In this document: in pieces, positions 1 through 43,176 of the stretch
How the letters are laid out: each line of letters opens with the position of its first letter
Numbering within the stretch: position 1 is the stretch's first letter
DNA from: Natronolimnohabitans innermongolicus JCM 12255
GTDB taxonomy: Archaea > Halobacteriota > Halobacteria > Halobacteriales > Natrialbaceae
Direction: 5' to 3'
NCBI RefSeq assembly: GCF_000337215.1
Contig: NZ_AOHZ01000034.1
Span: 1-43,176 of the forward strand
Length of the DNA stretch: 43,176 nt
Program-made: the position numbers and the translations under genes
Notes under the pieces: model-generated
What the model was told of the DNA's origin: nothing
Database searches by the model: none
Seen by the model: the letters and a program-made list of their open reading frames with translations, nothing else

Positions 1-5
1 CTAAC

Positions 6-188
6 GGACACCGCTGACGCGGTGTCCTTGCTCTCTTCGATTCCACAGCGACAGCTGAGCAGTATCAACAATCTCCTACAGAAGAGCGTTTCATCGAAGC
101 TGAGCGGGATCGAAGATCCCGCGAGGTCCAAAAGAGCGCTCGCGCTCTTTTGAAGATTTTACCGAGTGCGGTCGCGCAGCGACCGCAC
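6..188. repeat. Cluster of four perfect hairpins
   Basis: There are four perfect inverted repeats in under 190 bp: 9-bp arms at 6-14/19-27, 8-bp arms at 104-111/115-122, 10-bp arms at 129-138/143-152 and 10-bp arms at 166-175/179-188, with loops of 3 or 4 bases. They lie just beyond the stop of the RAM-domain gene on the minus strand. A role in transcription termination or RNA 3'-end stability is inferred. The window edge hides whether another gene converges on them. Confidence 0.7.
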
Positions 189-207
189 GCAGCGTAAAAG
201 TTCGTCT

Positions 208-438
208 CTAGTCCATCGCGATGTACGTCTTCGTCTCCGTCACGCCCTCGAGTCCCTGCACACCGGAGGAGACCGCCGACAGGACGTCGTAAACTTCGGG
301 GGCGTCGACTTCGGCGATAATATCGTAGTTGCCCGCGACGATGTGGGCGTCGGCGACCGACTCGAGGTCGCGAATCGCCGCGAGCAGCCCCTCGGACTTT
401 CCGGCGGCCGTTTTAACCATAATAAACGCGTGAACCAT
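208..438 (-). CDS. Stand-alone Lrp/AsnC ligand-binding (RAM) domain protein
   Basis: This is a 76-residue protein that consists of a RAM (regulation of amino acid metabolism) domain with no DNA-binding part. The sequence shows the alternating beta-alpha pattern of the family, with AHIVAGNYDIIAEV in the middle and the ending TYIAMD. The start at 438 was chosen because upstream in-frame residues are basic and unlike the family, and the homologous protein at 1277 begins at the equivalent Met. It is divergent from the TrkA-N gene and is a paralogue of the protein that follows that gene. RAM domains bind small effectors and oligomerise. The ligand here cannot be told from sequence, and regulation of the TrkA partner is inferred only from position. 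Confidence 0.85.
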   Translation of the reverse strand: MVHAFIMVKTAAGKSEGLLAAIRDLESVADAHIVAGNYDIIAEVDAPEVYDVLSAVSSGVQGLEGVTETKTYIAMD

Positions 439-557
439 CGTTCCTTGCGTGGTACTCTCTGGCATGACTAAAGCCTTTGCCCGTCGGACGTCGCGCATAC
501 ATCGTCGTGTGGTAACTTGGGACAAGATTATTGATGGGGGCGAGCGTACTGCGGTGT

Positions 558-1277
558 ATGCGGTTCGTGATAATCGGGGCCGGACGGGTTGGTCTGCGTA
601 CAGCGCGCGTCCTCCGAGACGAAGGCCACGAAGTGACGTTGATCGAGCAAGACGAGATGAAGGTCCGTCGCGCCCGCGATCAGGAGTTTCCCATCATTCA
701 GGGCGACGGCTCTCGGGAGGAACTCCTCCTCGAAGCCGGCCTCTCCGACGCCGACGTGTTCGGTGCGCTGACCAGCGACCTGAACGCCAACTTCACGGCG
801 TGTATGATCGCCAACCACTACGGCTGTCGGACTGTCATGCGCATCGACGAGGCCTACCGCGAGGGAATCTACCGCAAGTACGCCGCCGAGGTCGACGAGG
901 TGATCTACCCCGAACGCCTCGGCGCCATCGGCGCGAAAAACGCCCTGCTCGGCGGGACGATCCGCGCCGTCGCGGATATCGCACCCCACCTGCAGGTCGT
1001 CGAACTGACAGTCACCGACGCGGCTCCCGTCAACGGCTACACGATCAGCGAACTGCAACTTCCCGCCGACGCGACCGTCCTCGCGTTCGGCAAACGCGAT
1101 CAGGACCTCGGTCTTCCAGACGAAGACCTCTCGCTCGAGGACGGTGACCGACTGGTCGTCCTCGCAGACTTCGCGGTTCTGAGCGAGGTCCGACAACTCC
1201 TCGTCGGCGAATCGACGGCGGAAGCGGCCGCGAACGCGGGTTCGGGAGCGACATCCGGTACCGGAGGTGTCCACTGA
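558..1277 (+). CDS. TrkA-N / TrkA-C family potassium-transport regulatory protein
   Basis: This is a cytoplasmic NAD-binding regulator of the Trk/Ktr type, about 240 residues. The N-terminus (MRFVIIGAGRVG) is the Rossmann GxGxxG motif, followed by LIEQDE, whose acidic residues normally contact the nucleotide ribose. The central part carries the conserved TSDLNANFTACMIA and the arginine-rich dimer region. Residues about 150-220 resemble a TrkA-C domain (APVNGYTISELQLP, DGDRLVVLAD). The C-terminal 20 residues are Gly/Ala/Ser-rich. The Met at 558 is used rather than an earlier in-frame Met because the Rossmann strand begins there. The stop overlaps the next start by one base (TGATG), so the two genes are translationally coupled. 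No Trk membrane subunit is in the window. Confidence 0.88.
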   Translation: MRFVIIGAGRVGLRTARVLRDEGHEVTLIEQDEMKVRRARDQEFPIIQGDGSREELLLEAGLSDADVFGALTSDLNANFTACMIANHYGCRTVMRIDEAYREGIYRKYAAEVDEVIYPERLGAIGAKNALLGGTIRAVADIAPHLQVVELTVTDAAPVNGYTISELQLPADATVLAFGKRDQDLGLPDEDLSLEDGDRLVVLADFAVLSEVRQLLVGESTAEAAANAGSGATSGTGGVH

Positions 1278-1507
1278 TGGTTACGGCATTTATCATGATC
1301 AAGGCGAACACCGGCGAGGCGGACCGACTCAGAGACAGCATCGAAACCATCGAGGGCGTCGAATCGGCCCACATCGTCGCCGGCGACGTCGATATCATCG
1401 CCAAGGCACAGGTCGAAACGCCCGCCGCCGTCAAGGAGATCGCGGCAACCCAGATTCAGGGCATCAACGGTGTGGAGGATACGCAGACGTACATCGCGAT
1501 GGACTAG
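1277..1507 (+). CDS. Stand-alone Lrp/AsnC ligand-binding (RAM) domain protein
   Basis: This 76-residue RAM-domain protein starts inside the trkA stop codon. It shares the framework of the protein at 208-438: MVxAFIMxK at the N-terminus, ESAHIVAGDVDIIAKA in the centre and QTYIAMD at the end. The C-terminal TYIAMD is identical in both. It has no helix-turn-helix, so it is not itself a repressor. It probably works as an oligomeric effector sensor beside the TrkA protein. The coupling with trkA and the paralogue on the other side make a functional link plausible but unproven. Confidence 0.87.
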   Translation: MVTAFIMIKANTGEADRLRDSIETIEGVESAHIVAGDVDIIAKAQVETPAAVKEIAATQIQGINGVEDTQTYIAMD

Positions 1508-1526
1508 AAACGAAGTTTTGCGCTGC

Positions 1527-1547
1527 GGGTGCCCCGAAGGCGCACCC
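1527..1547. terminator. Hairpin between convergent genes
   Basis: A GGGTGC/GCACCC stem (1527-1532/1542-1547) follows the RAM gene stop by about 20 bp and precedes an A-rich run. It is a reasonable terminator candidate between convergent genes. The rest of 1508-1739 shows no gene. Confidence 0.4.
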
Positions 1548-1739
1548 TCGGCAAAAATTCGATTAAAAGCACTCCTCCTTCCCCTCCACTGCGTTCCGGG
1601 TCAGTCGTCGGCCCGCTCGTTTGCTGCGCTCACTCGCGGTCAATAGCGATGTGACAGCCTGCCCTTCCCCGGATCGCGCGCCTCTCGCGGTGCTCGAGTC
1701 GCGCTCCCGGCCGATAAATCAGTTGCTCGAGTACGTCTT

Positions 1740-2345
1740 TCAATAATCGTCGCCGATCACGTCGGCCAGCGCGTTCTCGACCGTCTCGAGCACGGCCTCC
1801 GGTTCCTGCGTCGCGTCGATGCGAACGAACCGCTCGGGGTCGCGCTCGAGGAGGCGCTCGTAGTTGTCGTGGACGGACTCGAGGTAGTCGACGCGTTCGA
1901 ACTTGTTGGTCGCGCCCGCGCGTTCGGCGGCCGTCTCGGGGTCGACGTCGAGATAGAGCGTGAGATCGGGGGCGATCGTAAAGGGCTCGTGGACGTCGAC
2001 GACGTACTCGAGGGGGTCGTCGACGGCGAGGCGGTCGTAGGCGTCGAGGGTCGCGCCCTGGTAGGCGAATCTGGAGTCGGAGTAGCGATCGGAGATCACG
2101 AGATCGCCGCGCTCGAGCGCCGGTTCGATTTTCCGGGTGAGGTGGTCGGCGTGGTCGGCGGTATAAAGGAAAAGTTCGGCCAGCGAGTCGGCGTCGTCGT
2201 CGCGGATCGAACGGTAAACCGCGTCGCCGTACCAGGAGTCGTTCGTGGGTTCGCGGGTGAAAACGGCGTCGGGGTAGCGCTCCTGTACGGCCTCCCAGAC
2301 CGTCGTCTTGCCGCTGCCGTCGAGTCCCTCGAGCGTGACGAGCAT
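1740..2345 (-). CDS. tmk: Thymidylate kinase (dTMP kinase)
   Basis: The enzyme phosphorylates dTMP to dTDP with ATP in the cytoplasm, the last step specific to dTTP synthesis. The 201-residue length fits the family. The N-terminus [15 protein letters not shown] contains the P-loop (residues 7-14). [10 protein letters not shown] is the family's dTMP-binding region, and [14 protein letters not shown] contains the DR-Y motif. [13 protein letters not shown] is the usual base of the LID segment. The gene stands alone and converges with the RAM/TrkA operon. Confidence 0.93.
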
Positions 2346-2451
2346 GGTCGATTCTCGTGGAGAGAACTACTTAGAAGAACCTATCGCGTCCCGTGAGTGC
2401 CAAACCACGGAGGCGCCCAGCTATTTATCGCTCGGACTGTATCTTTCGCGT

Positions 2452-3372
2452 ATGAAGGTCCTCGTCGCCGGCGGAACCGGATTTATCGGTACGAACCTCT
2501 GTACGGCACTCCACGAGCGCGGTCACGACGTCACGGCGCTGTCTCGAGATCCGAGCGGTGCCGACCTCCCCGCGGGAGTCGACCGCACGATGGGCGACGT
2601 CAGTTCGTTCGACTCGATTGCAGACGCCGTCCCGGGCCACGACGCAATCGTCAATTTCGTCTCGCTCTCGCCGCTGTACCAGCCGCCGGACGGCCTCGAT
2701 CACGAGACCGTCCACCTCGGCGGAACGGAGAACCTCGTCCGCGCGGCCGAAGAACACGGCGTCGACCGATTGCTCCAGATAAGCGCGCTCGGGGCCGACA
2801 CCGACAGCGAAATCGACTACATTCGGGCGAAAGGGATGGCCGAACGCGTCGTCCGCGAGTCGTCCCTCGAGTGGACCATCGTCCGTCCGTCGGTCGTCTT
2901 CGGCGACGGCGCCGAGTTCGTCGAGTTCACGAAGCAGGTGACGACGCCGTACGTGACGGGGCTGCCGGGCGGCGGCGAGACGCAGTTTCAACCGATCTGG
3001 GTCGGCGATCTGGTCCCGATGCTCGCCGATGCCGTCACGGACGAGAGCCACGTCGGCGAGACGTACGAACTCGCCGGCCCGCAGATCGTCACGCTCGCGG
3101 ATGCGACCAAACTTGCCTACGAAGCCGAGGGGAAGTCGGTCACGATCCTGCCGATTCCTATGGCCGTGACGAAACTCGGACTGTCCGCGATCGATCCGGT
3201 GCCGTTTCTCCCGTTCGGCGCGGACCAGGCCCGCTCGCTCGAGTCGAACAACACCGTCGTCACCAACGACGTCGACGCCTTCGGCGTTTCCGAGGACGAA
3301 CTCACGACGTTCGGCTCGTATCTCGGCGTCAGACGTGACAGGCCCCCGTCATCGCAGCAAACCTCGGCGTGA
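2452..3372 (+). CDS. NAD(P)-binding epimerase-like protein (NDUFA9/atypical SDR type)
   Basis: This is a 306-residue atypical short-chain dehydrogenase. The N-terminus MKVLVAGGTGFIGTNL is the GxxGxxG dinucleotide motif. ISALGADTDSEIDYIRAKGMAERVVRESSLEWTIVRPSVVFG is typical of the group related to the mitochondrial complex I subunit NDUFA9, which binds NADPH structurally and need not be catalytic. The ordinary YxxxK motif is replaced by YIRAK. The start at 2452 puts the Rossmann strand at the N-terminus. A substrate cannot be assigned; quinone- or lipid-linked redox roles have been proposed for relatives. It is monocistronic. Confidence 0.75.
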   Translation: MKVLVAGGTGFIGTNLCTALHERGHDVTALSRDPSGADLPAGVDRTMGDVSSFDSIADAVPGHDAIVNFVSLSPLYQPPDGLDHETVHLGGTENLVRAAEEHGVDRLLQISALGADTDSEIDYIRAKGMAERVVRESSLEWTIVRPSVVFGDGAEFVEFTKQVTTPYVTGLPGGGETQFQPIWVGDLVPMLADAVTDESHVGETYELAGPQIVTLADATKLAYEAEGKSVTILPIPMAVTKLGLSAIDPVPFLPFGADQARSLESNNTVVTNDVDAFGVSEDELTTFGSYLGVRRDRPPSSQQTSA

Positions 3373-3459
3373 GGCTGACGGCCGCCCGCTCGAGTCGCGC
3401 CCGACGGCGCATTTACACAGGCCGATTATCCGACCCGATTTATCCGTGAACCAGTCGGC

Positions 3460-3647
3460 CCAAAGCTTTACTATAAAGCGTTAGTCAACTCTCGATTACA
3501 ACTTATCAGGAAATTATCAGTCTTTGGGTCAACCCGGTGCCCGCTTGCGGTTTTAGCAACACTGAAGAAGAACTGAAATTCACCTCAACAAAAGATTTAT
3601 GTCCTTGATCACTCTGTTACCAATCCAACGGAGCCCCCTGACAAACA
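3460..3647 (+). promoter_or_regulatory. cetZ1 upstream region with TATA-like elements
   Basis: The 275-bp gap before cetZ1 is AT-richer than its surroundings. Two TATA-like stretches are visible, TTTACTATAAAG at 3467-3478 and AAAGATTTATG near 3590-3601. The second is about 50 bp before the start codon and would give a leader of roughly 20-25 nt. No gene is seen in 3373-3647. The assignment is by eye. Confidence 0.45.
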
Positions 3648-4826
3648 ATGAAGCTGGCGATGATCGGATTCGGACAGGCCGGTGGCAAGATCGTCGATCG
3701 ATTCCTCGAGTACGACGATCGGACGGGTAGCGGAATCGTCCGCGCGGCGATTGCCGTTAACTCTGCGAAAGCAGACCTCATGGGCCTGGACAATATACCA
3801 CAGGAGAATCGCGTCCTCATCGGACAGGCCCGCGTAAAGGGCCACGGTGTGGGTGCAGACAACGAGCTCGGCGCGGAAATCGCCGAGGAAGACATCGACG
3901 AGGTACAGAACGCGATCGACGCGATCCCGACCCACGAGGTCGACGCGTTCCTCGTCGTCGCCGGAATGGGCGGTGGGACCGGCTCCGGCGGCGCCCCCGT
4001 TCTCGCGAAACATCTCAAGCGGATCTATACGATTCCCGTCTACGGTCTCGGCGTGCTTCCGGGCACGGACGAAGGCGGCATCTACACGCTCAACGCGGCC
4101 CGTTCGTTCCAGACGTTCGTTCGGGAGGTCGACAATCTGATGGTCTTCGACAACGACTCGTGGCGACAGACCGGCGAGTCCGTCGAAGGCGGCTACGACC
4201 AGATCAACGAGGAGATCGTTCGCCGCTTTGGCATCCTCTTTGGCGCCGGCGAGGTCGGCGACGGCCAGGAAGTGGCCGAAAGCGTCGTCGACTCCTCGGA
4301 GATCATCAACACGCTCTCGGGCGGCGGCGTCTCCACGGTCGGATTCGCCAGCGAGGACGTCGAACTCAACACCGGCGGCGGACTCCTCTCCCGGTTCACC
4401 GGCGAAAGCGGTGGCGACGACGACCTCGACGCGGCGAACACGACCAACCGCATCACGAGCCTCGTCCGCAAGGCCGCACTCGGCCGACTGACGCTGCCCT
4501 GTGAGATCGAAGGCACCGAGCGCGCGCTGCTCGTCCTCGCCGGTCCCTCGGAGTATCTGAACCGGAAAGGCATCGAGCGCGGGCGGAAGTGGCTCGAAGA
4601 GGAAACCGGCAGCATGGAGGTCCGCGGCGGCGACTACCCCCGCGAGGAACCGGAGGTCGCCGCGGCAATCTTGCTTTCGGGCGTCACGAACGTTCCCCGA
4701 ATCAAGCGCCTCCAGCAGGTCGCGATCGAGGCCCAGGACAACATCGACGACATCCAGGCCGAAAGCGAGGAGAATCTAGAAGAACTCGTCGAGGACGACG
4801 AGGACGAACTCGAGCCCCTCTTCTAG
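3648..4826 (+). CDS. cetZ1: CetZ1, tubulin/FtsZ-superfamily cytoskeletal GTPase
   Basis: CetZ proteins are archaeal tubulin-like GTPases; CetZ1 controls rod-cell formation and motility in Haloferax. The 392-residue protein opens with MKLAMIGFGQAGGKIVDRF. It carries the tubulin signature GGGTGSG at residues 108-114, the T5-like region FQTFVREVDNLMVFDND, and LLSGVTNVPRI in the C-terminal domain. The end, EDDEDELEPLF, is the conserved acidic CetZ1 tail. Similarity to the CetZ1 class is high along the whole length, so this is the conserved orthologue rather than one of the variable CetZ paralogues. The gene is monocistronic. Confidence 0.95.
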   Translation: MKLAMIGFGQAGGKIVDRFLEYDDRTGSGIVRAAIAVNSAKADLMGLDNIPQENRVLIGQARVKGHGVGADNELGAEIAEEDIDEVQNAIDAIPTHEVDAFLVVAGMGGGTGSGGAPVLAKHLKRIYTIPVYGLGVLPGTDEGGIYTLNAARSFQTFVREVDNLMVFDNDSWRQTGESVEGGYDQINEEIVRRFGILFGAGEVGDGQEVAESVVDSSEIINTLSGGGVSTVGFASEDVELNTGGGLLSRFTGESGGDDDLDAANTTNRITSLVRKAALGRLTLPCEIEGTERALLVLAGPSEYLNRKGIERGRKWLEEETGSMEVRGGDYPREEPEVAAAILLSGVTNVPRIKRLQQVAIEAQDNIDDIQAESEENLEELVEDDEDELEPLF

Positions 4827-5002
4827 GCTCGACTTTCTTTGCGGTAGTACGGCGCCAGCGGCCGCGCCCGTTCGTGTCGGGGGGCACGACGGCGGTCGAC
4901 CGACGAGCGATTGCGCTGGGCCCGCTCGAGTAGAGCGCAACGCGTCGCGTCGGGGTGACGGGGTCGACGTGTTTTTGGGGACGTCGTGAGTAGGCCCACG
5001 TA

Positions 5003-5680
5003 ATGGAGGTCGTCGTTCCGTTCGCCGCGAGCGATCCCAAGACTCGACTCGCGGGCGTTCTCGCACCCGCGGAGCGGTCGCAACTCGCTCGAGCCATGCT
5101 CGCGGACGTCCTGGACGCGGTCGTCGAGACCGGCCACGAGCCGACGGTCGTCGCGACGGCGCCGCTCGAGATCCGCGGCCTCGCGGTTGATCCGACCGTC
5201 GAGGCGGAAACGTCGGTTACGGTCGACGACCGGCCGCTCACCGCGGCGGTCAACGCGCGCCTGCCACAGACCCAGGGCGACGATCCGGTCGCGGTCGTCA
5301 TGGCCGACCTCGCGCTGACGACGCCCGCCGCCCTCGAGACGCTCTGGTCGAGCGACGCCGACGTCGCTATCGCGCCGGGTCGAGGTGGCGGAACGAACGC
5401 CCTCGTCGTTCGCCACCCCGAGTTCCGGGTGGACTACCACGGCGCCTCGTACCTCGACCACCGCGAGCTCGCCCGGACGGCCGGCGCGACCCTCGAGACG
5501 ATCGACTCCTTCCGACTCGGAACCGACGTCGACGAGCCGGACGACCTCGTCGAGGTGCTCGTCCACGGCGACGAGACCGCTCGCACGCCGGCGTGTCTGT
5601 GCGAACTGGGATTCGACCTCGACCGGAGCGACGGTCGGGTGAGTGCGGTACGACTCGAAGGGTCGACCAGTTCGCGGTAG
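5003..5680 (+). CDS. cofC: 2-phospho-L-lactate guanylyltransferase CofC
   Basis: CofC activates 2-phospho-L-lactate with GTP to lactyl-diphosphoguanosine for coenzyme F420 assembly. The 225-residue protein begins MEVVVPFAASDPKTRLAGVL, the nucleotidyltransferase motif with the KTRL lysine-arginine pair. It continues with VVMADLALTTPAALETL and IAPGRGGGTNALVVR, which match the CofC nucleotide and metal site. FRLGTDVDEPDDLVEVL closes the fold. About 15 C-terminal residues extend beyond the usual length. It is followed 98 bp later by cofG on the same strand, so the two F420 genes probably form one unit. Confidence 0.92.
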   Translation: MEVVVPFAASDPKTRLAGVLAPAERSQLARAMLADVLDAVVETGHEPTVVATAPLEIRGLAVDPTVEAETSVTVDDRPLTAAVNARLPQTQGDDPVAVVMADLALTTPAALETLWSSDADVAIAPGRGGGTNALVVRHPEFRVDYHGASYLDHRELARTAGATLETIDSFRLGTDVDEPDDLVEVLVHGDETARTPACLCELGFDLDRSDGRVSAVRLEGSTSSR

Positions 5681-5778
5681 TCCGCGCCCGGCGGCTGGCC
5701 GACCGACCGCTCGCGCGTCGATCGAGTCGGTCGAACGAAGTGAAGCGCTTATGTGGCGAGCGCCGGGAGTGATCGGTA

Positions 5779-6969
5779 ATGTTTCCCGGGGCGAGCGAGT
5801 ACGGCGTCGAGATCGCGGTCGACGAGACGGCAGTCGCGGAGCTCCTCGAGGTGATGCCGGCCGACGTCGCGGCGCCCGCGGAGTTGACCTACGCGCGAAA
5901 CGTTTTCGTGCCGCTGACGACGGCCTGTCGGTACACCTGTACCTACTGTACGTACTTCGATCCGCCGGGACAGGCCTCCCTGCTCTCCCTCGAGGAGGTC
6001 CGGGAGATCTGCCGGACGGGCGCCGACGCGGGCTGTACGGAAGCCCTGTTCACGTTCGGCGACGACCCCGACGACCGCTACACCGAGGTCCACGACCAAC
6101 TCGCGGAGTGGGGGTACGACTCCATCCACGACTACCTGCGAGCGGCCTGCGAGGTCGCTCTCGAGGAGGGACTGCTCCCCCACGCGAATCCGGGCGATCA
6201 GACGCTCGAACAGATGGAAACCGTCGCGGACGTCAACGCCAGTATGGGCGTAATGCTCGAGACGACCGCCGAGGTCGGCGCCCACGCCGGACCCCGCCGG
6301 AAGTCGCCGGGCCAGCGGCTGCGAACCATCGAGAACGCGGGGCGACTCGACGTCGCGTTCACCACCGGAATCCTCGTGGGGATCGGCGAGACCTGGCGCG
6401 ACCGCGCGGAGAGTCTGCTCGCGATCCGCGAGATGCACGACCGCTACGACCACATCCAGGAAGTGATCGTCCAGCCCGTCGTGAACAACGAACGCTGGTC
6501 CGACGGCTCGCCGGACCTCGAGACGATGCGTCGGGTGACGGCGATGGCCCGCGCCGCCCTCCCCGAGGAGATCTCGGTGCAGGTGCCGCCGAACCTCGCC
6601 CCCGCTCGCGACCTGATCGACTGCGGCGTCGACGACCTCGGCGGCGTCTCGCCCGTCACCGACGACCACATCAACCCCGACTACGAGTGGCCCGCGCTGC
6701 GCGAACTCGAGGAGATCTCCGCCTCGGCCGACCTCCCGCTCGGCGAACGCCTCCCCGTCTACGAACGGTTCCTGACCGACGACCTGCGGACCGACGGGTT
6801 CGACGGCGTGGCGGCCGACGGGACTGCGGGCGCGGCCGGCGGTCACGATCCCGGCGCGGACCGCGAGTGGCTCTCGCCGACGATCCGTGAGGCGCTCGAG
6901 GCCGACGACGAGGCCGGAAAGCGGTACCGAGCGGTGCTCCGGACCGGGACGTCCACCGTCTCGCGCTAG
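5779..6969 (+). CDS. cofG: FO synthase subunit CofG (radical SAM)
   Basis: CofG is the radical-SAM half of FO synthase. With CofH it makes the deazaflavin chromophore of F420 from tyrosine and 5-amino-6-ribitylamino-uracil. The protein has 396 residues. The [4Fe-4S] motif CRYTCTYC supplies Cys50, Cys54 and Cys57. ALFTFGDDPDDRY and GVMLETTAEVG are CofG-type SAM and substrate segments. VQVPPNLAPARDLIDCGVDDLGGVSPVTDDHINPDYEWP is the conserved C-terminal region. The stop codon shares the palindrome CTAG with the stop of the converging deaminase gene. Confidence 0.95.
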   Translation: MFPGASEYGVEIAVDETAVAELLEVMPADVAAPAELTYARNVFVPLTTACRYTCTYCTYFDPPGQASLLSLEEVREICRTGADAGCTEALFTFGDDPDDRYTEVHDQLAEWGYDSIHDYLRAACEVALEEGLLPHANPGDQTLEQMETVADVNASMGVMLETTAEVGAHAGPRRKSPGQRLRTIENAGRLDVAFTTGILVGIGETWRDRAESLLAIREMHDRYDHIQEVIVQPVVNNERWSDGSPDLETMRRVTAMARAALPEEISVQVPPNLAPARDLIDCGVDDLGGVSPVTDDHINPDYEWPALRELEEISASADLPLGERLPVYERFLTDDLRTDGFDGVAADGTAGAAGGHDPGADREWLSPTIREALEADDEAGKRYRAVLRTGTSTVSR

Positions 6970-7418
6970 TAGAACGCTTCGTGGACGGTGAGTCCCTCGT
7001 CTTCGAGGACTGGTCCCTCGACCGTCGTCGATCCGCCGCTCCGCTCGATCACTTCCTCGCAGGGAATTTCGATAACGGAGTCTTCCCGAAGCGCCGCGAG
7101 CGAGTCGACTGAGACGCTGTAGACGACCCGTCCGAGCCCCGCATAGACGATGGCGCTCGCACACATCGGACACGGCTCCGTACTGGTGTACATCACACAC
7201 GATTCGCGCTCGCTCGCCTCGAGTTCGCTCGCGGCCCACCGAGCCAGTTTGAACTCGGGATGGGCTGCGATATCGTCGTCCGTCCGGGTCGTGTTTTCGG
7301 CCGTTCGGACGACCGAATCGTCGACGACCAGCAGGGAGCCGAAGGGCGTGTTTCCGTGCTCGACGGCGAGTCGGGAGATGTCGATCGCGTCGCGGACGTA
7401 GTCCTCGTCGGTAGCCAT
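6966..7418 (-). CDS. Nucleoside/tRNA-adenosine deaminase family protein
   Basis: This is a zinc-dependent cytidine/guanine/tRNA-adenosine deaminase fold protein of 150 residues. The zinc site is visible as H53-P-E55, with Glu55 as proton shuttle, and PCPMC with Cys83 and Cys86. HPE replaces the more common HAE. The start at 7418 is preferred because upstream in-frame residues are disordered and not family-like. The substrate is not clear; guanine or adenosine-type bases are possible. It lies antisense between cofG and cofH, and its stop overlaps that of cofG through CTAG. Confidence 0.82.
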   Translation of the reverse strand: MATDEDYVRDAIDISRLAVEHGNTPFGSLLVVDDSVVRTAENTTRTDDDIAAHPEFKLARWAASELEASERESCVMYTSTEPCPMCASAIVYAGLGRVVYSVSVDSLAALREDSVIEIPCEEVIERSGGSTTVEGPVLEDEGLTVHEAFY

Positions 7419-7533
7419 ACCGTCCGTTTCGTCGCCGGCACCGAAACGATTTCTTCCGGGCCCTGCTGGCTCTCGCGGGGCGATGGTCGAGCGAGCGGCG
7501 TCTCGACCCGTCGTAGTCTCGACCCGTTCGCTT

Positions 7534-8298
7534 TCACGCACAGGAGAAGCCGCCGTCGACGACCAGCGCCTGGCCGGTGATCCAGGCGGCTTCGTCGCTC
7601 GCCAGAAAGAGCATCGCGTTGGCGATATCCTCGGGTTCGCCGAGTCGTTTCAGCGGATAGTACCGCGCCATCTCCTCTTTTGTCTGTTCCCACTCCGCCG
7701 TCGTCTTGCCCTTTCGGGGCATCGCCGTGTCCGTCACGCCCGGACAGACCGCGTTCGCCCGGACCCCGGCGGGGCCGACCTCCGCGGCGACCGTCCGCGT
7801 GAAGTTGGCGACCGCGCCTTTCGAAAGCGAGTAGGCGCCCAGTTGCGGTGCGCCGATGACGCCGGCCAGCGAGGACGTGTTGACGATCGCACCCGAGCCC
7901 TGCTCCTTGAAGTGTGGAATCACCGCCTGGCAGCCGTTCCAGACGCCCTTGACGTTGACGTCGATCACCCGGTCGCGCTCCTCGGCGTCGATCTCCTCGA
8001 CGTTCGCGCGCTGGTGGCTGACGCCCGCGTTGTTGACCGCGATATCGAGTCCGTACTCGGCGACGGTCTCGTCGACCGCCGCCTGCACCGCCTCGGCGTC
8101 CCGGACGTCGAGTTCGATCGCGGCGCCGTCTTGCCCCGCTTTCTCGACCAGGTCGATCGTCTCTTCGGCGCCCTCGAGGTCGATATCGGCGGCAACGATG
8201 GTCGCCCCTTCGCTGGCGAACAGCGTCGCTGCTTCGCGGCCGAGCCCTGATCCTGCTCCCGTGATAATCGCTGTCTTGCCTTCGAGTCGCATACTCAT
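7534..8298 (-). CDS. Classical short-chain dehydrogenase/reductase
   Basis: This is a 254-residue NAD(P)-dependent SDR. TGAGSGLG near residue 14 binds the cofactor and NNAG follows near residue 90. The catalytic set is Ser in NTSSLAG plus YSLSK. The ending WITGQALVVDGGFSCA is typical of the FabG/glucose-dehydrogenase-like branch. A second Met two codons in (8292) is an equally possible start. The substrate cannot be assigned. It lies between the F420 genes, and F420 dependence should not be inferred because the fold is an NAD(P) one. Confidence 0.87.
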   Translation of the reverse strand: MSMRLEGKTAIITGAGSGLGREAATLFASEGATIVAADIDLEGAEETIDLVEKAGQDGAAIELDVRDAEAVQAAVDETVAEYGLDIAVNNAGVSHQRANVEEIDAEERDRVIDVNVKGVWNGCQAVIPHFKEQGSGAIVNTSSLAGVIGAPQLGAYSLSKGAVANFTRTVAAEVGPAGVRANAVCPGVTDTAMPRKGKTTAEWEQTKEEMARYYPLKRLGEPEDIANAMLFLASDEAAWITGQALVVDGGFSCA

Positions 8299-8399
8299 AC
8301 CATTTCGAGGCGTTGTATAAATTATTCGACGCGGCGAGCGCTCGAGGGAGCAGCCGGGCTGTCGGCCGGTGAAAACGTAGACGGAACAGACGCGCCGTC

Positions 8400-8480
8400 A
8401 TACGGATTCGTGTCATCAATTACCGCCGATCGGCCGGGACGGTTCGCCGATCCGCGGTAACTACGGACACGAATCCGTAT
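8400..8480. repeat. Long inverted repeat, 15-bp perfect arms
   Basis: The arms ATACGGATTCGTGTC (8400-8414) and its exact complement (8466-8480) flank a second nested pair, TTACCGC/GCGGTAA. The right arm touches the last base of the cofH stop codon. The whole element can fold into one 81-nt hairpin. It may be a terminator for cofH, a small mobile element, or both. Confidence 0.75.
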
Positions 8481-9868
8481 CAGTCGTCGGCCGCCAGCGT
8501 TCGATCCGCGCGCTCGGTCTCGGTCAGCAGCGGCGTGCCGTCGGCCTTCGGGCCGAGTTCGGGCCCGAACGGCGGCTCGTCGGGGTCGACGACGCGGCGG
8601 CGCTCGTAGTCCGTCGAGCGCTCGACCGGTACGCGACCGATCGAGGTGATCATCTCAACGTAGTCCTCGAAGGAGCGGAACTCGCCGTGCGTGCCGCCCG
8701 CTCGAGTCGTGATCTCCTCGGAGAGGATCGTGCCCATGTAGTCGTCGGCGCCGCAGTTCAGCATCTTCAGCCCCTGCTCGTCGCCGTACTTGACCCACGA
8801 CGACTGGACGTGATCGATGTTGTCGAGGAAGAGTCGCGAGACGGCGATCATCAGTTCGTCCTCGTCGACGCTCGCGCCGCCGGAAACGACGTCGTGTTCG
8901 AAAAGCGGCGTGTTCTGGTGGATAAACGAGAGTGGGACGAACTCCGAGATGGCGCCGTCGACGCGCTCCTGGAGGTCACGAAGGCGTTTCAGGTGCATCG
9001 CGCGGTGGGCCTCGTTCTCGACGTGTCCGTACATGATCGTCGCCGTCAGTCCGTGACCGACCGAGGCGGCGGCCTCCATCGCCTCGAGCCACTCCTCAGT
9101 GCCGATCTTGCCGGGGCAGATGACCTCTCGGACCTCCTCGACGAGGATCTCGGCGGCCGTTCCGGGGACGGTATCGAGCCCCGCCTCCCGCAGCCGGCGG
9201 AACACCTCCTCGTAGGACCAGTCGGTGCCCCGTCGGGCGTGGTAGGCCTCCTCGGGCGTCATCGAGTGGACGTGGACCCCGTCGACGCTCATCGCCGCGA
9301 TCTGCTCGACGTAGGTGCCGGGATCCGTCGCGTACCGTTCCGGCGGTTTGTAGTTGATCTCCTTCGGTTCGGGGTGGGCCTCGAGGATCTCGCGGTGTTC
9401 GTCGTCCAGTGCGAACGCGGGGTGGAGGCCGGAGACCGACGTCACCTCGTAGATGCCGCGCTCGACGGCGTCGGCGACGATCTCGCGGGACTCTTCGGGG
9501 GTCTTCGTAAAGCCCGCCGTCTCGACCTCGGCGTCCGCCTCGAACGTGTGTGCGGCGTCCTTGAAGTTACAGAACAGACAGCCCACGTTACACGCGGTCG
9601 TGACGTTGTTGTTCAGGTTCGCGACGAAGGTCACTTCCTCGCCGACGACGTCGGCGCGGCGGCGGTCGGCGGCCTCGAGCACCTGTTCTTTGCGGCGGCG
9701 GTCGATCCCGTCGACGTCCGTGCCGGTCGTGAGTAGTTCGATCGCGTCGGCGACCGTGAGTCGGTCGCCCGCGCGGGCCTTCTCGAGGGCGTTCTCGAAG
9801 GACTGGTCGCTTTCGGTCTCGGGGGTGTGGTCGAACGTGAGGTCGGCCTCGGTCACCGGTCGCTCCAT
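8480..9868 (-). CDS. cofH: FO synthase subunit CofH (radical SAM)
   Basis: CofH is the second FO synthase subunit, transferring the tyrosine-derived radical to the ribityl-uracil substrate. The protein has 462 residues. The cluster motif CNVGCLFC gives Cys93, Cys97 and Cys100. VHSMTPEEAYHARRG, VPGTAAEILVEEVREVICPGKI and ATIMYGHVE are hallmark CofH/MqnC-like segments. The start at 9868 was chosen because residues before it are not family-like. The N-terminal 80 residues form the acidic extension common in haloarchaea. It is separated from cofG by two minus-strand genes. Confidence 0.95.
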   Translation of the reverse strand: MERPVTEADLTFDHTPETESDQSFENALEKARAGDRLTVADAIELLTTGTDVDGIDRRRKEQVLEAADRRRADVVGEEVTFVANLNNNVTTACNVGCLFCNFKDAAHTFEADAEVETAGFTKTPEESREIVADAVERGIYEVTSVSGLHPAFALDDEHREILEAHPEPKEINYKPPERYATDPGTYVEQIAAMSVDGVHVHSMTPEEAYHARRGTDWSYEEVFRRLREAGLDTVPGTAAEILVEEVREVICPGKIGTEEWLEAMEAAASVGHGLTATIMYGHVENEAHRAMHLKRLRDLQERVDGAISEFVPLSFIHQNTPLFEHDVVSGGASVDEDELMIAVSRLFLDNIDHVQSSWVKYGDEQGLKMLNCGADDYMGTILSEEITTRAGGTHGEFRSFEDYVEMITSIGRVPVERSTDYERRRVVDPDEPPFGPELGPKADGTPLLTETERADRTLAADD

Positions 9869-9889
9869 CGACGTACCAATTTCAGTACA

Positions 9890-9955
9890 ACGAGAAAAGG
9901 ATGGTGGATTATTTGTTACGTGTGCGCACATAACGCACGTATGCGTTACGGGTGG
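9890..9955. promoter_or_regulatory. Intergenic palindrome between cofH and purC
   Basis: TAACGCA and its complement (7-bp arms, 4-base spacer) lie near 9932-9949, next to another small palindrome, GTGCGCAC. An AT-rich stretch at 9898-9918 could hold the cofH TATA box. The position between divergent genes suits an operator, but no regulator is identified. Confidence 0.35.
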
Positions 9956-10140
9956 GTTTAGCGGTGCGAATAGGTTCGGCTGCGAGTACGACAGGCGTTT
10001 CGACCGTTGCGATTCGCGCTGCCACCGATCGTCGCCGGCGACGGGATCGACGACCGACCCGATACTGAAACCTTCTTACGGGCCGGCCACGGCAACTGAG
10101 ATATGAACGGCGGCGCCGGACACGTCTCGAGGTGTCTCGC

Positions 10141-11160
10141 ATGACGAGCGTCAAGGAGTTTCGCATCGATGAAGAAGCGACCGACGAGGAACTCGGCGAG
10201 GGCGCGTTCGCCTTCACCGACGCCTACTCCGTCTTCGACTGGGGGCAGATGCCCGACCGCATTCCCGATAAGGGCGCGAGCCTCTGTGCGATGGGCGCGT
10301 TCAACTTCGAACTCCTCGAGTCGGAGGGCGTCCCGACCCACTACCGGGGCGTCATCGAGGACGGCGAGATCGTTCCCCTCGAGGAGACCGCGTCGCCGCC
10401 CTGGGAGATGGCGATCGACCTCACGCAGGTGCCAGCCCTCCCCAACGAGGGCCGGACCTACGACTACGACCAGTATCACGCGGCCGCCGGCGAGAACTAC
10501 CTGGTTCCGCTCGAGATCGTCTTCCGGAACCGCGTCCCCGTCGGCTCGAGTCTCCGCTCGCGGACCGAGCCCGCGGATCACGGACTCGACCACGAAGCGT
10601 GGCCCGACGAGGCCGTCGACCTCGAGGAGCCGATCGTCGAGTTCACAACGAAGTACGAGGAAAGCGACCGCCAACTCGACCGCGAGGAGGCCGACGAGAT
10701 CGCCGGCAAAGCCGCCATCGAGGACCTCGAGTCGATCGCCCGCGAGGTCAACCGCATCGTCACGGAGCAGGCGGAGACCAACGGGCTGACCCACGAAGAC
10801 GGGAAGATCGAGTGTCTGTACTTCGACGGCGAGATCCGCGTCGCGGACGTCGTCGGCACGTTCGACGAGAACCGCTTTAGCTACGAGGGCGTCCAACTCT
10901 CGAAGGAGGTGTTGCGCCAGCACCACAAACGCACCCAGCCCGACTGGGTCGGCGCCGTCGACGACGCGAAGGCGGAGGCGAAAGCACAGGACGTCGCCGA
11001 CTGGAAGTCTCTCTGTGACGCCTCGCCGGAGCCCCTCGAGGACCACGTCATCGAGGTCGCCCGTGATCTCTACTGTTCGGGCGCCAACGCCTACACCGGC
11101 CGAGAGCTGTTCGAGGCGCCGCCGCTCTCGAGTGCGATCGGCGCGGTTCAGCGACTGTAG
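10141..11160 (+). CDS. purC: Phosphoribosylaminoimidazole-succinocarboxamide synthase (SAICAR synthetase)
   Basis: PurC joins aspartate to CAIR with ATP to form SAICAR in purine synthesis. The protein is 339 residues from the Met at 10141; a Met three codons earlier is possible. The N-terminus MTSVKEFRIDEEA and GAFAFTDAYSVFDWGQMPDRIPDKGASLCAMGAFNF form the ATP-binding lobe. VPLEIVFRNRVPVGSSL is the conserved substrate segment, and FDGEIRVADVVGTFDENRF carries the catalytic acidic residues. The long C-terminal part and the DWGQMPD form are typical of haloarchaeal PurC. It is monocistronic. Confidence 0.93.
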   Translation: MTSVKEFRIDEEATDEELGEGAFAFTDAYSVFDWGQMPDRIPDKGASLCAMGAFNFELLESEGVPTHYRGVIEDGEIVPLEETASPPWEMAIDLTQVPALPNEGRTYDYDQYHAAAGENYLVPLEIVFRNRVPVGSSLRSRTEPADHGLDHEAWPDEAVDLEEPIVEFTTKYEESDRQLDREEADEIAGKAAIEDLESIAREVNRIVTEQAETNGLTHEDGKIECLYFDGEIRVADVVGTFDENRFSYEGVQLSKEVLRQHHKRTQPDWVGAVDDAKAEAKAQDVADWKSLCDASPEPLEDHVIEVARDLYCSGANAYTGRELFEAPPLSSAIGAVQRL

Positions 11161-11397
11161 TTCGATTCCGGATCGATCGACGGGCGGCGAGTCCGGGCGT
11201 TCAGTTCCGACGAACGCTCGAGATCGACCGACGATATCTCCGAATACTGGTACGATTGTACCGTTCCAGCGTATTCGCGTCGTCGCCCTCCCGTGTCGGG
11301 ATTTCGTTCGCACTACTGTATTCTGCTAGCACGTCACATCCAGTGCGTGAAAAGTAACCCTCATATTCGGGGCCGGAAAACCCGTACTAGACAGGTT

Positions 11398-11613
11398 ATG
11401 TCCCTCGCATCAAGTGGTCTCGTCGCAAGCATCGTCCCCTTCGAGCCAACCCTCGGTATCGCCGCCGTCGCGTCCGTCATGCTGACGGTGTTCGTCATCG
11501 CGATGATCGCGTTCGCCGTGGCACCGCTCGTCTCCTCCTCGTGGAACGACTACCAGCGGACGCCGGCGACGGACGCCGCTGCCGCCCAAACCGCCGAACC
11601 GAGCGACGACTGA
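11398..11613 (+). CDS. Small single-helix membrane protein
   Basis: This 71-residue protein has a hydrophobic stretch at about residues 18-45 (long enough for one or two passes), the motif SSSWNDYQ, and a polar Ala/Thr/Asp-rich tail. A TATA-like element is not obvious, but the start sits in a suitable spot after an A/T-rich run. No family is recognised. The stop codon lies one base before a repeat element that occurs again at 20121. Confidence 0.6.
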   Translation: MSLASSGLVASIVPFEPTLGIAAVASVMLTVFVIAMIAFAVAPLVSSSWNDYQRTPATDAAAAQTAEPSDD

Positions 11614-11614
11614 G

Positions 11615-11720
11615 ACTGCCGGACAGAACTATTCACCGTCGGTCGTACGACTGCGGCCGTCTCCAACGGTGACGGCCGCGAATTCGCGACCGACGTTTCA
11701 CTGACTGCTGTCCAGCAGTA
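11615..11720. repeat. MITE-like repeat element, copy 1
   Basis: This 106-bp element starts ACTGCCGGACAG and ends with a near inverted copy (CTGTCCAGCAGT). Inside, GCGGCCGTC pairs perfectly with GACGGCCGC across a 9-base loop, followed by GAATTCGCG. It aligns nearly end to end with 20121-20230. Both copies directly follow a stop codon. Confidence 0.8.
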
Positions 11721-11890
11721 TGAACGTCGGTTCGTCTCGACGCGTCTTTTTCGGGACCGTATCGATCGCCGAATAGCGACAGGGCTCGTTCGCGTCGAGT
11801 GGGTTCGAACGAACTCGAGATACCCGAATTCGGATCGAACGGCCGCGATCGAGGCGAGGGTCTTTCTCCCGAGAGGACGTCTCTATCGGC

Positions 11891-12211
11891 ATGGAAATCA
11901 CGGTGTACGGACCGCTACGCGCTGCGACCGGTTCGAAGACGGTGGGGCTCGAGTTCGCGGGCGACACCGTCGCGGACGCGATCGACGCGTTCGCCGACGC
12001 GTACCCGCGGGCCGAGCAGTACCTCTACGACGACCGCGGGGCGATCCGAGCGAGCGTTCGCGTGACGGTCGACGGCGAGCGCGCCGAACTCGAGGCGCCG
12101 ATTTCGGACGACGCGTCGCTGGCGCTGATGCCGGCGGTTCAGGGCGGTTCGCGAGAGGGCGAACGGACGGGAGAGCGAGCGTGCGAGCGGTCGGCTCGAA
12201 GCCGTGTCTAG
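11891..12211 (+). CDS. MoaD/ThiS-family ubiquitin-like protein with C-terminal tail
   Basis: This is a beta-grasp sulfur carrier or small archaeal modifier (SAMP) homologue, 106 residues. The fold begins MEITVYGPLR and ends MPAVQGG at residues 80-86, where family members normally stop. The exposed Gly-Gly is needed for adenylation by the E1-like enzyme and for thiocarboxylate or isopeptide formation. Here 20 more residues (SREGERTGERACERSARSRV) follow. They would have to be removed by a protease before the protein could act. Alternatively they reflect loss of the original stop codon. The tail's end overlaps the converging acetamidase stop within CTAG. Confidence 0.82.
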   Translation: MEITVYGPLRAATGSKTVGLEFAGDTVADAIDAFADAYPRAEQYLYDDRGAIRASVRVTVDGERAELEAPISDDASLALMPAVQGGSREGERTGERACERSARSRV

Positions 12212-13515
12212 AGACCGTACTGCTCGCGCACGAGATGGTCGATTCCGCGCTCCTCGAGCACCCCCAACGGCGCGAGCATGTCCAGTTGGACGACGCCCGG
12301 TAGCCGCCCGATCTGGACGCCGCCGGTGAACGTACACCGCGAGCGGACCTCGCCCTCGCTCATGTCGAGCAGTTTCGTCGCGCGGTCGAAGGCGTTCTGG
12401 GTGGCGTCGTTGACCGTCGCGCCGGAGCCGATGACCTGAATCGGTCCCATATCGTCCTCGAGGTCGACGCCGTGTTCGGCGGCGAGGTCGCTGCCGGCGT
12501 CGCGTTCCGCGTCGCTGTAAGGCTTGCTGATGAACGGGAGATCGTCCTCGTTCGGCAGGAGGATCGGCCCGTCGAGTTCGAGTCCGTCGATCACTTCGAC
12601 GTCCATTCGAACGGTGCCGCTGACGTCGGTCGTGTGCAGGGAGAGTTCGCCGTCGCCCTGGTTCGCGTGGAGGTCGCCGACGTAAATGCCGGCGCCGTCG
12701 ACCTTGACGGGACAGATGAGCGTCGCGCCCGCCCGAACCTGTGAGACGTCCATGTGGCCGTCGGTCCGGTCCTCGAGGTCGGCCTCGGTCTCGATCCCGT
12801 AGTCGTGTTCGGCGCCGATGAGGAACTGGCCGAAGTCGCCGGCGTTGTGCGAGTCGGGCATCGTGGTCGGCGGCGTCGTGCCGACGTTGCCGACGAACGG
12901 ACGGAGTCTGCCCAGCGTGCCGGGCATCTCGCCGGGTTCGTAGAGGAGGATGGGGTGTTGTCGCGAGTTCTCGGGAATGTCCATCACCTCGTCGGCGTCC
13001 GTTGCGAGTTCGTGGGCGGCGTCTTCGTCGAGCGTGATCCCGACGGAGTGGTCGTCGTCGAACGCGACGGTGTAGCCGTACTCGAAGCCGAACGACGAGG
13101 CGTTGGCGCCACACTCCGCACATTTGATCGACTCCTCGCCGGTGCCCTCGACGACGGTCTCCGGCCACTCCGTCCCACACTCCGGACAACGGTGGTCGAC
13201 GAACGGATCGTCGCCGAAGGCGTCCTCGCGCTCGGCCATCGACCCGGTGCTGGTCGCCATGCTCGTCACCTCGACCTCGCGGATGTGCAACGCGACGGCG
13301 TCGCCGACCTCGGCACCCTCGACGCGAATCGGCCGCGTGACCTCGTGGCCGCCGCGGAACTCGGGAGTCACCATCGGACCCCAACAGCCCGGCGGCGTGT
13401 ACGTCTCGATCGTTCCGCCGTCGGCGACCGTTCCCGCCCACTCCTGATCGGGACCGACGAGCCCGAGCGTGTACTGGTCGACAAACAGCTCCTGTTGGAC
13501 TTCCTGTTGTGACAT
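12208..13515 (-). CDS. Acetamidase/formamidase family amidohydrolase
   Basis: The FmdA/AmdA family hydrolyses short amides such as formamide and acetamide to ammonia and acid. The protein has 435 residues. Family motifs include TYTPPGCWGPMVTPEF and YVGDLHANQGDGEL, which contains metal-binding acidic and His residues. IQVIGSGATVNDA and FTGGVQIGRLPGVVQLDM are further conserved segments. Unusually, a two-knuckle zinc ribbon (CPECGTEW and CAECGAN, about 25 residues apart) sits at roughly residues 110-140. The start at 13515 is the first Met followed by family-like sequence. The secreted amidase gene lies just upstream on the same strand. Confidence 0.85.
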   Translation of the reverse strand: MSQQEVQQELFVDQYTLGLVGPDQEWAGTVADGGTIETYTPPGCWGPMVTPEFRGGHEVTRPIRVEGAEVGDAVALHIREVEVTSMATSTGSMAEREDAFGDDPFVDHRCPECGTEWPETVVEGTGEESIKCAECGANASSFGFEYGYTVAFDDDHSVGITLDEDAAHELATDADEVMDIPENSRQHPILLYEPGEMPGTLGRLRPFVGNVGTTPPTTMPDSHNAGDFGQFLIGAEHDYGIETEADLEDRTDGHMDVSQVRAGATLICPVKVDGAGIYVGDLHANQGDGELSLHTTDVSGTVRMDVEVIDGLELDGPILLPNEDDLPFISKPYSDAERDAGSDLAAEHGVDLEDDMGPIQVIGSGATVNDATQNAFDRATKLLDMSEGEVRSRCTFTGGVQIGRLPGVVQLDMLAPLGVLEERGIDHLVREQYGL

Positions 13516-13709
13516 GCCATACCAATCTACGGCGGAGGCGGCGATAAGGCTACTGTGCGCGGAGCCGGTAGGTCCGCCGTTCAACGATCCGAAAGCAACG
13601 CGTCGGCCCGGCGGGCGCAGATGGATCGATCCGAATTCGACGACCGCGTTCGTCGGCCCGGCGTCGCCGACGGCGAGAGCGGCCGATAAGGACGGCCAGT
13701 AACGGGAAC

Positions 13710-13735
13710 ACTCGGCGCCCGGAGGGGTGCCGAGT
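13710..13735. terminator. 11-bp hairpin downstream of the amidase gene
   Basis: ACTCGGC pairs with GCCGAGT, and the inner GCCC pairs with GGGT (one G-T pair), leaving a GGAG loop. It lies 40 bp after the amidase stop codon on the minus strand. This suggests termination between the amidase and the acetamidase genes. Confidence 0.5.
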
Positions 13736-13775
13736 CATCGGATTCGGGAGCTACTGCCGAGCAGAGCCGGTGGCG

Positions 13776-15617
13776 TCACCGATCGGCGGGCAGATTAGAC
13801 GTGTCGACCCCCTCCGTCCCCGGTCGATCGGCGTTCGTCGCGCGCACACCGGAGACGCCGCAGCCTTCGACCGTGTTGTAGACGGGGCGCTCGTCGTTCC
13901 ACGCTTCGATCGCGTCGGCGTCCCAGTCGACGTCAGTCCCATCGACCGGTCCGAAATCAGCCGGCGGCTCGCGGTTGTCGGAGACCTGCTCGAACGCGTA
14001 CGCGATTTCGAAGAGCGTCGGTTCGGACCACATTCGTCCCAGGAACTCCATTCCGACCGGCGCACCGTCGTCGGTGAAGCCGACCGGCAGAACGATCGAC
14101 GGCCAATCGAGGACGGGTGAGAGGTGGAGGTTGGCCGGCCCCCAGCTCCCCCGCCCCTCGGCCGGCGGCACGTCCCAGTTCCCGGGGTACGCGATCGCAT
14201 CGAGATCGTTCTCGTGTACCTGTCTGAGCACGTAGTGCTGAAGGTCTCGCTGTTCGTAGAAGGGCTGTACGAAGTCGAGATCCTCCGCGAGTTCGTCGAC
14301 GTCGTCGGACAGTTCCAGGCTGCTCGTGATACCGCAGGACTCGAGTTCTCCCGAGGCGGCGAGTTCCTCGAGGTCGTCGAACTCGGCGATACCCTCGAGG
14401 TAGTCGTTCCAGTCCATGTGCGTGTGGTTCCCGCGGTACGCGTCGCTGACGAACGAACCGGACGGCGGCTCGAGACCGCTGACGACGGTCGCGCCGGCGG
14501 ACGCGATATCGGAGATCGCCTCCCCGAACAGCGCGGCGATATCCGCCTCATCTTCGTCCGGCATCCAGTCGCTATAGACGCCGATTCGCTTCCCTTCGAG
14601 GCCGTCCTCGTTCAGGTAGTCGGTGTACTGGCCACCCGCTGCGTGGGGCGTTTTCCCGTCGGCTTCCAGCGTCAGCGGATCGTCGGGATCGACCCCTGCG
14701 AGGACGTCGGTCAGAAGCGCCGCATCTTCCACCGTCGTCGTCATCGGCCCCGGCACGTCCTGGCTCGAGTGTAGCGGCGAGACGCCGTCCCCGCTCACCA
14801 GTTGCCTCGTCGGCCGGAGACCGACCAGGTTGTTCGCAAGCGACGGGACACGAACCGAGCCGCCGGTGTCGGTGCCGATCCCCAGCGGCGCGTAGTTCGC
14901 GCCGATTCCGGCGCCGGTCCCGCCGCTCGAGCCGCCCGCCGTTCGCTCGAGATCGTACGGATTGTACACCGTTCCGCCCAGCGAACTCGACGAGGAGTAG
15001 CCGAACGCGAACTCGTCCATGTTCGCCTTCGCGATGACGATGCCGCCGGCCTCGCGAATCTGTTCGACGATGGTCGCGCTCTCGGCCGGGATTGAATCCG
15101 CCATCGCGACCGTTCCGCTGGTCGTCGGCATATCGTCGGTGTTGACGTTATCCTTCACGAGGACGGGAATCCCGTGAAGCGGACCAACCAGTTCGCCGGA
15201 AGGCGAGCCGCCGCCGGCGTGAGCCGGTGGATTGCCCTCGGCGTGGGAGGGAGGCCCGCCTCCTGGATTGGACGGGGAGTCCTCTACCCCGAGCGCGGCG
15301 TCGAGTTCCGCGGCCCGCTCGAGGGCGTTGGGATTGATCGAGATAACGGCCTGTAGAGCGTCTTCGTACTCGTGTATCCGGTCGAGATAGTACTCGACGA
15401 CCGCTTTCGCCGTGAATTCGCCACGTTCGTACCCCTCCCGAATCTCCAGGGCGGTCGCGTCGATAAAATCGAGTTCGTCCGCAGTACGTGCGCCGCCCAG
15501 ACCGGCCAGCAGTCCACTGACGGCGACGGCTCCGGTAGCTCCGAGGACGGAACGGCGGCTCAGGGAGATGGAGCCGCTTTCGTCCGCTGTCAGCGTAGTT
15601 TCATTTTCTCCGTTCAT
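13776..15617 (-). CDS. Tat-exported amidase (amidase signature family)
   Basis: This is an extracytoplasmic amidase-signature enzyme of 613 residues that hydrolyses carboxylic amides. The N-terminus has a twin-arginine signal, LSRRSVLGATG at residues 19-29, followed by a Gly/Ala-rich hydrophobic core. There is no clear lipobox Cys. The catalytic Ser-cisSer-Lys set is visible: the Lys in VLVKDNVNT and the serines in the GGSSGG-TGAGIG and GTDTGGSVRVPS segments. An inserted low-complexity stretch rich in Gly, Pro, Ser and His (about residues 115-140) is not part of the core fold. AT-rich DNA upstream on the minus strand contains TTTATTA about 40 bp before the start, a candidate TATA box. Confidence 0.9.
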   Translation of the reverse strand: MNGENETTLTADESGSISLSRRSVLGATGAVAVSGLLAGLGGARTADELDFIDATALEIREGYERGEFTAKAVVEYYLDRIHEYEDALQAVISINPNALERAAELDAALGVEDSPSNPGGGPPSHAEGNPPAHAGGGSPSGELVGPLHGIPVLVKDNVNTDDMPTTSGTVAMADSIPAESATIVEQIREAGGIVIAKANMDEFAFGYSSSSSLGGTVYNPYDLERTAGGSSGGTGAGIGANYAPLGIGTDTGGSVRVPSLANNLVGLRPTRQLVSGDGVSPLHSSQDVPGPMTTTVEDAALLTDVLAGVDPDDPLTLEADGKTPHAAGGQYTDYLNEDGLEGKRIGVYSDWMPDEDEADIAALFGEAISDIASAGATVVSGLEPPSGSFVSDAYRGNHTHMDWNDYLEGIAEFDDLEELAASGELESCGITSSLELSDDVDELAEDLDFVQPFYEQRDLQHYVLRQVHENDLDAIAYPGNWDVPPAEGRGSWGPANLHLSPVLDWPSIVLPVGFTDDGAPVGMEFLGRMWSEPTLFEIAYAFEQVSDNREPPADFGPVDGTDVDWDADAIEAWNDERPVYNTVEGCGVSGVRATNADRPGTEGVDTSNLPADR

Positions 15618-15977
15618 TCTTTGTCAGCAGAAGTTCGTGAGTGAAACATAGTAATAAATTCTCTGTGGAAGGTCAGTATTACAATTCCAACTCCACATGA
15701 CCTCAACTAACACCTACAACATCATATCAGACTGGACATTTAGTCAGTTTCACTGTTTATCTAGTCACTGGATGAGTTACCTGAGGAAGTGGCACAGGGC
15801 ACCAATATGACTGTCTGTTGACACTATGTCGCGGTCGTTTCTCCATGACCGCTCGTCGGCGAGTCACGTCTCCGACCGTGGGCGTGCGACGTTCGATAGG
15901 CGCTTCGAGCGTCGGCGTTCGATACCCTTCCAACTGAGAGCCAAATCCCAAAACCGCCGTCCGTCGAACGTCGCCGT
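15618..15977. other. AT-richer intergenic region, no gene seen
   Basis: This 360-bp gap between divergent genes is AT-richer up to about 15830. It holds the likely amidase promoter near 15650. I see no convincing reading frame, RNA gene or clean repeat. Confidence 0.5.
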
Positions 15978-16385
15978 ATGCAGGAAAACGAGTTCTACTC
16001 GCTCGTACAGGAAGACGGCCACCTCGAGTCGATGGACAGCGCGCAGGCGGCGAGCGAAGCCGTTCTCGCCACGCTCGGCGAGACGCTGACCGGCGGGCAA
16101 GCCGAAGACGTCGCGGCGCAGCTTCCGGACGGACTCGCGTCCATCCTCGAGGATACGGGCCACGACGGCGCGGGCTACGACCGCGACCAGTTCGTCGACC
16201 GCGTCGGCGAGCACCTCCACGAGACGAACGTCGAGGGAGACGACGCCGAGCAGTTCGCCGAAGCCGTCACCGACGCGGTCGCCGCAGCGCTGACCGACGG
16301 CGAGGTCGAGAACCTGAAAGGACAGCTCGACGAGGAGCTTCAGCCGCTGTTCGAGGACGTGACGGTCGACCCAGAGCAAATCTGA
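15978..16385 (+). CDS. DUF2267 family protein
   Basis: This is an acidic, all-alpha soluble protein of 135 residues with two related halves, each with a helix pair. The first half includes AVLATLGETLTGGQAEDVAAQLPDGL, the DUF2267 hallmark. The second has FAEAVTDAVAAALTDGEVENLKGQLDEEL. DUF2267 proteins are common in haloarchaea and have no established function. It stands alone between divergent and convergent neighbours. Only the family assignment is firm. Confidence 0.85.
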   Translation: MQENEFYSLVQEDGHLESMDSAQAASEAVLATLGETLTGGQAEDVAAQLPDGLASILEDTGHDGAGYDRDQFVDRVGEHLHETNVEGDDAEQFAEAVTDAVAAALTDGEVENLKGQLDEELQPLFEDVTVDPEQI

Positions 16386-16505
16386 TCGCCAGATCGCTAC
16401 CGTCTCGTTCAGAGCCGCGAAACCAGCGTTTACCGCCGGAATCCGCCGTTTTCACCACCGATTACTCGGTACCGAAGAGCCCGCGATGCGGTCGCTACAG
16501 CGCGG

Positions 16506-17318
16506 TCACCGTTCGGGCCAGTCGTCGGCATCGAGGGTGTCGCCTCGCAGGAAGGCTTCGATCCCTTCGCGTGCGTCGTCCGTCGCACAGAGCGCCGCAA
16601 ACTGCTCGTTCGAGTAGTCGAGCGCCTCTCCGTACTCCCGCTCGACCATCTCGTAGAACGCCGCTTTACCCATCTGTACGGCCGTCGGACTCTTCGCCGC
16701 CACGGTCTCGGCGAGGGCCATCGCCGCCGTGACGTGCTCCCCGTCCGGAACGACGCGGTTGAGTAGCCCCCACTCGAGGGCAGTCTCGGCGTCGATCAGG
16801 TCGCCGGTGAGGAGCAACTCGAGACACCGCTTTCTGGTGAGCGACTTCATCAGCGGGACGGCCGGACCCATACAGAACAGGCCGACTTTCGGGGCCGTCG
16901 CCCCGAACTTCGTCCCTTCGGCGGCGACGGCCAGATCGCAGGCCGCGACCAGACCGATTCCGTTGGCCGCCGCGTGGCCGTGGGCCGCGGCGATCACGGG
17001 TGTTCGCATCTCGGTGACGGTGTGGAACGGGTCCTCCATGCGAGTGACCCACTCCTCGTACTCCGATTCGGTCTCGTGGTCGTCGTACTCCGAGAGGTCG
17101 ATGCCGGCCGAGAACGTCTCGCCCGCACCGTCGACGACGATCGCTCGCACGTCGGACGCTTCCTCGAGCGAACGAAGCGCGTCGTCGAGCCCCTGGGCGA
17201 GCGCCGTGCTGAACGTGTTCATCGCCTCTGGGCGAGCGAGCGTGATCCGGCCTACGTACCCGTCGCGGTCGACTTCGACGGCCGAAGACTGGTCGGTCGA
17301 TGACGCATCTGATGCCAT
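16506..17318 (-). CDS. Enoyl-CoA hydratase/isomerase (crotonase) family protein
   Basis: This is a 270-residue crotonase-fold enzyme acting on acyl-CoA thioesters. ETFSAGIDLSEYD and AHGHAAANGIGLVAACDLAVAAEGTKFG form the oxyanion hole and CoA site. The acidic residues used by true hydratases are not obvious: PKVGLFCMGPAVPL lies where the second catalytic Glu usually sits. An isomerase or other crotonase activity is therefore as likely as hydration. The start at 17318 begins the protein with an acidic linker ahead of the conserved core. Family certain, reaction uncertain. Confidence 0.85.
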   Translation of the reverse strand: MASDASSTDQSSAVEVDRDGYVGRITLARPEAMNTFSTALAQGLDDALRSLEEASDVRAIVVDGAGETFSAGIDLSEYDDHETESEYEEWVTRMEDPFHTVTEMRTPVIAAAHGHAAANGIGLVAACDLAVAAEGTKFGATAPKVGLFCMGPAVPLMKSLTRKRCLELLLTGDLIDAETALEWGLLNRVVPDGEHVTAAMALAETVAAKSPTAVQMGKAAFYEMVEREYGEALDYSNEQFAALCATDDAREGIEAFLRGDTLDADDWPER

Positions 17319-17491
17319 GTGAGTTCGCGATTCGTCGCGCAGCGTGATAATTATCACCCTGAATCGATCGCGACGAACAGAACACAGTTCGATCGGTACT
17401 CGTGGCGAGTGACTACTCTCCAGTTCATACGCTCTGGCCGATACCGCCGCAACAGGTTCGCTCAAGTGTGTTACCCTCTATCAAACACTCA

Positions 17492-17650
17492 ATGGCTGAT
17501 TCGACGGACGAAGACGCGATCGAGTGTCGACAGTGTGGCGATCCGGTAGAATCGACCACCGACCGGCGCGTCGTTACCACTGTCGAGGACGGACAGACCG
17601 AATACGAGTACTTCTGTGACGACGATTGCCTCGGCGACTGGAACCCGTGA
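17492..17650 (+). CDS. Mini zinc-binding protein
   Basis: This acidic 52-residue protein has a CRQC knuckle near residues 12-15 and a second pair in FCDDDC near the C-terminus, spaced as a small treble-clef or TRASH-like zinc site. It ends GDWNP. Such micro-zinc proteins are frequent in haloarchaea and mostly uncharacterised. It stands alone, 50 bp from the end of the convergent purU gene. Codon usage and the Cys pattern support a real gene. Confidence 0.72.
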   Translation: MADSTDEDAIECRQCGDPVESTTDRRVVTTVEDGQTEYEYFCDDDCLGDWNP

Positions 17651-17698
17651 GTCGAGACAGACAAATAGCGACGAGCCGGTCGAACTGACGACCGACGC

Positions 17699-18649
17699 CT
17701 ACTGTTTCTTTGCGACGACGTCGCCGATACCGTCGACCGGTCGGTCCGGGGTGTACTCGTCGGCTTCTTCGGGGAGGCCGAGCTGGTAGTCGGCGCCGTT
17801 CTCGCGGACCGTCGTCCGTCCGCGGTGCACCGAGACGTCCCCGTTGAGGTGCAGTTTGACCGCCTCGAGTAAGGCGTCGGCCTCGAGGGGCTGGCCGCGG
17901 CGTTTCATCTCCGCCGTGTCGGCGTCGTCCGGTACGTCGAAGGCCCGCTGGGTGATGATCGGCCCTTGATCGAGGTCGGTCGTCACGTAGTGGGCGGTGA
18001 CGCCGGCGACGCGGACGCCCTCCTCGACGGCCTGTCGGTAGGCCTCGGCGCCCGGGAAGGCGGGCAGCAGGGAGGGGTGGACGTTGATGATCCGGTCCTC
18101 GTAGCGGAAGACGACGTTCGGCGAGAGAATCCGCATGTAGCGGGCGAGTACGATCAGGTCGACGTCGTACTCCTCGAGCAACTCGAGGAGCTGATCCTCG
18201 TTTTGCTGACCGCCTTCGTCGCCGATGTCGTGGAACGGAACGTCGTAGTGTTCGGCCAGCGGCTGGAGGTCGTCGTGGTTCCCGACGACGACGCCGATGT
18301 CGGCGCCGAGTTCGTCGTTGGCCCACGCCTCGAACAGCGCCTCGAGGCAGTGGCTCTCTTTCGTGACGAGGACGGCGATCCGCTGGGTCTCGCGGTCGGC
18401 GGGAAACCGCACCTGCACGTCGAGGTCGAGGTCGTCGCCGAGCTCCTGGATGTCCTCGCGGAGCGTCGCCTCGGTACAGACCATCTCGGAGGTGTCGACG
18501 GCGAGATACATACGGAAGACGCCGTCGCGAACCGCCTGATCGAGGTCTTCGATGTTGACGCCGCGCTCGAAGAGGAGGCTGGTCACGCGGGCGACCAGCC
18601 CGGTGTCGTCGTCTCCGATCACGGTAATCTCGGTGATATCGGTCGTCAT
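17699..18649 (-). CDS. purU: Formyltetrahydrofolate deformylase (PurU-type)
   Basis: PurU hydrolyses 10-formyl-tetrahydrofolate to formate and tetrahydrofolate. Formate can feed the formate-dependent purine steps. The 316-residue protein has an N-terminal ACT domain (ITVIGDDDTGLVARVTSLL, residues 5-75) and a C-terminal formyltransferase fold. INVHPSLLPAFPG and VTAHYVTTDLDQGPII carry the catalytic His and Asp. A C-terminal extension of about 45 residues (from VHRGRTTV) goes beyond the bacterial length. The start at 18649 begins the ACT strand. A transformylase-like role cannot be excluded from sequence alone. Confidence 0.85.
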   Translation of the reverse strand: MTTDITEITVIGDDDTGLVARVTSLLFERGVNIEDLDQAVRDGVFRMYLAVDTSEMVCTEATLREDIQELGDDLDLDVQVRFPADRETQRIAVLVTKESHCLEALFEAWANDELGADIGVVVGNHDDLQPLAEHYDVPFHDIGDEGGQQNEDQLLELLEEYDVDLIVLARYMRILSPNVVFRYEDRIINVHPSLLPAFPGAEAYRQAVEEGVRVAGVTAHYVTTDLDQGPIITQRAFDVPDDADTAEMKRRGQPLEADALLEAVKLHLNGDVSVHRGRTTVRENGADYQLGLPEEADEYTPDRPVDGIGDVVAKKQ

Positions 18650-18802
18650 CGCAGCCACCTCCGCTCGAGCGAAGTTAGATCCATCACTACGGATTTCAGT
18701 CTATCGGGAGTCAAAAGTCCTGCTTTCCGTCGATGGTGCTGAGAACGGGATGATGGCAATATACCCACTATGATTAACACCAATTGTTATCTAACGTGCT
18801 AG

Positions 18803-18837
18803 CTTTATTAATAATGGGTGCACTACTGCTAACCCCC
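18803..18837 (+). promoter_or_regulatory. TATA box for flavoprotein gene
   Basis: CTTTATTAATAAT at 18803-18815 lies about 25-30 bp before the ATG at 18838. This is the spacing of a leaderless haloarchaeal transcript. It also supports that start over an earlier in-frame Met that would overlap the TATA element. Confidence 0.55.
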
Positions 18838-20121
18838 ATGACGCTCCCACGAACGCTTGACGTTGCGATCGTCGGCGCCGGTCCCGCAGGTATCGGCATC
18901 GCAGTCGCACTCGAGCGTCTCGAGATCGAATACGCCGTTCTCGAGCGCGACTGCATCGGCGCCTCGTTTCGGCACTGGCCCGACGAGATGCGCCTGCTGA
19001 CGCCGTCGTTTCCCGGCAACGCCTTCGGCGTGCGCGACCTGAACGCGGTCACGACCGACACGTCGCCGGCGCTCGCGCTGGATTGCGAACACCCGACCGG
19101 CGACCAGTACGCCGACTACCTCGAGGCCGTCGCGGCGTTCCACGAACTGCCGATCTACGGTGACGTCGACGTCGAACGCGTCGTTCCCGACGGCGTCGAG
19201 GGCGATCGATCGGACGCGACCGGCGAGGCGGGCGGCTTCACCCTCGAGACCGGCGAGGGACCGATCAGCGCCGATTACGTTATCTGGGCTGCGGGCCAGT
19301 ACCAGTATCCTGCTGACGGTTCGCTTTCGGGCGCCGAACACGCGGTCCACGTGTCGACGGTCGACTCGTGGGCAACCTACGCCGAACGGTGGGTCGCTCA
19401 GCGCGGTGCCGAAGACGCCGGCGAACGCGACTCGAGCGACGCGGTCGACGAGCCACGAATCGCGGCCGACGGTGCCGGCGTTGCGGGCCCCGTCACGGAC
19501 GATGTCGTCATCGTCGGCGGCGCCGAGAGCGGCATCGACGCGGCGCTCGCCCTCACCGCAGCCGGCGTCTCGGTCACCGTCCTCGACGACGACGGACCGT
19601 GGCAGTATCGCAGCCCGGATCCCAGCGAAGTGCTCTCGCCGCGGACAACCGAGCGACTCGAGTCGGCTCTCAGCGAGGGGCGACCGCTCGATCTCGTTTC
19701 CGGCGCGCGCGCCGAGGGTATCGAACGCGAACAGCGAGGTCCCGTCGGCGGTGACGAGTACGTCGTCCGAACGACCGACGGCGACGTCTTTCGGTCGCGG
19801 GCGCCCCCGTTGCTCGCGACCGGCTTCGAGGGGAGTCTCGCCGTCGTCGACGACCTGTTCGCGTTCGACGGCGCGTTCCCGGCGCTCACGAACCGCGACG
19901 AGTCCACCGAGACGCCCGGGCTCTTCCTGGGCGGTCCGCAGGTCGCCCACGACGGCCAGCAGTTCTGCTTTATCTACAAGTTCCGCCAGCGGTTCGCCGT
20001 CGTCGCGGAGACGATCGCGGAGCGACTCGACGTCGACGCCGAGTCACTCGAGGTCTACCGAGAGAAGCGGCTGTTCCTCGACGACCTCGAGTGCTGTGAG
20101 CCCGAGTACTGCGACTGCTGA
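18838..20121 (+). CDS. FAD/NAD(P)-binding oxidoreductase with Cys-rich C-terminus
   Basis: This is a flavoprotein of about 427 residues. VAIVGAGPAGIGIAVAL near the N-terminus binds FAD. CIGASFRHWPDEMRLLTPSFPGNAFG resembles the YpdA/flavin-monooxygenase region, and VVIVGGAESGIDAALAL is the second (NADPH) Rossmann motif. FCFIYKFRQRFAVVAETIAERL lies near the end. The last residues, LECCEPEYCDC, hold four cysteines, which may bind metal or act as a redox pair; this is not a standard family feature. The substrate is unknown, with thiol-disulfide chemistry being one reasonable guess. Confidence 0.8.
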   Translation: MTLPRTLDVAIVGAGPAGIGIAVALERLEIEYAVLERDCIGASFRHWPDEMRLLTPSFPGNAFGVRDLNAVTTDTSPALALDCEHPTGDQYADYLEAVAAFHELPIYGDVDVERVVPDGVEGDRSDATGEAGGFTLETGEGPISADYVIWAAGQYQYPADGSLSGAEHAVHVSTVDSWATYAERWVAQRGAEDAGERDSSDAVDEPRIAADGAGVAGPVTDDVVIVGGAESGIDAALALTAAGVSVTVLDDDGPWQYRSPDPSEVLSPRTTERLESALSEGRPLDLVSGARAEGIEREQRGPVGGDEYVVRTTDGDVFRSRAPPLLATGFEGSLAVVDDLFAFDGAFPALTNRDESTETPGLFLGGPQVAHDGQQFCFIYKFRQRFAVVAETIAERLDVDAESLEVYREKRLFLDDLECCEPEYCDC

Positions 20122-20230
20122 TACTGCCGGACAGCACGAGTTGACGTTCGGTCGCGCGACTGCGGTCGTCGCCGTCGGAGCCGACCGCGAATTCGCGCCC
20201 GACTGCGCACTGACTGCTGTCCGACAGTAT
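20121..20230. repeat. MITE-like repeat element, copy 2
   Basis: This is the second copy of the element at 11615-11720. Terminal repeats are ACTGCCGGACAG and CTGTCCGACAGT. The internal hairpin is kept by paired changes: GCGGTCG pairs with CGACCGC, where copy 1 has GCGGCCG and CGGCCGC. GACTGCGG, GCGAATTCGCG and ACTGACTGCTGTCC are shared. It begins at the last base of the flavoprotein stop codon. Confidence 0.8.
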
Positions 20231-20292
20231 GAGTCCAGCGGCGAAAGAACAACCGTCCGCGCGAGACCGACGTCCCACTCGGATCAGGCGCG

Positions 20293-20445
20293 TCAGTGAC
20301 TCGAGTGGACGTGTTCGCGGAGTTCGTCCGTTTCGTCGAACGAGTCGTCGCAGACGGCACAGGTGTTGTGGTGGAGCGCGACGTGCTGGGTGACGCCCGC
20401 CGCGGACTGGAACGATTCGTCACAGGTTGCACAGCTGTAGGACAT
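20293..20445 (-). CDS. Two-finger C2H2 zinc-finger protein
   Basis: This 50-residue protein consists of two C2H2 fingers: CATC followed by HVALHH, and CAVC followed by HVHSSH, each with about 12 residues between the Cys and His pairs. Fingers of this kind in haloarchaea may bind nucleic acid or protein. No target is known. It is the last of four minus-strand genes running from the cobW-type GTPase, 115 bp after the preceding gene, so cotranscription is possible. Confidence 0.8.
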   Translation of the reverse strand: MSYSCATCDESFQSAAGVTQHVALHHNTCAVCDDSFDETDELREHVHSSH

Positions 20446-20560
20446 AGTTCCGGTCACGCCTGCAACGAGCAGCGACAAAAAACACGTCCGGACTATCGCC
20501 GGCCGGAGAGACCGGGGCGGCTCGAGGCTCGCTGACGGGGCGTCGCTCGCGGTCGGACAG

Positions 20561-20818
20561 TCAGGCGAGATCGGCCGCTCGCCGACGCAGCGACGCGTCG
20601 ATCGTCGTATCGTCGGCCAGTTCTTCGAGTTCGTCGGTCGCGTTGCACGCTGCCAACCCCTCGAGTGCCCGTCGGCGGAACTCACCGCGGAGTCCGCCCA
20701 TCTGGACGAGGATCGAGAGGTTCGTCAGTTCGCGGTCGTCGATCAACCGGTCGATGGCGTCGCGGCGTTGCGTGTGGTGGACGTTCGATTTGACGGCGGT
20801 CTGGAATGCAGTGGACAT
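20561..20818 (-). CDS. Small helical HEAT-like protein
   Basis: This 85-residue all-helical protein has the segments AIDRLIDDRELTNLSILVQMGGLRGEFRRRALEGL and ELEELADDTTIDASLRRRAADLA, like one and a half HEAT/armadillo repeats. No catalytic motif is seen. The start at 20818 was chosen because earlier in-frame sequence is low-complexity Arg/Ser and overlaps the previous gene. It follows the DUF7511-like gene by 49 bp. Function unknown; an adaptor role beside the cobW-type GTPase is a guess. Confidence 0.68.
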   Translation of the reverse strand: MSTAFQTAVKSNVHHTQRRDAIDRLIDDRELTNLSILVQMGGLRGEFRRRALEGLAACNATDELEELADDTTIDASLRRRAADLA

Positions 20819-20867
20819 CTGTGGTGTGGATGGTGTGGTGGAAAGCGGCAGTTGGCGGGCGTCTCGA

Positions 20868-21092
20868 CTATCGACACTCCTCTCGACTGACGAACGCCGA
20901 CCCGCGGGCGCGGATCCACGTCTCTTCGACGTCGCCCGGCGTGGCATCCGAGTAGATCGTACAGACGTCCGGGCGGTGGTCGTTTCGCTCGATATAGGCC
21001 TTGTAACACGGCGAGAGATCCCCGTCTGCGGGTTGGGGATCCGGCCGCGGCGGTGGGGTCGGCTGTTCGGCGTCGGTGTTTCGGTCTGTCAT
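20868..21092 (-). CDS. DUF7511-like small protein
   Basis: This 74-residue soluble protein has a Pro-rich N-terminus and a compact conserved part: YKAYIERNDHRPDVCTIYS, EETWIRARGSAFVSREECR. I recognise this as the haloarchaeal DUF7511 type, which has no known function. It starts 12 bp after the cobW-type gene stops, so it is almost certainly cotranscribed and perhaps translationally coupled. Confidence 0.75.
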   Translation of the reverse strand: MTDRNTDAEQPTPPPRPDPQPADGDLSPCYKAYIERNDHRPDVCTIYSDATPGDVEETWIRARGSAFVSREECR

Positions 21093-21104
21093 CGTGGGAG
21101 TCGC

Positions 21105-22463
21105 TCAGTCGGCAATACCCAGTTCCTCCGACTCCGAGCGATCCTGGTCGGCGGCCGCGTCGGCCGCGGAGTCGTCGTCTTCATCGACGTCTTCTTCCGG
21201 CGGTTCGAACGTCGGGAACCGATCTTCGATCCCCTCGAGACCGGCCTCGAGTTCCGCGTCGGTCACGAGGCAGTCCTCGAGCGAGCCACGCAGCGATTCG
21301 TGGTCCATCTCGGTGCCGATCAGGACGAGTCGAACGTTGCGATCGCCCCACCGTTCGTGCCAGGCGGCCTCGAGTTCGGGATTCTCGGCGAGGTGTTCGC
21401 GGCGCTCGTCTTCGGGAAGCGAGGCGACCCATCGCCCGCCGGGGCCGACGCGGATCGACTGACCGGCGACGTTGAGCGTAAGGGCCTGGTCTTGGCGGCT
21501 CACGGGTTTATTCCCTCCCGCTCGCTTCTTCGAAGACTCACTTCGTTCGTCTTCGCTGCTCGCCAGCCAGAAATGCCCCTTCGAGCGGACGACGGCGTCG
21601 GGGAACTCGTCGAGCAGGTCGGCGAAGCGTTCGGGGTGGAACGGCCGGCGGGCCTCGAAGACGAACGAGGTGACGCCGTGTTCCTCCTCGGCCGAGGCGT
21701 GGGGCTCCTGGAGCTCTCGAATCCAGCCAGCGGATTGGCTCGCCGCCTCGAAGTCGAACCGATCGGTGTCGACGATCGCGTCGGGGTCGACGCGACCGTG
21801 TTCGGTGCGGACGATCTCCGCGCGGGGTTGGAGCACCTCGAGGGTCGACTCGATCTCCTCGAGCGTCTCCTCGTCGACGAGGTCGCACTTGTTCACCAGG
21901 AGGACGTCACAGAACTCGACCTGTTCGACGACGAGGTCGCCGAGGTGTTTCTCGGTGCCGTCGTCGTCGAGCAGTTCGTCCGACTCCATCGCGGTCCGAA
22001 ACTGGTGGGCGTCGACCACGGTGACGGTCGTATCGAGGTGACAGCCCTCGAGGGGCTCGATACCGGTTTCCTCGTAGAATTCGGTGGGATCGAGGTCGGA
22101 CTGGTCGAACCCGAGCGTCAGCGTCTGGGCGACGGGCAGCGGTTCGGCGACGCCGGTCGACTCGACGACGATGGCGTCGAACTCGCGGTCGGCGGCGGTG
22201 AGTCCGCCGATAGCGTCGAGCAGGTCGCCGCGCAGTTCACAGCAGATACAGCCGTTCGAGAGTTCGATCAGCTCTTCGTCCTCGTCCGCGATATCCGAGG
22301 ACTCGGCGACGAGTTCGGCGTCGACGTTGACCTCGCCCATGTCGTTGACGAGCACGGCGAGGTCTCGTTCGTCGCTCGCACGCAGCACGTGGTTGAGCGT
22401 CGTCGTCTTCCCGGCGCCGAGGAGGCCGGAGAGTACCGTGACGGGAGTCGAGTTGTCGGGCAT
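21105..22463 (-). CDS. CobW/ZNG1-type (COG0523) metallochaperone GTPase
   Basis: This is a G3E GTPase that delivers metal to client proteins. Relatives insert zinc or serve cobalamin, nitrile hydratase and low-zinc responses. The protein has 452 residues. GLLGAGKT (13-20) is the P-loop, the metal site CICC is at residues 72-75, VESTGVAEP is the switch region and VNKCD the guanine-specificity motif. A CobW C-terminal domain (WLASSEDERSE, GPGGRWVASLP, VRLVLIGTEMD) is followed by an Asp/Glu-rich tail. The start at 22463 places the P-loop correctly. It heads a four-gene minus-strand run and is divergent from the FeoB-like gene, which points to metal homeostasis. Confidence 0.9.
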   Translation of the reverse strand: MPDNSTPVTVLSGLLGAGKTTTLNHVLRASDERDLAVLVNDMGEVNVDAELVAESSDIADEDEELIELSNGCICCELRGDLLDAIGGLTAADREFDAIVVESTGVAEPLPVAQTLTLGFDQSDLDPTEFYEETGIEPLEGCHLDTTVTVVDAHQFRTAMESDELLDDDGTEKHLGDLVVEQVEFCDVLLVNKCDLVDEETLEEIESTLEVLQPRAEIVRTEHGRVDPDAIVDTDRFDFEAASQSAGWIRELQEPHASAEEEHGVTSFVFEARRPFHPERFADLLDEFPDAVVRSKGHFWLASSEDERSESSKKRAGGNKPVSRQDQALTLNVAGQSIRVGPGGRWVASLPEDERREHLAENPELEAAWHERWGDRNVRLVLIGTEMDHESLRGSLEDCLVTDAELEAGLEGIEDRFPTFEPPEEDVDEDDDSAADAAADQDRSESEELGIAD

Positions 22464-22487
22464 TCGGTTATCAATATGGAGTGGGGG

Positions 22488-22504
22488 ATAATAGTAGTTA
22501 TTAT
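22488..22504. promoter_or_regulatory. AT-rich inverted repeat in the cobW/feoB-like gap
   Basis: ATAATA (22488-22493) and TATTAT (22499-22504), separated by 5 bases, lie 25 bp before the cobW-type start within the only AT-rich part of the divergent gap. This could be the operator or TATA region shared by both genes. No known metalloregulator consensus is matched. Confidence 0.4.
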
Positions 22505-22633
22505 TTCCACTACAGAAGTTATTAAGCACGGAGCGCCGAACGACTCGAGGATGTCATCGCAACCGATTCGATCGCTGCTGGTGAGAGCGACTACTGGCGG
22601 AACCGACCGATACGACGGGGTGAGACGGACCGA

Positions 22634-24322
22634 ATGACCGGAGTCGATCGCGACCGCGTCGTCCTGATCGGGAAGGAGAGCGTCGGCAAATCCGCGCTCG
22701 CGGCCGGGCTCACCGGCGCGTCGGGAGCCGTCGAGAACGTGGCGGGCTCGACGGTCTCGAGCGACGTCTACCGGACCGACGACCTCGCGGTGGTCGACAC
22801 GCCCGGAATCACGCTCGAGGCGGATACCGAGACGACCCGCGAGGCCCTGGCCGCGCTCGGGGATGCGGAGACGGTCGTCCTCGTCGTTCCCGCGACGGCG
22901 CTCGATCGCGACCTCGCCGACCTCCTCCCGCTGGTGCAGGGGCGGACGGGAGCCGTCGTCGTGACCCACTGGGACCACGTCGACGAGACCGGGGAGGCAC
23001 GGGGCGCAATCGCCGACCTCGAGGCGGATCTGGGCGTGCCCGTCCTCCCCGTCGACGCGCGGAAACTGGACCGGGTCGCGGCAGACGGCGGTGTGCCAAC
23101 CGGCGACGGAGCGGGCTCAACGACGCACTCGGCCGACGGCCGCGACGTCCGCGCCGCGCTCCGGTATGCGGGCGAGTTCCCGGGCGGAACCGCAGTGAAA
23201 ACCGGCTGGCAGATCGAACCCCCGGAGCGAATCTTCGAGCGGCCCCTTCTCGGCCCGATCGTGAGCGCGCTCGTTCTCCTCCTTCCGGCGGCGGTCGCCG
23301 TCTGGTTCGCGAATGCGATCGCCGGCGAACTCGATCCGCTGGTCGGGGCTGGCCTGGAGCCCGCGATCGCGTGGGCCGAAACCCTTCCGGGCCCGCTCGC
23401 GGCCGTACTCGGCGGCGACTACGGCCTGCTCGCGATGGGGCCGTTCCTGTTCGTCTGGGCGCTACCGACCATGCTAATCTTCGCCCTCTTCACGGGCGCC
23501 TATTCGGCCAGCGGGCTCACGATGCGCGTCACGACGGCGTTACACCCGGTTATGCGCCGCGTCGGCCTCACGGGCCGCGACCTCGTGCGGGTCGTCATGG
23601 GCTTCGGATGCAACGTCCCGGCGGTCACGAGCACCCGGAGCTGTTCGGACTGTACGCGCTGTACCACGATTTCGGCGATCTCGTTCGGGTCGGCCTGTTC
23701 CTACCAGTTCCCCGCGACGCTCGCGGTGTTCGCGGCGGTGGGGATGGCCTGGCTCGTCGTCCCCTACCTCGCGATCCTCGTCGCGACGACGCTCGTCTAC
23801 GTTCGCCTGATCGCTCCGCCGGACGCCCGCACGGCCGACCTCGCCGTCGACCGACGGACGTTCCTCGAGCGACCGCGACTCCGCGCGATCTGGCGCGAGG
23901 CCCGCAGTTCGATCGCGAGTTTCCTCACGACGGCGCTGCCCGTCTTCGCCGGCATCTGCGTGATCGCCGCACTGTTCGACTACGCGGGCGTCCTCGAGCG
24001 CGCGGGTCGCGTCCTCGAGCCGGCGATGGCCGCTTTCGCCCTCCCGGCGGAGGCGGCGCTGCCGGTCGTACTCGCGTCGATTCGCAAGGACGGAATCGCG
24101 CTCCTGACGGCCGATTCGGCGGGCGTCGCCGCGCTCTCGCCGCTCGAGGTGCTCGTGGCGGTCTACCTCGCGGGCGTCTTGTTGCCGTGTCTGGTCACCG
24201 CGATCACGGTCGCGCGGGAGGTCTCGACGCGGTTCGTCGCGGCGATGCTCGCGCGACAGGCCGCCGCGGCGATCGGCTTCGCGCTCGTCATCGCCTGGGG
24301 CGGGCAGTTGTTGTTGTTGTGA
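22634..24322 (+). CDS. FeoB-like GTPase/iron-type permease with altered G4 motif
   Basis: This is an integral membrane protein of 562 residues with an N-terminal G domain and a FeoB-type membrane core. GKESVGKS (13-20) is G1 and DTPG (55-58) is G3. Where FeoB has the guanine-recognising NKxD, this protein has THWD (111-114). The first core domain contains GFGCNVPAV (323-331), the FeoB gate motif with its Cys, followed by SCSDCTRC. Several hydrophobic helices then follow to the C-terminus. It is shorter than classical FeoB (about 700 residues). Ferrous iron is the family substrate; another divalent metal is possible given the neighbouring cobW-type gene. Confidence 0.85.
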   Translation: MTGVDRDRVVLIGKESVGKSALAAGLTGASGAVENVAGSTVSSDVYRTDDLAVVDTPGITLEADTETTREALAALGDAETVVLVVPATALDRDLADLLPLVQGRTGAVVVTHWDHVDETGEARGAIADLEADLGVPVLPVDARKLDRVAADGGVPTGDGAGSTTHSADGRDVRAALRYAGEFPGGTAVKTGWQIEPPERIFERPLLGPIVSALVLLLPAAVAVWFANAIAGELDPLVGAGLEPAIAWAETLPGPLAAVLGGDYGLLAMGPFLFVWALPTMLIFALFTGAYSASGLTMRVTTALHPVMRRVGLTGRDLVRVVMGFGCNVPAVTSTRSCSDCTRCTTISAISFGSACSYQFPATLAVFAAVGMAWLVVPYLAILVATTLVYVRLIAPPDARTADLAVDRRTFLERPRLRAIWREARSSIASFLTTALPVFAGICVIAALFDYAGVLERAGRVLEPAMAAFALPAEAALPVVLASIRKDGIALLTADSAGVAALSPLEVLVAVYLAGVLLPCLVTAITVAREVSTRFVAAMLARQAAAAIGFALVIAWGGQLLLL

Positions 24323-24329
24323 TCCACGG

Positions 24330-24764
24330 TCAGCGATCGAACTCGGGATCGGGTTCGCGCTCCAGTTCGCCCACGCCGCGGTCGCTCGAGCGACCGTCGG
24401 GGCTCGTCGGTTCGAGGTAGCGTTCGACGTCGGCGACCGTCTCCGTCTCCAGGAGGACCTCGAGTCGGCGTTCGAACTCGGACTCCGAGAGTTCGCCGTC
24501 GGCGTACCGCACGCGCAGTCGCTCGAGGGCGTCCTCGGGGCCGTCGACGACGGAGTCGTCGCCCTCGTCCGTCGAGTCGGAGCGCTCGAGCAGCTGAGCG
24601 AACTGACGGAGAATCTCGTCGCCGAAGACGAATCCGAAGATCGCGAGGATGATCGCGACCGACGGCTCGATCGCCGCGAGCGCGACGAACCCCGCGAGCA
24701 ACGCGACGATGACGACGGCCACGGACGGCGTGAGCTCCCGCGTGAGTGTGCCACGTCTGGACAT
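24330..24764 (-). CDS. SHOCT-domain membrane protein
   Basis: This 144-residue protein has two closely spaced transmembrane helices at residues 12-45 (VAVVIVALLAGFVALAAI and the following IILAIFGFVFG). An acidic linker precedes a C-terminal SHOCT motif (LERLRVRYADGELSESEFERRLEVLL), then a charged tail. SHOCT domains are short helical pairs often found at termini of oligomeric membrane proteins. The function is unknown. The start at 24764 gives a short cytoplasmic N-terminus. It converges with the FeoB-like gene with 7 bp between stops. Confidence 0.82.
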   Translation of the reverse strand: MSRRGTLTRELTPSVAVVIVALLAGFVALAAIEPSVAIILAIFGFVFGDEILRQFAQLLERSDSTDEGDDSVVDGPEDALERLRVRYADGELSESEFERRLEVLLETETVADVERYLEPTSPDGRSSDRGVGELEREPDPEFDR

Positions 24765-24945
24765 GGAATGATGTTCGTGATGCAACACAAAAGGTGCTGC
24801 CGTCGATCCGCCGGGGAGCGACTGACGAGGACGGCGCGGATCGTGACCGACCCTCCTTGCGGTCGGGATGTGAACACACAGCCTATCGAAATCAATGGTT
24901 ATTAACACAGAAGAGTGAAGTAATAACACCGCGTACGACGTCCCG

Positions 24946-26193
24946 ATGTACGAGTGCGTTATCGTCGGCGGCGGCATCCACGGCACCTACTGCTGTCAGC
25001 GGCTGCTCGAGGAGACCGGCCTCGAGCGCTCGGACGTGTTGCTCGTCGATCCCCACGAGCGCCTGCTCGAGTCGTTCCGACGGAAGGCGGCGGCCTGCGA
25101 GATGGAGCAGTTGCGCTCGACGTTCGTTCACCACGTCGGCACCGAGCCGTTCGGCCTCGAGACGTTCGCCGAGAGTCGAGACCGGGACGACGAGCTCCGT
25201 TCGCGGCCGAACTACCCGCCCTGCCCGACGCTGTCGCTGTTTCTCGACTACGCCGACTACGTGATCGACCGCGGCGACCTCGAGGCGCTTCACCGGCGGG
25301 CGAGCGTCGAGTCGATCCGTCGGTCGGACGCCGACGACGGGTCGCTCGTCCTCGAGACGGCGACCGAACCCGACGCGACCGACGCGGCGAACGCGAGCGC
25401 CGAGCGACTCCGAACGCGGACGTGCGTGCTGGCGATCGGTCACGGCGGCCGCTACCGCACGCCGCCGTGGGCCGACGGCGTCGACGCGGTCACCCACGTC
25501 TGGGACGGCTTCGATCCCGAGACGCGCGCCGACGAGTCGATCGTCGTCGGCGGCGGGGTCACGGCCGCCCAGCTCGCGACCTGTCTCGCGGACCGCGAGG
25601 GCGAGTCGGTGACGCTGTGCTCGCGCCACGACCTCGAGGAAGCGACCACCGAGGCCGATCCCCGCTGGATCAACTGGAACCACATCGAACGCCACCTCCA
25701 CCGCCACGAGCCGGGGTCGCGGGCGCGCTACGAGGCGATTCGTGCGGCGCGAAACGACGCGACGGTGCCGCCGACGCTCGTCGAGCGCCTCGAGTCGGCC
25801 GCCGACACCGGTAGGCTCTCCGTTCGCTACGGAGACGTTCGCTCGGCCCGCGCAGTCGACGGTCGAGTGCGCCTCTTGCTCGAGGACGGCGGCTGTCTCT
25901 CGGCCGACCGCGCGATTCTGGCGACCGGGTTCGAACCGGTCGCCGAACACCCGTTCGTCGACCGCGTCGCGACCGCGCTCGACCTCGAGCGCGGCTATCG
26001 CGGGATGCCCGTCCTCGAGGACGAGACGCTGGCCTGGCGCGACGAGCGCGGCGAGTCGACGCCGCTGTTCGTCACGGGCGCGCTCGCGGCGGGAACGGTC
26101 GGGCCGCTCGCGGGCAACATCGCCGGCGCGCGTCGGGCGGCCGATCGCCTGACGGCGGCGATCGCGGACCGACGAGCGCTCGTCCCCGCCTGA
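24946..26193 (+). CDS. FAD/NAD(P)-binding protein (flavin oxidoreductase)
   Basis: This 415-residue flavoprotein begins MYECVIVGGGIHGTYC, a GxGxxG FAD site. It has the segments MEQLRSTFVHHVGTEPFGLETFA and RPNYPPCPTLSLFLDYADYVI. A second dinucleotide motif is ESIVVGGGVTAAQLATCL. ILATGFEPVAEHPFVDRV is the ATG segment seen in lysine/ornithine N-monooxygenase-like enzymes. Overall it resembles the SidA/PvdA-like branch, but substrate residues cannot be judged. The gene is monocistronic, with its start in an AT-rich gap. A siderophore role is only suggested by similarity. Confidence 0.75.
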   Translation: MYECVIVGGGIHGTYCCQRLLEETGLERSDVLLVDPHERLLESFRRKAAACEMEQLRSTFVHHVGTEPFGLETFAESRDRDDELRSRPNYPPCPTLSLFLDYADYVIDRGDLEALHRRASVESIRRSDADDGSLVLETATEPDATDAANASAERLRTRTCVLAIGHGGRYRTPPWADGVDAVTHVWDGFDPETRADESIVVGGGVTAAQLATCLADREGESVTLCSRHDLEEATTEADPRWINWNHIERHLHRHEPGSRARYEAIRAARNDATVPPTLVERLESAADTGRLSVRYGDVRSARAVDGRVRLLLEDGGCLSADRAILATGFEPVAEHPFVDRVATALDLERGYRGMPVLEDETLAWRDERGESTPLFVTGALAAGTVGPLAGNIAGARRAADRLTAAIADRRALVPA

Positions 26194-26213
26194 TCCGACC
26201 GGGACGAGGACAA

Positions 26214-26330
26214 GTGTCACCGATGCCGATTGATCCACCGGCAGAACTCATGAAATCGTTCGCTCCAGTTTGCTTCGCAATCTTCGCAGCGTCCCGTCCT
26301 TGAGCCTATTATGGAGCGACACGGTGACAC
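26214..26330. repeat. Inverted repeat near the edge of the AT-rich island
   Basis: GTGTCACCG (26214-26222) is repeated inverted at 26322-26330, bounding 117 bp of noncoding DNA. The minus strand here encodes a short Cys/His-containing stretch (CEDCEANWSERFHEFCRW) that could be a transposase relic. It may be a small mobile element or scar. Confidence 0.4.
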
Positions 26331-26462
26331 GTCGGAACTCGCTGCCATCAGTCGTCGTTGTGAGAGTGACGTGACTGCCCGTGCGACTAGTGGACCCGCT
26401 TTAGTAAATTTCCCGAGGTGTATATATCTGATATATATTTCTATGACTGAATAATAGAAAAG

Positions 26463-26493
26463 TATATATATATATAGAATAATTAGAATTATT
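26463..26493 (+). promoter_or_regulatory. TATA box of the Tat-exported island gene
   Basis: An alternating TA run (26463-26476) is centred about 25 bp before the ATG at 26494. This is the usual geometry for a leaderless transcript in haloarchaea. Confidence 0.6.
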
Positions 26494-27699
26494 ATGTGTG
26501 GAGATAATACAAAATATTCGAACAAATCTGAATCAACATCATCATCTAATAATCATTCTGAAGAGCACTCCTCAAAGACTTGCACGGCAGTAAGCCGGCG
26601 AAAGCTCCTCACGACAAGCTGTCTCACGCTCGGTTCAATGGTTGGAATGGGTTCAGTAAGTGCAGAAATCCGAAATACCAATGAAAGCATTATGTACGGG
26701 TCGATTGAGAATCCAATCCTGGAGAGTGAAGCGAGAAAGGTCCGTGATCAGCGTATTGATGCATGGAAGAGAGACAAGGATTCAGCACTAGATGTCCCAG
26801 AGATAGAAACCCCGGAGAACACTATTCTAGTTGCGTATAACTTCGAGATAAAATATGGTTCCCCTCATCAATACATGGGCATTGTTGAAGCTGAAGATGA
26901 TAGTCTAAACCAAAACGGGAATGATACAGGAAATAATACCACCGAAAGCATCACGAGTGACAAGACGGAGTTAGATATTTCTTCGCTACATCAGGAGGCA
27001 GAAGAGACCAAAAGCCGATGGGAAGCAAAGTCGCGTGCTGATAACGAATTTCGAATAGCGGTTAATGAAAAACAGGACTTCAGTGACTGGCAATCACGTG
27101 GTGAACATATAGAAGGTGTAATTATAGGGGGCGGCTCTGATCCTGGTTACAATCAGTTCACAGAAATAGCGGAGTTAAGACGGAAGGTGACCTCAGATAA
27201 AACACTCTACGGGACGAGACTCGAAATGGATATCTCCTCCGTTGGCGATCGACATCGGGAGGCTATACTTACTTCTGACTGGAACAATTACGCCGAAATA
27301 AATGGTGCCGCAGAGCAATTTGTTCGAGCACCTCACACTGACGTGACATCAACAACGAGAGGATGGGAGTTAGGACTGACAGCCAGCAGTAATAAAGAGG
27401 TAGAACTCTTCGTCGGAAGATCATATTCAAGGACAGAACCAGATCTCTTAGTGACAGATGAGTCTACTCGAAACCATGCTGAAGCCCGGACTCATTTCGA
27501 TTTCGATGGCAACGTTCGCGATGGTTCAATTATTATTAATAACGCGAGTGTCTGTGAAATGGATATGGATAGCATGTCTTCAGGTGACACAATTGTAGGT
27601 GTAAACTGGATGGTTCGCTTTAGAGAGTCAAGGTCCTTTAGTAATCCATTCCCGAATAGTCGAATATACAACGATGGCTTCAGGTGGACCAGAGCATAA
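26494..27699 (+). CDS. Tat-exported protein of unknown family on AT-rich island
   Basis: This is a 401-residue secreted protein with a Ser/Asn-rich N-terminus, then a twin-arginine signal: SRRKLLTTSCL around residues 34-44, and a likely cleavage after SVSA near residue 58. The mature part is polar and acidic, with possible N-glycosylation sites near NDTGNNTT. A helical stretch rich in Glu/Lys lies in the middle (LHQEAEETKSRWEAKSR). The C-terminal half looks beta-rich (WELGLTASSNKEVELFVGRSY, VGVNWMVRFRESRSF). I recognise no family. Codons end in A/T far more often than elsewhere in the window, a sign of transfer. A secreted effector, possibly halocin-like, is conceivable but not shown. Confidence 0.8.
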   Translation: MCGDNTKYSNKSESTSSSNNHSEEHSSKTCTAVSRRKLLTTSCLTLGSMVGMGSVSAEIRNTNESIMYGSIENPILESEARKVRDQRIDAWKRDKDSALDVPEIETPENTILVAYNFEIKYGSPHQYMGIVEAEDDSLNQNGNDTGNNTTESITSDKTELDISSLHQEAEETKSRWEAKSRADNEFRIAVNEKQDFSDWQSRGEHIEGVIIGGGSDPGYNQFTEIAELRRKVTSDKTLYGTRLEMDISSVGDRHREAILTSDWNNYAEINGAAEQFVRAPHTDVTSTTRGWELGLTASSNKEVELFVGRSYSRTEPDLLVTDESTRNHAEARTHFDFDGNVRDGSIIINNASVCEMDMDSMSSGDTIVGVNWMVRFRESRSFSNPFPNSRIYNDGFRWTRA

Positions 27700-27787
27700 G
27701 TCGGACGTGTAGTCACTGACGCCATTGTTCTAGTACGTATTTAGTACCCAACAGTTATTTAACTTATATAATTTAATTGATTTAGAC

Positions 27788-28006
27788 CTACTCCTTGTAT
27801 GATGATCGATCGAATTCGTATCTGTATTTGGAAATATATTGTAATGGAACATATAATACAGACAAAAGTAAATAAATAGGTAGTATATACATTAGTATAC
27901 GAACTACTGAATCTATGTGTAGCGGAACCTCTCTCATTCCTGCTTCGACTATCATTACCGCAAGCAAAAATGTTATCGAAGCAAGGAACCAATTCGTACT
28001 TTGCAT
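27788..28006 (-). CDS. Small two-helix membrane protein on AT-rich island
   Basis: This 72-residue protein has two clear transmembrane segments: WFLASITFLLAVMIVEAG near residues 6-23 and a strongly hydrophobic stretch at about 35-58. A polar, charged tail follows (KYRYEFDRSSYKE). The start at 28006 is supported by a TATA-like TTTATATTA centred about 25 bp upstream, giving a leaderless transcript. It converges on the Tat-exported gene and shares its AT-rich composition. Family not recognised. An accessory or immunity role for the exported protein is only a hypothesis from position. Confidence 0.55.
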   Translation of the reverse strand: MQSTNWFLASITFLLAVMIVEAGMREVPLHIDSVVRILMYILPIYLLLSVLYVPLQYISKYRYEFDRSSYKE

Positions 28007-28023
28007 ATTCTAGGGACACACCA

Positions 28024-28038
28024 ATTAATATAAATACC
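28024..28038 (-). promoter_or_regulatory. TATA box of the small membrane protein gene
   Basis: On the minus strand the sequence reads GTATTTATATTAATT, centred about 25 bp before the ATG at 28006, as expected for a leaderless haloarchaeal gene. It mirrors the arrangement in front of the Tat-exported gene. Confidence 0.5.
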
Positions 28039-28114
28039 TCGTGATTCACCCACACGTGGGACAAAACCAGACCAGTATTTGTCGCCATCTGATCGGTTGT
28101 TCGCATCGAAAGAT

Positions 28115-28263
28115 GCTATAGTAACAACTGAAACGATTTACACCCTGATCGCACAGCTCACGGGTCGTCCCTCCCCGTTCGCGTTTCCGCGGCTCTCACG
28201 TCGTTCCGAGCCGCGCGTCCGTCCTGCGATCAGGTGTGTATTGACGTTCAGTGGCTACTATAG
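28115..28263. mobile_element. MITE-like element with long terminal inverted repeats
   Basis: The left end (from CTATAGTAACAACTG, 28116) and the complement of the right end (CTATAGTAGCCACTGA, from 28262) match for about 40 bp with few differences, including CCTGATCGCA. The roughly 149-bp element has no coding capacity. Ends of this kind recur in haloarchaeal insertion sequences and their internally deleted relatives (from memory, unverified). No clear target duplication is visible. It lies 65 bp before the MFS start codon and at the end of the AT-rich island. Confidence 0.78.
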
Positions 28264-28327
28264 GTCGCGCTACATTGTTCTTTCACAACTACCGTTGAAT
28301 GGCGAACTCGTATTCACGACAACCGTT

Positions 28328-29620
28328 ATGGTCCCCTGGGGAAAACCACCGCTCGTGAGAGGGATTCGCAATCGAACTCAGCGTCGGCTCCTCGAGTCCG
28401 ACCGCTACTACGGCTGGTATGTCGTCGTCGGCTGTTTTGCGCTGTCGCTGATGACCGCCGGAACGATGTTCTCCTTTAGCGTCTTTCTCGGCCCGGTTCT
28501 CGCGGAGTTCGACCAGACGTATGCGAGCACGTCGCTGCTGTTCAGTATCCAGTCGCTGGTCACCTTCACCGGGGCCGCCGTCCTCGGCTTCGCGATGGAT
28601 CGATACGGAGTCCAGCGGCTGCTCCTCGTCGCCGCGGGGCTGATCGCCCTCGGACTGCTCGGCGCGAGCCGAGCGCCCTCCTTCTACTGGGTCGTCGCGT
28701 CGTACAGCGTCGTCGCCGCCGCGGGGATGGGGATCACGTTCGTCGTCGCGTACACGACGCCGCCGCGGTGGTTCGAGCGCCGCCGGAGCCTGGCGACCGG
28801 CGTCGCCGTCTCGGGCTGGGGCGTCGGCATCGTCGCGATGCCACCGTTCGTCGAATCAGTCATCGGACAGCTGGGCTGGCAGGCGACCTATCTCGTCCTC
28901 GGCGGGCTGTTCGCCGTCGCGATCGCGATCGCGTTCGTCCTCCTCGCGGACCGACCGTCGGCGATCGGCGCCGAGACGGGCGAGGAGTTCGTAACCCGCC
29001 AGCCGGCGGCGAACGGCGGCCGATCCGTTCGATCGCAGCTCGATGCGACCCTCGAGACGATGCTGACGCCGCTTTTCGCCGTCGTGTTTCTGGCCCTGCT
29101 GGTGGTGTTCATCCCGGCCAACGCCGTGTTGGTGTACGTCGTCGACTTCGCCGAGGCCGCCGGCCTCACGCGGGAGATCGGCGTGATCGCGCTCAGCCTC
29201 ATCGGCGTGATGAACGTCGTCGCCAAGTTCACCGCCGGCTGGGCGGCCGACGCCATCGGCACCGACCGGATGCTGGCCGCCTGTACCGGGCTGATGTGCG
29301 TCGCGTTGCTGGCGATGGTCGCCGTCCCGACGCCGGCGACCCTGCTCGCGCTCTCGGCCGTCTTCGGATTCGGCTACGGCGGAATCGCGGCGCTCATGTC
29401 GCCGCTCGTGGCGAACCTCTTCGGGACGGACGACCTCGGGACGCTCTTCGGACTCACGTGTATCGGCTTCGCCGTCGCCGGCGTCGCCGCACCCTACGCC
29501 GTCGGCGTGGGCGTCGATCGATTCGGGAGCTACGACGTGCCGTTCGCGGCGGCCGCCGTGATCGGGCTGATCTCCGCCGCGTTCTTCCTCGCGGTCAGGG
29601 TCGTCCGAACCGACGTGTGA
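28328..29620 (+). CDS. Major facilitator superfamily transporter (MCT/OFA-like)
   Basis: This is a membrane transporter of 430 residues with about 12 helices. The start at 28328 gives a short basic cytoplasmic N-terminus before RYYGWYVVVGCFALSLMTAG, the hallmark first helix of oxalate/formate or monocarboxylate-type MFS proteins. GFAMDRYGVQRLL is the loop 2-3 motif. PPRWFERRRSLATGVAVSGWGVG and the GWAADAIGTDRML repeat in the second half support the fold. Substrates in this group are organic anions; none can be named here. Its promoter region is occupied by a MITE-like element, which may supply or disrupt expression. Confidence 0.9.
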   Translation: MVPWGKPPLVRGIRNRTQRRLLESDRYYGWYVVVGCFALSLMTAGTMFSFSVFLGPVLAEFDQTYASTSLLFSIQSLVTFTGAAVLGFAMDRYGVQRLLLVAAGLIALGLLGASRAPSFYWVVASYSVVAAAGMGITFVVAYTTPPRWFERRRSLATGVAVSGWGVGIVAMPPFVESVIGQLGWQATYLVLGGLFAVAIAIAFVLLADRPSAIGAETGEEFVTRQPAANGGRSVRSQLDATLETMLTPLFAVVFLALLVVFIPANAVLVYVVDFAEAAGLTREIGVIALSLIGVMNVVAKFTAGWAADAIGTDRMLAACTGLMCVALLAMVAVPTPATLLALSAVFGFGYGGIAALMSPLVANLFGTDDLGTLFGLTCIGFAVAGVAAPYAVGVGVDRFGSYDVPFAAAAVIGLISAAFFLAVRVVRTDV

Positions 29621-29674
29621 GCGGCCTCGAGGCGACTCGAGACCGACCCAGTCGGTCGGTGAACATTCGGTGCG

Positions 29675-30241
29675 TCAGGCCGGGCGTTCCCGACTGGCGA
29701 TGGCGAGTTCGGGTTCGACCCGGACCGGATTCGCGACGTCGTCGAGCAGCGGCGACGTGGCTTCGACCCGCTCTTGCAGTTCGACGAGCTCCGATTCCGA
29801 CGCGTCCGCGTCGATGTGGACGGTGCAGTCCACGGCGTCGTAGCCGGGACGAACGTCCTCGGAGATGCCGAGGAATCCCCGGAGATCGACGTCGCCGGCC
29901 ATCTCGAAGCGGAGTTCGTCGAGTTCGATCCCCATCGCGGCGGCGTTGGCCGCGTAGCCGACGCTCAGACACGATCCCATCGCGGCGAGCAACAGCTCCA
30001 CCGCGTTCGGGGCCGTCCGCTGGCCGAGTATTTCCTCGGGTTCGTCGCCCGCGATCTCGAACTCCCGCGAGGGGACGCGCTCGCCCGCCTGATCGAAGTC
30101 TCCGATCGAGGTCACACACCGGAGTCCGTCCGTCCACTCGGTTTCCGCCCGAAAGGTGAACTGGCCCAGTTCCGGCTCCTCGGCGACCGCGTCAATCGTC
30201 TCTCCCAGCCGCGTTACGTCTACGTTGTTTCTGACAGTCAT
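29675..30241 (-). CDS. OsmC family protein
   Basis: This is a 188-residue OsmC/Ohr-fold protein. Members with two cysteines reduce organic hydroperoxides. The conserved helix is visible as NAVELLLAAMGSCLSVGYAANAAAMGI, with one Cys. At the second position the family's Cys-Pro is replaced by Ser-Pro (ATSPLLDDV). The peroxidatic pair is therefore incomplete, and a classical hydroperoxidase is unlikely. The N-terminal dimerising sheet (FRAETEWTDGLRCV) is present. It converges with the MFS gene, 54 bp apart. Confidence 0.87.
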   Translation of the reverse strand: MTVRNNVDVTRLGETIDAVAEEPELGQFTFRAETEWTDGLRCVTSIGDFDQAGERVPSREFEIAGDEPEEILGQRTAPNAVELLLAAMGSCLSVGYAANAAAMGIELDELRFEMAGDVDLRGFLGISEDVRPGYDAVDCTVHIDADASESELVELQERVEATSPLLDDVANPVRVEPELAIASRERPA

Positions 30242-30421
30242 GGGTTCTCCTCCGTTCCGTATTCGAACGCCGTCTTTCGAGCGGCGACGTTCGGCGGGCC
30301 CGACTCGAGGCCCTAGTGATGCTCGACGACGGAAACACCGATATAGGCATCCCGTGATCGTCGCCCGGCGACTGACCGGCGGGCACGCGGTGACCGACGG
30401 TCGACACGACGGACGACCGTC

Positions 30422-31888
30422 TCACTGACCGACCGCTCGCTCGTCGGGTTCGACGTTCTGGTTGCGCCGGAACGCGTTCTCCGGGTCGTATTTCGTCTTG
30501 ATCTCGACCAGTCGGTCGTAGGTCTCCGAGCCGTGGGTCTCCCGGAGCTGATCCTCGCGCTCCCCCTCGAGACCGGGGAAGTTCAGGTAGAGTCCGCCGG
30601 GAGAGAACTCGCGCATGTCCTCCCAAAACGCTCGAGACCACGCGACGACGCGTTCGTCGTCGTCGGGGTCTTCCCACGTGGCGTCGATCGCCAGCAAGTA
30701 CGGGTGTTCCCGACCGCTGTAGGCCGTCTCGGTCTCGGAAACGTCCGCGATCGCGCCGCCGAGCTGCCAGATGTCGAGTAAGACGCGGTAATGCGGACGA
30801 GACGCTGCGCGCTCGAGGATCGTCTCGATCGCTTCGTCGGTGAGTTCGTCGAGGAAGATCGACTTCGCGTAGTACCGGAACTCGCCGGCCGGGAAGAACG
30901 GGTCGAAGTCCTGCTGCAGGTCCACGTACGGCGTCGGGCCGCTGAAATCGAACAGCGGGGCTCCGAGTTCGCGAAGCGGCGCCATCGCCCGTTCGCCCGC
31001 TTCGACGTCGCCGCTGTAGACCGCGGCAACGATGGCGACGGGTTCGGTTCGCAGTTCGTCGGGAAAGGCCGGGTCGTCCGGAACGCTCCAGAAGACCAAC
31101 TCCGCGCTGATTTCGTCCGGCGCGGTCGCGACGGCGTCGCGCCACTCCCGGACGAGCGACGGCGCGTCCGAAAGCGAGTGCCAGGTTTCGACCGTCGCCA
31201 CCTCGGGGCCGACCGGGTGGAGTCGAAATTCGAAGGCCGTAACGATGCCGAAGTTCCCGCCGCCGCCGCGGACGGCCCAGAAGAGCTCCGCGTGCTCGGA
31301 TTCGCTCGCGGTCAGGAACTTGCCGTCCGCGGTGACGAGGTCGACCGCGAGCAGATTGTCGCAGGACAGCCCGTGTTTGCGCCGGAGGTAGCCGTACCCG
31401 CCGCCGAGGGTGAGCCCCGCGACGCCGGTCGTCGAGACCACGCCGCCCGGCGCCGCGAGGCCGAACGCTTGCGTCTCGCGGTCGACTACGCCCCAGGTCG
31501 CGCCGCCACCGACGCGGACGGTCCGGGCCTCGGGATCGACGTCGACCCAGTCCATCGGCGAGAGATCGACGACGATCCCGCCGTCGCAGGTCGCGTAGCC
31601 GGCGACGTTGTGTCCGCCGCCGCGAACGGCGATCTCGAGGTCCTGCTCGCGGGCGAACTCGAGGGCTGCGAGGACGTCGGCCGTGCCGGTACAGCGGGCG
31701 ATCACCGCCGGATACCTGTCGATCATCCCGTTCCAGACGCGTCTCGCGTCGTCGTACGCCTCGTCGTCGGGGCGGAGGACCGGCCCTGAAAACGCCTCGG
31801 TGAACGCCTGGATCGCCGGAGCGTCGATCGGGTCGTCGGGTCGCTCGCGTCGTCGCGCGTCGGTTCCGTCGTGGTCTTCGGTAGTCAT
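30422..31888 (-). CDS. FAD-binding oxidoreductase, berberine-bridge-like
   Basis: This is a PCMH-type flavin oxidase of 488 residues. VRGGGHNVAGYATCDGGIVVDLS contains the His that usually carries FAD covalently. VSTTGVAGLTLGGGYGYLRRKHGLSCDNLLAVDLVTADG is the flavin-binding continuation. The Cys that forms the second flavin link in bicovalent enzymes is absent from its usual place before GGGYG, so monocovalent flavin is expected. The C-terminal BBE motif is visible as LYLNFPGLEGE and YDRLVEIKTKYDPENAFRRNQN. Substrates of this class are alcohols, sugars or alkaloid-like amines; the actual one is unknown. Confidence 0.9.
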   Translation of the reverse strand: MTTEDHDGTDARRRERPDDPIDAPAIQAFTEAFSGPVLRPDDEAYDDARRVWNGMIDRYPAVIARCTGTADVLAALEFAREQDLEIAVRGGGHNVAGYATCDGGIVVDLSPMDWVDVDPEARTVRVGGGATWGVVDRETQAFGLAAPGGVVSTTGVAGLTLGGGYGYLRRKHGLSCDNLLAVDLVTADGKFLTASESEHAELFWAVRGGGGNFGIVTAFEFRLHPVGPEVATVETWHSLSDAPSLVREWRDAVATAPDEISAELVFWSVPDDPAFPDELRTEPVAIVAAVYSGDVEAGERAMAPLRELGAPLFDFSGPTPYVDLQQDFDPFFPAGEFRYYAKSIFLDELTDEAIETILERAASRPHYRVLLDIWQLGGAIADVSETETAYSGREHPYLLAIDATWEDPDDDERVVAWSRAFWEDMREFSPGGLYLNFPGLEGEREDQLRETHGSETYDRLVEIKTKYDPENAFRRNQNVEPDERAVGQ

Positions 31889-31948
31889 GGGTTCCCGTCG
31901 AAACTGACGAGAGCGGCGAATAGGAAGGCATCTGCTGCCCGACGTGCA

Positions 31949-31984
31949 GTTGGTGGCGACCGTTCAGTCGGTGGCGACCGTGCA
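31949..31984. repeat. 18-bp tandem duplication
   Basis: Two adjacent 18-bp units (31949-31966 and 31967-31984), each with GGTGGCGACCGT at its core and two differences, lie upstream of the flavin oxidase start. They may be an operator or a slippage product. Confidence 0.5.
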
Positions 31985-32068
31985 CCGGGTGACCGTCGGC
32001 CGAGCGCTGAACCGAGGGGCTGTCGCTCCCGACGCTCGAGAACGGAACGATTGAATCGCTCGGTCGTT

Positions 32069-32875
32069 CTACGCGGGCGTCCCGAGCGCGAACGGGCGCG
32101 CCTCCCGTCGATACGCGTCGAACGTCGCTTCCGCCCACTCACGTGCGGCGGGCGCGTCGGTGTCGATCAGCGCCCGTACCGTTCCGCTGGTCGGATTGTA
32201 ACAGGCGATCGCGACCCGACGGTCGACGATACCGATGCCACATGCGGGAAGTTCGTCGTGGACCAGCACCTCGAGGTTGCCACTCGCGATGGGACCGGCA
32301 CAGTGGTCGCCGTACCGCGACTGAATGTGTCGAGCGACGGCCGGCGGGTCGACGATCACCGCCTCCATGCCGGCGAGGATCCGGTCGCGAAGGTCGTCCT
32401 TGCACGGTTCGAGCAAGCCCAGATCGGAGCCGACGAACCGAAATCGATCGGCAGTTCGGAGCAACGCTGCGAACCGGTTGATTGGGCCGTACGGATCGTC
32501 GGTTTCGGCGACCGTGACGACGGCGTCGGCGCCCATCTCGACGGTTATTGCGCTCGCTTCGTCGGGAAGCCACTCCCAGACGTCACGGAGTTTTCTCTCG
32601 GTTTCGATCCGGTCGAGAAGCTCTCGGAGCCCAGCGGCGACGAACGCTCCGAGCGCTGTCGACTCGTATCGGGGACCGTCCCTGACGATCCACTGTCGCG
32701 CCTCGAACTCCCGGAGCAATCGCCCGACCGTCGACGACGACGCTCCCGTCAACTCTCGGAGGTCGGCCCGGCTTCGCGGTCGCTCAGCGAGCGCTTCGAG
32801 TGCCGTAACCCGATGGTCCGATCGAACGAGAAACTCGAGGTCGGCCAGCGGCGACTCCGTCTTGCACGAGGCCAT
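32069..32875 (-). CDS. Winged-helix regulator with FilR1-type (DUF1724) domain
   Basis: This is a transcription regulator of 268 residues. The N-terminal winged helix spans residues 8-75 (LEFLVRSDHRVTALEALAERPRSRADLRELTGASSSTVGRLLREFEARQWI). The C-terminal part has the pattern of the FilR1 middle/DUF1724 domain (INRFAALLRTADRFRFVGSDLGLLEPC, LVHDELPACGIGIVDRRVAIACYN). That domain is thought to sense small ligands. The start at 32875 is preceded by CTATAG about 25 bp upstream. It is divergent from the rhodanese gene and may regulate it or the nearby flavin oxidase. Confidence 0.83.
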   Translation of the reverse strand: MASCKTESPLADLEFLVRSDHRVTALEALAERPRSRADLRELTGASSSTVGRLLREFEARQWIVRDGPRYESTALGAFVAAGLRELLDRIETERKLRDVWEWLPDEASAITVEMGADAVVTVAETDDPYGPINRFAALLRTADRFRFVGSDLGLLEPCKDDLRDRILAGMEAVIVDPPAVARHIQSRYGDHCAGPIASGNLEVLVHDELPACGIGIVDRRVAIACYNPTSGTVRALIDTDAPAAREWAEATFDAYRREARPFALGTPA

Positions 32876-33043
32876 GGTATAAATTAACACATAGGGGGCT
32901 ATAGCTGTGTCTGCTGACTGTTCTCCGAACGGTTGTGGTCGAGAAAAACGTCGACCGAACGCGGGCGATAGCTCGCCCGTCGGGACCGAATTGGCGCACT
33001 CGAGATCCGCATCGTTTTGTACGCGTGCACTATATTGGGGAAT

Positions 33044-33415
33044 ATGGGCAAGATAAGTCCGCCAGCGCTCGACGAGCAACTCTCGAGCGACGACGAGCCG
33101 TACGTGCTCGATATTCGACCACGAACGGCCTACCAGCGTGAGCACATCGATGGGAGCCGAAACGTTCCCGTCTACGACGACCTTCGACGCGGGGACGAGG
33201 CCGAACTTCGACAGTCGCTCTCGGAGGTGCCCGACGACCGACCGGTCGTCACCGTTTGCAAGGCCGGCATCGTCGCGAAGAAGGCGACGACGGTGCTCGA
33301 GTCCGAGGGGTACGACGCCGTCACGCTCGCCGGCGGAATGCGACGCTGGCGCGGCTACCGAAACGGCTCGCTGGGCTACCGGCTGACGTCGACCGTTCGC
33401 CGATTCCTCCCCTGA
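33044..33415 (+). CDS. Single-domain rhodanese-like sulfurtransferase
   Basis: This is a cytoplasmic sulfur transferase or phosphatase-like protein of 123 residues. LDIRPRTAYQREHIDGSRNVPV is the rhodanese CH2A region. The active loop is VVTVCKAGIVAKKAT with catalytic Cys72. LAGGMRRWRGY is the C-terminal motif. The six-residue loop (CKAGIV) fits sulfurtransferases. A TATA-like TATATTGGGG near 33030 is close to the start. It lies upstream of purS on the same strand, with a 108-bp gap. Confidence 0.88.
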   Translation: MGKISPPALDEQLSSDDEPYVLDIRPRTAYQREHIDGSRNVPVYDDLRRGDEAELRQSLSEVPDDRPVVTVCKAGIVAKKATTVLESEGYDAVTLAGGMRRWRGYRNGSLGYRLTSTVRRFLP

Positions 33416-33523
33416 GCGGGCGCTCGAGGCAGTTCGAGGGGTTTCCGAACGGAGGTATCCACAAACGTGTATCACGCACCAAAGGCGAAAGCGTTTTTGA
33501 GCACGGTTACGGGGTATCAGGTA

Positions 33524-33775
33524 ATGACCGCGTACACCGCGACGGTGACGGTTCGACTCAAACACGGCGTGCTGGACCCAGAAGCCGAAACGACCCAGCA
33601 GGCCCTGGAGCGACTCGGGTTCGACCTCGAGGACCTGCGCTCGGCCGACCGCTTCGAGGTCGACCTCGAGGCCGAGGATGCCGACGACGCGAGCGAGCGC
33701 GCCAGCGAGATGGCCGAACGACTGCTGGCGAATCCGACGATCCACGACTACGACGTGGAGGTCGACGAGCGGTAG
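33524..33775 (+). CDS. purS: Phosphoribosylformylglycinamidine synthase subunit PurS
   Basis: PurS bridges PurL and PurQ in the FGAM synthase complex. The 83-residue protein begins MTAYTATVTVRLKHGVLDPEAETTQQALERLGF, the canonical PurS fold start, and ends TIHDYDVEVDER. The Met at 33524 gives the family length. The stop codon TAG is followed immediately by the purQ ATG, so the two subunits are made together. The PurL subunit is not in this window. Confidence 0.94.
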   Translation: MTAYTATVTVRLKHGVLDPEAETTQQALERLGFDLEDLRSADRFEVDLEAEDADDASERASEMAERLLANPTIHDYDVEVDER

Positions 33776-34468
33776 ATGACGGTTGCAATAATCAGGTTCG
33801 GCGGTTCGAACTGCGACCGCGACGCCGAGCGCGCCCTCGAGCACCTCGAGATCGACGCCGAGATCGTCTGGCACGAGGACGGCCTCCCCGCGGAGACGTC
33901 GGGAATCATGCTTCCGGGCGGGTTCTCCTACGGAGACTACCTGCGCGCGGGTGCGATGGCCGCGCGCTCGCCGATCATGGCCGAGGTCCGCGAGGCCGCG
34001 GCCGAGGGAACGCCCGTACTCGGCGTCTGTAACGGCGCCCAGATCGGCTGCGAGTCCGGACTCACCGAGGGCGCGTTCACGACCAACGAGAGCGCCCGTT
34101 TCCAGTGTGAGCACGTCTCCCTGCGTGTCGAGCGCGACGACACGCCGTGGACGGCGGCCTACGACGAGGGCGACGTCATCGACGTCCCCATCGCCCACGG
34201 CGAGGGCCGCTACGAGATCGACGACGAGCGACTCGCCGAACTCGAGGACGACGACCGCGTCCTCTTTCGGTACTGCAACGAGGACGGCGAGACCGACCCC
34301 GAAGCCAACCCCAACGGCTCCAAACACAACGTCGCGGGCGTCCTCGGCGAGCACGAGACCGTCGCGGTGTTGATGCCCCACCCCGAACGAGCGACGCTTC
34401 CGGACGTCGGACCGACCGACGGACAGGGTGTCTTACGCGGCTTCGAGGCGGCCGACGGCGGCGCCTAA
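33776..34468 (+). CDS. purQ: Phosphoribosylformylglycinamidine synthase subunit PurQ
   Basis: PurQ is the glutaminase subunit that supplies ammonia for FGAM formation. The protein has 230 residues of class I glutamine amidotransferase type. MTVAIIRFGGSNCDRDA is the start. LPGGFSYGDYLRAGAMAA is the oxyanion region. Catalytic Cys85 lies in VLGVCNGAQIG, and His and Glu in MPHPERA near the end. It is directly joined to purS. Confidence 0.95.
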   Translation: MTVAIIRFGGSNCDRDAERALEHLEIDAEIVWHEDGLPAETSGIMLPGGFSYGDYLRAGAMAARSPIMAEVREAAAEGTPVLGVCNGAQIGCESGLTEGAFTTNESARFQCEHVSLRVERDDTPWTAAYDEGDVIDVPIAHGEGRYEIDDERLAELEDDDRVLFRYCNEDGETDPEANPNGSKHNVAGVLGEHETVAVLMPHPERATLPDVGPTDGQGVLRGFEAADGGA

Positions 34469-34622
34469 CCCGCACACAAGGATTTTCGATACTATCAGTA
34501 GGAGTGAAAGTTCTGCCGATATATTAATCGATACCCACGAACGACTCACGTTCTGAGTCGAGTCGAACAGTAATAACGTGGTGGTTCGTTGACGCTGATA
34601 GACACCGCTGGGGAACGGGTGT

Positions 34623-37600
34623 ATGGAATCTGAAACGCATATCGTCTACGTCGACGGCGACGGGCGAGACTCCGTCGCCGACGAACTGCGTGCGATCAGC
34701 GATCGGCTGACGGTCGTTCGAACCGTCGCTGGTTGTTTCGCGCATCTCTCGAGTGCAACCTGTATCGTTGCGACGGACGGTCTCGCCGACGCCGATCCCG
34801 TCGCGCTCTGCTCGCGAATCGACGACTACCGGCCGTTCGTTCCGGTCGTCGTCTTCCCGGCCGACGGCAGCGAATCGCTCGCCGGCGACGTAATCGCCGC
34901 CGGCGCCGACGGCTACGTCCCACAGTCAGACGGCGTAGAGACGCTTCTCACCCGAGTTCGCACGCTTATCGATGAAACGCCAGCGACGCTCGCAGCGGGA
35001 ACATCCACAGATCGCGCGACGGACCGGAACGGAGACTCGTCCGCAGCGTCCTCCCGAATATCGACTGCGACGTCTGCGGCATCCGTTTCGCCACCCGACG
35101 CAGAAGCCGTCTCGTCGGATCGATTCGAGCACCTCGTCAGTCGGGCCCCGTTCGCGGTCGTCGAATGGACGCCCGACTTCGAGGTACAAACCTGGAACGC
35201 CGCGGCCGAAGAACTGTTCGGCTACACGGCGACGCAGGCCCGCGGCGAAAACGGCCTCGAGTTGGTCGTCCCCGACGAGACGCGAGCGGCCGTCCGCGAT
35301 CACTGGGATGCGTTGACCAGCAGCGACTCGGAAATCAGTCCGGCCTGGCGGGTCAACGCGAACGTCAGACGGGACGGATCGACGATCACGTGCGAGTGGT
35401 TCAACGCGCCGATCGTCGACGACGACGGCGACCTCGTCAGCATCCTCTCGTTCATCCAGGACGTCACCACCGAGCGCAAACGAGCGAACGCACTCGAGGC
35501 GCTACAGGAGACGACGGCCGAGCTGATGCGCGCCGAGTCGACGGACGAGATCGCGTCGATCGTGATCGAGGCCACGGAACACGTCCTCGATCAACCGCTG
35601 GCCGCGTTGCGTTTCGCCGACGACGATCGAGACGTCCTCGAGCTCGCAGCGGGCACCGAGGCGCTCGCGACAGCCACCGGCGATATCGACGCGGTCGGCC
35701 CTGACGACGGTCTGCTCTGGGACGTCTACACGCGCGGCGAACCGACGGTAATCAACGACATCTCGCCGGACCGGCTTCCCTACGATATCGATATCGAGGT
35801 CGGCTCCGTCGTCTGTTATCCCCTCGAGAGACACGGCTTGTTGTCGGTGGCGACCGCCGACGGAAACCGCCTCGATACCGCCGAGATCAACCTCGTTCAC
35901 GTCCTCGCTGCGACGACCGAGGCCGCACTCGACCGCGCGACTCGAGAGCGCGAACTCGAGCGGACGAAGACGATCGTCGAGACGGTTGGCGACGGCGTCT
36001 ACGCGCTGGATTGCGACGGAACACTGCTGGCGGTCAACGATCGGTTGGCGGAGATGACCGGATACGATCAGGACGAACTCGTCGGCGAACACGCGTCGCG
36101 AATCCTCACCGACGAAAGCGTCGCCCGGGGCGAAAAGCGAGTGCGCGCGCTGGCCTCCGCGGACGAGGAGTTCGTCGCGACCTACGAGGTCACGCTGACG
36201 ACGAGCGCGGGCGATCGATTCCCCTGCGAGATCAACGCGACGCTGTTGCGCGACGACGGGGTTCTCGACGGGTCCGTGGGGATCGTCCGCGACGTCAGCG
36301 ACCGCAAGCGCATGGAACGTGAACTCGTCGAGCGGAAAGCGAAAATCGAAAGTCTTCACGATGTCGCCTCCCGGCTCGACGACTGCGAGACGCCCGCGGC
36401 GATCTGTGACTGTGCGGTCGAGGCCGCCGAGGACGTCCTCGATTTCGACGTGTGCGCCATCGACACCATCGAAGACGGCGCATTCGTCAAAATGGCGCTC
36501 TCCTCGACGCTCGAGGACGACTTCGATCGCCGCGTCTCGGTCGAGGAAGGAATCGTCGGCAGAACGTATCGAACGGGCGAAACCCAGCGTATCGCCGACG
36601 TCAGGAACGACCCAGACGCGATCTCGCAAGACGAGACGTTCCGCTCGGTGCTTTCCGTCCCGATCGGCGACTGGGGCGTCTTCCAGACGGTTTCGACGGA
36701 AGTCGGGGCGTTTACTCGCGAGGACGAGGAGTTGGCCGAACTCCTGCTTTCGCACGTGACCGACGCCCTCGATCGGATCGCGTTCGCAAAACAGATCCGG
36801 ACCGAGCGCGACCGCTTCGCCGCGCTGTTCGAGAACGTCCCGGACGCGGTCGTCAGCACGAGACACACCGACGACGCGGCGATGGTCGAGTCGGTCAACT
36901 CGTCGTTCGAGCACGTCTTCGGCTACGACGAGTCGACGATCGCCGGCGAGCCCCTCGATCAGTTCATCGTTCCCGCCGACGAGCGAGACGAGGCGGAAAC
37001 GATCACCCGACGCGGTGGCGACGGTGAGATCGTCGAAGCCGAAGTCAAACGGCGGACCGTCGACGGACTCCGGGAGTTCATGATGCGCGTCGTTCCCGTC
37101 GAGCGCGGCGAATCCGCCGGTCACGCGTTCGGGCTGTACACGGACATCACGGACCAGAAACAACGCCAGAAGCGCGTCGAGATCCTGAACCGAGTATTGC
37201 GCCACGATATGCGAAACGGGATGAACATCATCGACGGCTATGCACAGATGCTCGCCGAGGTCGTCGACGGCGAAGACGCCGAGTACGCAGCCGCTATTCA
37301 GGAACGGGCCGAAGAGCTCATCTCGCTCGCGGAGAAGACCCGCGCCGTCGAACGGGTACTCGAGCGCGAGCCAGCGACCGCAGGGCCGATCAACCTCTCC
37401 GAAGTCGTTTCGTCGTCGATCGATCGGCTTCGGGAGACTAACCCCGAACACGAGGTCGAGTTCGATCGAGCGCTCCCGGACCGGCTGTTCGTTCGCGCCG
37501 ACGCCACGCTGCGGACCGCACTTTATCAGGTCCTCAAAAACGCCGTCGAACACACCGATCGCGAGACGCCGACGATCGAGGTCTCGGCGCACGACGGCGG

Positions 37601-37871
37601 CGACGGCATGGTCGCGCTCTCCATCGCCGACGACGGCCCCGGGATGCCGAAAGAAGAACGCGAACTACTCCAGGGCGACCGAGAGATTACGCAGCTTCGC
37701 CACGCGAGTGGACTGGGACTCTGGCTCGTCATCCTCGTCGTCACGCAGTCCGGCGGCCAGTTGCGTTTCGACGCGAACGAACCTCGCGGAACGGTCGTCA
37801 CGCTCGAGTTACCGCGAGCTGATACCCGACTGGCCGACTCGGTCGCCGACACGACGGCGACCGGCGATTGA
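34623..37871 (+). CDS. Multi-sensor PAS/GAF histidine kinase
   Basis: This is a soluble sensor kinase of 1082 residues with no transmembrane helix. Order: receiver-like domain (about 1-118), Ser/Thr-rich linker, PAS (160-285), GAF (290-440), PAS (445-560), GAF (570-725), PAS (735-850), HisKA (about 855-920) and HATPase_c (960-1070). The phosphorylated His is about residue 861 in NRVLRHDMRNGMN. The ATP site shows QVLKNAVEHTD (N box), ADDGPGMP (G1) and SGLGLWLV (G2). In the N-terminal domain the usual phosphoacceptor position appears to be Thr (CIVATDGL), so it may be a pseudo-receiver. A TATA-like GATATATTAATCG lies near 34518. No partner response regulator is adjacent. Confidence 0.92.
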   Translation: MESETHIVYVDGDGRDSVADELRAISDRLTVVRTVAGCFAHLSSATCIVATDGLADADPVALCSRIDDYRPFVPVVVFPADGSESLAGDVIAAGADGYVPQSDGVETLLTRVRTLIDETPATLAAGTSTDRATDRNGDSSAASSRISTATSAASVSPPDAEAVSSDRFEHLVSRAPFAVVEWTPDFEVQTWNAAAEELFGYTATQARGENGLELVVPDETRAAVRDHWDALTSSDSEISPAWRVNANVRRDGSTITCEWFNAPIVDDDGDLVSILSFIQDVTTERKRANALEALQETTAELMRAESTDEIASIVIEATEHVLDQPLAALRFADDDRDVLELAAGTEALATATGDIDAVGPDDGLLWDVYTRGEPTVINDISPDRLPYDIDIEVGSVVCYPLERHGLLSVATADGNRLDTAEINLVHVLAATTEAALDRATRERELERTKTIVETVGDGVYALDCDGTLLAVNDRLAEMTGYDQDELVGEHASRILTDESVARGEKRVRALASADEEFVATYEVTLTTSAGDRFPCEINATLLRDDGVLDGSVGIVRDVSDRKRMERELVERKAKIESLHDVASRLDDCETPAAICDCAVEAAEDVLDFDVCAIDTIEDGAFVKMALSSTLEDDFDRRVSVEEGIVGRTYRTGETQRIADVRNDPDAISQDETFRSVLSVPIGDWGVFQTVSTEVGAFTREDEELAELLLSHVTDALDRIAFAKQIRTERDRFAALFENVPDAVVSTRHTDDAAMVESVNSSFEHVFGYDESTIAGEPLDQFIVPADERDEAETITRRGGDGEIVEAEVKRRTVDGLREFMMRVVPVERGESAGHAFGLYTDITDQKQRQKRVEILNRVLRHDMRNGMNIIDGYAQMLAEVVDGEDAEYAAAIQERAEELISLAEKTRAVERVLEREPATAGPINLSEVVSSSIDRLRETNPEHEVEFDRALPDRLFVRADATLRTALYQVLKNAVEHTDRETPTIEVSAHDGGDGMVALSIADDGPGMPKEERELLQGDREITQLRHASGLGLWLVILVVTQSGGQLRFDANEPRGTVVTLELPRADTRLADSVADTTATGD

Positions 37872-37972
37872 TAATCGTCGGCGGCAACGTCGGCGACGAA
37901 GACGGCACCCGACGGTGCAGCGTGCGGCCGAAAACAGACCGCTTATCCGAGTTCGGCGTGCACCTCAGCCAC

Positions 37973-38788
37973 ATGATTACCGACGCACAGATCGACCGCT
38001 GGCTCCGCGAGGACGTCGGCCACCACGACGTCACCAATCAGGTCCCCGGCGAGACGACCGGCCGACTCGTCGCGAAGGACGCCGGCGTCGTCGCCGGCCT
38101 CGAGGCCGCGACGGCCGTCTTCGACTTCCTCGGCGTCGACGTAACTGACCGACTCGAAGACGGGACAGGCGTCGAGCCGGGCGACGAGGTGCTCCGCGTC
38201 GACGGCGCGGCGCGCGACGTACTGCGAGGCGAACGCGTCGCGGTGAACCTCGCGGGCCACGCCTCGGGGGTCGCGACGCGGACGTCCGAGGCGGTCGACC
38301 GCGCTCGCACTGAATCCGAGTCCGTTCGGATCGCCGCGACCCGCAAGACCACGCCCGGGCTCCGCGGCCTCGAGAAGCGCGCCGTCGTCGCCGGCGGCGG
38401 CGACACCCACCGTCTCGATCTCTCGCACATGGTGATGGTCAAGGAAAACCACATCGCGGAACTGGGGCTCGAGGGCGCCGTCGAACGCTTCCAGGAGCGA
38501 ACGTCCTTCGCGACGAAGGTCGAAGTCGAAGTCGAAACCGTCGACGACGCACCGCGAGCCGCCGCGGCGGGCGCCGATATCGTCCTGCTCGATAACATGA
38601 GCCCCGACGAAACCGCCGACGCCGTCGACCGCCTCGCCGACGACGAACACGTTCTCGCGGAGGCGAGCGGCGGCATCTCGCTCGAGACCGTCGCCGACTA
38701 CGCCGCGACGGGTGTCGACGTGATCTCGATGGGATCGCTGACCCACTCGGCGCCGTCGCTCGATCTGTCGTTTCGAACCGGCGAGTAG
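37973..38788 (+). CDS. nadC: Nicotinate-nucleotide pyrophosphorylase (carboxylating)
   Basis: NadC turns quinolinate and PRPP into nicotinate mononucleotide in de novo NAD synthesis. The protein has 271 residues. ITDAQIDRWLREDVGHHDVT starts the family fold. ATRKTTPGLRGLEKRAVVAGGG binds the phosphate and PRPP, HRLDLSHMVMVKENHI carries conserved His and Lys, and DIVLLDNMSP and EASGGISLETVADYAATGVDVISMGSLTHSA close the barrel. The Met at 37973 gives the normal N-terminus. It follows the kinase gene by 101 bp. Confidence 0.94.
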   Translation: MITDAQIDRWLREDVGHHDVTNQVPGETTGRLVAKDAGVVAGLEAATAVFDFLGVDVTDRLEDGTGVEPGDEVLRVDGAARDVLRGERVAVNLAGHASGVATRTSEAVDRARTESESVRIAATRKTTPGLRGLEKRAVVAGGGDTHRLDLSHMVMVKENHIAELGLEGAVERFQERTSFATKVEVEVETVDDAPRAAAAGADIVLLDNMSPDETADAVDRLADDEHVLAEASGGISLETVADYAATGVDVISMGSLTHSAPSLDLSFRTGE

Positions 38789-38855
38789 CGTCCACCGGAC
38801 GAGAAACGAGAGATCGGAACTCAGCGATCAGCGATTCGAGATGAGAGACGAAACC

Positions 38856-38883
38856 CGAACGTCGAACGTCGAACGCCGAACGA
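38856..38883. repeat. Four tandem 7-bp units
   Basis: CGAACGT, CGAACGT, CGAACGC and CGAACGA follow one another in the gap between the convergent nadC and small membrane protein genes. No function is evident. Confidence 0.6.
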
Positions 38884-38893
38884 CTGCCGCTCG

Positions 38894-39142
38894 CTACTCG
38901 AACCACGAGAGCAGCCGTCCCCAGCTCCAGGCGATCAGCACGAGCACTCCGACGGCAGCCAGGAGATACAACGGCACCGCGTCGGCCGCGGGACCGTGTT
39001 CCGGAACGACCGCAGCGATCGCGTCGGCTCGAGCGAGGAACACGACCGCGGCCGCGACGAGCAGCGAACAGACCACGACGACGAGCGCCAGTCGGTTGGT
39101 GGCGAGCCGTGAGTCCTCGCCCTCGCGAGTCCGGTCGACCAT
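38894..39142 (-). CDS. Small two-helix membrane protein
   Basis: This 82-residue protein has two hydrophobic helices, ALVVVVCSLLVAAAVVFLARA near residues 19-39 and VPLYLLAAVGVLVLIAWSWG near 56-75. Both termini are on the same, probably cytoplasmic, side, with a basic N-terminus. It has normal GC-rich codon use. No family is recognised. It converges with nadC. Confidence 0.7.
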   Translation of the reverse strand: MVDRTREGEDSRLATNRLALVVVVCSLLVAAAVVFLARADAIAAVVPEHGPAADAVPLYLLAAVGVLVLIAWSWGRLLSWFE

Positions 39143-39239
39143 CGATCGACCGTGCTACCGCTCGGCGGTGTGAAACCGTTCTCCCTGCACGCTCCGGTTG
39201 AATCGCTTCCCGGCAAGCCTCGTCGAGTCGCTCTCGGAA

Positions 39240-39575
39240 TCAGCTCGGCGGCAATCGAACCTGCTTGCTCCAGACTCGATCATCGCGGTGAACGCCTCGT
39301 GGGACGTCGGGACTGATTCGTTTCCGTGCGCGGATCTTCTCGAGGATCTCACAGCCGTCCATCCCCGGAAGCTTCAGATCCAGAAAGACGAGAGTGGGGA
39401 GCGCGGTTTCGTCGTCTACCAGGTACTCAAGCGCCTGTTCGCCGGTCGGAAACGTCAACAGCGTGCGCTCGACGCCGGCTTCTGTGATCGCTTCTCGAGT
39501 GAGTCGAACGTCGCCCGGGGGTGTCTTCGACGAGCACGATCGCAACTGTCGAATCGTCCGACTCTCGGTTCGGAG
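39240..39575 (-). pseudogene. Frameshifted single-domain response regulator
   Basis: This is the remains of a halobacterial receiver protein. One frame carries the N-terminal VAIVLVEDTPG. After an extra G in the run at about 39514-39521, the sequence continues in another frame as DVRLTREAITEAGVE. That frame runs on through FPTGEQALEYLVDD to LPTLVFLDLKLPGMDGCEILEKIRARKR, which contains the phosphoacceptor Asp. The expected C-terminal half (the Thr/Ser and Lys of the switch) is missing: the next residues, SPDVPRGVHRDDRVWSKQ, do not fit. It ends near the 3' side of tRNA-Leu. Function is lost unless the frameshift is a sequencing error. Confidence 0.75.
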
Positions 39576-39636
39576 TTCGAGACGCGACCTGATTTCCAAG
39601 AACGTAGCCGCCGCTCACGTACTGTTCGAAGCGACA

Positions 39637-39720
39637 TGCGAGGGTTGGGATTTGAACCCAAGGACCCCTACGGGAGCGGGTCTTAAGCCCACCGCCGTTG
39701 GCCTGCTTGGCTACCCTCGC
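39637..39720 (-). tRNA. tRNA-Leu (anticodon UAA)
   Basis: The 84-nt gene has the acceptor GCGAGGG pairing with CCCTCGC and discriminator A at 39637. The anticodon stem GTGGG/CCCGC surrounds the loop CTTAAGA, giving anticodon TAA. A long variable arm (class II) is followed by a T arm with GGTTCAAATCC. CCA is not encoded. No intron is seen. The upstream 5' flank is duplicated at 40036-40122. Confidence 0.95.
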
Positions 39721-39807
39721 ACAGAAGTGCACTTGAAGATAGTGCCTCCCTGGGAATGTGCGTTTCGATGTTCGCGTCGCGAGCGAACGACGTGAGCGAG
39801 CGAGTCG
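39711..39807. repeat. Direct repeat, tRNA-Leu 5' end and upstream flank (copy A)
   Basis: This stretch, from the last bases of the intact tRNA 5' end through ACAGAAGTGCACTTGAAG and on to GAACGACGTGAGCG, is repeated at 40027-40122 with only a few changes. It is the promoter side of the tRNA gene, so both copies may keep promoter activity. Confidence 0.85.
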
Positions 39808-39930
39808 AGGAATCCTCCGGCAGGAGGTGACGAGGCTTTTGGTGGAGATGTTGCCAGTGAAGTGAGTGACGAGCGGGTGCAACCCGTGAGTCACGAACGA
39901 AACGCAGCAAAAGGTCCCGGCGTCATCGGT

Positions 39931-40036
39931 CCACCGCCGTTGGCCTGCTTTCCCATCGACCGAGACCAGTGATCGGATTCGCCCAAAATGGGCGAATTCG
40001 TGAACACGTTCGGTCAATGGGAGTGGCTATCCTCGC
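39931..40036 (-). pseudogene. Split partial copy of tRNA-Leu (5' half)
   Basis: On the minus strand this reads GCGAGGATAGCCA (tRNA positions 1-13, one change), then 73 unrelated bases (39951-40023), then AAGCAGGCCAACGGCGGTGG, the next tRNA bases up to the anticodon stem. The 3' half is absent, so no functional tRNA can form. The insert begins and ends with 12-bp inverted repeats (CCCATCGACCGA and TCGGTCAATGGG) and has an inner ATTCGCCC/GGGCGAAT hairpin. Confidence 0.85.
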
Positions 40037-40122
40037 ACAGAAGTGCACTCGAAGATAGTCCTCCCTGGGAATGTGCGTTTCGATGTTCGCGTCGCGAGCG
40101 AACGACGTGAGCGGGCCAGTCG
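40027..40122. repeat. Direct repeat, tRNA-Leu 5' end and upstream flank (copy B)
   Basis: This is the counterpart of 39711-39807, offset by about 316 bp. It starts in the 5' end of the broken tRNA copy and runs to GAACGACGTGAGCG. The few differences (for example CTCGAAG for CTTGAAG) show that the duplication is not brand-new. Confidence 0.85.
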
Positions 40123-40141
40123 GGACGCAACCGCGGGTCGC

Positions 40142-40486
40142 CTACCAGTCGACGCTCAGCGTGCCGTCGCCGTGGGGATCGGGGGCGATCTCCTCGTCGG
40201 TACGGCGGTCGACGACGTGAATGCAGCCGTCGTCTTTCTTCGCCGGACAGATCTCGGCCGCGCGGACGTTGTGCTCGAGGTCGTCCTCGGCGATGAAGTA
40301 CTCGGTGGGCTTTGCCATCCCCGAGGCGATGGACATCTCCCAGTTGTCGCTGACTTCGGCGCACTTGCCCGCGCCGAAGCACTTGTTCGCCTCGAAGATG
40401 ATCTTGTAGGGCTTTTCCTCGACGGGTGGCGCGTCAGACGAGCCGACATCGCTCGCGCGCTGGATACCGTTGTCGTCGTCGCTCAT
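40142..40486 (-). CDS. Ferredoxin, probably [3Fe-4S]
   Basis: This is an acidic electron carrier of 114 residues. The N-terminal part is disordered. The cluster motif is CFGAGKC (Cys36 and Cys42), where the middle Cys of CxxCxxC is Ala39, and the last ligand lies in ICPAKKDDGC. This pattern fits the [3Fe-4S] ferredoxins that serve cytochrome P450-type partners. The remaining Cys of DDGC may be a further ligand. No partner enzyme is adjacent. The start at 40486 gives a typical acidic haloarchaeal N-terminus. Confidence 0.82.
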   Translation of the reverse strand: MSDDDNGIQRASDVGSSDAPPVEEKPYKIIFEANKCFGAGKCAEVSDNWEMSIASGMAKPTEYFIAEDDLEHNVRAAEICPAKKDDGCIHVVDRRTDEEIAPDPHGDGTLSVDW

Positions 40487-40570
40487 TATCAGACGGTTCG
40501 GCTGCGTCACCTTTCGACTTACGGTCAGCGCAAGGCGGCGTCGCCTCCTCGGTTCGGCCGGTGTGAAACG

Positions 40571-41518
40571 TCAGGACGGCGCCTTCGGCTCCGGAAGCGC
40601 GTACGTGACGCCGGTCAGTTCGCTCGAGACGTCCCACAGCTGCCGGGCCGTCTCCCGGTCGTAGGAGCGATCCGACGAGGCCTGTCGCTCGGGCGCGCCG
40701 CGCATGTTCGCCAGCCCGCCCGGGCCGTAGTAGGCGCCCCCCTCGACATCGGCCGCCGCGGCGACGTACAGCGTCGGCAGCGCGCCGCGTTCGGCCGACT
40801 GCGCCAGCAGCGCGTTCATGAGTCGGCGGCCGGCCGTCCGCAGCCGACTGCCGCGACCCTCGAGCCCGCGAAACTGGAGTTCGGTGTCGGCGTAACCCGG
40901 GTGAACCGCGACGCTCTTGGCGTTTGCCCCCGCGGTCAGCAGCCGTCGCTCGAGTTCGTAGGCGAAGAGGACGTTCGCGAGTTTCGACTGCGCGTAGGCG
41001 CCCCAGCGATCGTAGCGCTCCTCGCCGTGGAGATCGTCGAAATCGATCTCGCCGCGCTCGTGGAGCCCGCTCGAGACGGTGACGACCCGCGCGGCGGGGC
41101 CGCCGATCGTTCCCTCGAGAAGGTGCTCGAGTACCAGCCCGGTAAGCGCGAAGTGGCCGAGGTGGTTGACGCCGAACTGCGTCTCGAACCCGTCGTCAGT
41201 TTCCGAGCGCGGAATCGCCATCGTTCCGGCGTTGTTGACGAGAACGTCAAGCGGGTCGTCGAGTCGACCCGCGAACGCGCGGATCGACTCGAGGCTGGCC
41301 AGATCGCAGCCCTCGACGCGCAGGTCGGCGTCCGGAACGTCCGACCGAACGTCGTCCGCGGCCGACTCGCCGCGCTCGGCGCTTCGACAGGCCATGATCA
41401 CGGTCGCGCCGTTGCGCGCGAGTTCGCGGGTCGCCTCGAGGCCGATACCGCTGTTCGCACCGGTGACGAGAATCGTTCGCCCCTCCAGATCTGGAATGTC
41501 GTCGGCCGTCCAGCCCAT
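40571..41518 (-). CDS. Short-chain dehydrogenase (retinol-dehydrogenase-like)
   Basis: This is an SDR of 315 residues. ILVTGANSGIGLEATREL binds NADP(H) and LVNNAGTMAIP follows. The catalytic residues are Ser in VVTVSSGLHERG and Tyr/Lys in YAQSKLANVLFAYEL. The layout and the C-terminal extension match the retinol dehydrogenase/protochlorophyllide-reductase-like branch common in haloarchaea. The substrate is unknown. It lies 84 bp upstream of the ferredoxin gene on the same strand, so cotranscription and a redox link are possible. Confidence 0.87.
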   Translation of the reverse strand: MGWTADDIPDLEGRTILVTGANSGIGLEATRELARNGATVIMACRSAERGESAADDVRSDVPDADLRVEGCDLASLESIRAFAGRLDDPLDVLVNNAGTMAIPRSETDDGFETQFGVNHLGHFALTGLVLEHLLEGTIGGPAARVVTVSSGLHERGEIDFDDLHGEERYDRWGAYAQSKLANVLFAYELERRLLTAGANAKSVAVHPGYADTELQFRGLEGRGSRLRTAGRRLMNALLAQSAERGALPTLYVAAAADVEGGAYYGPGGLANMRGAPERQASSDRSYDRETARQLWDVSSELTGVTYALPEPKAPS

Positions 41519-41597
41519 ACGTCGTTCCCAACAGTGAGCGACCTAAAGCTGCTGCGCGCCATGGCGGTCCGGTTCGGTCGCCGTCCGCGACGGCGGC

Positions 41598-42308
41598 TCA
41601 GCGTCGGTCGCCGATCCCCACCGCGTCGACCACGTCGGCCGCCTGCTCCAGGTCCCGCTCGAAGAACGCCCGCCGCTCCCGGATCGTCGCTTCGTCCCAC
41701 TCCCACCACTCGAGGTCCAGCAGTTCGGCTCGAACGTCGCGTGGGAATCGCCAGCCGATGCGGTCGGCGGGAACGCCGGCGACGATCGCGTACGGTTCGA
41801 CGTCGTCGGTGACGACCGAACCGGCGCCGACGACGGCGCCGTCGCCGATGGTCACGCCCGCAAGAACCGTCGAGCGAAGCCCGGTCCAGACGTCGTTTCC
41901 GACCGTAATCGGCTCGTCGCCGGACGGCGGCAACTCCGCGTCGAGCACTTCCTCGTAGAGCCGGATCTGTTGGGACGGCTTCGACGTCCGGTGGCCCGTC
42001 TGCTGGAAGCACGTCTGGCGAGCGATCGCACAGTAGTTTCCGAGCTCGACGTCGCCGACCAGCGAGCAGTTGGGCTCGAGGTTCGTTCGGCGGCCGACCG
42101 TCACGTCGCCGCCGAGGACGCAGCCGCGGCTCAGCCGCGCGTGAGGGCCGACGTCGACGCGACCGCGGAGGAGACACCCTGCGGCGATTCGAGCCGACGG
42201 CGCGACGTCGAGGGCCGTCCCGTCGAGATACCGATCGGCCAGTCCGTGGGTCGCGGTCGGATAACCGAGTATCGACAGCGACCGTTCCAGGATGGTTTCG
42301 AGGGGCAC
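41598..42308 (-). CDS. Hexapeptide-repeat acyltransferase (CatB/LbetaH type)
   Basis: This is a trimeric left-handed beta-helix acyltransferase of 236 residues. Hexapeptide repeats run from about residue 35 to 170, for example VGPHARLSRGCVLGGDVTVG and ITVGNDVWTGLRSTVLAGVTIGDGAVVGAGSVVTDDVEPYAIVAGVPADRI. The FQQTGHRTSKP segment holds the His expected as catalytic base. The end (RFPRDVRAELLDLEWWEWDE) is like xenobiotic acetyltransferases. An acetyl-CoA-dependent O-acetyl transfer is likely; the acceptor is unknown. Confidence 0.87.
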   Translation of the reverse strand: MPLETILERSLSILGYPTATHGLADRYLDGTALDVAPSARIAAGCLLRGRVDVGPHARLSRGCVLGGDVTVGRRTNLEPNCSLVGDVELGNYCAIARQTCFQQTGHRTSKPSQQIRLYEEVLDAELPPSGDEPITVGNDVWTGLRSTVLAGVTIGDGAVVGAGSVVTDDVEPYAIVAGVPADRIGWRFPRDVRAELLDLEWWEWDEATIRERRAFFERDLEQAADVVDAVGIGDRR

Positions 42309-42524
42309 TGTGGACTCGAGTCACGTTCCACGCCTAAAGCAATCGCTCAACTACACCGTAGTGTCAACGAGAAATTGTAATGAAAGACGATGCTACGGGC
42401 GACAACGAGCGGGTACAATGCCAGAGCGAGTCGTAACAGGGCGTTGACCGGACGAGAGCGAGACGTCACGCTCGGGAGAACGGATGGAGTGAAGTCGGAG
42501 TCGGCGCCGACGAAGGGCTGACGG

Positions 42525-42890
42525 TCACGCCCGGTGGACCGTCACCGACTCGAGGACGACGTCCTCGCGTGGGCAGTCGTTCGGACCGGTGTCGACGCTA
42601 CCGATCTCGCGGACGGCGTCCATGCCAACGGAAGACTCGCTTGGCTCGTCTTCCGAGCCTCCGCTCGCAGTGCTCGCGGAGACGTCGACGACCGTGCCGA
42701 AGACGGAGTGGCGGTCGTCGAGGTGTGGCTGGGCGTCGAGCGTGATGAAAAACTGCGAGCCGTTCGTGTTCGGGCCGGAGTTGGCCATGCTCAGGACACC
42801 CGCATCGTCGTGGCGCAGCTCCGCGTGGAACTCGTCGTCGAACTGGTAGCCGGGACCGCCGCGACCGGTTTCGATCGGATCGCCCGTTTG
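42525..42890 (-). pseudogene. Cyclophilin-type peptidylprolyl isomerase, 5' part cut off by IS insertion
   Basis: This is the C-terminal 121 codons of a cyclophilin (cis-trans prolyl isomerase). [53 protein letters not shown] and REIGSVDT are diagnostic. The family has FHRVIxxFMIQ just before TGDP. Here that part is replaced by the end of an insertion element, and the frame becomes unrelated upstream of the Gln at 42890. The Met at 42929 would start a chimeric protein lacking the catalytic FHR arginine. An insert of about 20 Ser/Glu-rich residues after FGTVVD is also present. The first half should lie outside the window, beyond the element. Confidence 0.85.
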
Positions 42891-42891
42891 A

Positions 42892-43118
42892 TTGACCTCC
42901 TCCACGCCCTGAAGGACGTGGAATCCGACCATCGGATTTCCGCCGAGCGTGGCGTTCGAGGTTCCAACCCGCACTCAAGGGGAACCGGTAGCATCTCGGA
43001 AGACACAGCCTTCCGACGGTCCGCGAGAGCCAAGCTCTCGCTTGATACCGGAGGAACTCTCGTTTCCTCCCCTGTATAGGGCTGTGACCCGGTCAAACAG
43101 GCCCCGTCGAATACCATG
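42892..43118 (-). ncRNA. Putative TnpB guide RNA (omegaRNA/reRNA) scaffold
   Basis: Downstream of the tnpB stop are five successive stem-loops: 43050-43056/43064-43070 (7 bp), 43023-43030/43034-43041 (8 bp, perfect), 42996-43002/43010-43016 (7 bp), 42960-42965/42981-42986 (6 bp) and a terminal hairpin at 42902-42921 (8 pairs, loop TTCA). TnpB guide RNAs come from exactly this part of such elements, and the guide begins just past the element end. Here that would be TCAAACGGGCGATCCGATCG in the isomerase gene. The 5' end of the RNA probably lies within tnpB. Confidence 0.7.
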
Positions 43119-43176
43119 TCATCGCCGTGCGAACCACCGCTGGTTCGCCACCCCTTGTGGTTCGGGGACGGCATCT
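43119..43176 (-). CDS. tnpB: C-terminal fragment of TnpB-like RNA-guided nuclease
   Basis: The last 18 codons before the stop at 43119-43121 read DAVPEPQGVANQRWFARR. This resembles my memory of haloarchaeal TnpB C-termini, and the structured region that follows supports it. The gene enters from beyond the window end. Catalytic RuvC residues cannot be assessed. Confidence 0.65.
   Translation of the reverse strand, partial: DAVPEPQGVANQRWFARR

What the first reader, a model, noticed from the sequence alone, without database searches (positions are those of the whole stretch)
39931..40036. Half tRNA-Leu copy split by a 73-bp palindromic insert
A second 5' half of tRNA-Leu is interrupted after tRNA base 13 by a hairpin-forming insert with 12-bp inverted ends and an inner 8-bp stem. 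Integration usually duplicates tRNA 3' ends, so a duplicated 5' half with such an insert is unusual. It could be a tiny mobile element, an attachment-site scar or a processed RNA.
Basis: seen in the sequence. Interest (0 to 1): 0.6.

Follow-up and report, generated by a model that had tools for sequence, protein, structure and literature searches.

The report
Transposable hairpin inside half-tRNA gene copy
Next to a normal leucine tRNA gene, this salt-loving archaeon has a promoter-bearing copy of the gene's first half, and an old hairpin from a widespread family of tiny mobile elements sits inside it; the half copy itself is shared by several related genera.

Summary
Upstream of intact tRNA-Leu(UAA) lies a second promoter plus tRNA bases 1-32, split after base 13 by a 74-nt hairpin. 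Two separate things are present.

(1) The insert is a divergent, old member of a dispersed haloarchaeal palindromic element family (78- and 108-bp forms, ends TACTGYCGGACAG). The family model matches 83 of 392 genomes of the order. Intact copies are flanked by TNA direct repeats, often exactly at a gene's stop codon. At least 23 members with recognisable ends lie in this genome, two of them elsewhere in the window. A profile trained without this copy still finds it (22.5 bits; 0 of 3000 palindrome-preserving shuffles reach that). G044, from another genus, has the same insert at the same base. This copy has no target duplication.

(2) The host half-gene is a conserved unit in 11 of 125 family genomes (6 genera): promoter, tRNA 5' half, a short tail that closes a hairpin, T4, and a terminator-like element whose motif also follows genes across haloarchaea.

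'Processed RNA' remains possible: transcription is inferred, no RNA data were available. I found no report of either part in the papers searched.

The parts
39636..39721 (-). intact tRNA-Leu (anticodon UAA)
   Evidence: ARAGORN; RF00005 50.1 bits in the whole-genome search
39722..39807 (-). leader/promoter region of the intact tRNA-Leu, repeated upstream of the half copy
   Evidence: direct repeats; 95% identity of the two 55-nt leaders
40024..40036 (-). half copy, tRNA bases 1-13 (one change, G7 to A)
39950..40023 (-). 74-nt palindromic insert in the D arm/D loop; divergent member of a dispersed palindromic element family
39931..39949 (-). half copy, tRNA bases 14-32
39913..39930 (-). short tail; its CGCCG pairs with CGGCG of the tRNA half and closes a hairpin just before T4; ACGCCGG kept in 11 of 11 carriers
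39835..39912 (-). terminator-like element M (TTTTGCTGCG, variable hairpin, TGGCAACATCTCCACCAAAAGC); unique in this genome, same kind of motif follows genes elsewhere in haloarchaea
40037..40122 (-). promoter/leader copy of the half gene; conserved box CGAAACGCACAT at 40071-40082
   Evidence: promoter role inferred, not tested
20122..20229 (+). 108-bp member of the same element family, flanked by TGA/TGA; the left TGA is the stop codon of a 447-codon ORF
11614..11720 (+). 107-bp member of the same element family, flanked by TGA/TGA; the left TGA is the stop codon of a 150-codon ORF

Best explanation
An old copy of a short non-coding palindromic transposable element (MITE-like) lies in the D-loop region of a pre-existing, conserved half-gene of tRNA-Leu(UAA). 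The half-gene most likely arose once by a local duplication of the tRNA-Leu promoter and 5' half that joined a terminator-like 3' element. It has since been kept similar to the intact gene by gene conversion, and is often lost by recombination between the two direct repeats. Shown: the anatomy, the dispersed element family with TNA target duplications, the shared insert in two genera, and the conserved half-gene unit in 11 of 125 family genomes. Inferred: that the element moves by a transposase supplied in trans; that the unit is transcribed into a short RNA (about 57 nt, or about 130 nt with the hairpin) ending at T4; that gene conversion explains the matching leaders; that losses explain the patchy presence.
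For: Insert: a model of the window and G044 inserts alone found further copies at unrelated places (a thioesterase gene in G009, G275 and G196; one in G058; one beside tRNA-Ser in G281). The enlarged model matches 83 of 392 genomes, at least 12 matches in some. A profile trained on 30 members without window and G044 finds the window insert at 22.5 bits (E 3.8e-6) and the G044 insert at 18.3; the best of 60 shuffled windows gives 14.0, and 0 of 3000 palindrome-preserving shuffles reach either score (best 10.2 and 10.9). In this genome, 23 members found in the stretches fetched have 107, 108, 75 or 78 bp, and 17 of 23 have identical 3-bp flanks, all TNA. The exact end occurs 39 times in this genome and 302 times in G001 of the same genus; reversed-pattern control 1 and 0. 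Half-gene: 11 of 125 family genomes with the same junction 40-41 nt from the tRNA start, or 114-116 with the insert. ACGCCGG is kept in all 11 and GACCTTTTGCTG is near-invariant (11 of 12 columns), while the next 40 nt (mean identity 0.53) and the leaders (0.66) have diverged. Leaders are more alike within a genome (mean 0.89) than between genomes (0.71).
Against: The insert has no target duplication (GCCA|insert|AGCAGG against GCCAAGCAGG in the tRNA) and its ends (CTCCC..GGGAA) do not match the canonical TACTG..CAGTA; its tie to the family rests on the core. In the thioesterase insertion the repeated flank is only 2 bp (GT) in three of four copies and absent in the fourth. No autonomous element with paired ends, TNA flanks and 400-3500 bp length was found in the stretches searched. 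Only one base pair changed on both sides between the window and G044 inserts, so those two alone say little about selection on the hairpin. The half-gene is absent from most family genomes, and G048 carries two decayed copies, which suits a dispensable sequence. Leaders of G223 (74%) and G314 (58%) are not homogenised.
Confidence: 0.7

Rival explanations
1. The half-gene makes a stable regulatory RNA (a genetically encoded 5' tRNA half), and the hairpin insert has been taken over as an extra domain of that RNA in two genera.
For: Own promoter box, nearly invariant tRNA half, conserved tail that pairs with it, and T4 plus terminator-like element. In G223 and G314, where the two leaders have drifted apart (74% and 58% identical), the half-tRNA sequence is still unchanged. 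The insert folds on its own and leaves the tail hairpin intact.
Against: No RNA data. Patchy presence (11 of 125) and decayed copies in G048. In the two insert carriers the loop after base 32 has drifted from the tRNA sequence. Conversion by the intact gene could keep the tRNA half invariant without any function.
Confidence: 0.25
2. The half copy is a pure pseudogene made by duplication and kept alike only by gene conversion; the insert is a passenger.
For: Leaders within a genome are mostly nearly identical; frequent absence; decayed copies in G048, remnants in G013 and G028.
Against: The tail ACGCCGGGACCTTTTGCTG is not part of the intact gene, so conversion cannot keep it, yet it is nearly invariant over 6 genera.
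Confidence: 0.3
3. The insert is an archaeal tRNA-type intron cut out by the splicing endonuclease.
For: It sits inside a tRNA sequence without extra bases, as an intron would, and has intron-like length.
Against: No bulge-helix-bulge with a full central helix and outer helix at the insert's borders in window or G044; the host is only half a tRNA.
Confidence: 0.03
4. The half copy is the scar of a virus or plasmid that integrated into tRNA-Leu.
For: tRNA genes are usual targets (established knowledge); 3'-end copies lie near many tRNA genes here.
Against: The duplicated part is the promoter and 5' half. The junction is the same in 11 genomes and is followed by a conserved terminator-like motif that also occurs away from tRNA genes. 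Only about 200 nt separate the copies.
Confidence: 0.05

Closest known systems
[quoted passage not shown]
   Same: Short, non-coding, inverted ends, dispersed copies, short target duplications at intact copies
   Different: The whole 78-bp element is one imperfect palindrome with a conserved asymmetric internal loop; no parent transposon found here; this copy lacks the duplication
Small mobile repeats SMR-A/SMR-B of Haloquadratum walsbyi (PMC3119063, section 25 read)
   Same: 80-110 bp, inverted ends, not tied to a known transposon
   Different: SMRs are said to make no target duplications and to hit other mobile elements; this family has TNA duplications and often sits at stop codons. Sequences could not be compared (supplement not read)
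Split or trans-spliced tRNA genes of Nanoarchaeum and relatives (PMC4390854 and PMC3491384, search listing only)
   Same: A separate gene copy with the 5' half of a tRNA and its own promoter region
   Different: A complete tRNA-Leu(UAA) gene lies next door; the tail pairs with the half itself; a separate 3' half gene was not searched for genome-wide
tRNA-derived fragments such as the Haloferax 5' Val-tRF (recalled, not from a call)
   Same: An RNA containing a tRNA 5' part in a haloarchaeon
   Different: Those are cut from the tRNA; here a dedicated gene copy would make it, if transcribed
Haloferax intergenic transcription termination sites (PMC7237163, passages read)
   Same: T stretch at the 3' end, sometimes with a hairpin
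   Different: The M element adds a conserved hairpin and a GGCAAAANCTCCACCAAAAGC motif; its terminator role is inferred from position only

Membership tests
MITE | short, non-coding, terminal inverted repeats | tested here: met
   74 nt, outer stem about 13-15 bp, too short for a transposase
MITE | several dispersed copies in genomes | tested here: met
   family members in 83 of 392 genomes; 23 in the stretches of this genome fetched. This exact insert has no close second copy here
MITE | target duplication at the insertion | tested here: not met
   not at this copy (GCCA|AGCAGG); present at 17 of 23 members in this genome and 12 of 19 in 400 kb of G001
MITE | inverted repeats shared with an autonomous transposon | tested here: inconclusive
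   no 400-3500 bp pair with TNA flanks in the stretches searched; whole genome not readable as a file
tRNA intron | bulge-helix-bulge at exon borders | tested here: not met
Split tRNA gene | tRNA available only by joining of two half transcripts | tested here: not met
   complete tRNA-Leu(UAA) present
tRNA attachment-site scar | tRNA copy bounds an integrated element, usually with integrase | tested here: not met
   copy is promoter plus 5' half, a recurring unit without an element between the copies; integrase genes were not searched for
Functional tRNA-half RNA gene | transcript from the unit | not testable with these tools
   no RNA data; promoter and terminator inferred

The most novel reading that the evidence does not exclude
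Natrialbaceae carry a dedicated gene that makes a 5' half of tRNA-Leu(UAA), closed by its own hairpin and terminator, and two genera have built a transposable hairpin into its D loop as an RNA domain: a genetically encoded tRNA half rather than a cleavage product.
Probability: 0.25. Interest if true: 0.75.

Novelty: new variant of a known kind. Interest (0 to 1): 0.5.

Why it matters
tRNA halves are usually thought to be cut from whole tRNAs. A conserved half-tRNA gene with its own promoter and 3' signals would give a simple genetic handle on tRNA-half function in archaea. The palindromic element family, with about 300 ends in one relative and often exactly at stop codons, could reshape gene 3' ends across haloarchaea.

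Tried and rejected
Plasmid and phage collections searched with the window insert: only weak partial matches of no meaning. Plasmids searched with a family sequence: 5 records, 4 of which led to the 107-108 bp form. Rfam: nothing for the insert. (gathering threshold) reported nothing at all for the window although the tRNA scores 50 bits, so I do not lean. The weak mir-3145 match (31.6 bits against a cut-off of 98) was dismissed. Antisense action of the tail on the tRNA: pairing exists but is short and bulged, not pursued. Intron: no bulge-helix-bulge. Autonomous partner: none found; a right-end sequence shared by L170 and G001 proved to be ordinary shared chromosomal sequence. One scan of genome contigs gave 36 stretches, of which two (Natronosalvus hydrolyticus, Natrinema mahii) are the half-gene; I did not examine the other 34, whose titles name bacteria. 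One search's 14 matches: 10 are the half-gene, 4 (L035, L036, L037, L039) are not. Papers: searches; none of the four end strings is printed in the library, and no half-tRNA-Leu gene report turned up in the listings of 59 and 70. Structure prediction was not used.

Full report
Check of the observation. On the minus strand the window has an intact tRNA-Leu(UAA) at 39636-39721. About 300 nt upstream of it lies a second promoter/leader plus the 5' half of the same tRNA. The half is cut after base 13 by a 74-nt insert (39950-40023) that folds into one long hairpin. It beats all 200 shuffles as DNA, and the 141-nt RNA around it folds at z -2.8. Coordinates and description are right.

The host: a recurring half-gene. 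A first search with the 196-nt stretch matched 36 of 100 relatives, mostly through the tRNA-Leu leader itself; several genomes showed two copies 230-320 nt apart. A covariance model of the half-gene RNA gave 11 strong matches among the 125 genomes of the family: G000, G012, G018, G033, G044, G052, G223, G311, G314, G351, G413, from 6 genera. G048 has two weaker, decayed ones (53.6 and 40.8 bits). Seven matches at 34-37 bits remain; the three of them I looked at (L133, L135, L138) are ordinary tRNA-Leu genes. L048 (Natronosalvus hydrolyticus) and L065 (Natrinema mahii) show the same sequences as G314 and G223, so I take the family to be Natrialbaceae. Most of the 25 other loci printed have a ferredoxin-like gene or another gene shortly before the single tRNA-Leu; G013 and G028 keep remnants of the 3' element.

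Anatomy of the half-gene: leader with a conserved CGAAACGCACA box, tRNA bases 1 to about 36, then NNACGCCGGGACCTTTTGCTGCG, a variable hairpin, and a GGCAAAANCTCCACCAAAAGC-like motif. The tail's CGCCG pairs with CGGCG of the tRNA half just before T4. Over the 11 carriers tRNA bases 16-32 are invariant; bases 1-13 differ once in the window and once in G351, and the loop after base 32 has drifted in the window and G044. GACCTTTTGCTG has 11 of 12 invariant columns, whereas the next 40 nt have a mean identity of 0.53 and the leaders 0.66. Leaders are more alike within a genome (mean 0.89) than between genomes (0.71), with G223 and G314 as exceptions; this suggests gene conversion. The tail is absent from the intact gene, so conversion cannot have kept it.

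The 3' element M is unique in this genome, but its motif occurs in 125 of 392 genomes of the order, often in many copies, with reversed controls near zero in nearly all genomes (G021 is an exception with 12 control matches). In the 30 loci shown, many copies begin directly after a stop codon, and one follows tRNA-Thr. Haloferax intergenic termination sites are T stretches, sometimes with hairpins (PMC7237163, passages read). I therefore read M as a terminator; this is inference from position.

The insert: a dispersed palindromic family. A model built from the window and G044 inserts alone matched 7 of 125 family genomes at E <= 0.001, five of them new. Three of the new copies sit in the same thioesterase gene, one is in G058, and one is beside tRNA-Ser. 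In the two thioesterase loci translated, the element brings a stop in frame. Rebuilt with these, the model matched 83 of 392 genomes in several families; only 12 candidates per genome were scored, so copy numbers are floors. The sequences share a core (AAC..ATTCGCC..GGCGAAT..TCA.TG) and often the ends TACTGYCGG..CCGRCAGTA. In the 7-sequence alignment 15 of 25 pairs show changes on both sides, and no shuffle of 500 reaches the covariation score; related sequences can inflate that control. Between window and G044 alone only one pair does so.

Because structure models can reward any palindrome, I trained a sequence-only profile on 30 members without window and G044 (the 108-bp L171 was also left out). 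It finds the window insert at 22.5 bits and the G044 insert at 18.3. The best of 60 shuffled windows is 14.0, and none of 3000 palindrome-preserving shuffles of either insert reaches it. The same profile pointed to two 107-108 bp members in this window, at 11614-11720 (14.2 bits, near the shuffle maximum) and 20122-20229 (16.3 bits); their ends and TGA flanks settle them. In the fetched stretches of this genome 23 members were found by their ends; 17 have identical 3-bp flanks, all TNA. In 400 kb of G001 it is 12 of 19. The flank is exactly the stop codon of an ORF of at least 100 codons in 12 of 23 and 7 of 19 cases, against 617 of 4000 random TNA sites. Selection against insertion inside genes may explain this as well as targeting. 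The exact end occurs 39 times in this genome and 302 times in G001, with controls 1 and 0.

Age of this copy. G044 is of another genus. Its nearest relative here, G020, and the window's genus-mate G001 both lack the half-gene. Third codon positions of the neighbouring ferredoxin-like gene differ by 36% between window and G044, while the inserts agree in about three quarters of positions. One old insertion, kept in two lines and lost elsewhere, or exchanged between lines, fits. The insert's ends have drifted and there is no target duplication, which I cannot explain. Removal of the insert as an intron is not supported.

Reading. I regard the insert as a divergent member of a MITE-like family; it works like a MITE, but formal membership fails one test at this site (no duplication) and another is open (no parent transposon found). 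I regard the half-gene as a conserved local unit whose transcription is likely but unproven. What seems new, as far as the papers searched go, is the family itself, its frequent place at stop codons, and the half-tRNA unit. Haloquadratum MITEs and small mobile repeats are the nearest described kind (PMC3119063, passages and section 25).

Noticed in passing
downstream of tRNA-Leu(UAA) in 28 of 43 loci, e.g. L135, L138, L038; in this genome in 16 of 40 tRNA stretches, e.g. L249, L265, L286: Units of about 115 bp, often in tandem, end in a copy of the tRNA 3' end; around tRNA-Leu it is preceded by its inverted complement and follows each genome's own tRNA sequence. Not beside the window's tRNA-Leu. 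Similar look after a tRNA-Pro in another family (L037).
   Followed up: partly
window 11614-11720 and 20122-20229; G001:C1 (L208-L227): The 108-bp palindromic elements often sit exactly on a gene's stop codon, duplicating it; G001 of the same genus has about 300 element ends.
   Followed up: partly
L116, L117, L118, L143: The same palindromic element sits at the same place of a thioesterase gene in four genomes, with an in-frame stop in the two translated; in G009 the rest of the gene stays open.
   Followed up: partly
G001:C1:264203-264281 and 291353-291431: Possible sister subfamily with ends TACGG..CCGTA and TCA or TGA flanks.
   Followed up: no
haloarchaeal loci L084-L113: A widespread 3' element (CCTTTTGCTGCG, hairpin, GGCAAAAGCTCSACCAAAAGC) often directly after stop codons, up to 14 copies per genome; looks like a terminator class; not checked against Rfam apart from the window copy.
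   Followed up: partly

Follow-up and report, generated by a model that had tools for sequence, protein, structure and literature searches.

An omegaRNA-like fold in a tnpB-less IS200/IS605-type PATE that interrupts a cyclophilin gene of Natronolimnohabitans innermongolicus

The window, by which we mean the whole stretch of DNA analysed (43,176 nucleotides), comprises bases 1-43176 of contig C34 (102,969 bp) and stops at a single N at C34:43177. At its far end, the 3' part of a gene for a cyclophilin-type peptidyl-prolyl isomerase is cut off by a short mobile element, and the 5' part of the gene lies outside the window. The disrupted gene seems to start with a lipoprotein-like signal (LGLSLALAGCAS). 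An intact and complete paralogue of cytoplasmic type was found nearby on the same strand, with 94% identity to the disrupted gene over 202 nt. The locus L013:575-1810 (about 42974-44209 of C34) holds a tandem pair of cyclophilin genes, and the insertion may be tolerated because the tandem genes are redundant. Elsewhere in the window, the terminal sequence and flank of a tRNA-Leu (taa) at 39636-39721 on the minus strand recur some 315 bp further along (94% over 36 nt and 97% over 63 nt; window 39636-40122), a repeat that resembles an attachment-site remnant or the trace of an old duplication. The features at the insertion are as follows.

42525-42891, minus strand: 3' part of the cyclophilin-type peptidyl-prolyl isomerase gene, disrupted by the element (Pfam Pro_isomerase, 4.5e-23, profile positions 52-129)
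42872-42891, minus strand: predicted guide TCAAACGGGCGATCCGATCG, cyclophilin sequence directly after the right end of the element; this flank is variable between copies
42892-43176, minus strand: the part of the PATE within the window; the element runs on to C34:43301 beyond it

From right end to left end the element spans 410 bp in the assembly, or about 430 bp once the N gap is allowed for. A gap-free copy on contig C95, counted from TGAT to GGTCAA, measures 430 bp; it is colinear with the sequence on either side of the N in C34, and the comparison indicates that the N hides about 20-21 nt, which are unread in the C34 copy. Neither tnpA nor tnpB was detected in the C34 copy (apart from the unread 20 nt or so) or in the gap-free C95 copy. 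The sequence-only reading of this region had placed it in the 3' part of a tnpB-like gene; there is no such gene, and the trace of tnpB in this element of about 430 bp is limited to the last 35 codons or so, recognisable as DNA homology.

The left junction of the C34 element reads from ...GAGTTCATGAT into ACAGACCGATAGCGCATACCTCC..., and the right junction from ...GGAGGTCAA into TCAAACGGGCGATCC.... At the occupied site the element stands between TTCATGAT and TCAAACGG, whereas at the empty site of relatives TTCATGAT is followed directly by YCAGGGCGG. Since orthologous cyclophilin genes read through this empty site without interruption, the insertion is exact and took place without target duplication. 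The right boundary at 42892, as proposed from the letters alone, is common to all related copies, and the flank beyond it differs copy by copy. At the left end, where a conserved target-adjacent motif had been proposed as a check, TGAT stands directly left of the element at fixed spacing in about 31 of the 33 copies with a recognisable left end; it is also present at the left end of three TnpB elements of the same genome (on contigs C23, C31 and C106). These three share with the PATE its ends with near-terminal palindromes, a left hairpin CCTCCGTCTTCAGGCGCAGG and a right hairpin CCACGTCCTTCAGGGCGTGG. The element is a PATE: it is too short for a transposase, lacks tnpA and tnpB, carries near-terminal palindromes, made no target duplication and is inserted 3' of a short target. 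More specifically, it is a non-autonomous IS200/IS605-type PATE of about 430 bp in a cyclophilin gene.

The bases past the boundary had been attributed to the isomerase gene, and this was confirmed: 42872-42891 is cyclophilin sequence, so that the predicted 20-nt guide is host-derived. In sequence comparison the neighbouring paralogue carries the same TGAT and six mismatches to the guide, four of them at guide positions 4-7, and for this reason it is unlikely to be a target of the guide in spite of its TGAT.

The minus-strand sequence of 42880-43118 has a folding energy of -109 kcal/mol (z -3.2 relative to dinucleotide shuffles, 1 of 200 of which did as well); for 42945-43118 z is -2.8, and none of 200 shuffles did as well. 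Rfam gave no match at the gathering threshold within the window. The region 42891-43118, originally described as five stem-loops, is indeed folded, but the structured, omegaRNA-like module is about 285 nt long and runs to about 43172, so that about four fifths of it had been covered; the added part holds two further covarying hairpins linked by loop-loop pairing. The parts of the predicted RNA, from the guide boundary inward, are listed below.

42892-42896, minus strand: terminal GTCAA motif (transposon-encoded motif, TEM), pairing with TTGAC at 43092-43096
42902-42921, minus strand: right-end hairpin CCACGTCC-TTCA-GGGCGTGG, a distinct hairpin; both-side changes in 5 of 8 pairs, 96% of cells paired
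42922-42938, minus strand: distinct hairpin AATCCG-ATGGT-CGGATT; both-side changes in 2 pairs, 95-96% paired
42941-42954, minus strand: distinct hairpin CGCC-ACGCTC-GGCG; other complementary sequences in its place in some copies
42965-42970, minus strand: 3' arm GGGTTG of long-range stem 2, with the 5' arm CAGCCC at 43079-43084; 99.4% paired, mostly invariant
42996-43016, minus strand: accessory hairpin 2 of module A (TCGGAAGGCTGTGTCTTCCGA), distinct; conserved with little covariation, missing from short copies
43023-43041, minus strand: accessory hairpin 1 of module A (GCGAGAGCTTGGCTCTCGC), distinct; conserved without compensatory changes, missing from short copies
43053-43067, minus strand: distinct hairpin GGAA-ACGAGAG-TTCC inside stem 3; compensatory G-C to A-U in 6 of 28 and 4 of 8 copies
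43086-43103, minus strand: stem-1 hairpin GGCCTG-TTTGAC-CGGGTC, with the TEM partner TTGAC (43092-43096) in its loop
43124-43172, minus strand: 5' domain, with the closing stem GCCG/CGGC (43169-43172 and 43124-43127), P1 (43129-43148), P0 (43151-43167) and the loop pairing ACCAC/GTGGT

Read toward the guide, the order is 5' domain, stem 1, stem 2, stem 3 (CAGGGGA/TTCCCCTTG plus inner hairpins), two more hairpins, the right-end hairpin and the terminal GTCAA. The last hairpin had been described as GC-rich and 7 bp from the boundary; the right-end hairpin actually lies 9-10 nt away.

Copies of the element are numerous. At least five are present in this genome, those on C34 and C95 included, and contig ends break up the others, which is to be expected of repeats. 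When 100 relatives were searched at the DNA level, 44 genomes from 32 of the 54 genera had matches, although many of these matches, the weaker ones, represent shared ends only. By pattern scan, 17 loci were detected in haloarchaea of several families, Natrinema hispanicum with several copies among them; 27 plasmid records matched, and the phage collection searched gave no match. After near-identical copies were dropped, 38 distinct copies were aligned; some are short (about 370 bp), and the longer ones have additional hairpin modules in one or other of two positions, module A in the case of the window copy. Because related copies come in short and longer forms, the five stem-loops first proposed, which are real, amount to a core set plus an optional module.

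A 1.49-kb homologue (L089) was considered as a tnpB-bearing parent and rejected, for it is a PATE that encloses a transposase gene of another kind. In this locus (L089:415-1534) the enclosed gene, zinc-ribbon transposase-like, complete and coding for 332 aa, belongs to a different insertion sequence that interrupts the PATE, an example of nested mobile elements. At three other places two right ends of the RNA family lie close together in opposite orientation (L117:1073-1248 of Natrinema pellirubrum pNATPE01, G114:C2:782580-782856 and G127:C3:253852-254060), representing elements inserted side by side. Other PATE or TnpB families probably account for the weaker model matches (33-37 bits) on C30, C66, C2, C44, C90 and C20 of this genome, several of which are at contig ends.

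Conservation of pairing was then measured against a control in which the partners were slid by 1-3 columns. For the 28 short copies, 94.7% of cells pair (34-52% when slid), with both-side changes in 13 of 40 pairs; for ten long copies of the window's type the level is 95.6% (34-48% slid). The 5' domain is paired in 95.1% (37-47% slid), and in a second subfamily its loop pairing ACCAC/GTGGT is replaced by ACAGAC/GTCTGT. Over the last 85 nt, with three tnpB-bearing elements included, 93.9% of cells are paired against 29-46% slid. The GTCAA/TTGAC pairing holds in 98.5% of cells over 41 sequences, against 2-57% slid, and co-changes to GTCAC/GTGAC in three copies; for L099 the automatically chosen loop in this comparison was a decoy, and the true loop is TTGAC. 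Coding as the cause of conservation was rejected, as the same bases lie in different frames between copies and are broken by stops and 1-2-nt indels.

A relationship with TnpB elements was apparent from several directions. An HMM made from PATE copies alone matched the 3' ends of the tnpB elements on C31, C23 and C106 (E 3e-13 to 4e-7), which have the left hairpin, the right hairpin, the TGAT target and the TTGAC/GTCAA pair in common with the PATE. Those on C23 and C106 carry both tnpA and tnpB, with the Y1 transposase gene intact, and that on C31 carries tnpB. All three TnpBs retain the C-terminal TNB domain and, by eye, the RuvC motifs GVDIGEA, VLEDL and an A-D-N-A motif after the zinc fingers. 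With a covariance model of the last 85 nt, 21 right ends were detected in this genome, of which 8 adjoin TnpB and 5 are this PATE; most of the others are located at contig ends. The optional module A has no counterpart in the RNA of the TnpB elements. In G006, G069 and G126, PATEs are present without a close cognate TnpB, the best TnpBs being about 35-50% identical, so that only a more distant TnpB could serve as partner in these genomes.

Whether the fold was kept after tnpB had been lost was judged from a tree and from a survey of right ends. In a FastTree analysis of the RNA region, a short alignment from which the optional module A was taken out for comparability, all 38 PATE copies split cleanly from 23 tnpB-bearing elements with support 1.0. 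Because of this clean split, the compensatory changes within the PATEs would have arisen in an already tnpB-less lineage, unless exchange with tnpB elements is common. Among 60 right ends from 20 genomes, taken with 1.7 kb upstream, intact tnpB elements showed the TEM pseudoknot together with its supporting stem 1 in 19 of 20 cases, complete PATEs in 12 of 14 and remnants in 6 of 26; the chance level from shuffling was 12%. This contrast is not proof by itself, since complete elements are also younger than remnants; together with the covariation, however, it favours a working RNA. We infer that the RNA fold is preserved after loss of tnpB. The omegaRNA-like architecture recognised in the sequence-only reading is upheld by the TEM pseudoknot, the covarying stems, the homology to the 3' ends of TnpB elements, the left-end TGAT and the variable guide. 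That reading had named in advance, as evidence against itself, a lack of stem conservation in related elements and a truncated tnpB lacking RuvC residues: the stems are conserved, and the loss of tnpB goes further than truncation, the gene being wholly absent, with the omegaRNA reading otherwise well supported.

These features altogether lead us to prefer, as fairly probable, a solo omegaRNA element that is moved by TnpA in trans, guides TnpB in trans and now resides in a cyclophilin gene. That the feature acts like an omegaRNA and derives from one is well supported by the comparisons, and it differs from a canonical TnpB locus in that the putative omegaRNA is not located 3' of a tnpB in cis. 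Guided cleavage had been proposed to help the element persist at this site. In the absence of tnpB, the element cannot direct cleavage alone, and this part of the proposal could apply only with TnpB in trans, suitable forms of which are encoded in the genome. Under this solo-omegaRNA model, the Y1 transposase TnpA of resident full-length relatives would excise and insert the element as single-stranded DNA, at TGAT. After trimming, a transcript in the sense of the host gene would end about 16-20 nt past 42892, and the trimmed RNA would load TnpB supplied in trans. The loaded TnpB would then cut the site (TGAT and, after it, TCAAACGGGCGATCCG) wherever it is uninterrupted, and repair from an occupied copy would put the element back. 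In polyploid haloarchaea such cutting and repair would aid both persistence and spread between genome copies. For other elements, a role of TnpB in retention was proposed (PMC8612924) and a gene-drive effect of TnpB was shown (PMC11870625).

The same fold may be read in other ways. As a passive relic, the element would be moved by TnpA through its end hairpins, and its interior would be leftover tnpB 3' sequence with folds that are now functionless. TnpA transposition independent of TnpB is established for ISDra2 (PMC8612924), and many remnants in the same genomes are devoid of RNA features. Stems 50-280 nt from the right end nevertheless covary inside the tnpB-less clade, and the TEM pseudoknot is nearly as frequent in complete PATEs as in intact TnpB elements, which makes such a relic unlikely in our view. 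Slightly more doubtful again is a decoy or regulatory RNA that titrates TnpB and so shields host or PATE from being cut by it, with no productive cleavage of the PATE's own target: the guide boundary, the TEM and TGAT are all retained and are needed for targeting, not for binding alone, even though the extra hairpin modules are unlike TnpB-borne RNA and haloarchaeal omegaRNAs and one PATE have been described as non-coding RNAs that show expression patterns of their own (PMC12558985, PMC10544981). We give very little credence to a cis-acting tnpB, intact or truncated, of which the window would hold the 3' end. The homology with the last codons and with the RNA of TnpB elements would agree with it, but the left end is only 410 bp away, the 430-bp copy on C95, which has no gap, is colinear with both flanks of the N, and the segment lies in different frames between copies, several with stops.

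Extended to the whole group, the solo-omegaRNA reading describes a widespread haloarchaeal clade, found in several families, that consists of transposon ends plus a selected guide RNA: an RNA-only parasite with borrowed TnpA and TnpB, whose insertion sites are held by the nuclease. On this broader proposal our judgement is evenly poised. PATEs have so far been treated largely as decayed leftovers, and a fold with compensatory changes made after the loss of tnpB would point to a working RNA in trans. It raises the testable question of whether a gene-less element uses the RNA-guided nuclease of another element for its own retention. The set also provides about 40 natural omegaRNA variants with swapped helices, of use for TnpB engineering, and suggests that omegaRNA loci are undercounted where only tnpB genes are counted.

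One haloarchaeal PATE is known to be transcribed: that of the virus HRTV-DL1, 489 bp long, has one end strongly transcribed (PMC10544981). Our model matched the HRTV-DL1 PATE weakly (L156:1004-1089; 23 bits, with a GTCAC end); the reported reads would come from the other strand, provided that the orientation of the library is not inverted. In the open-access literature searched, no paper joining PATEs with omegaRNA was found. The work of Meers et al. 2023 (Nature) on Geobacillus IS605 elements reportedly may mention PATEs with omegaRNA.

The PATEs of Haloquadratum walsbyi (Dyall-Smith et al. 2011; PMC3119063) resemble this element in having no terminal inverted repeats, near-terminal palindromes, no target duplication, a length too short for a transposase and IS605-type ends, and one of them, HqIRS71, was described as retaining part of the TnpB C-terminal coding region (PMC3119063). 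Their cores were regarded as non-coding and partly degenerate, whereas here the core is a covarying, putative omegaRNA and the PATE clade extends over several haloarchaeal families. The omegaRNA (reRNA) of ISDra2 TnpB is alike in its right-end terminus, the guide from the flank, TTGAT/TGAT, the pseudoknot between the stem-1 loop and the TEM, stem 2 around a variable stem 3, and the right-end hairpin (PMC8612924, PMC10097598). The structure of ISDra2 TnpB shows this pseudoknot as pairing of nucleotides -6 to -2 with -102 to -106, the latter in the loop of stem 1, and stem 2, a flexible stem 3 and stem 4 come in the order seen here (PMC10097598). The PATE differs from ISDra2 in lacking tnpB in cis and in having a scaffold that is longer, at about 285 nt, and bears additional hairpin modules as well as the 5' domain with its pairing between loops. 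The sotRNAs/omegaRNAs of Halobacterium salinarum are likewise haloarchaeal and structured, with a pseudoknot between the second hairpin loop and the TEM and a right-end hairpin (Gomes-Filho et al. 2015, as cited in PMC12558985); those described overlap tnpB genes, unlike the present RNA, and the likeness lies in the architecture as published (PMC12558985). PATEs, omegaRNAs and transcription of a PATE are thus each known already, and what this analysis adds is a covariation-backed full omegaRNA in a separate tnpB-less PATE clade, and therefore a probable trans-acting solo omegaRNA.
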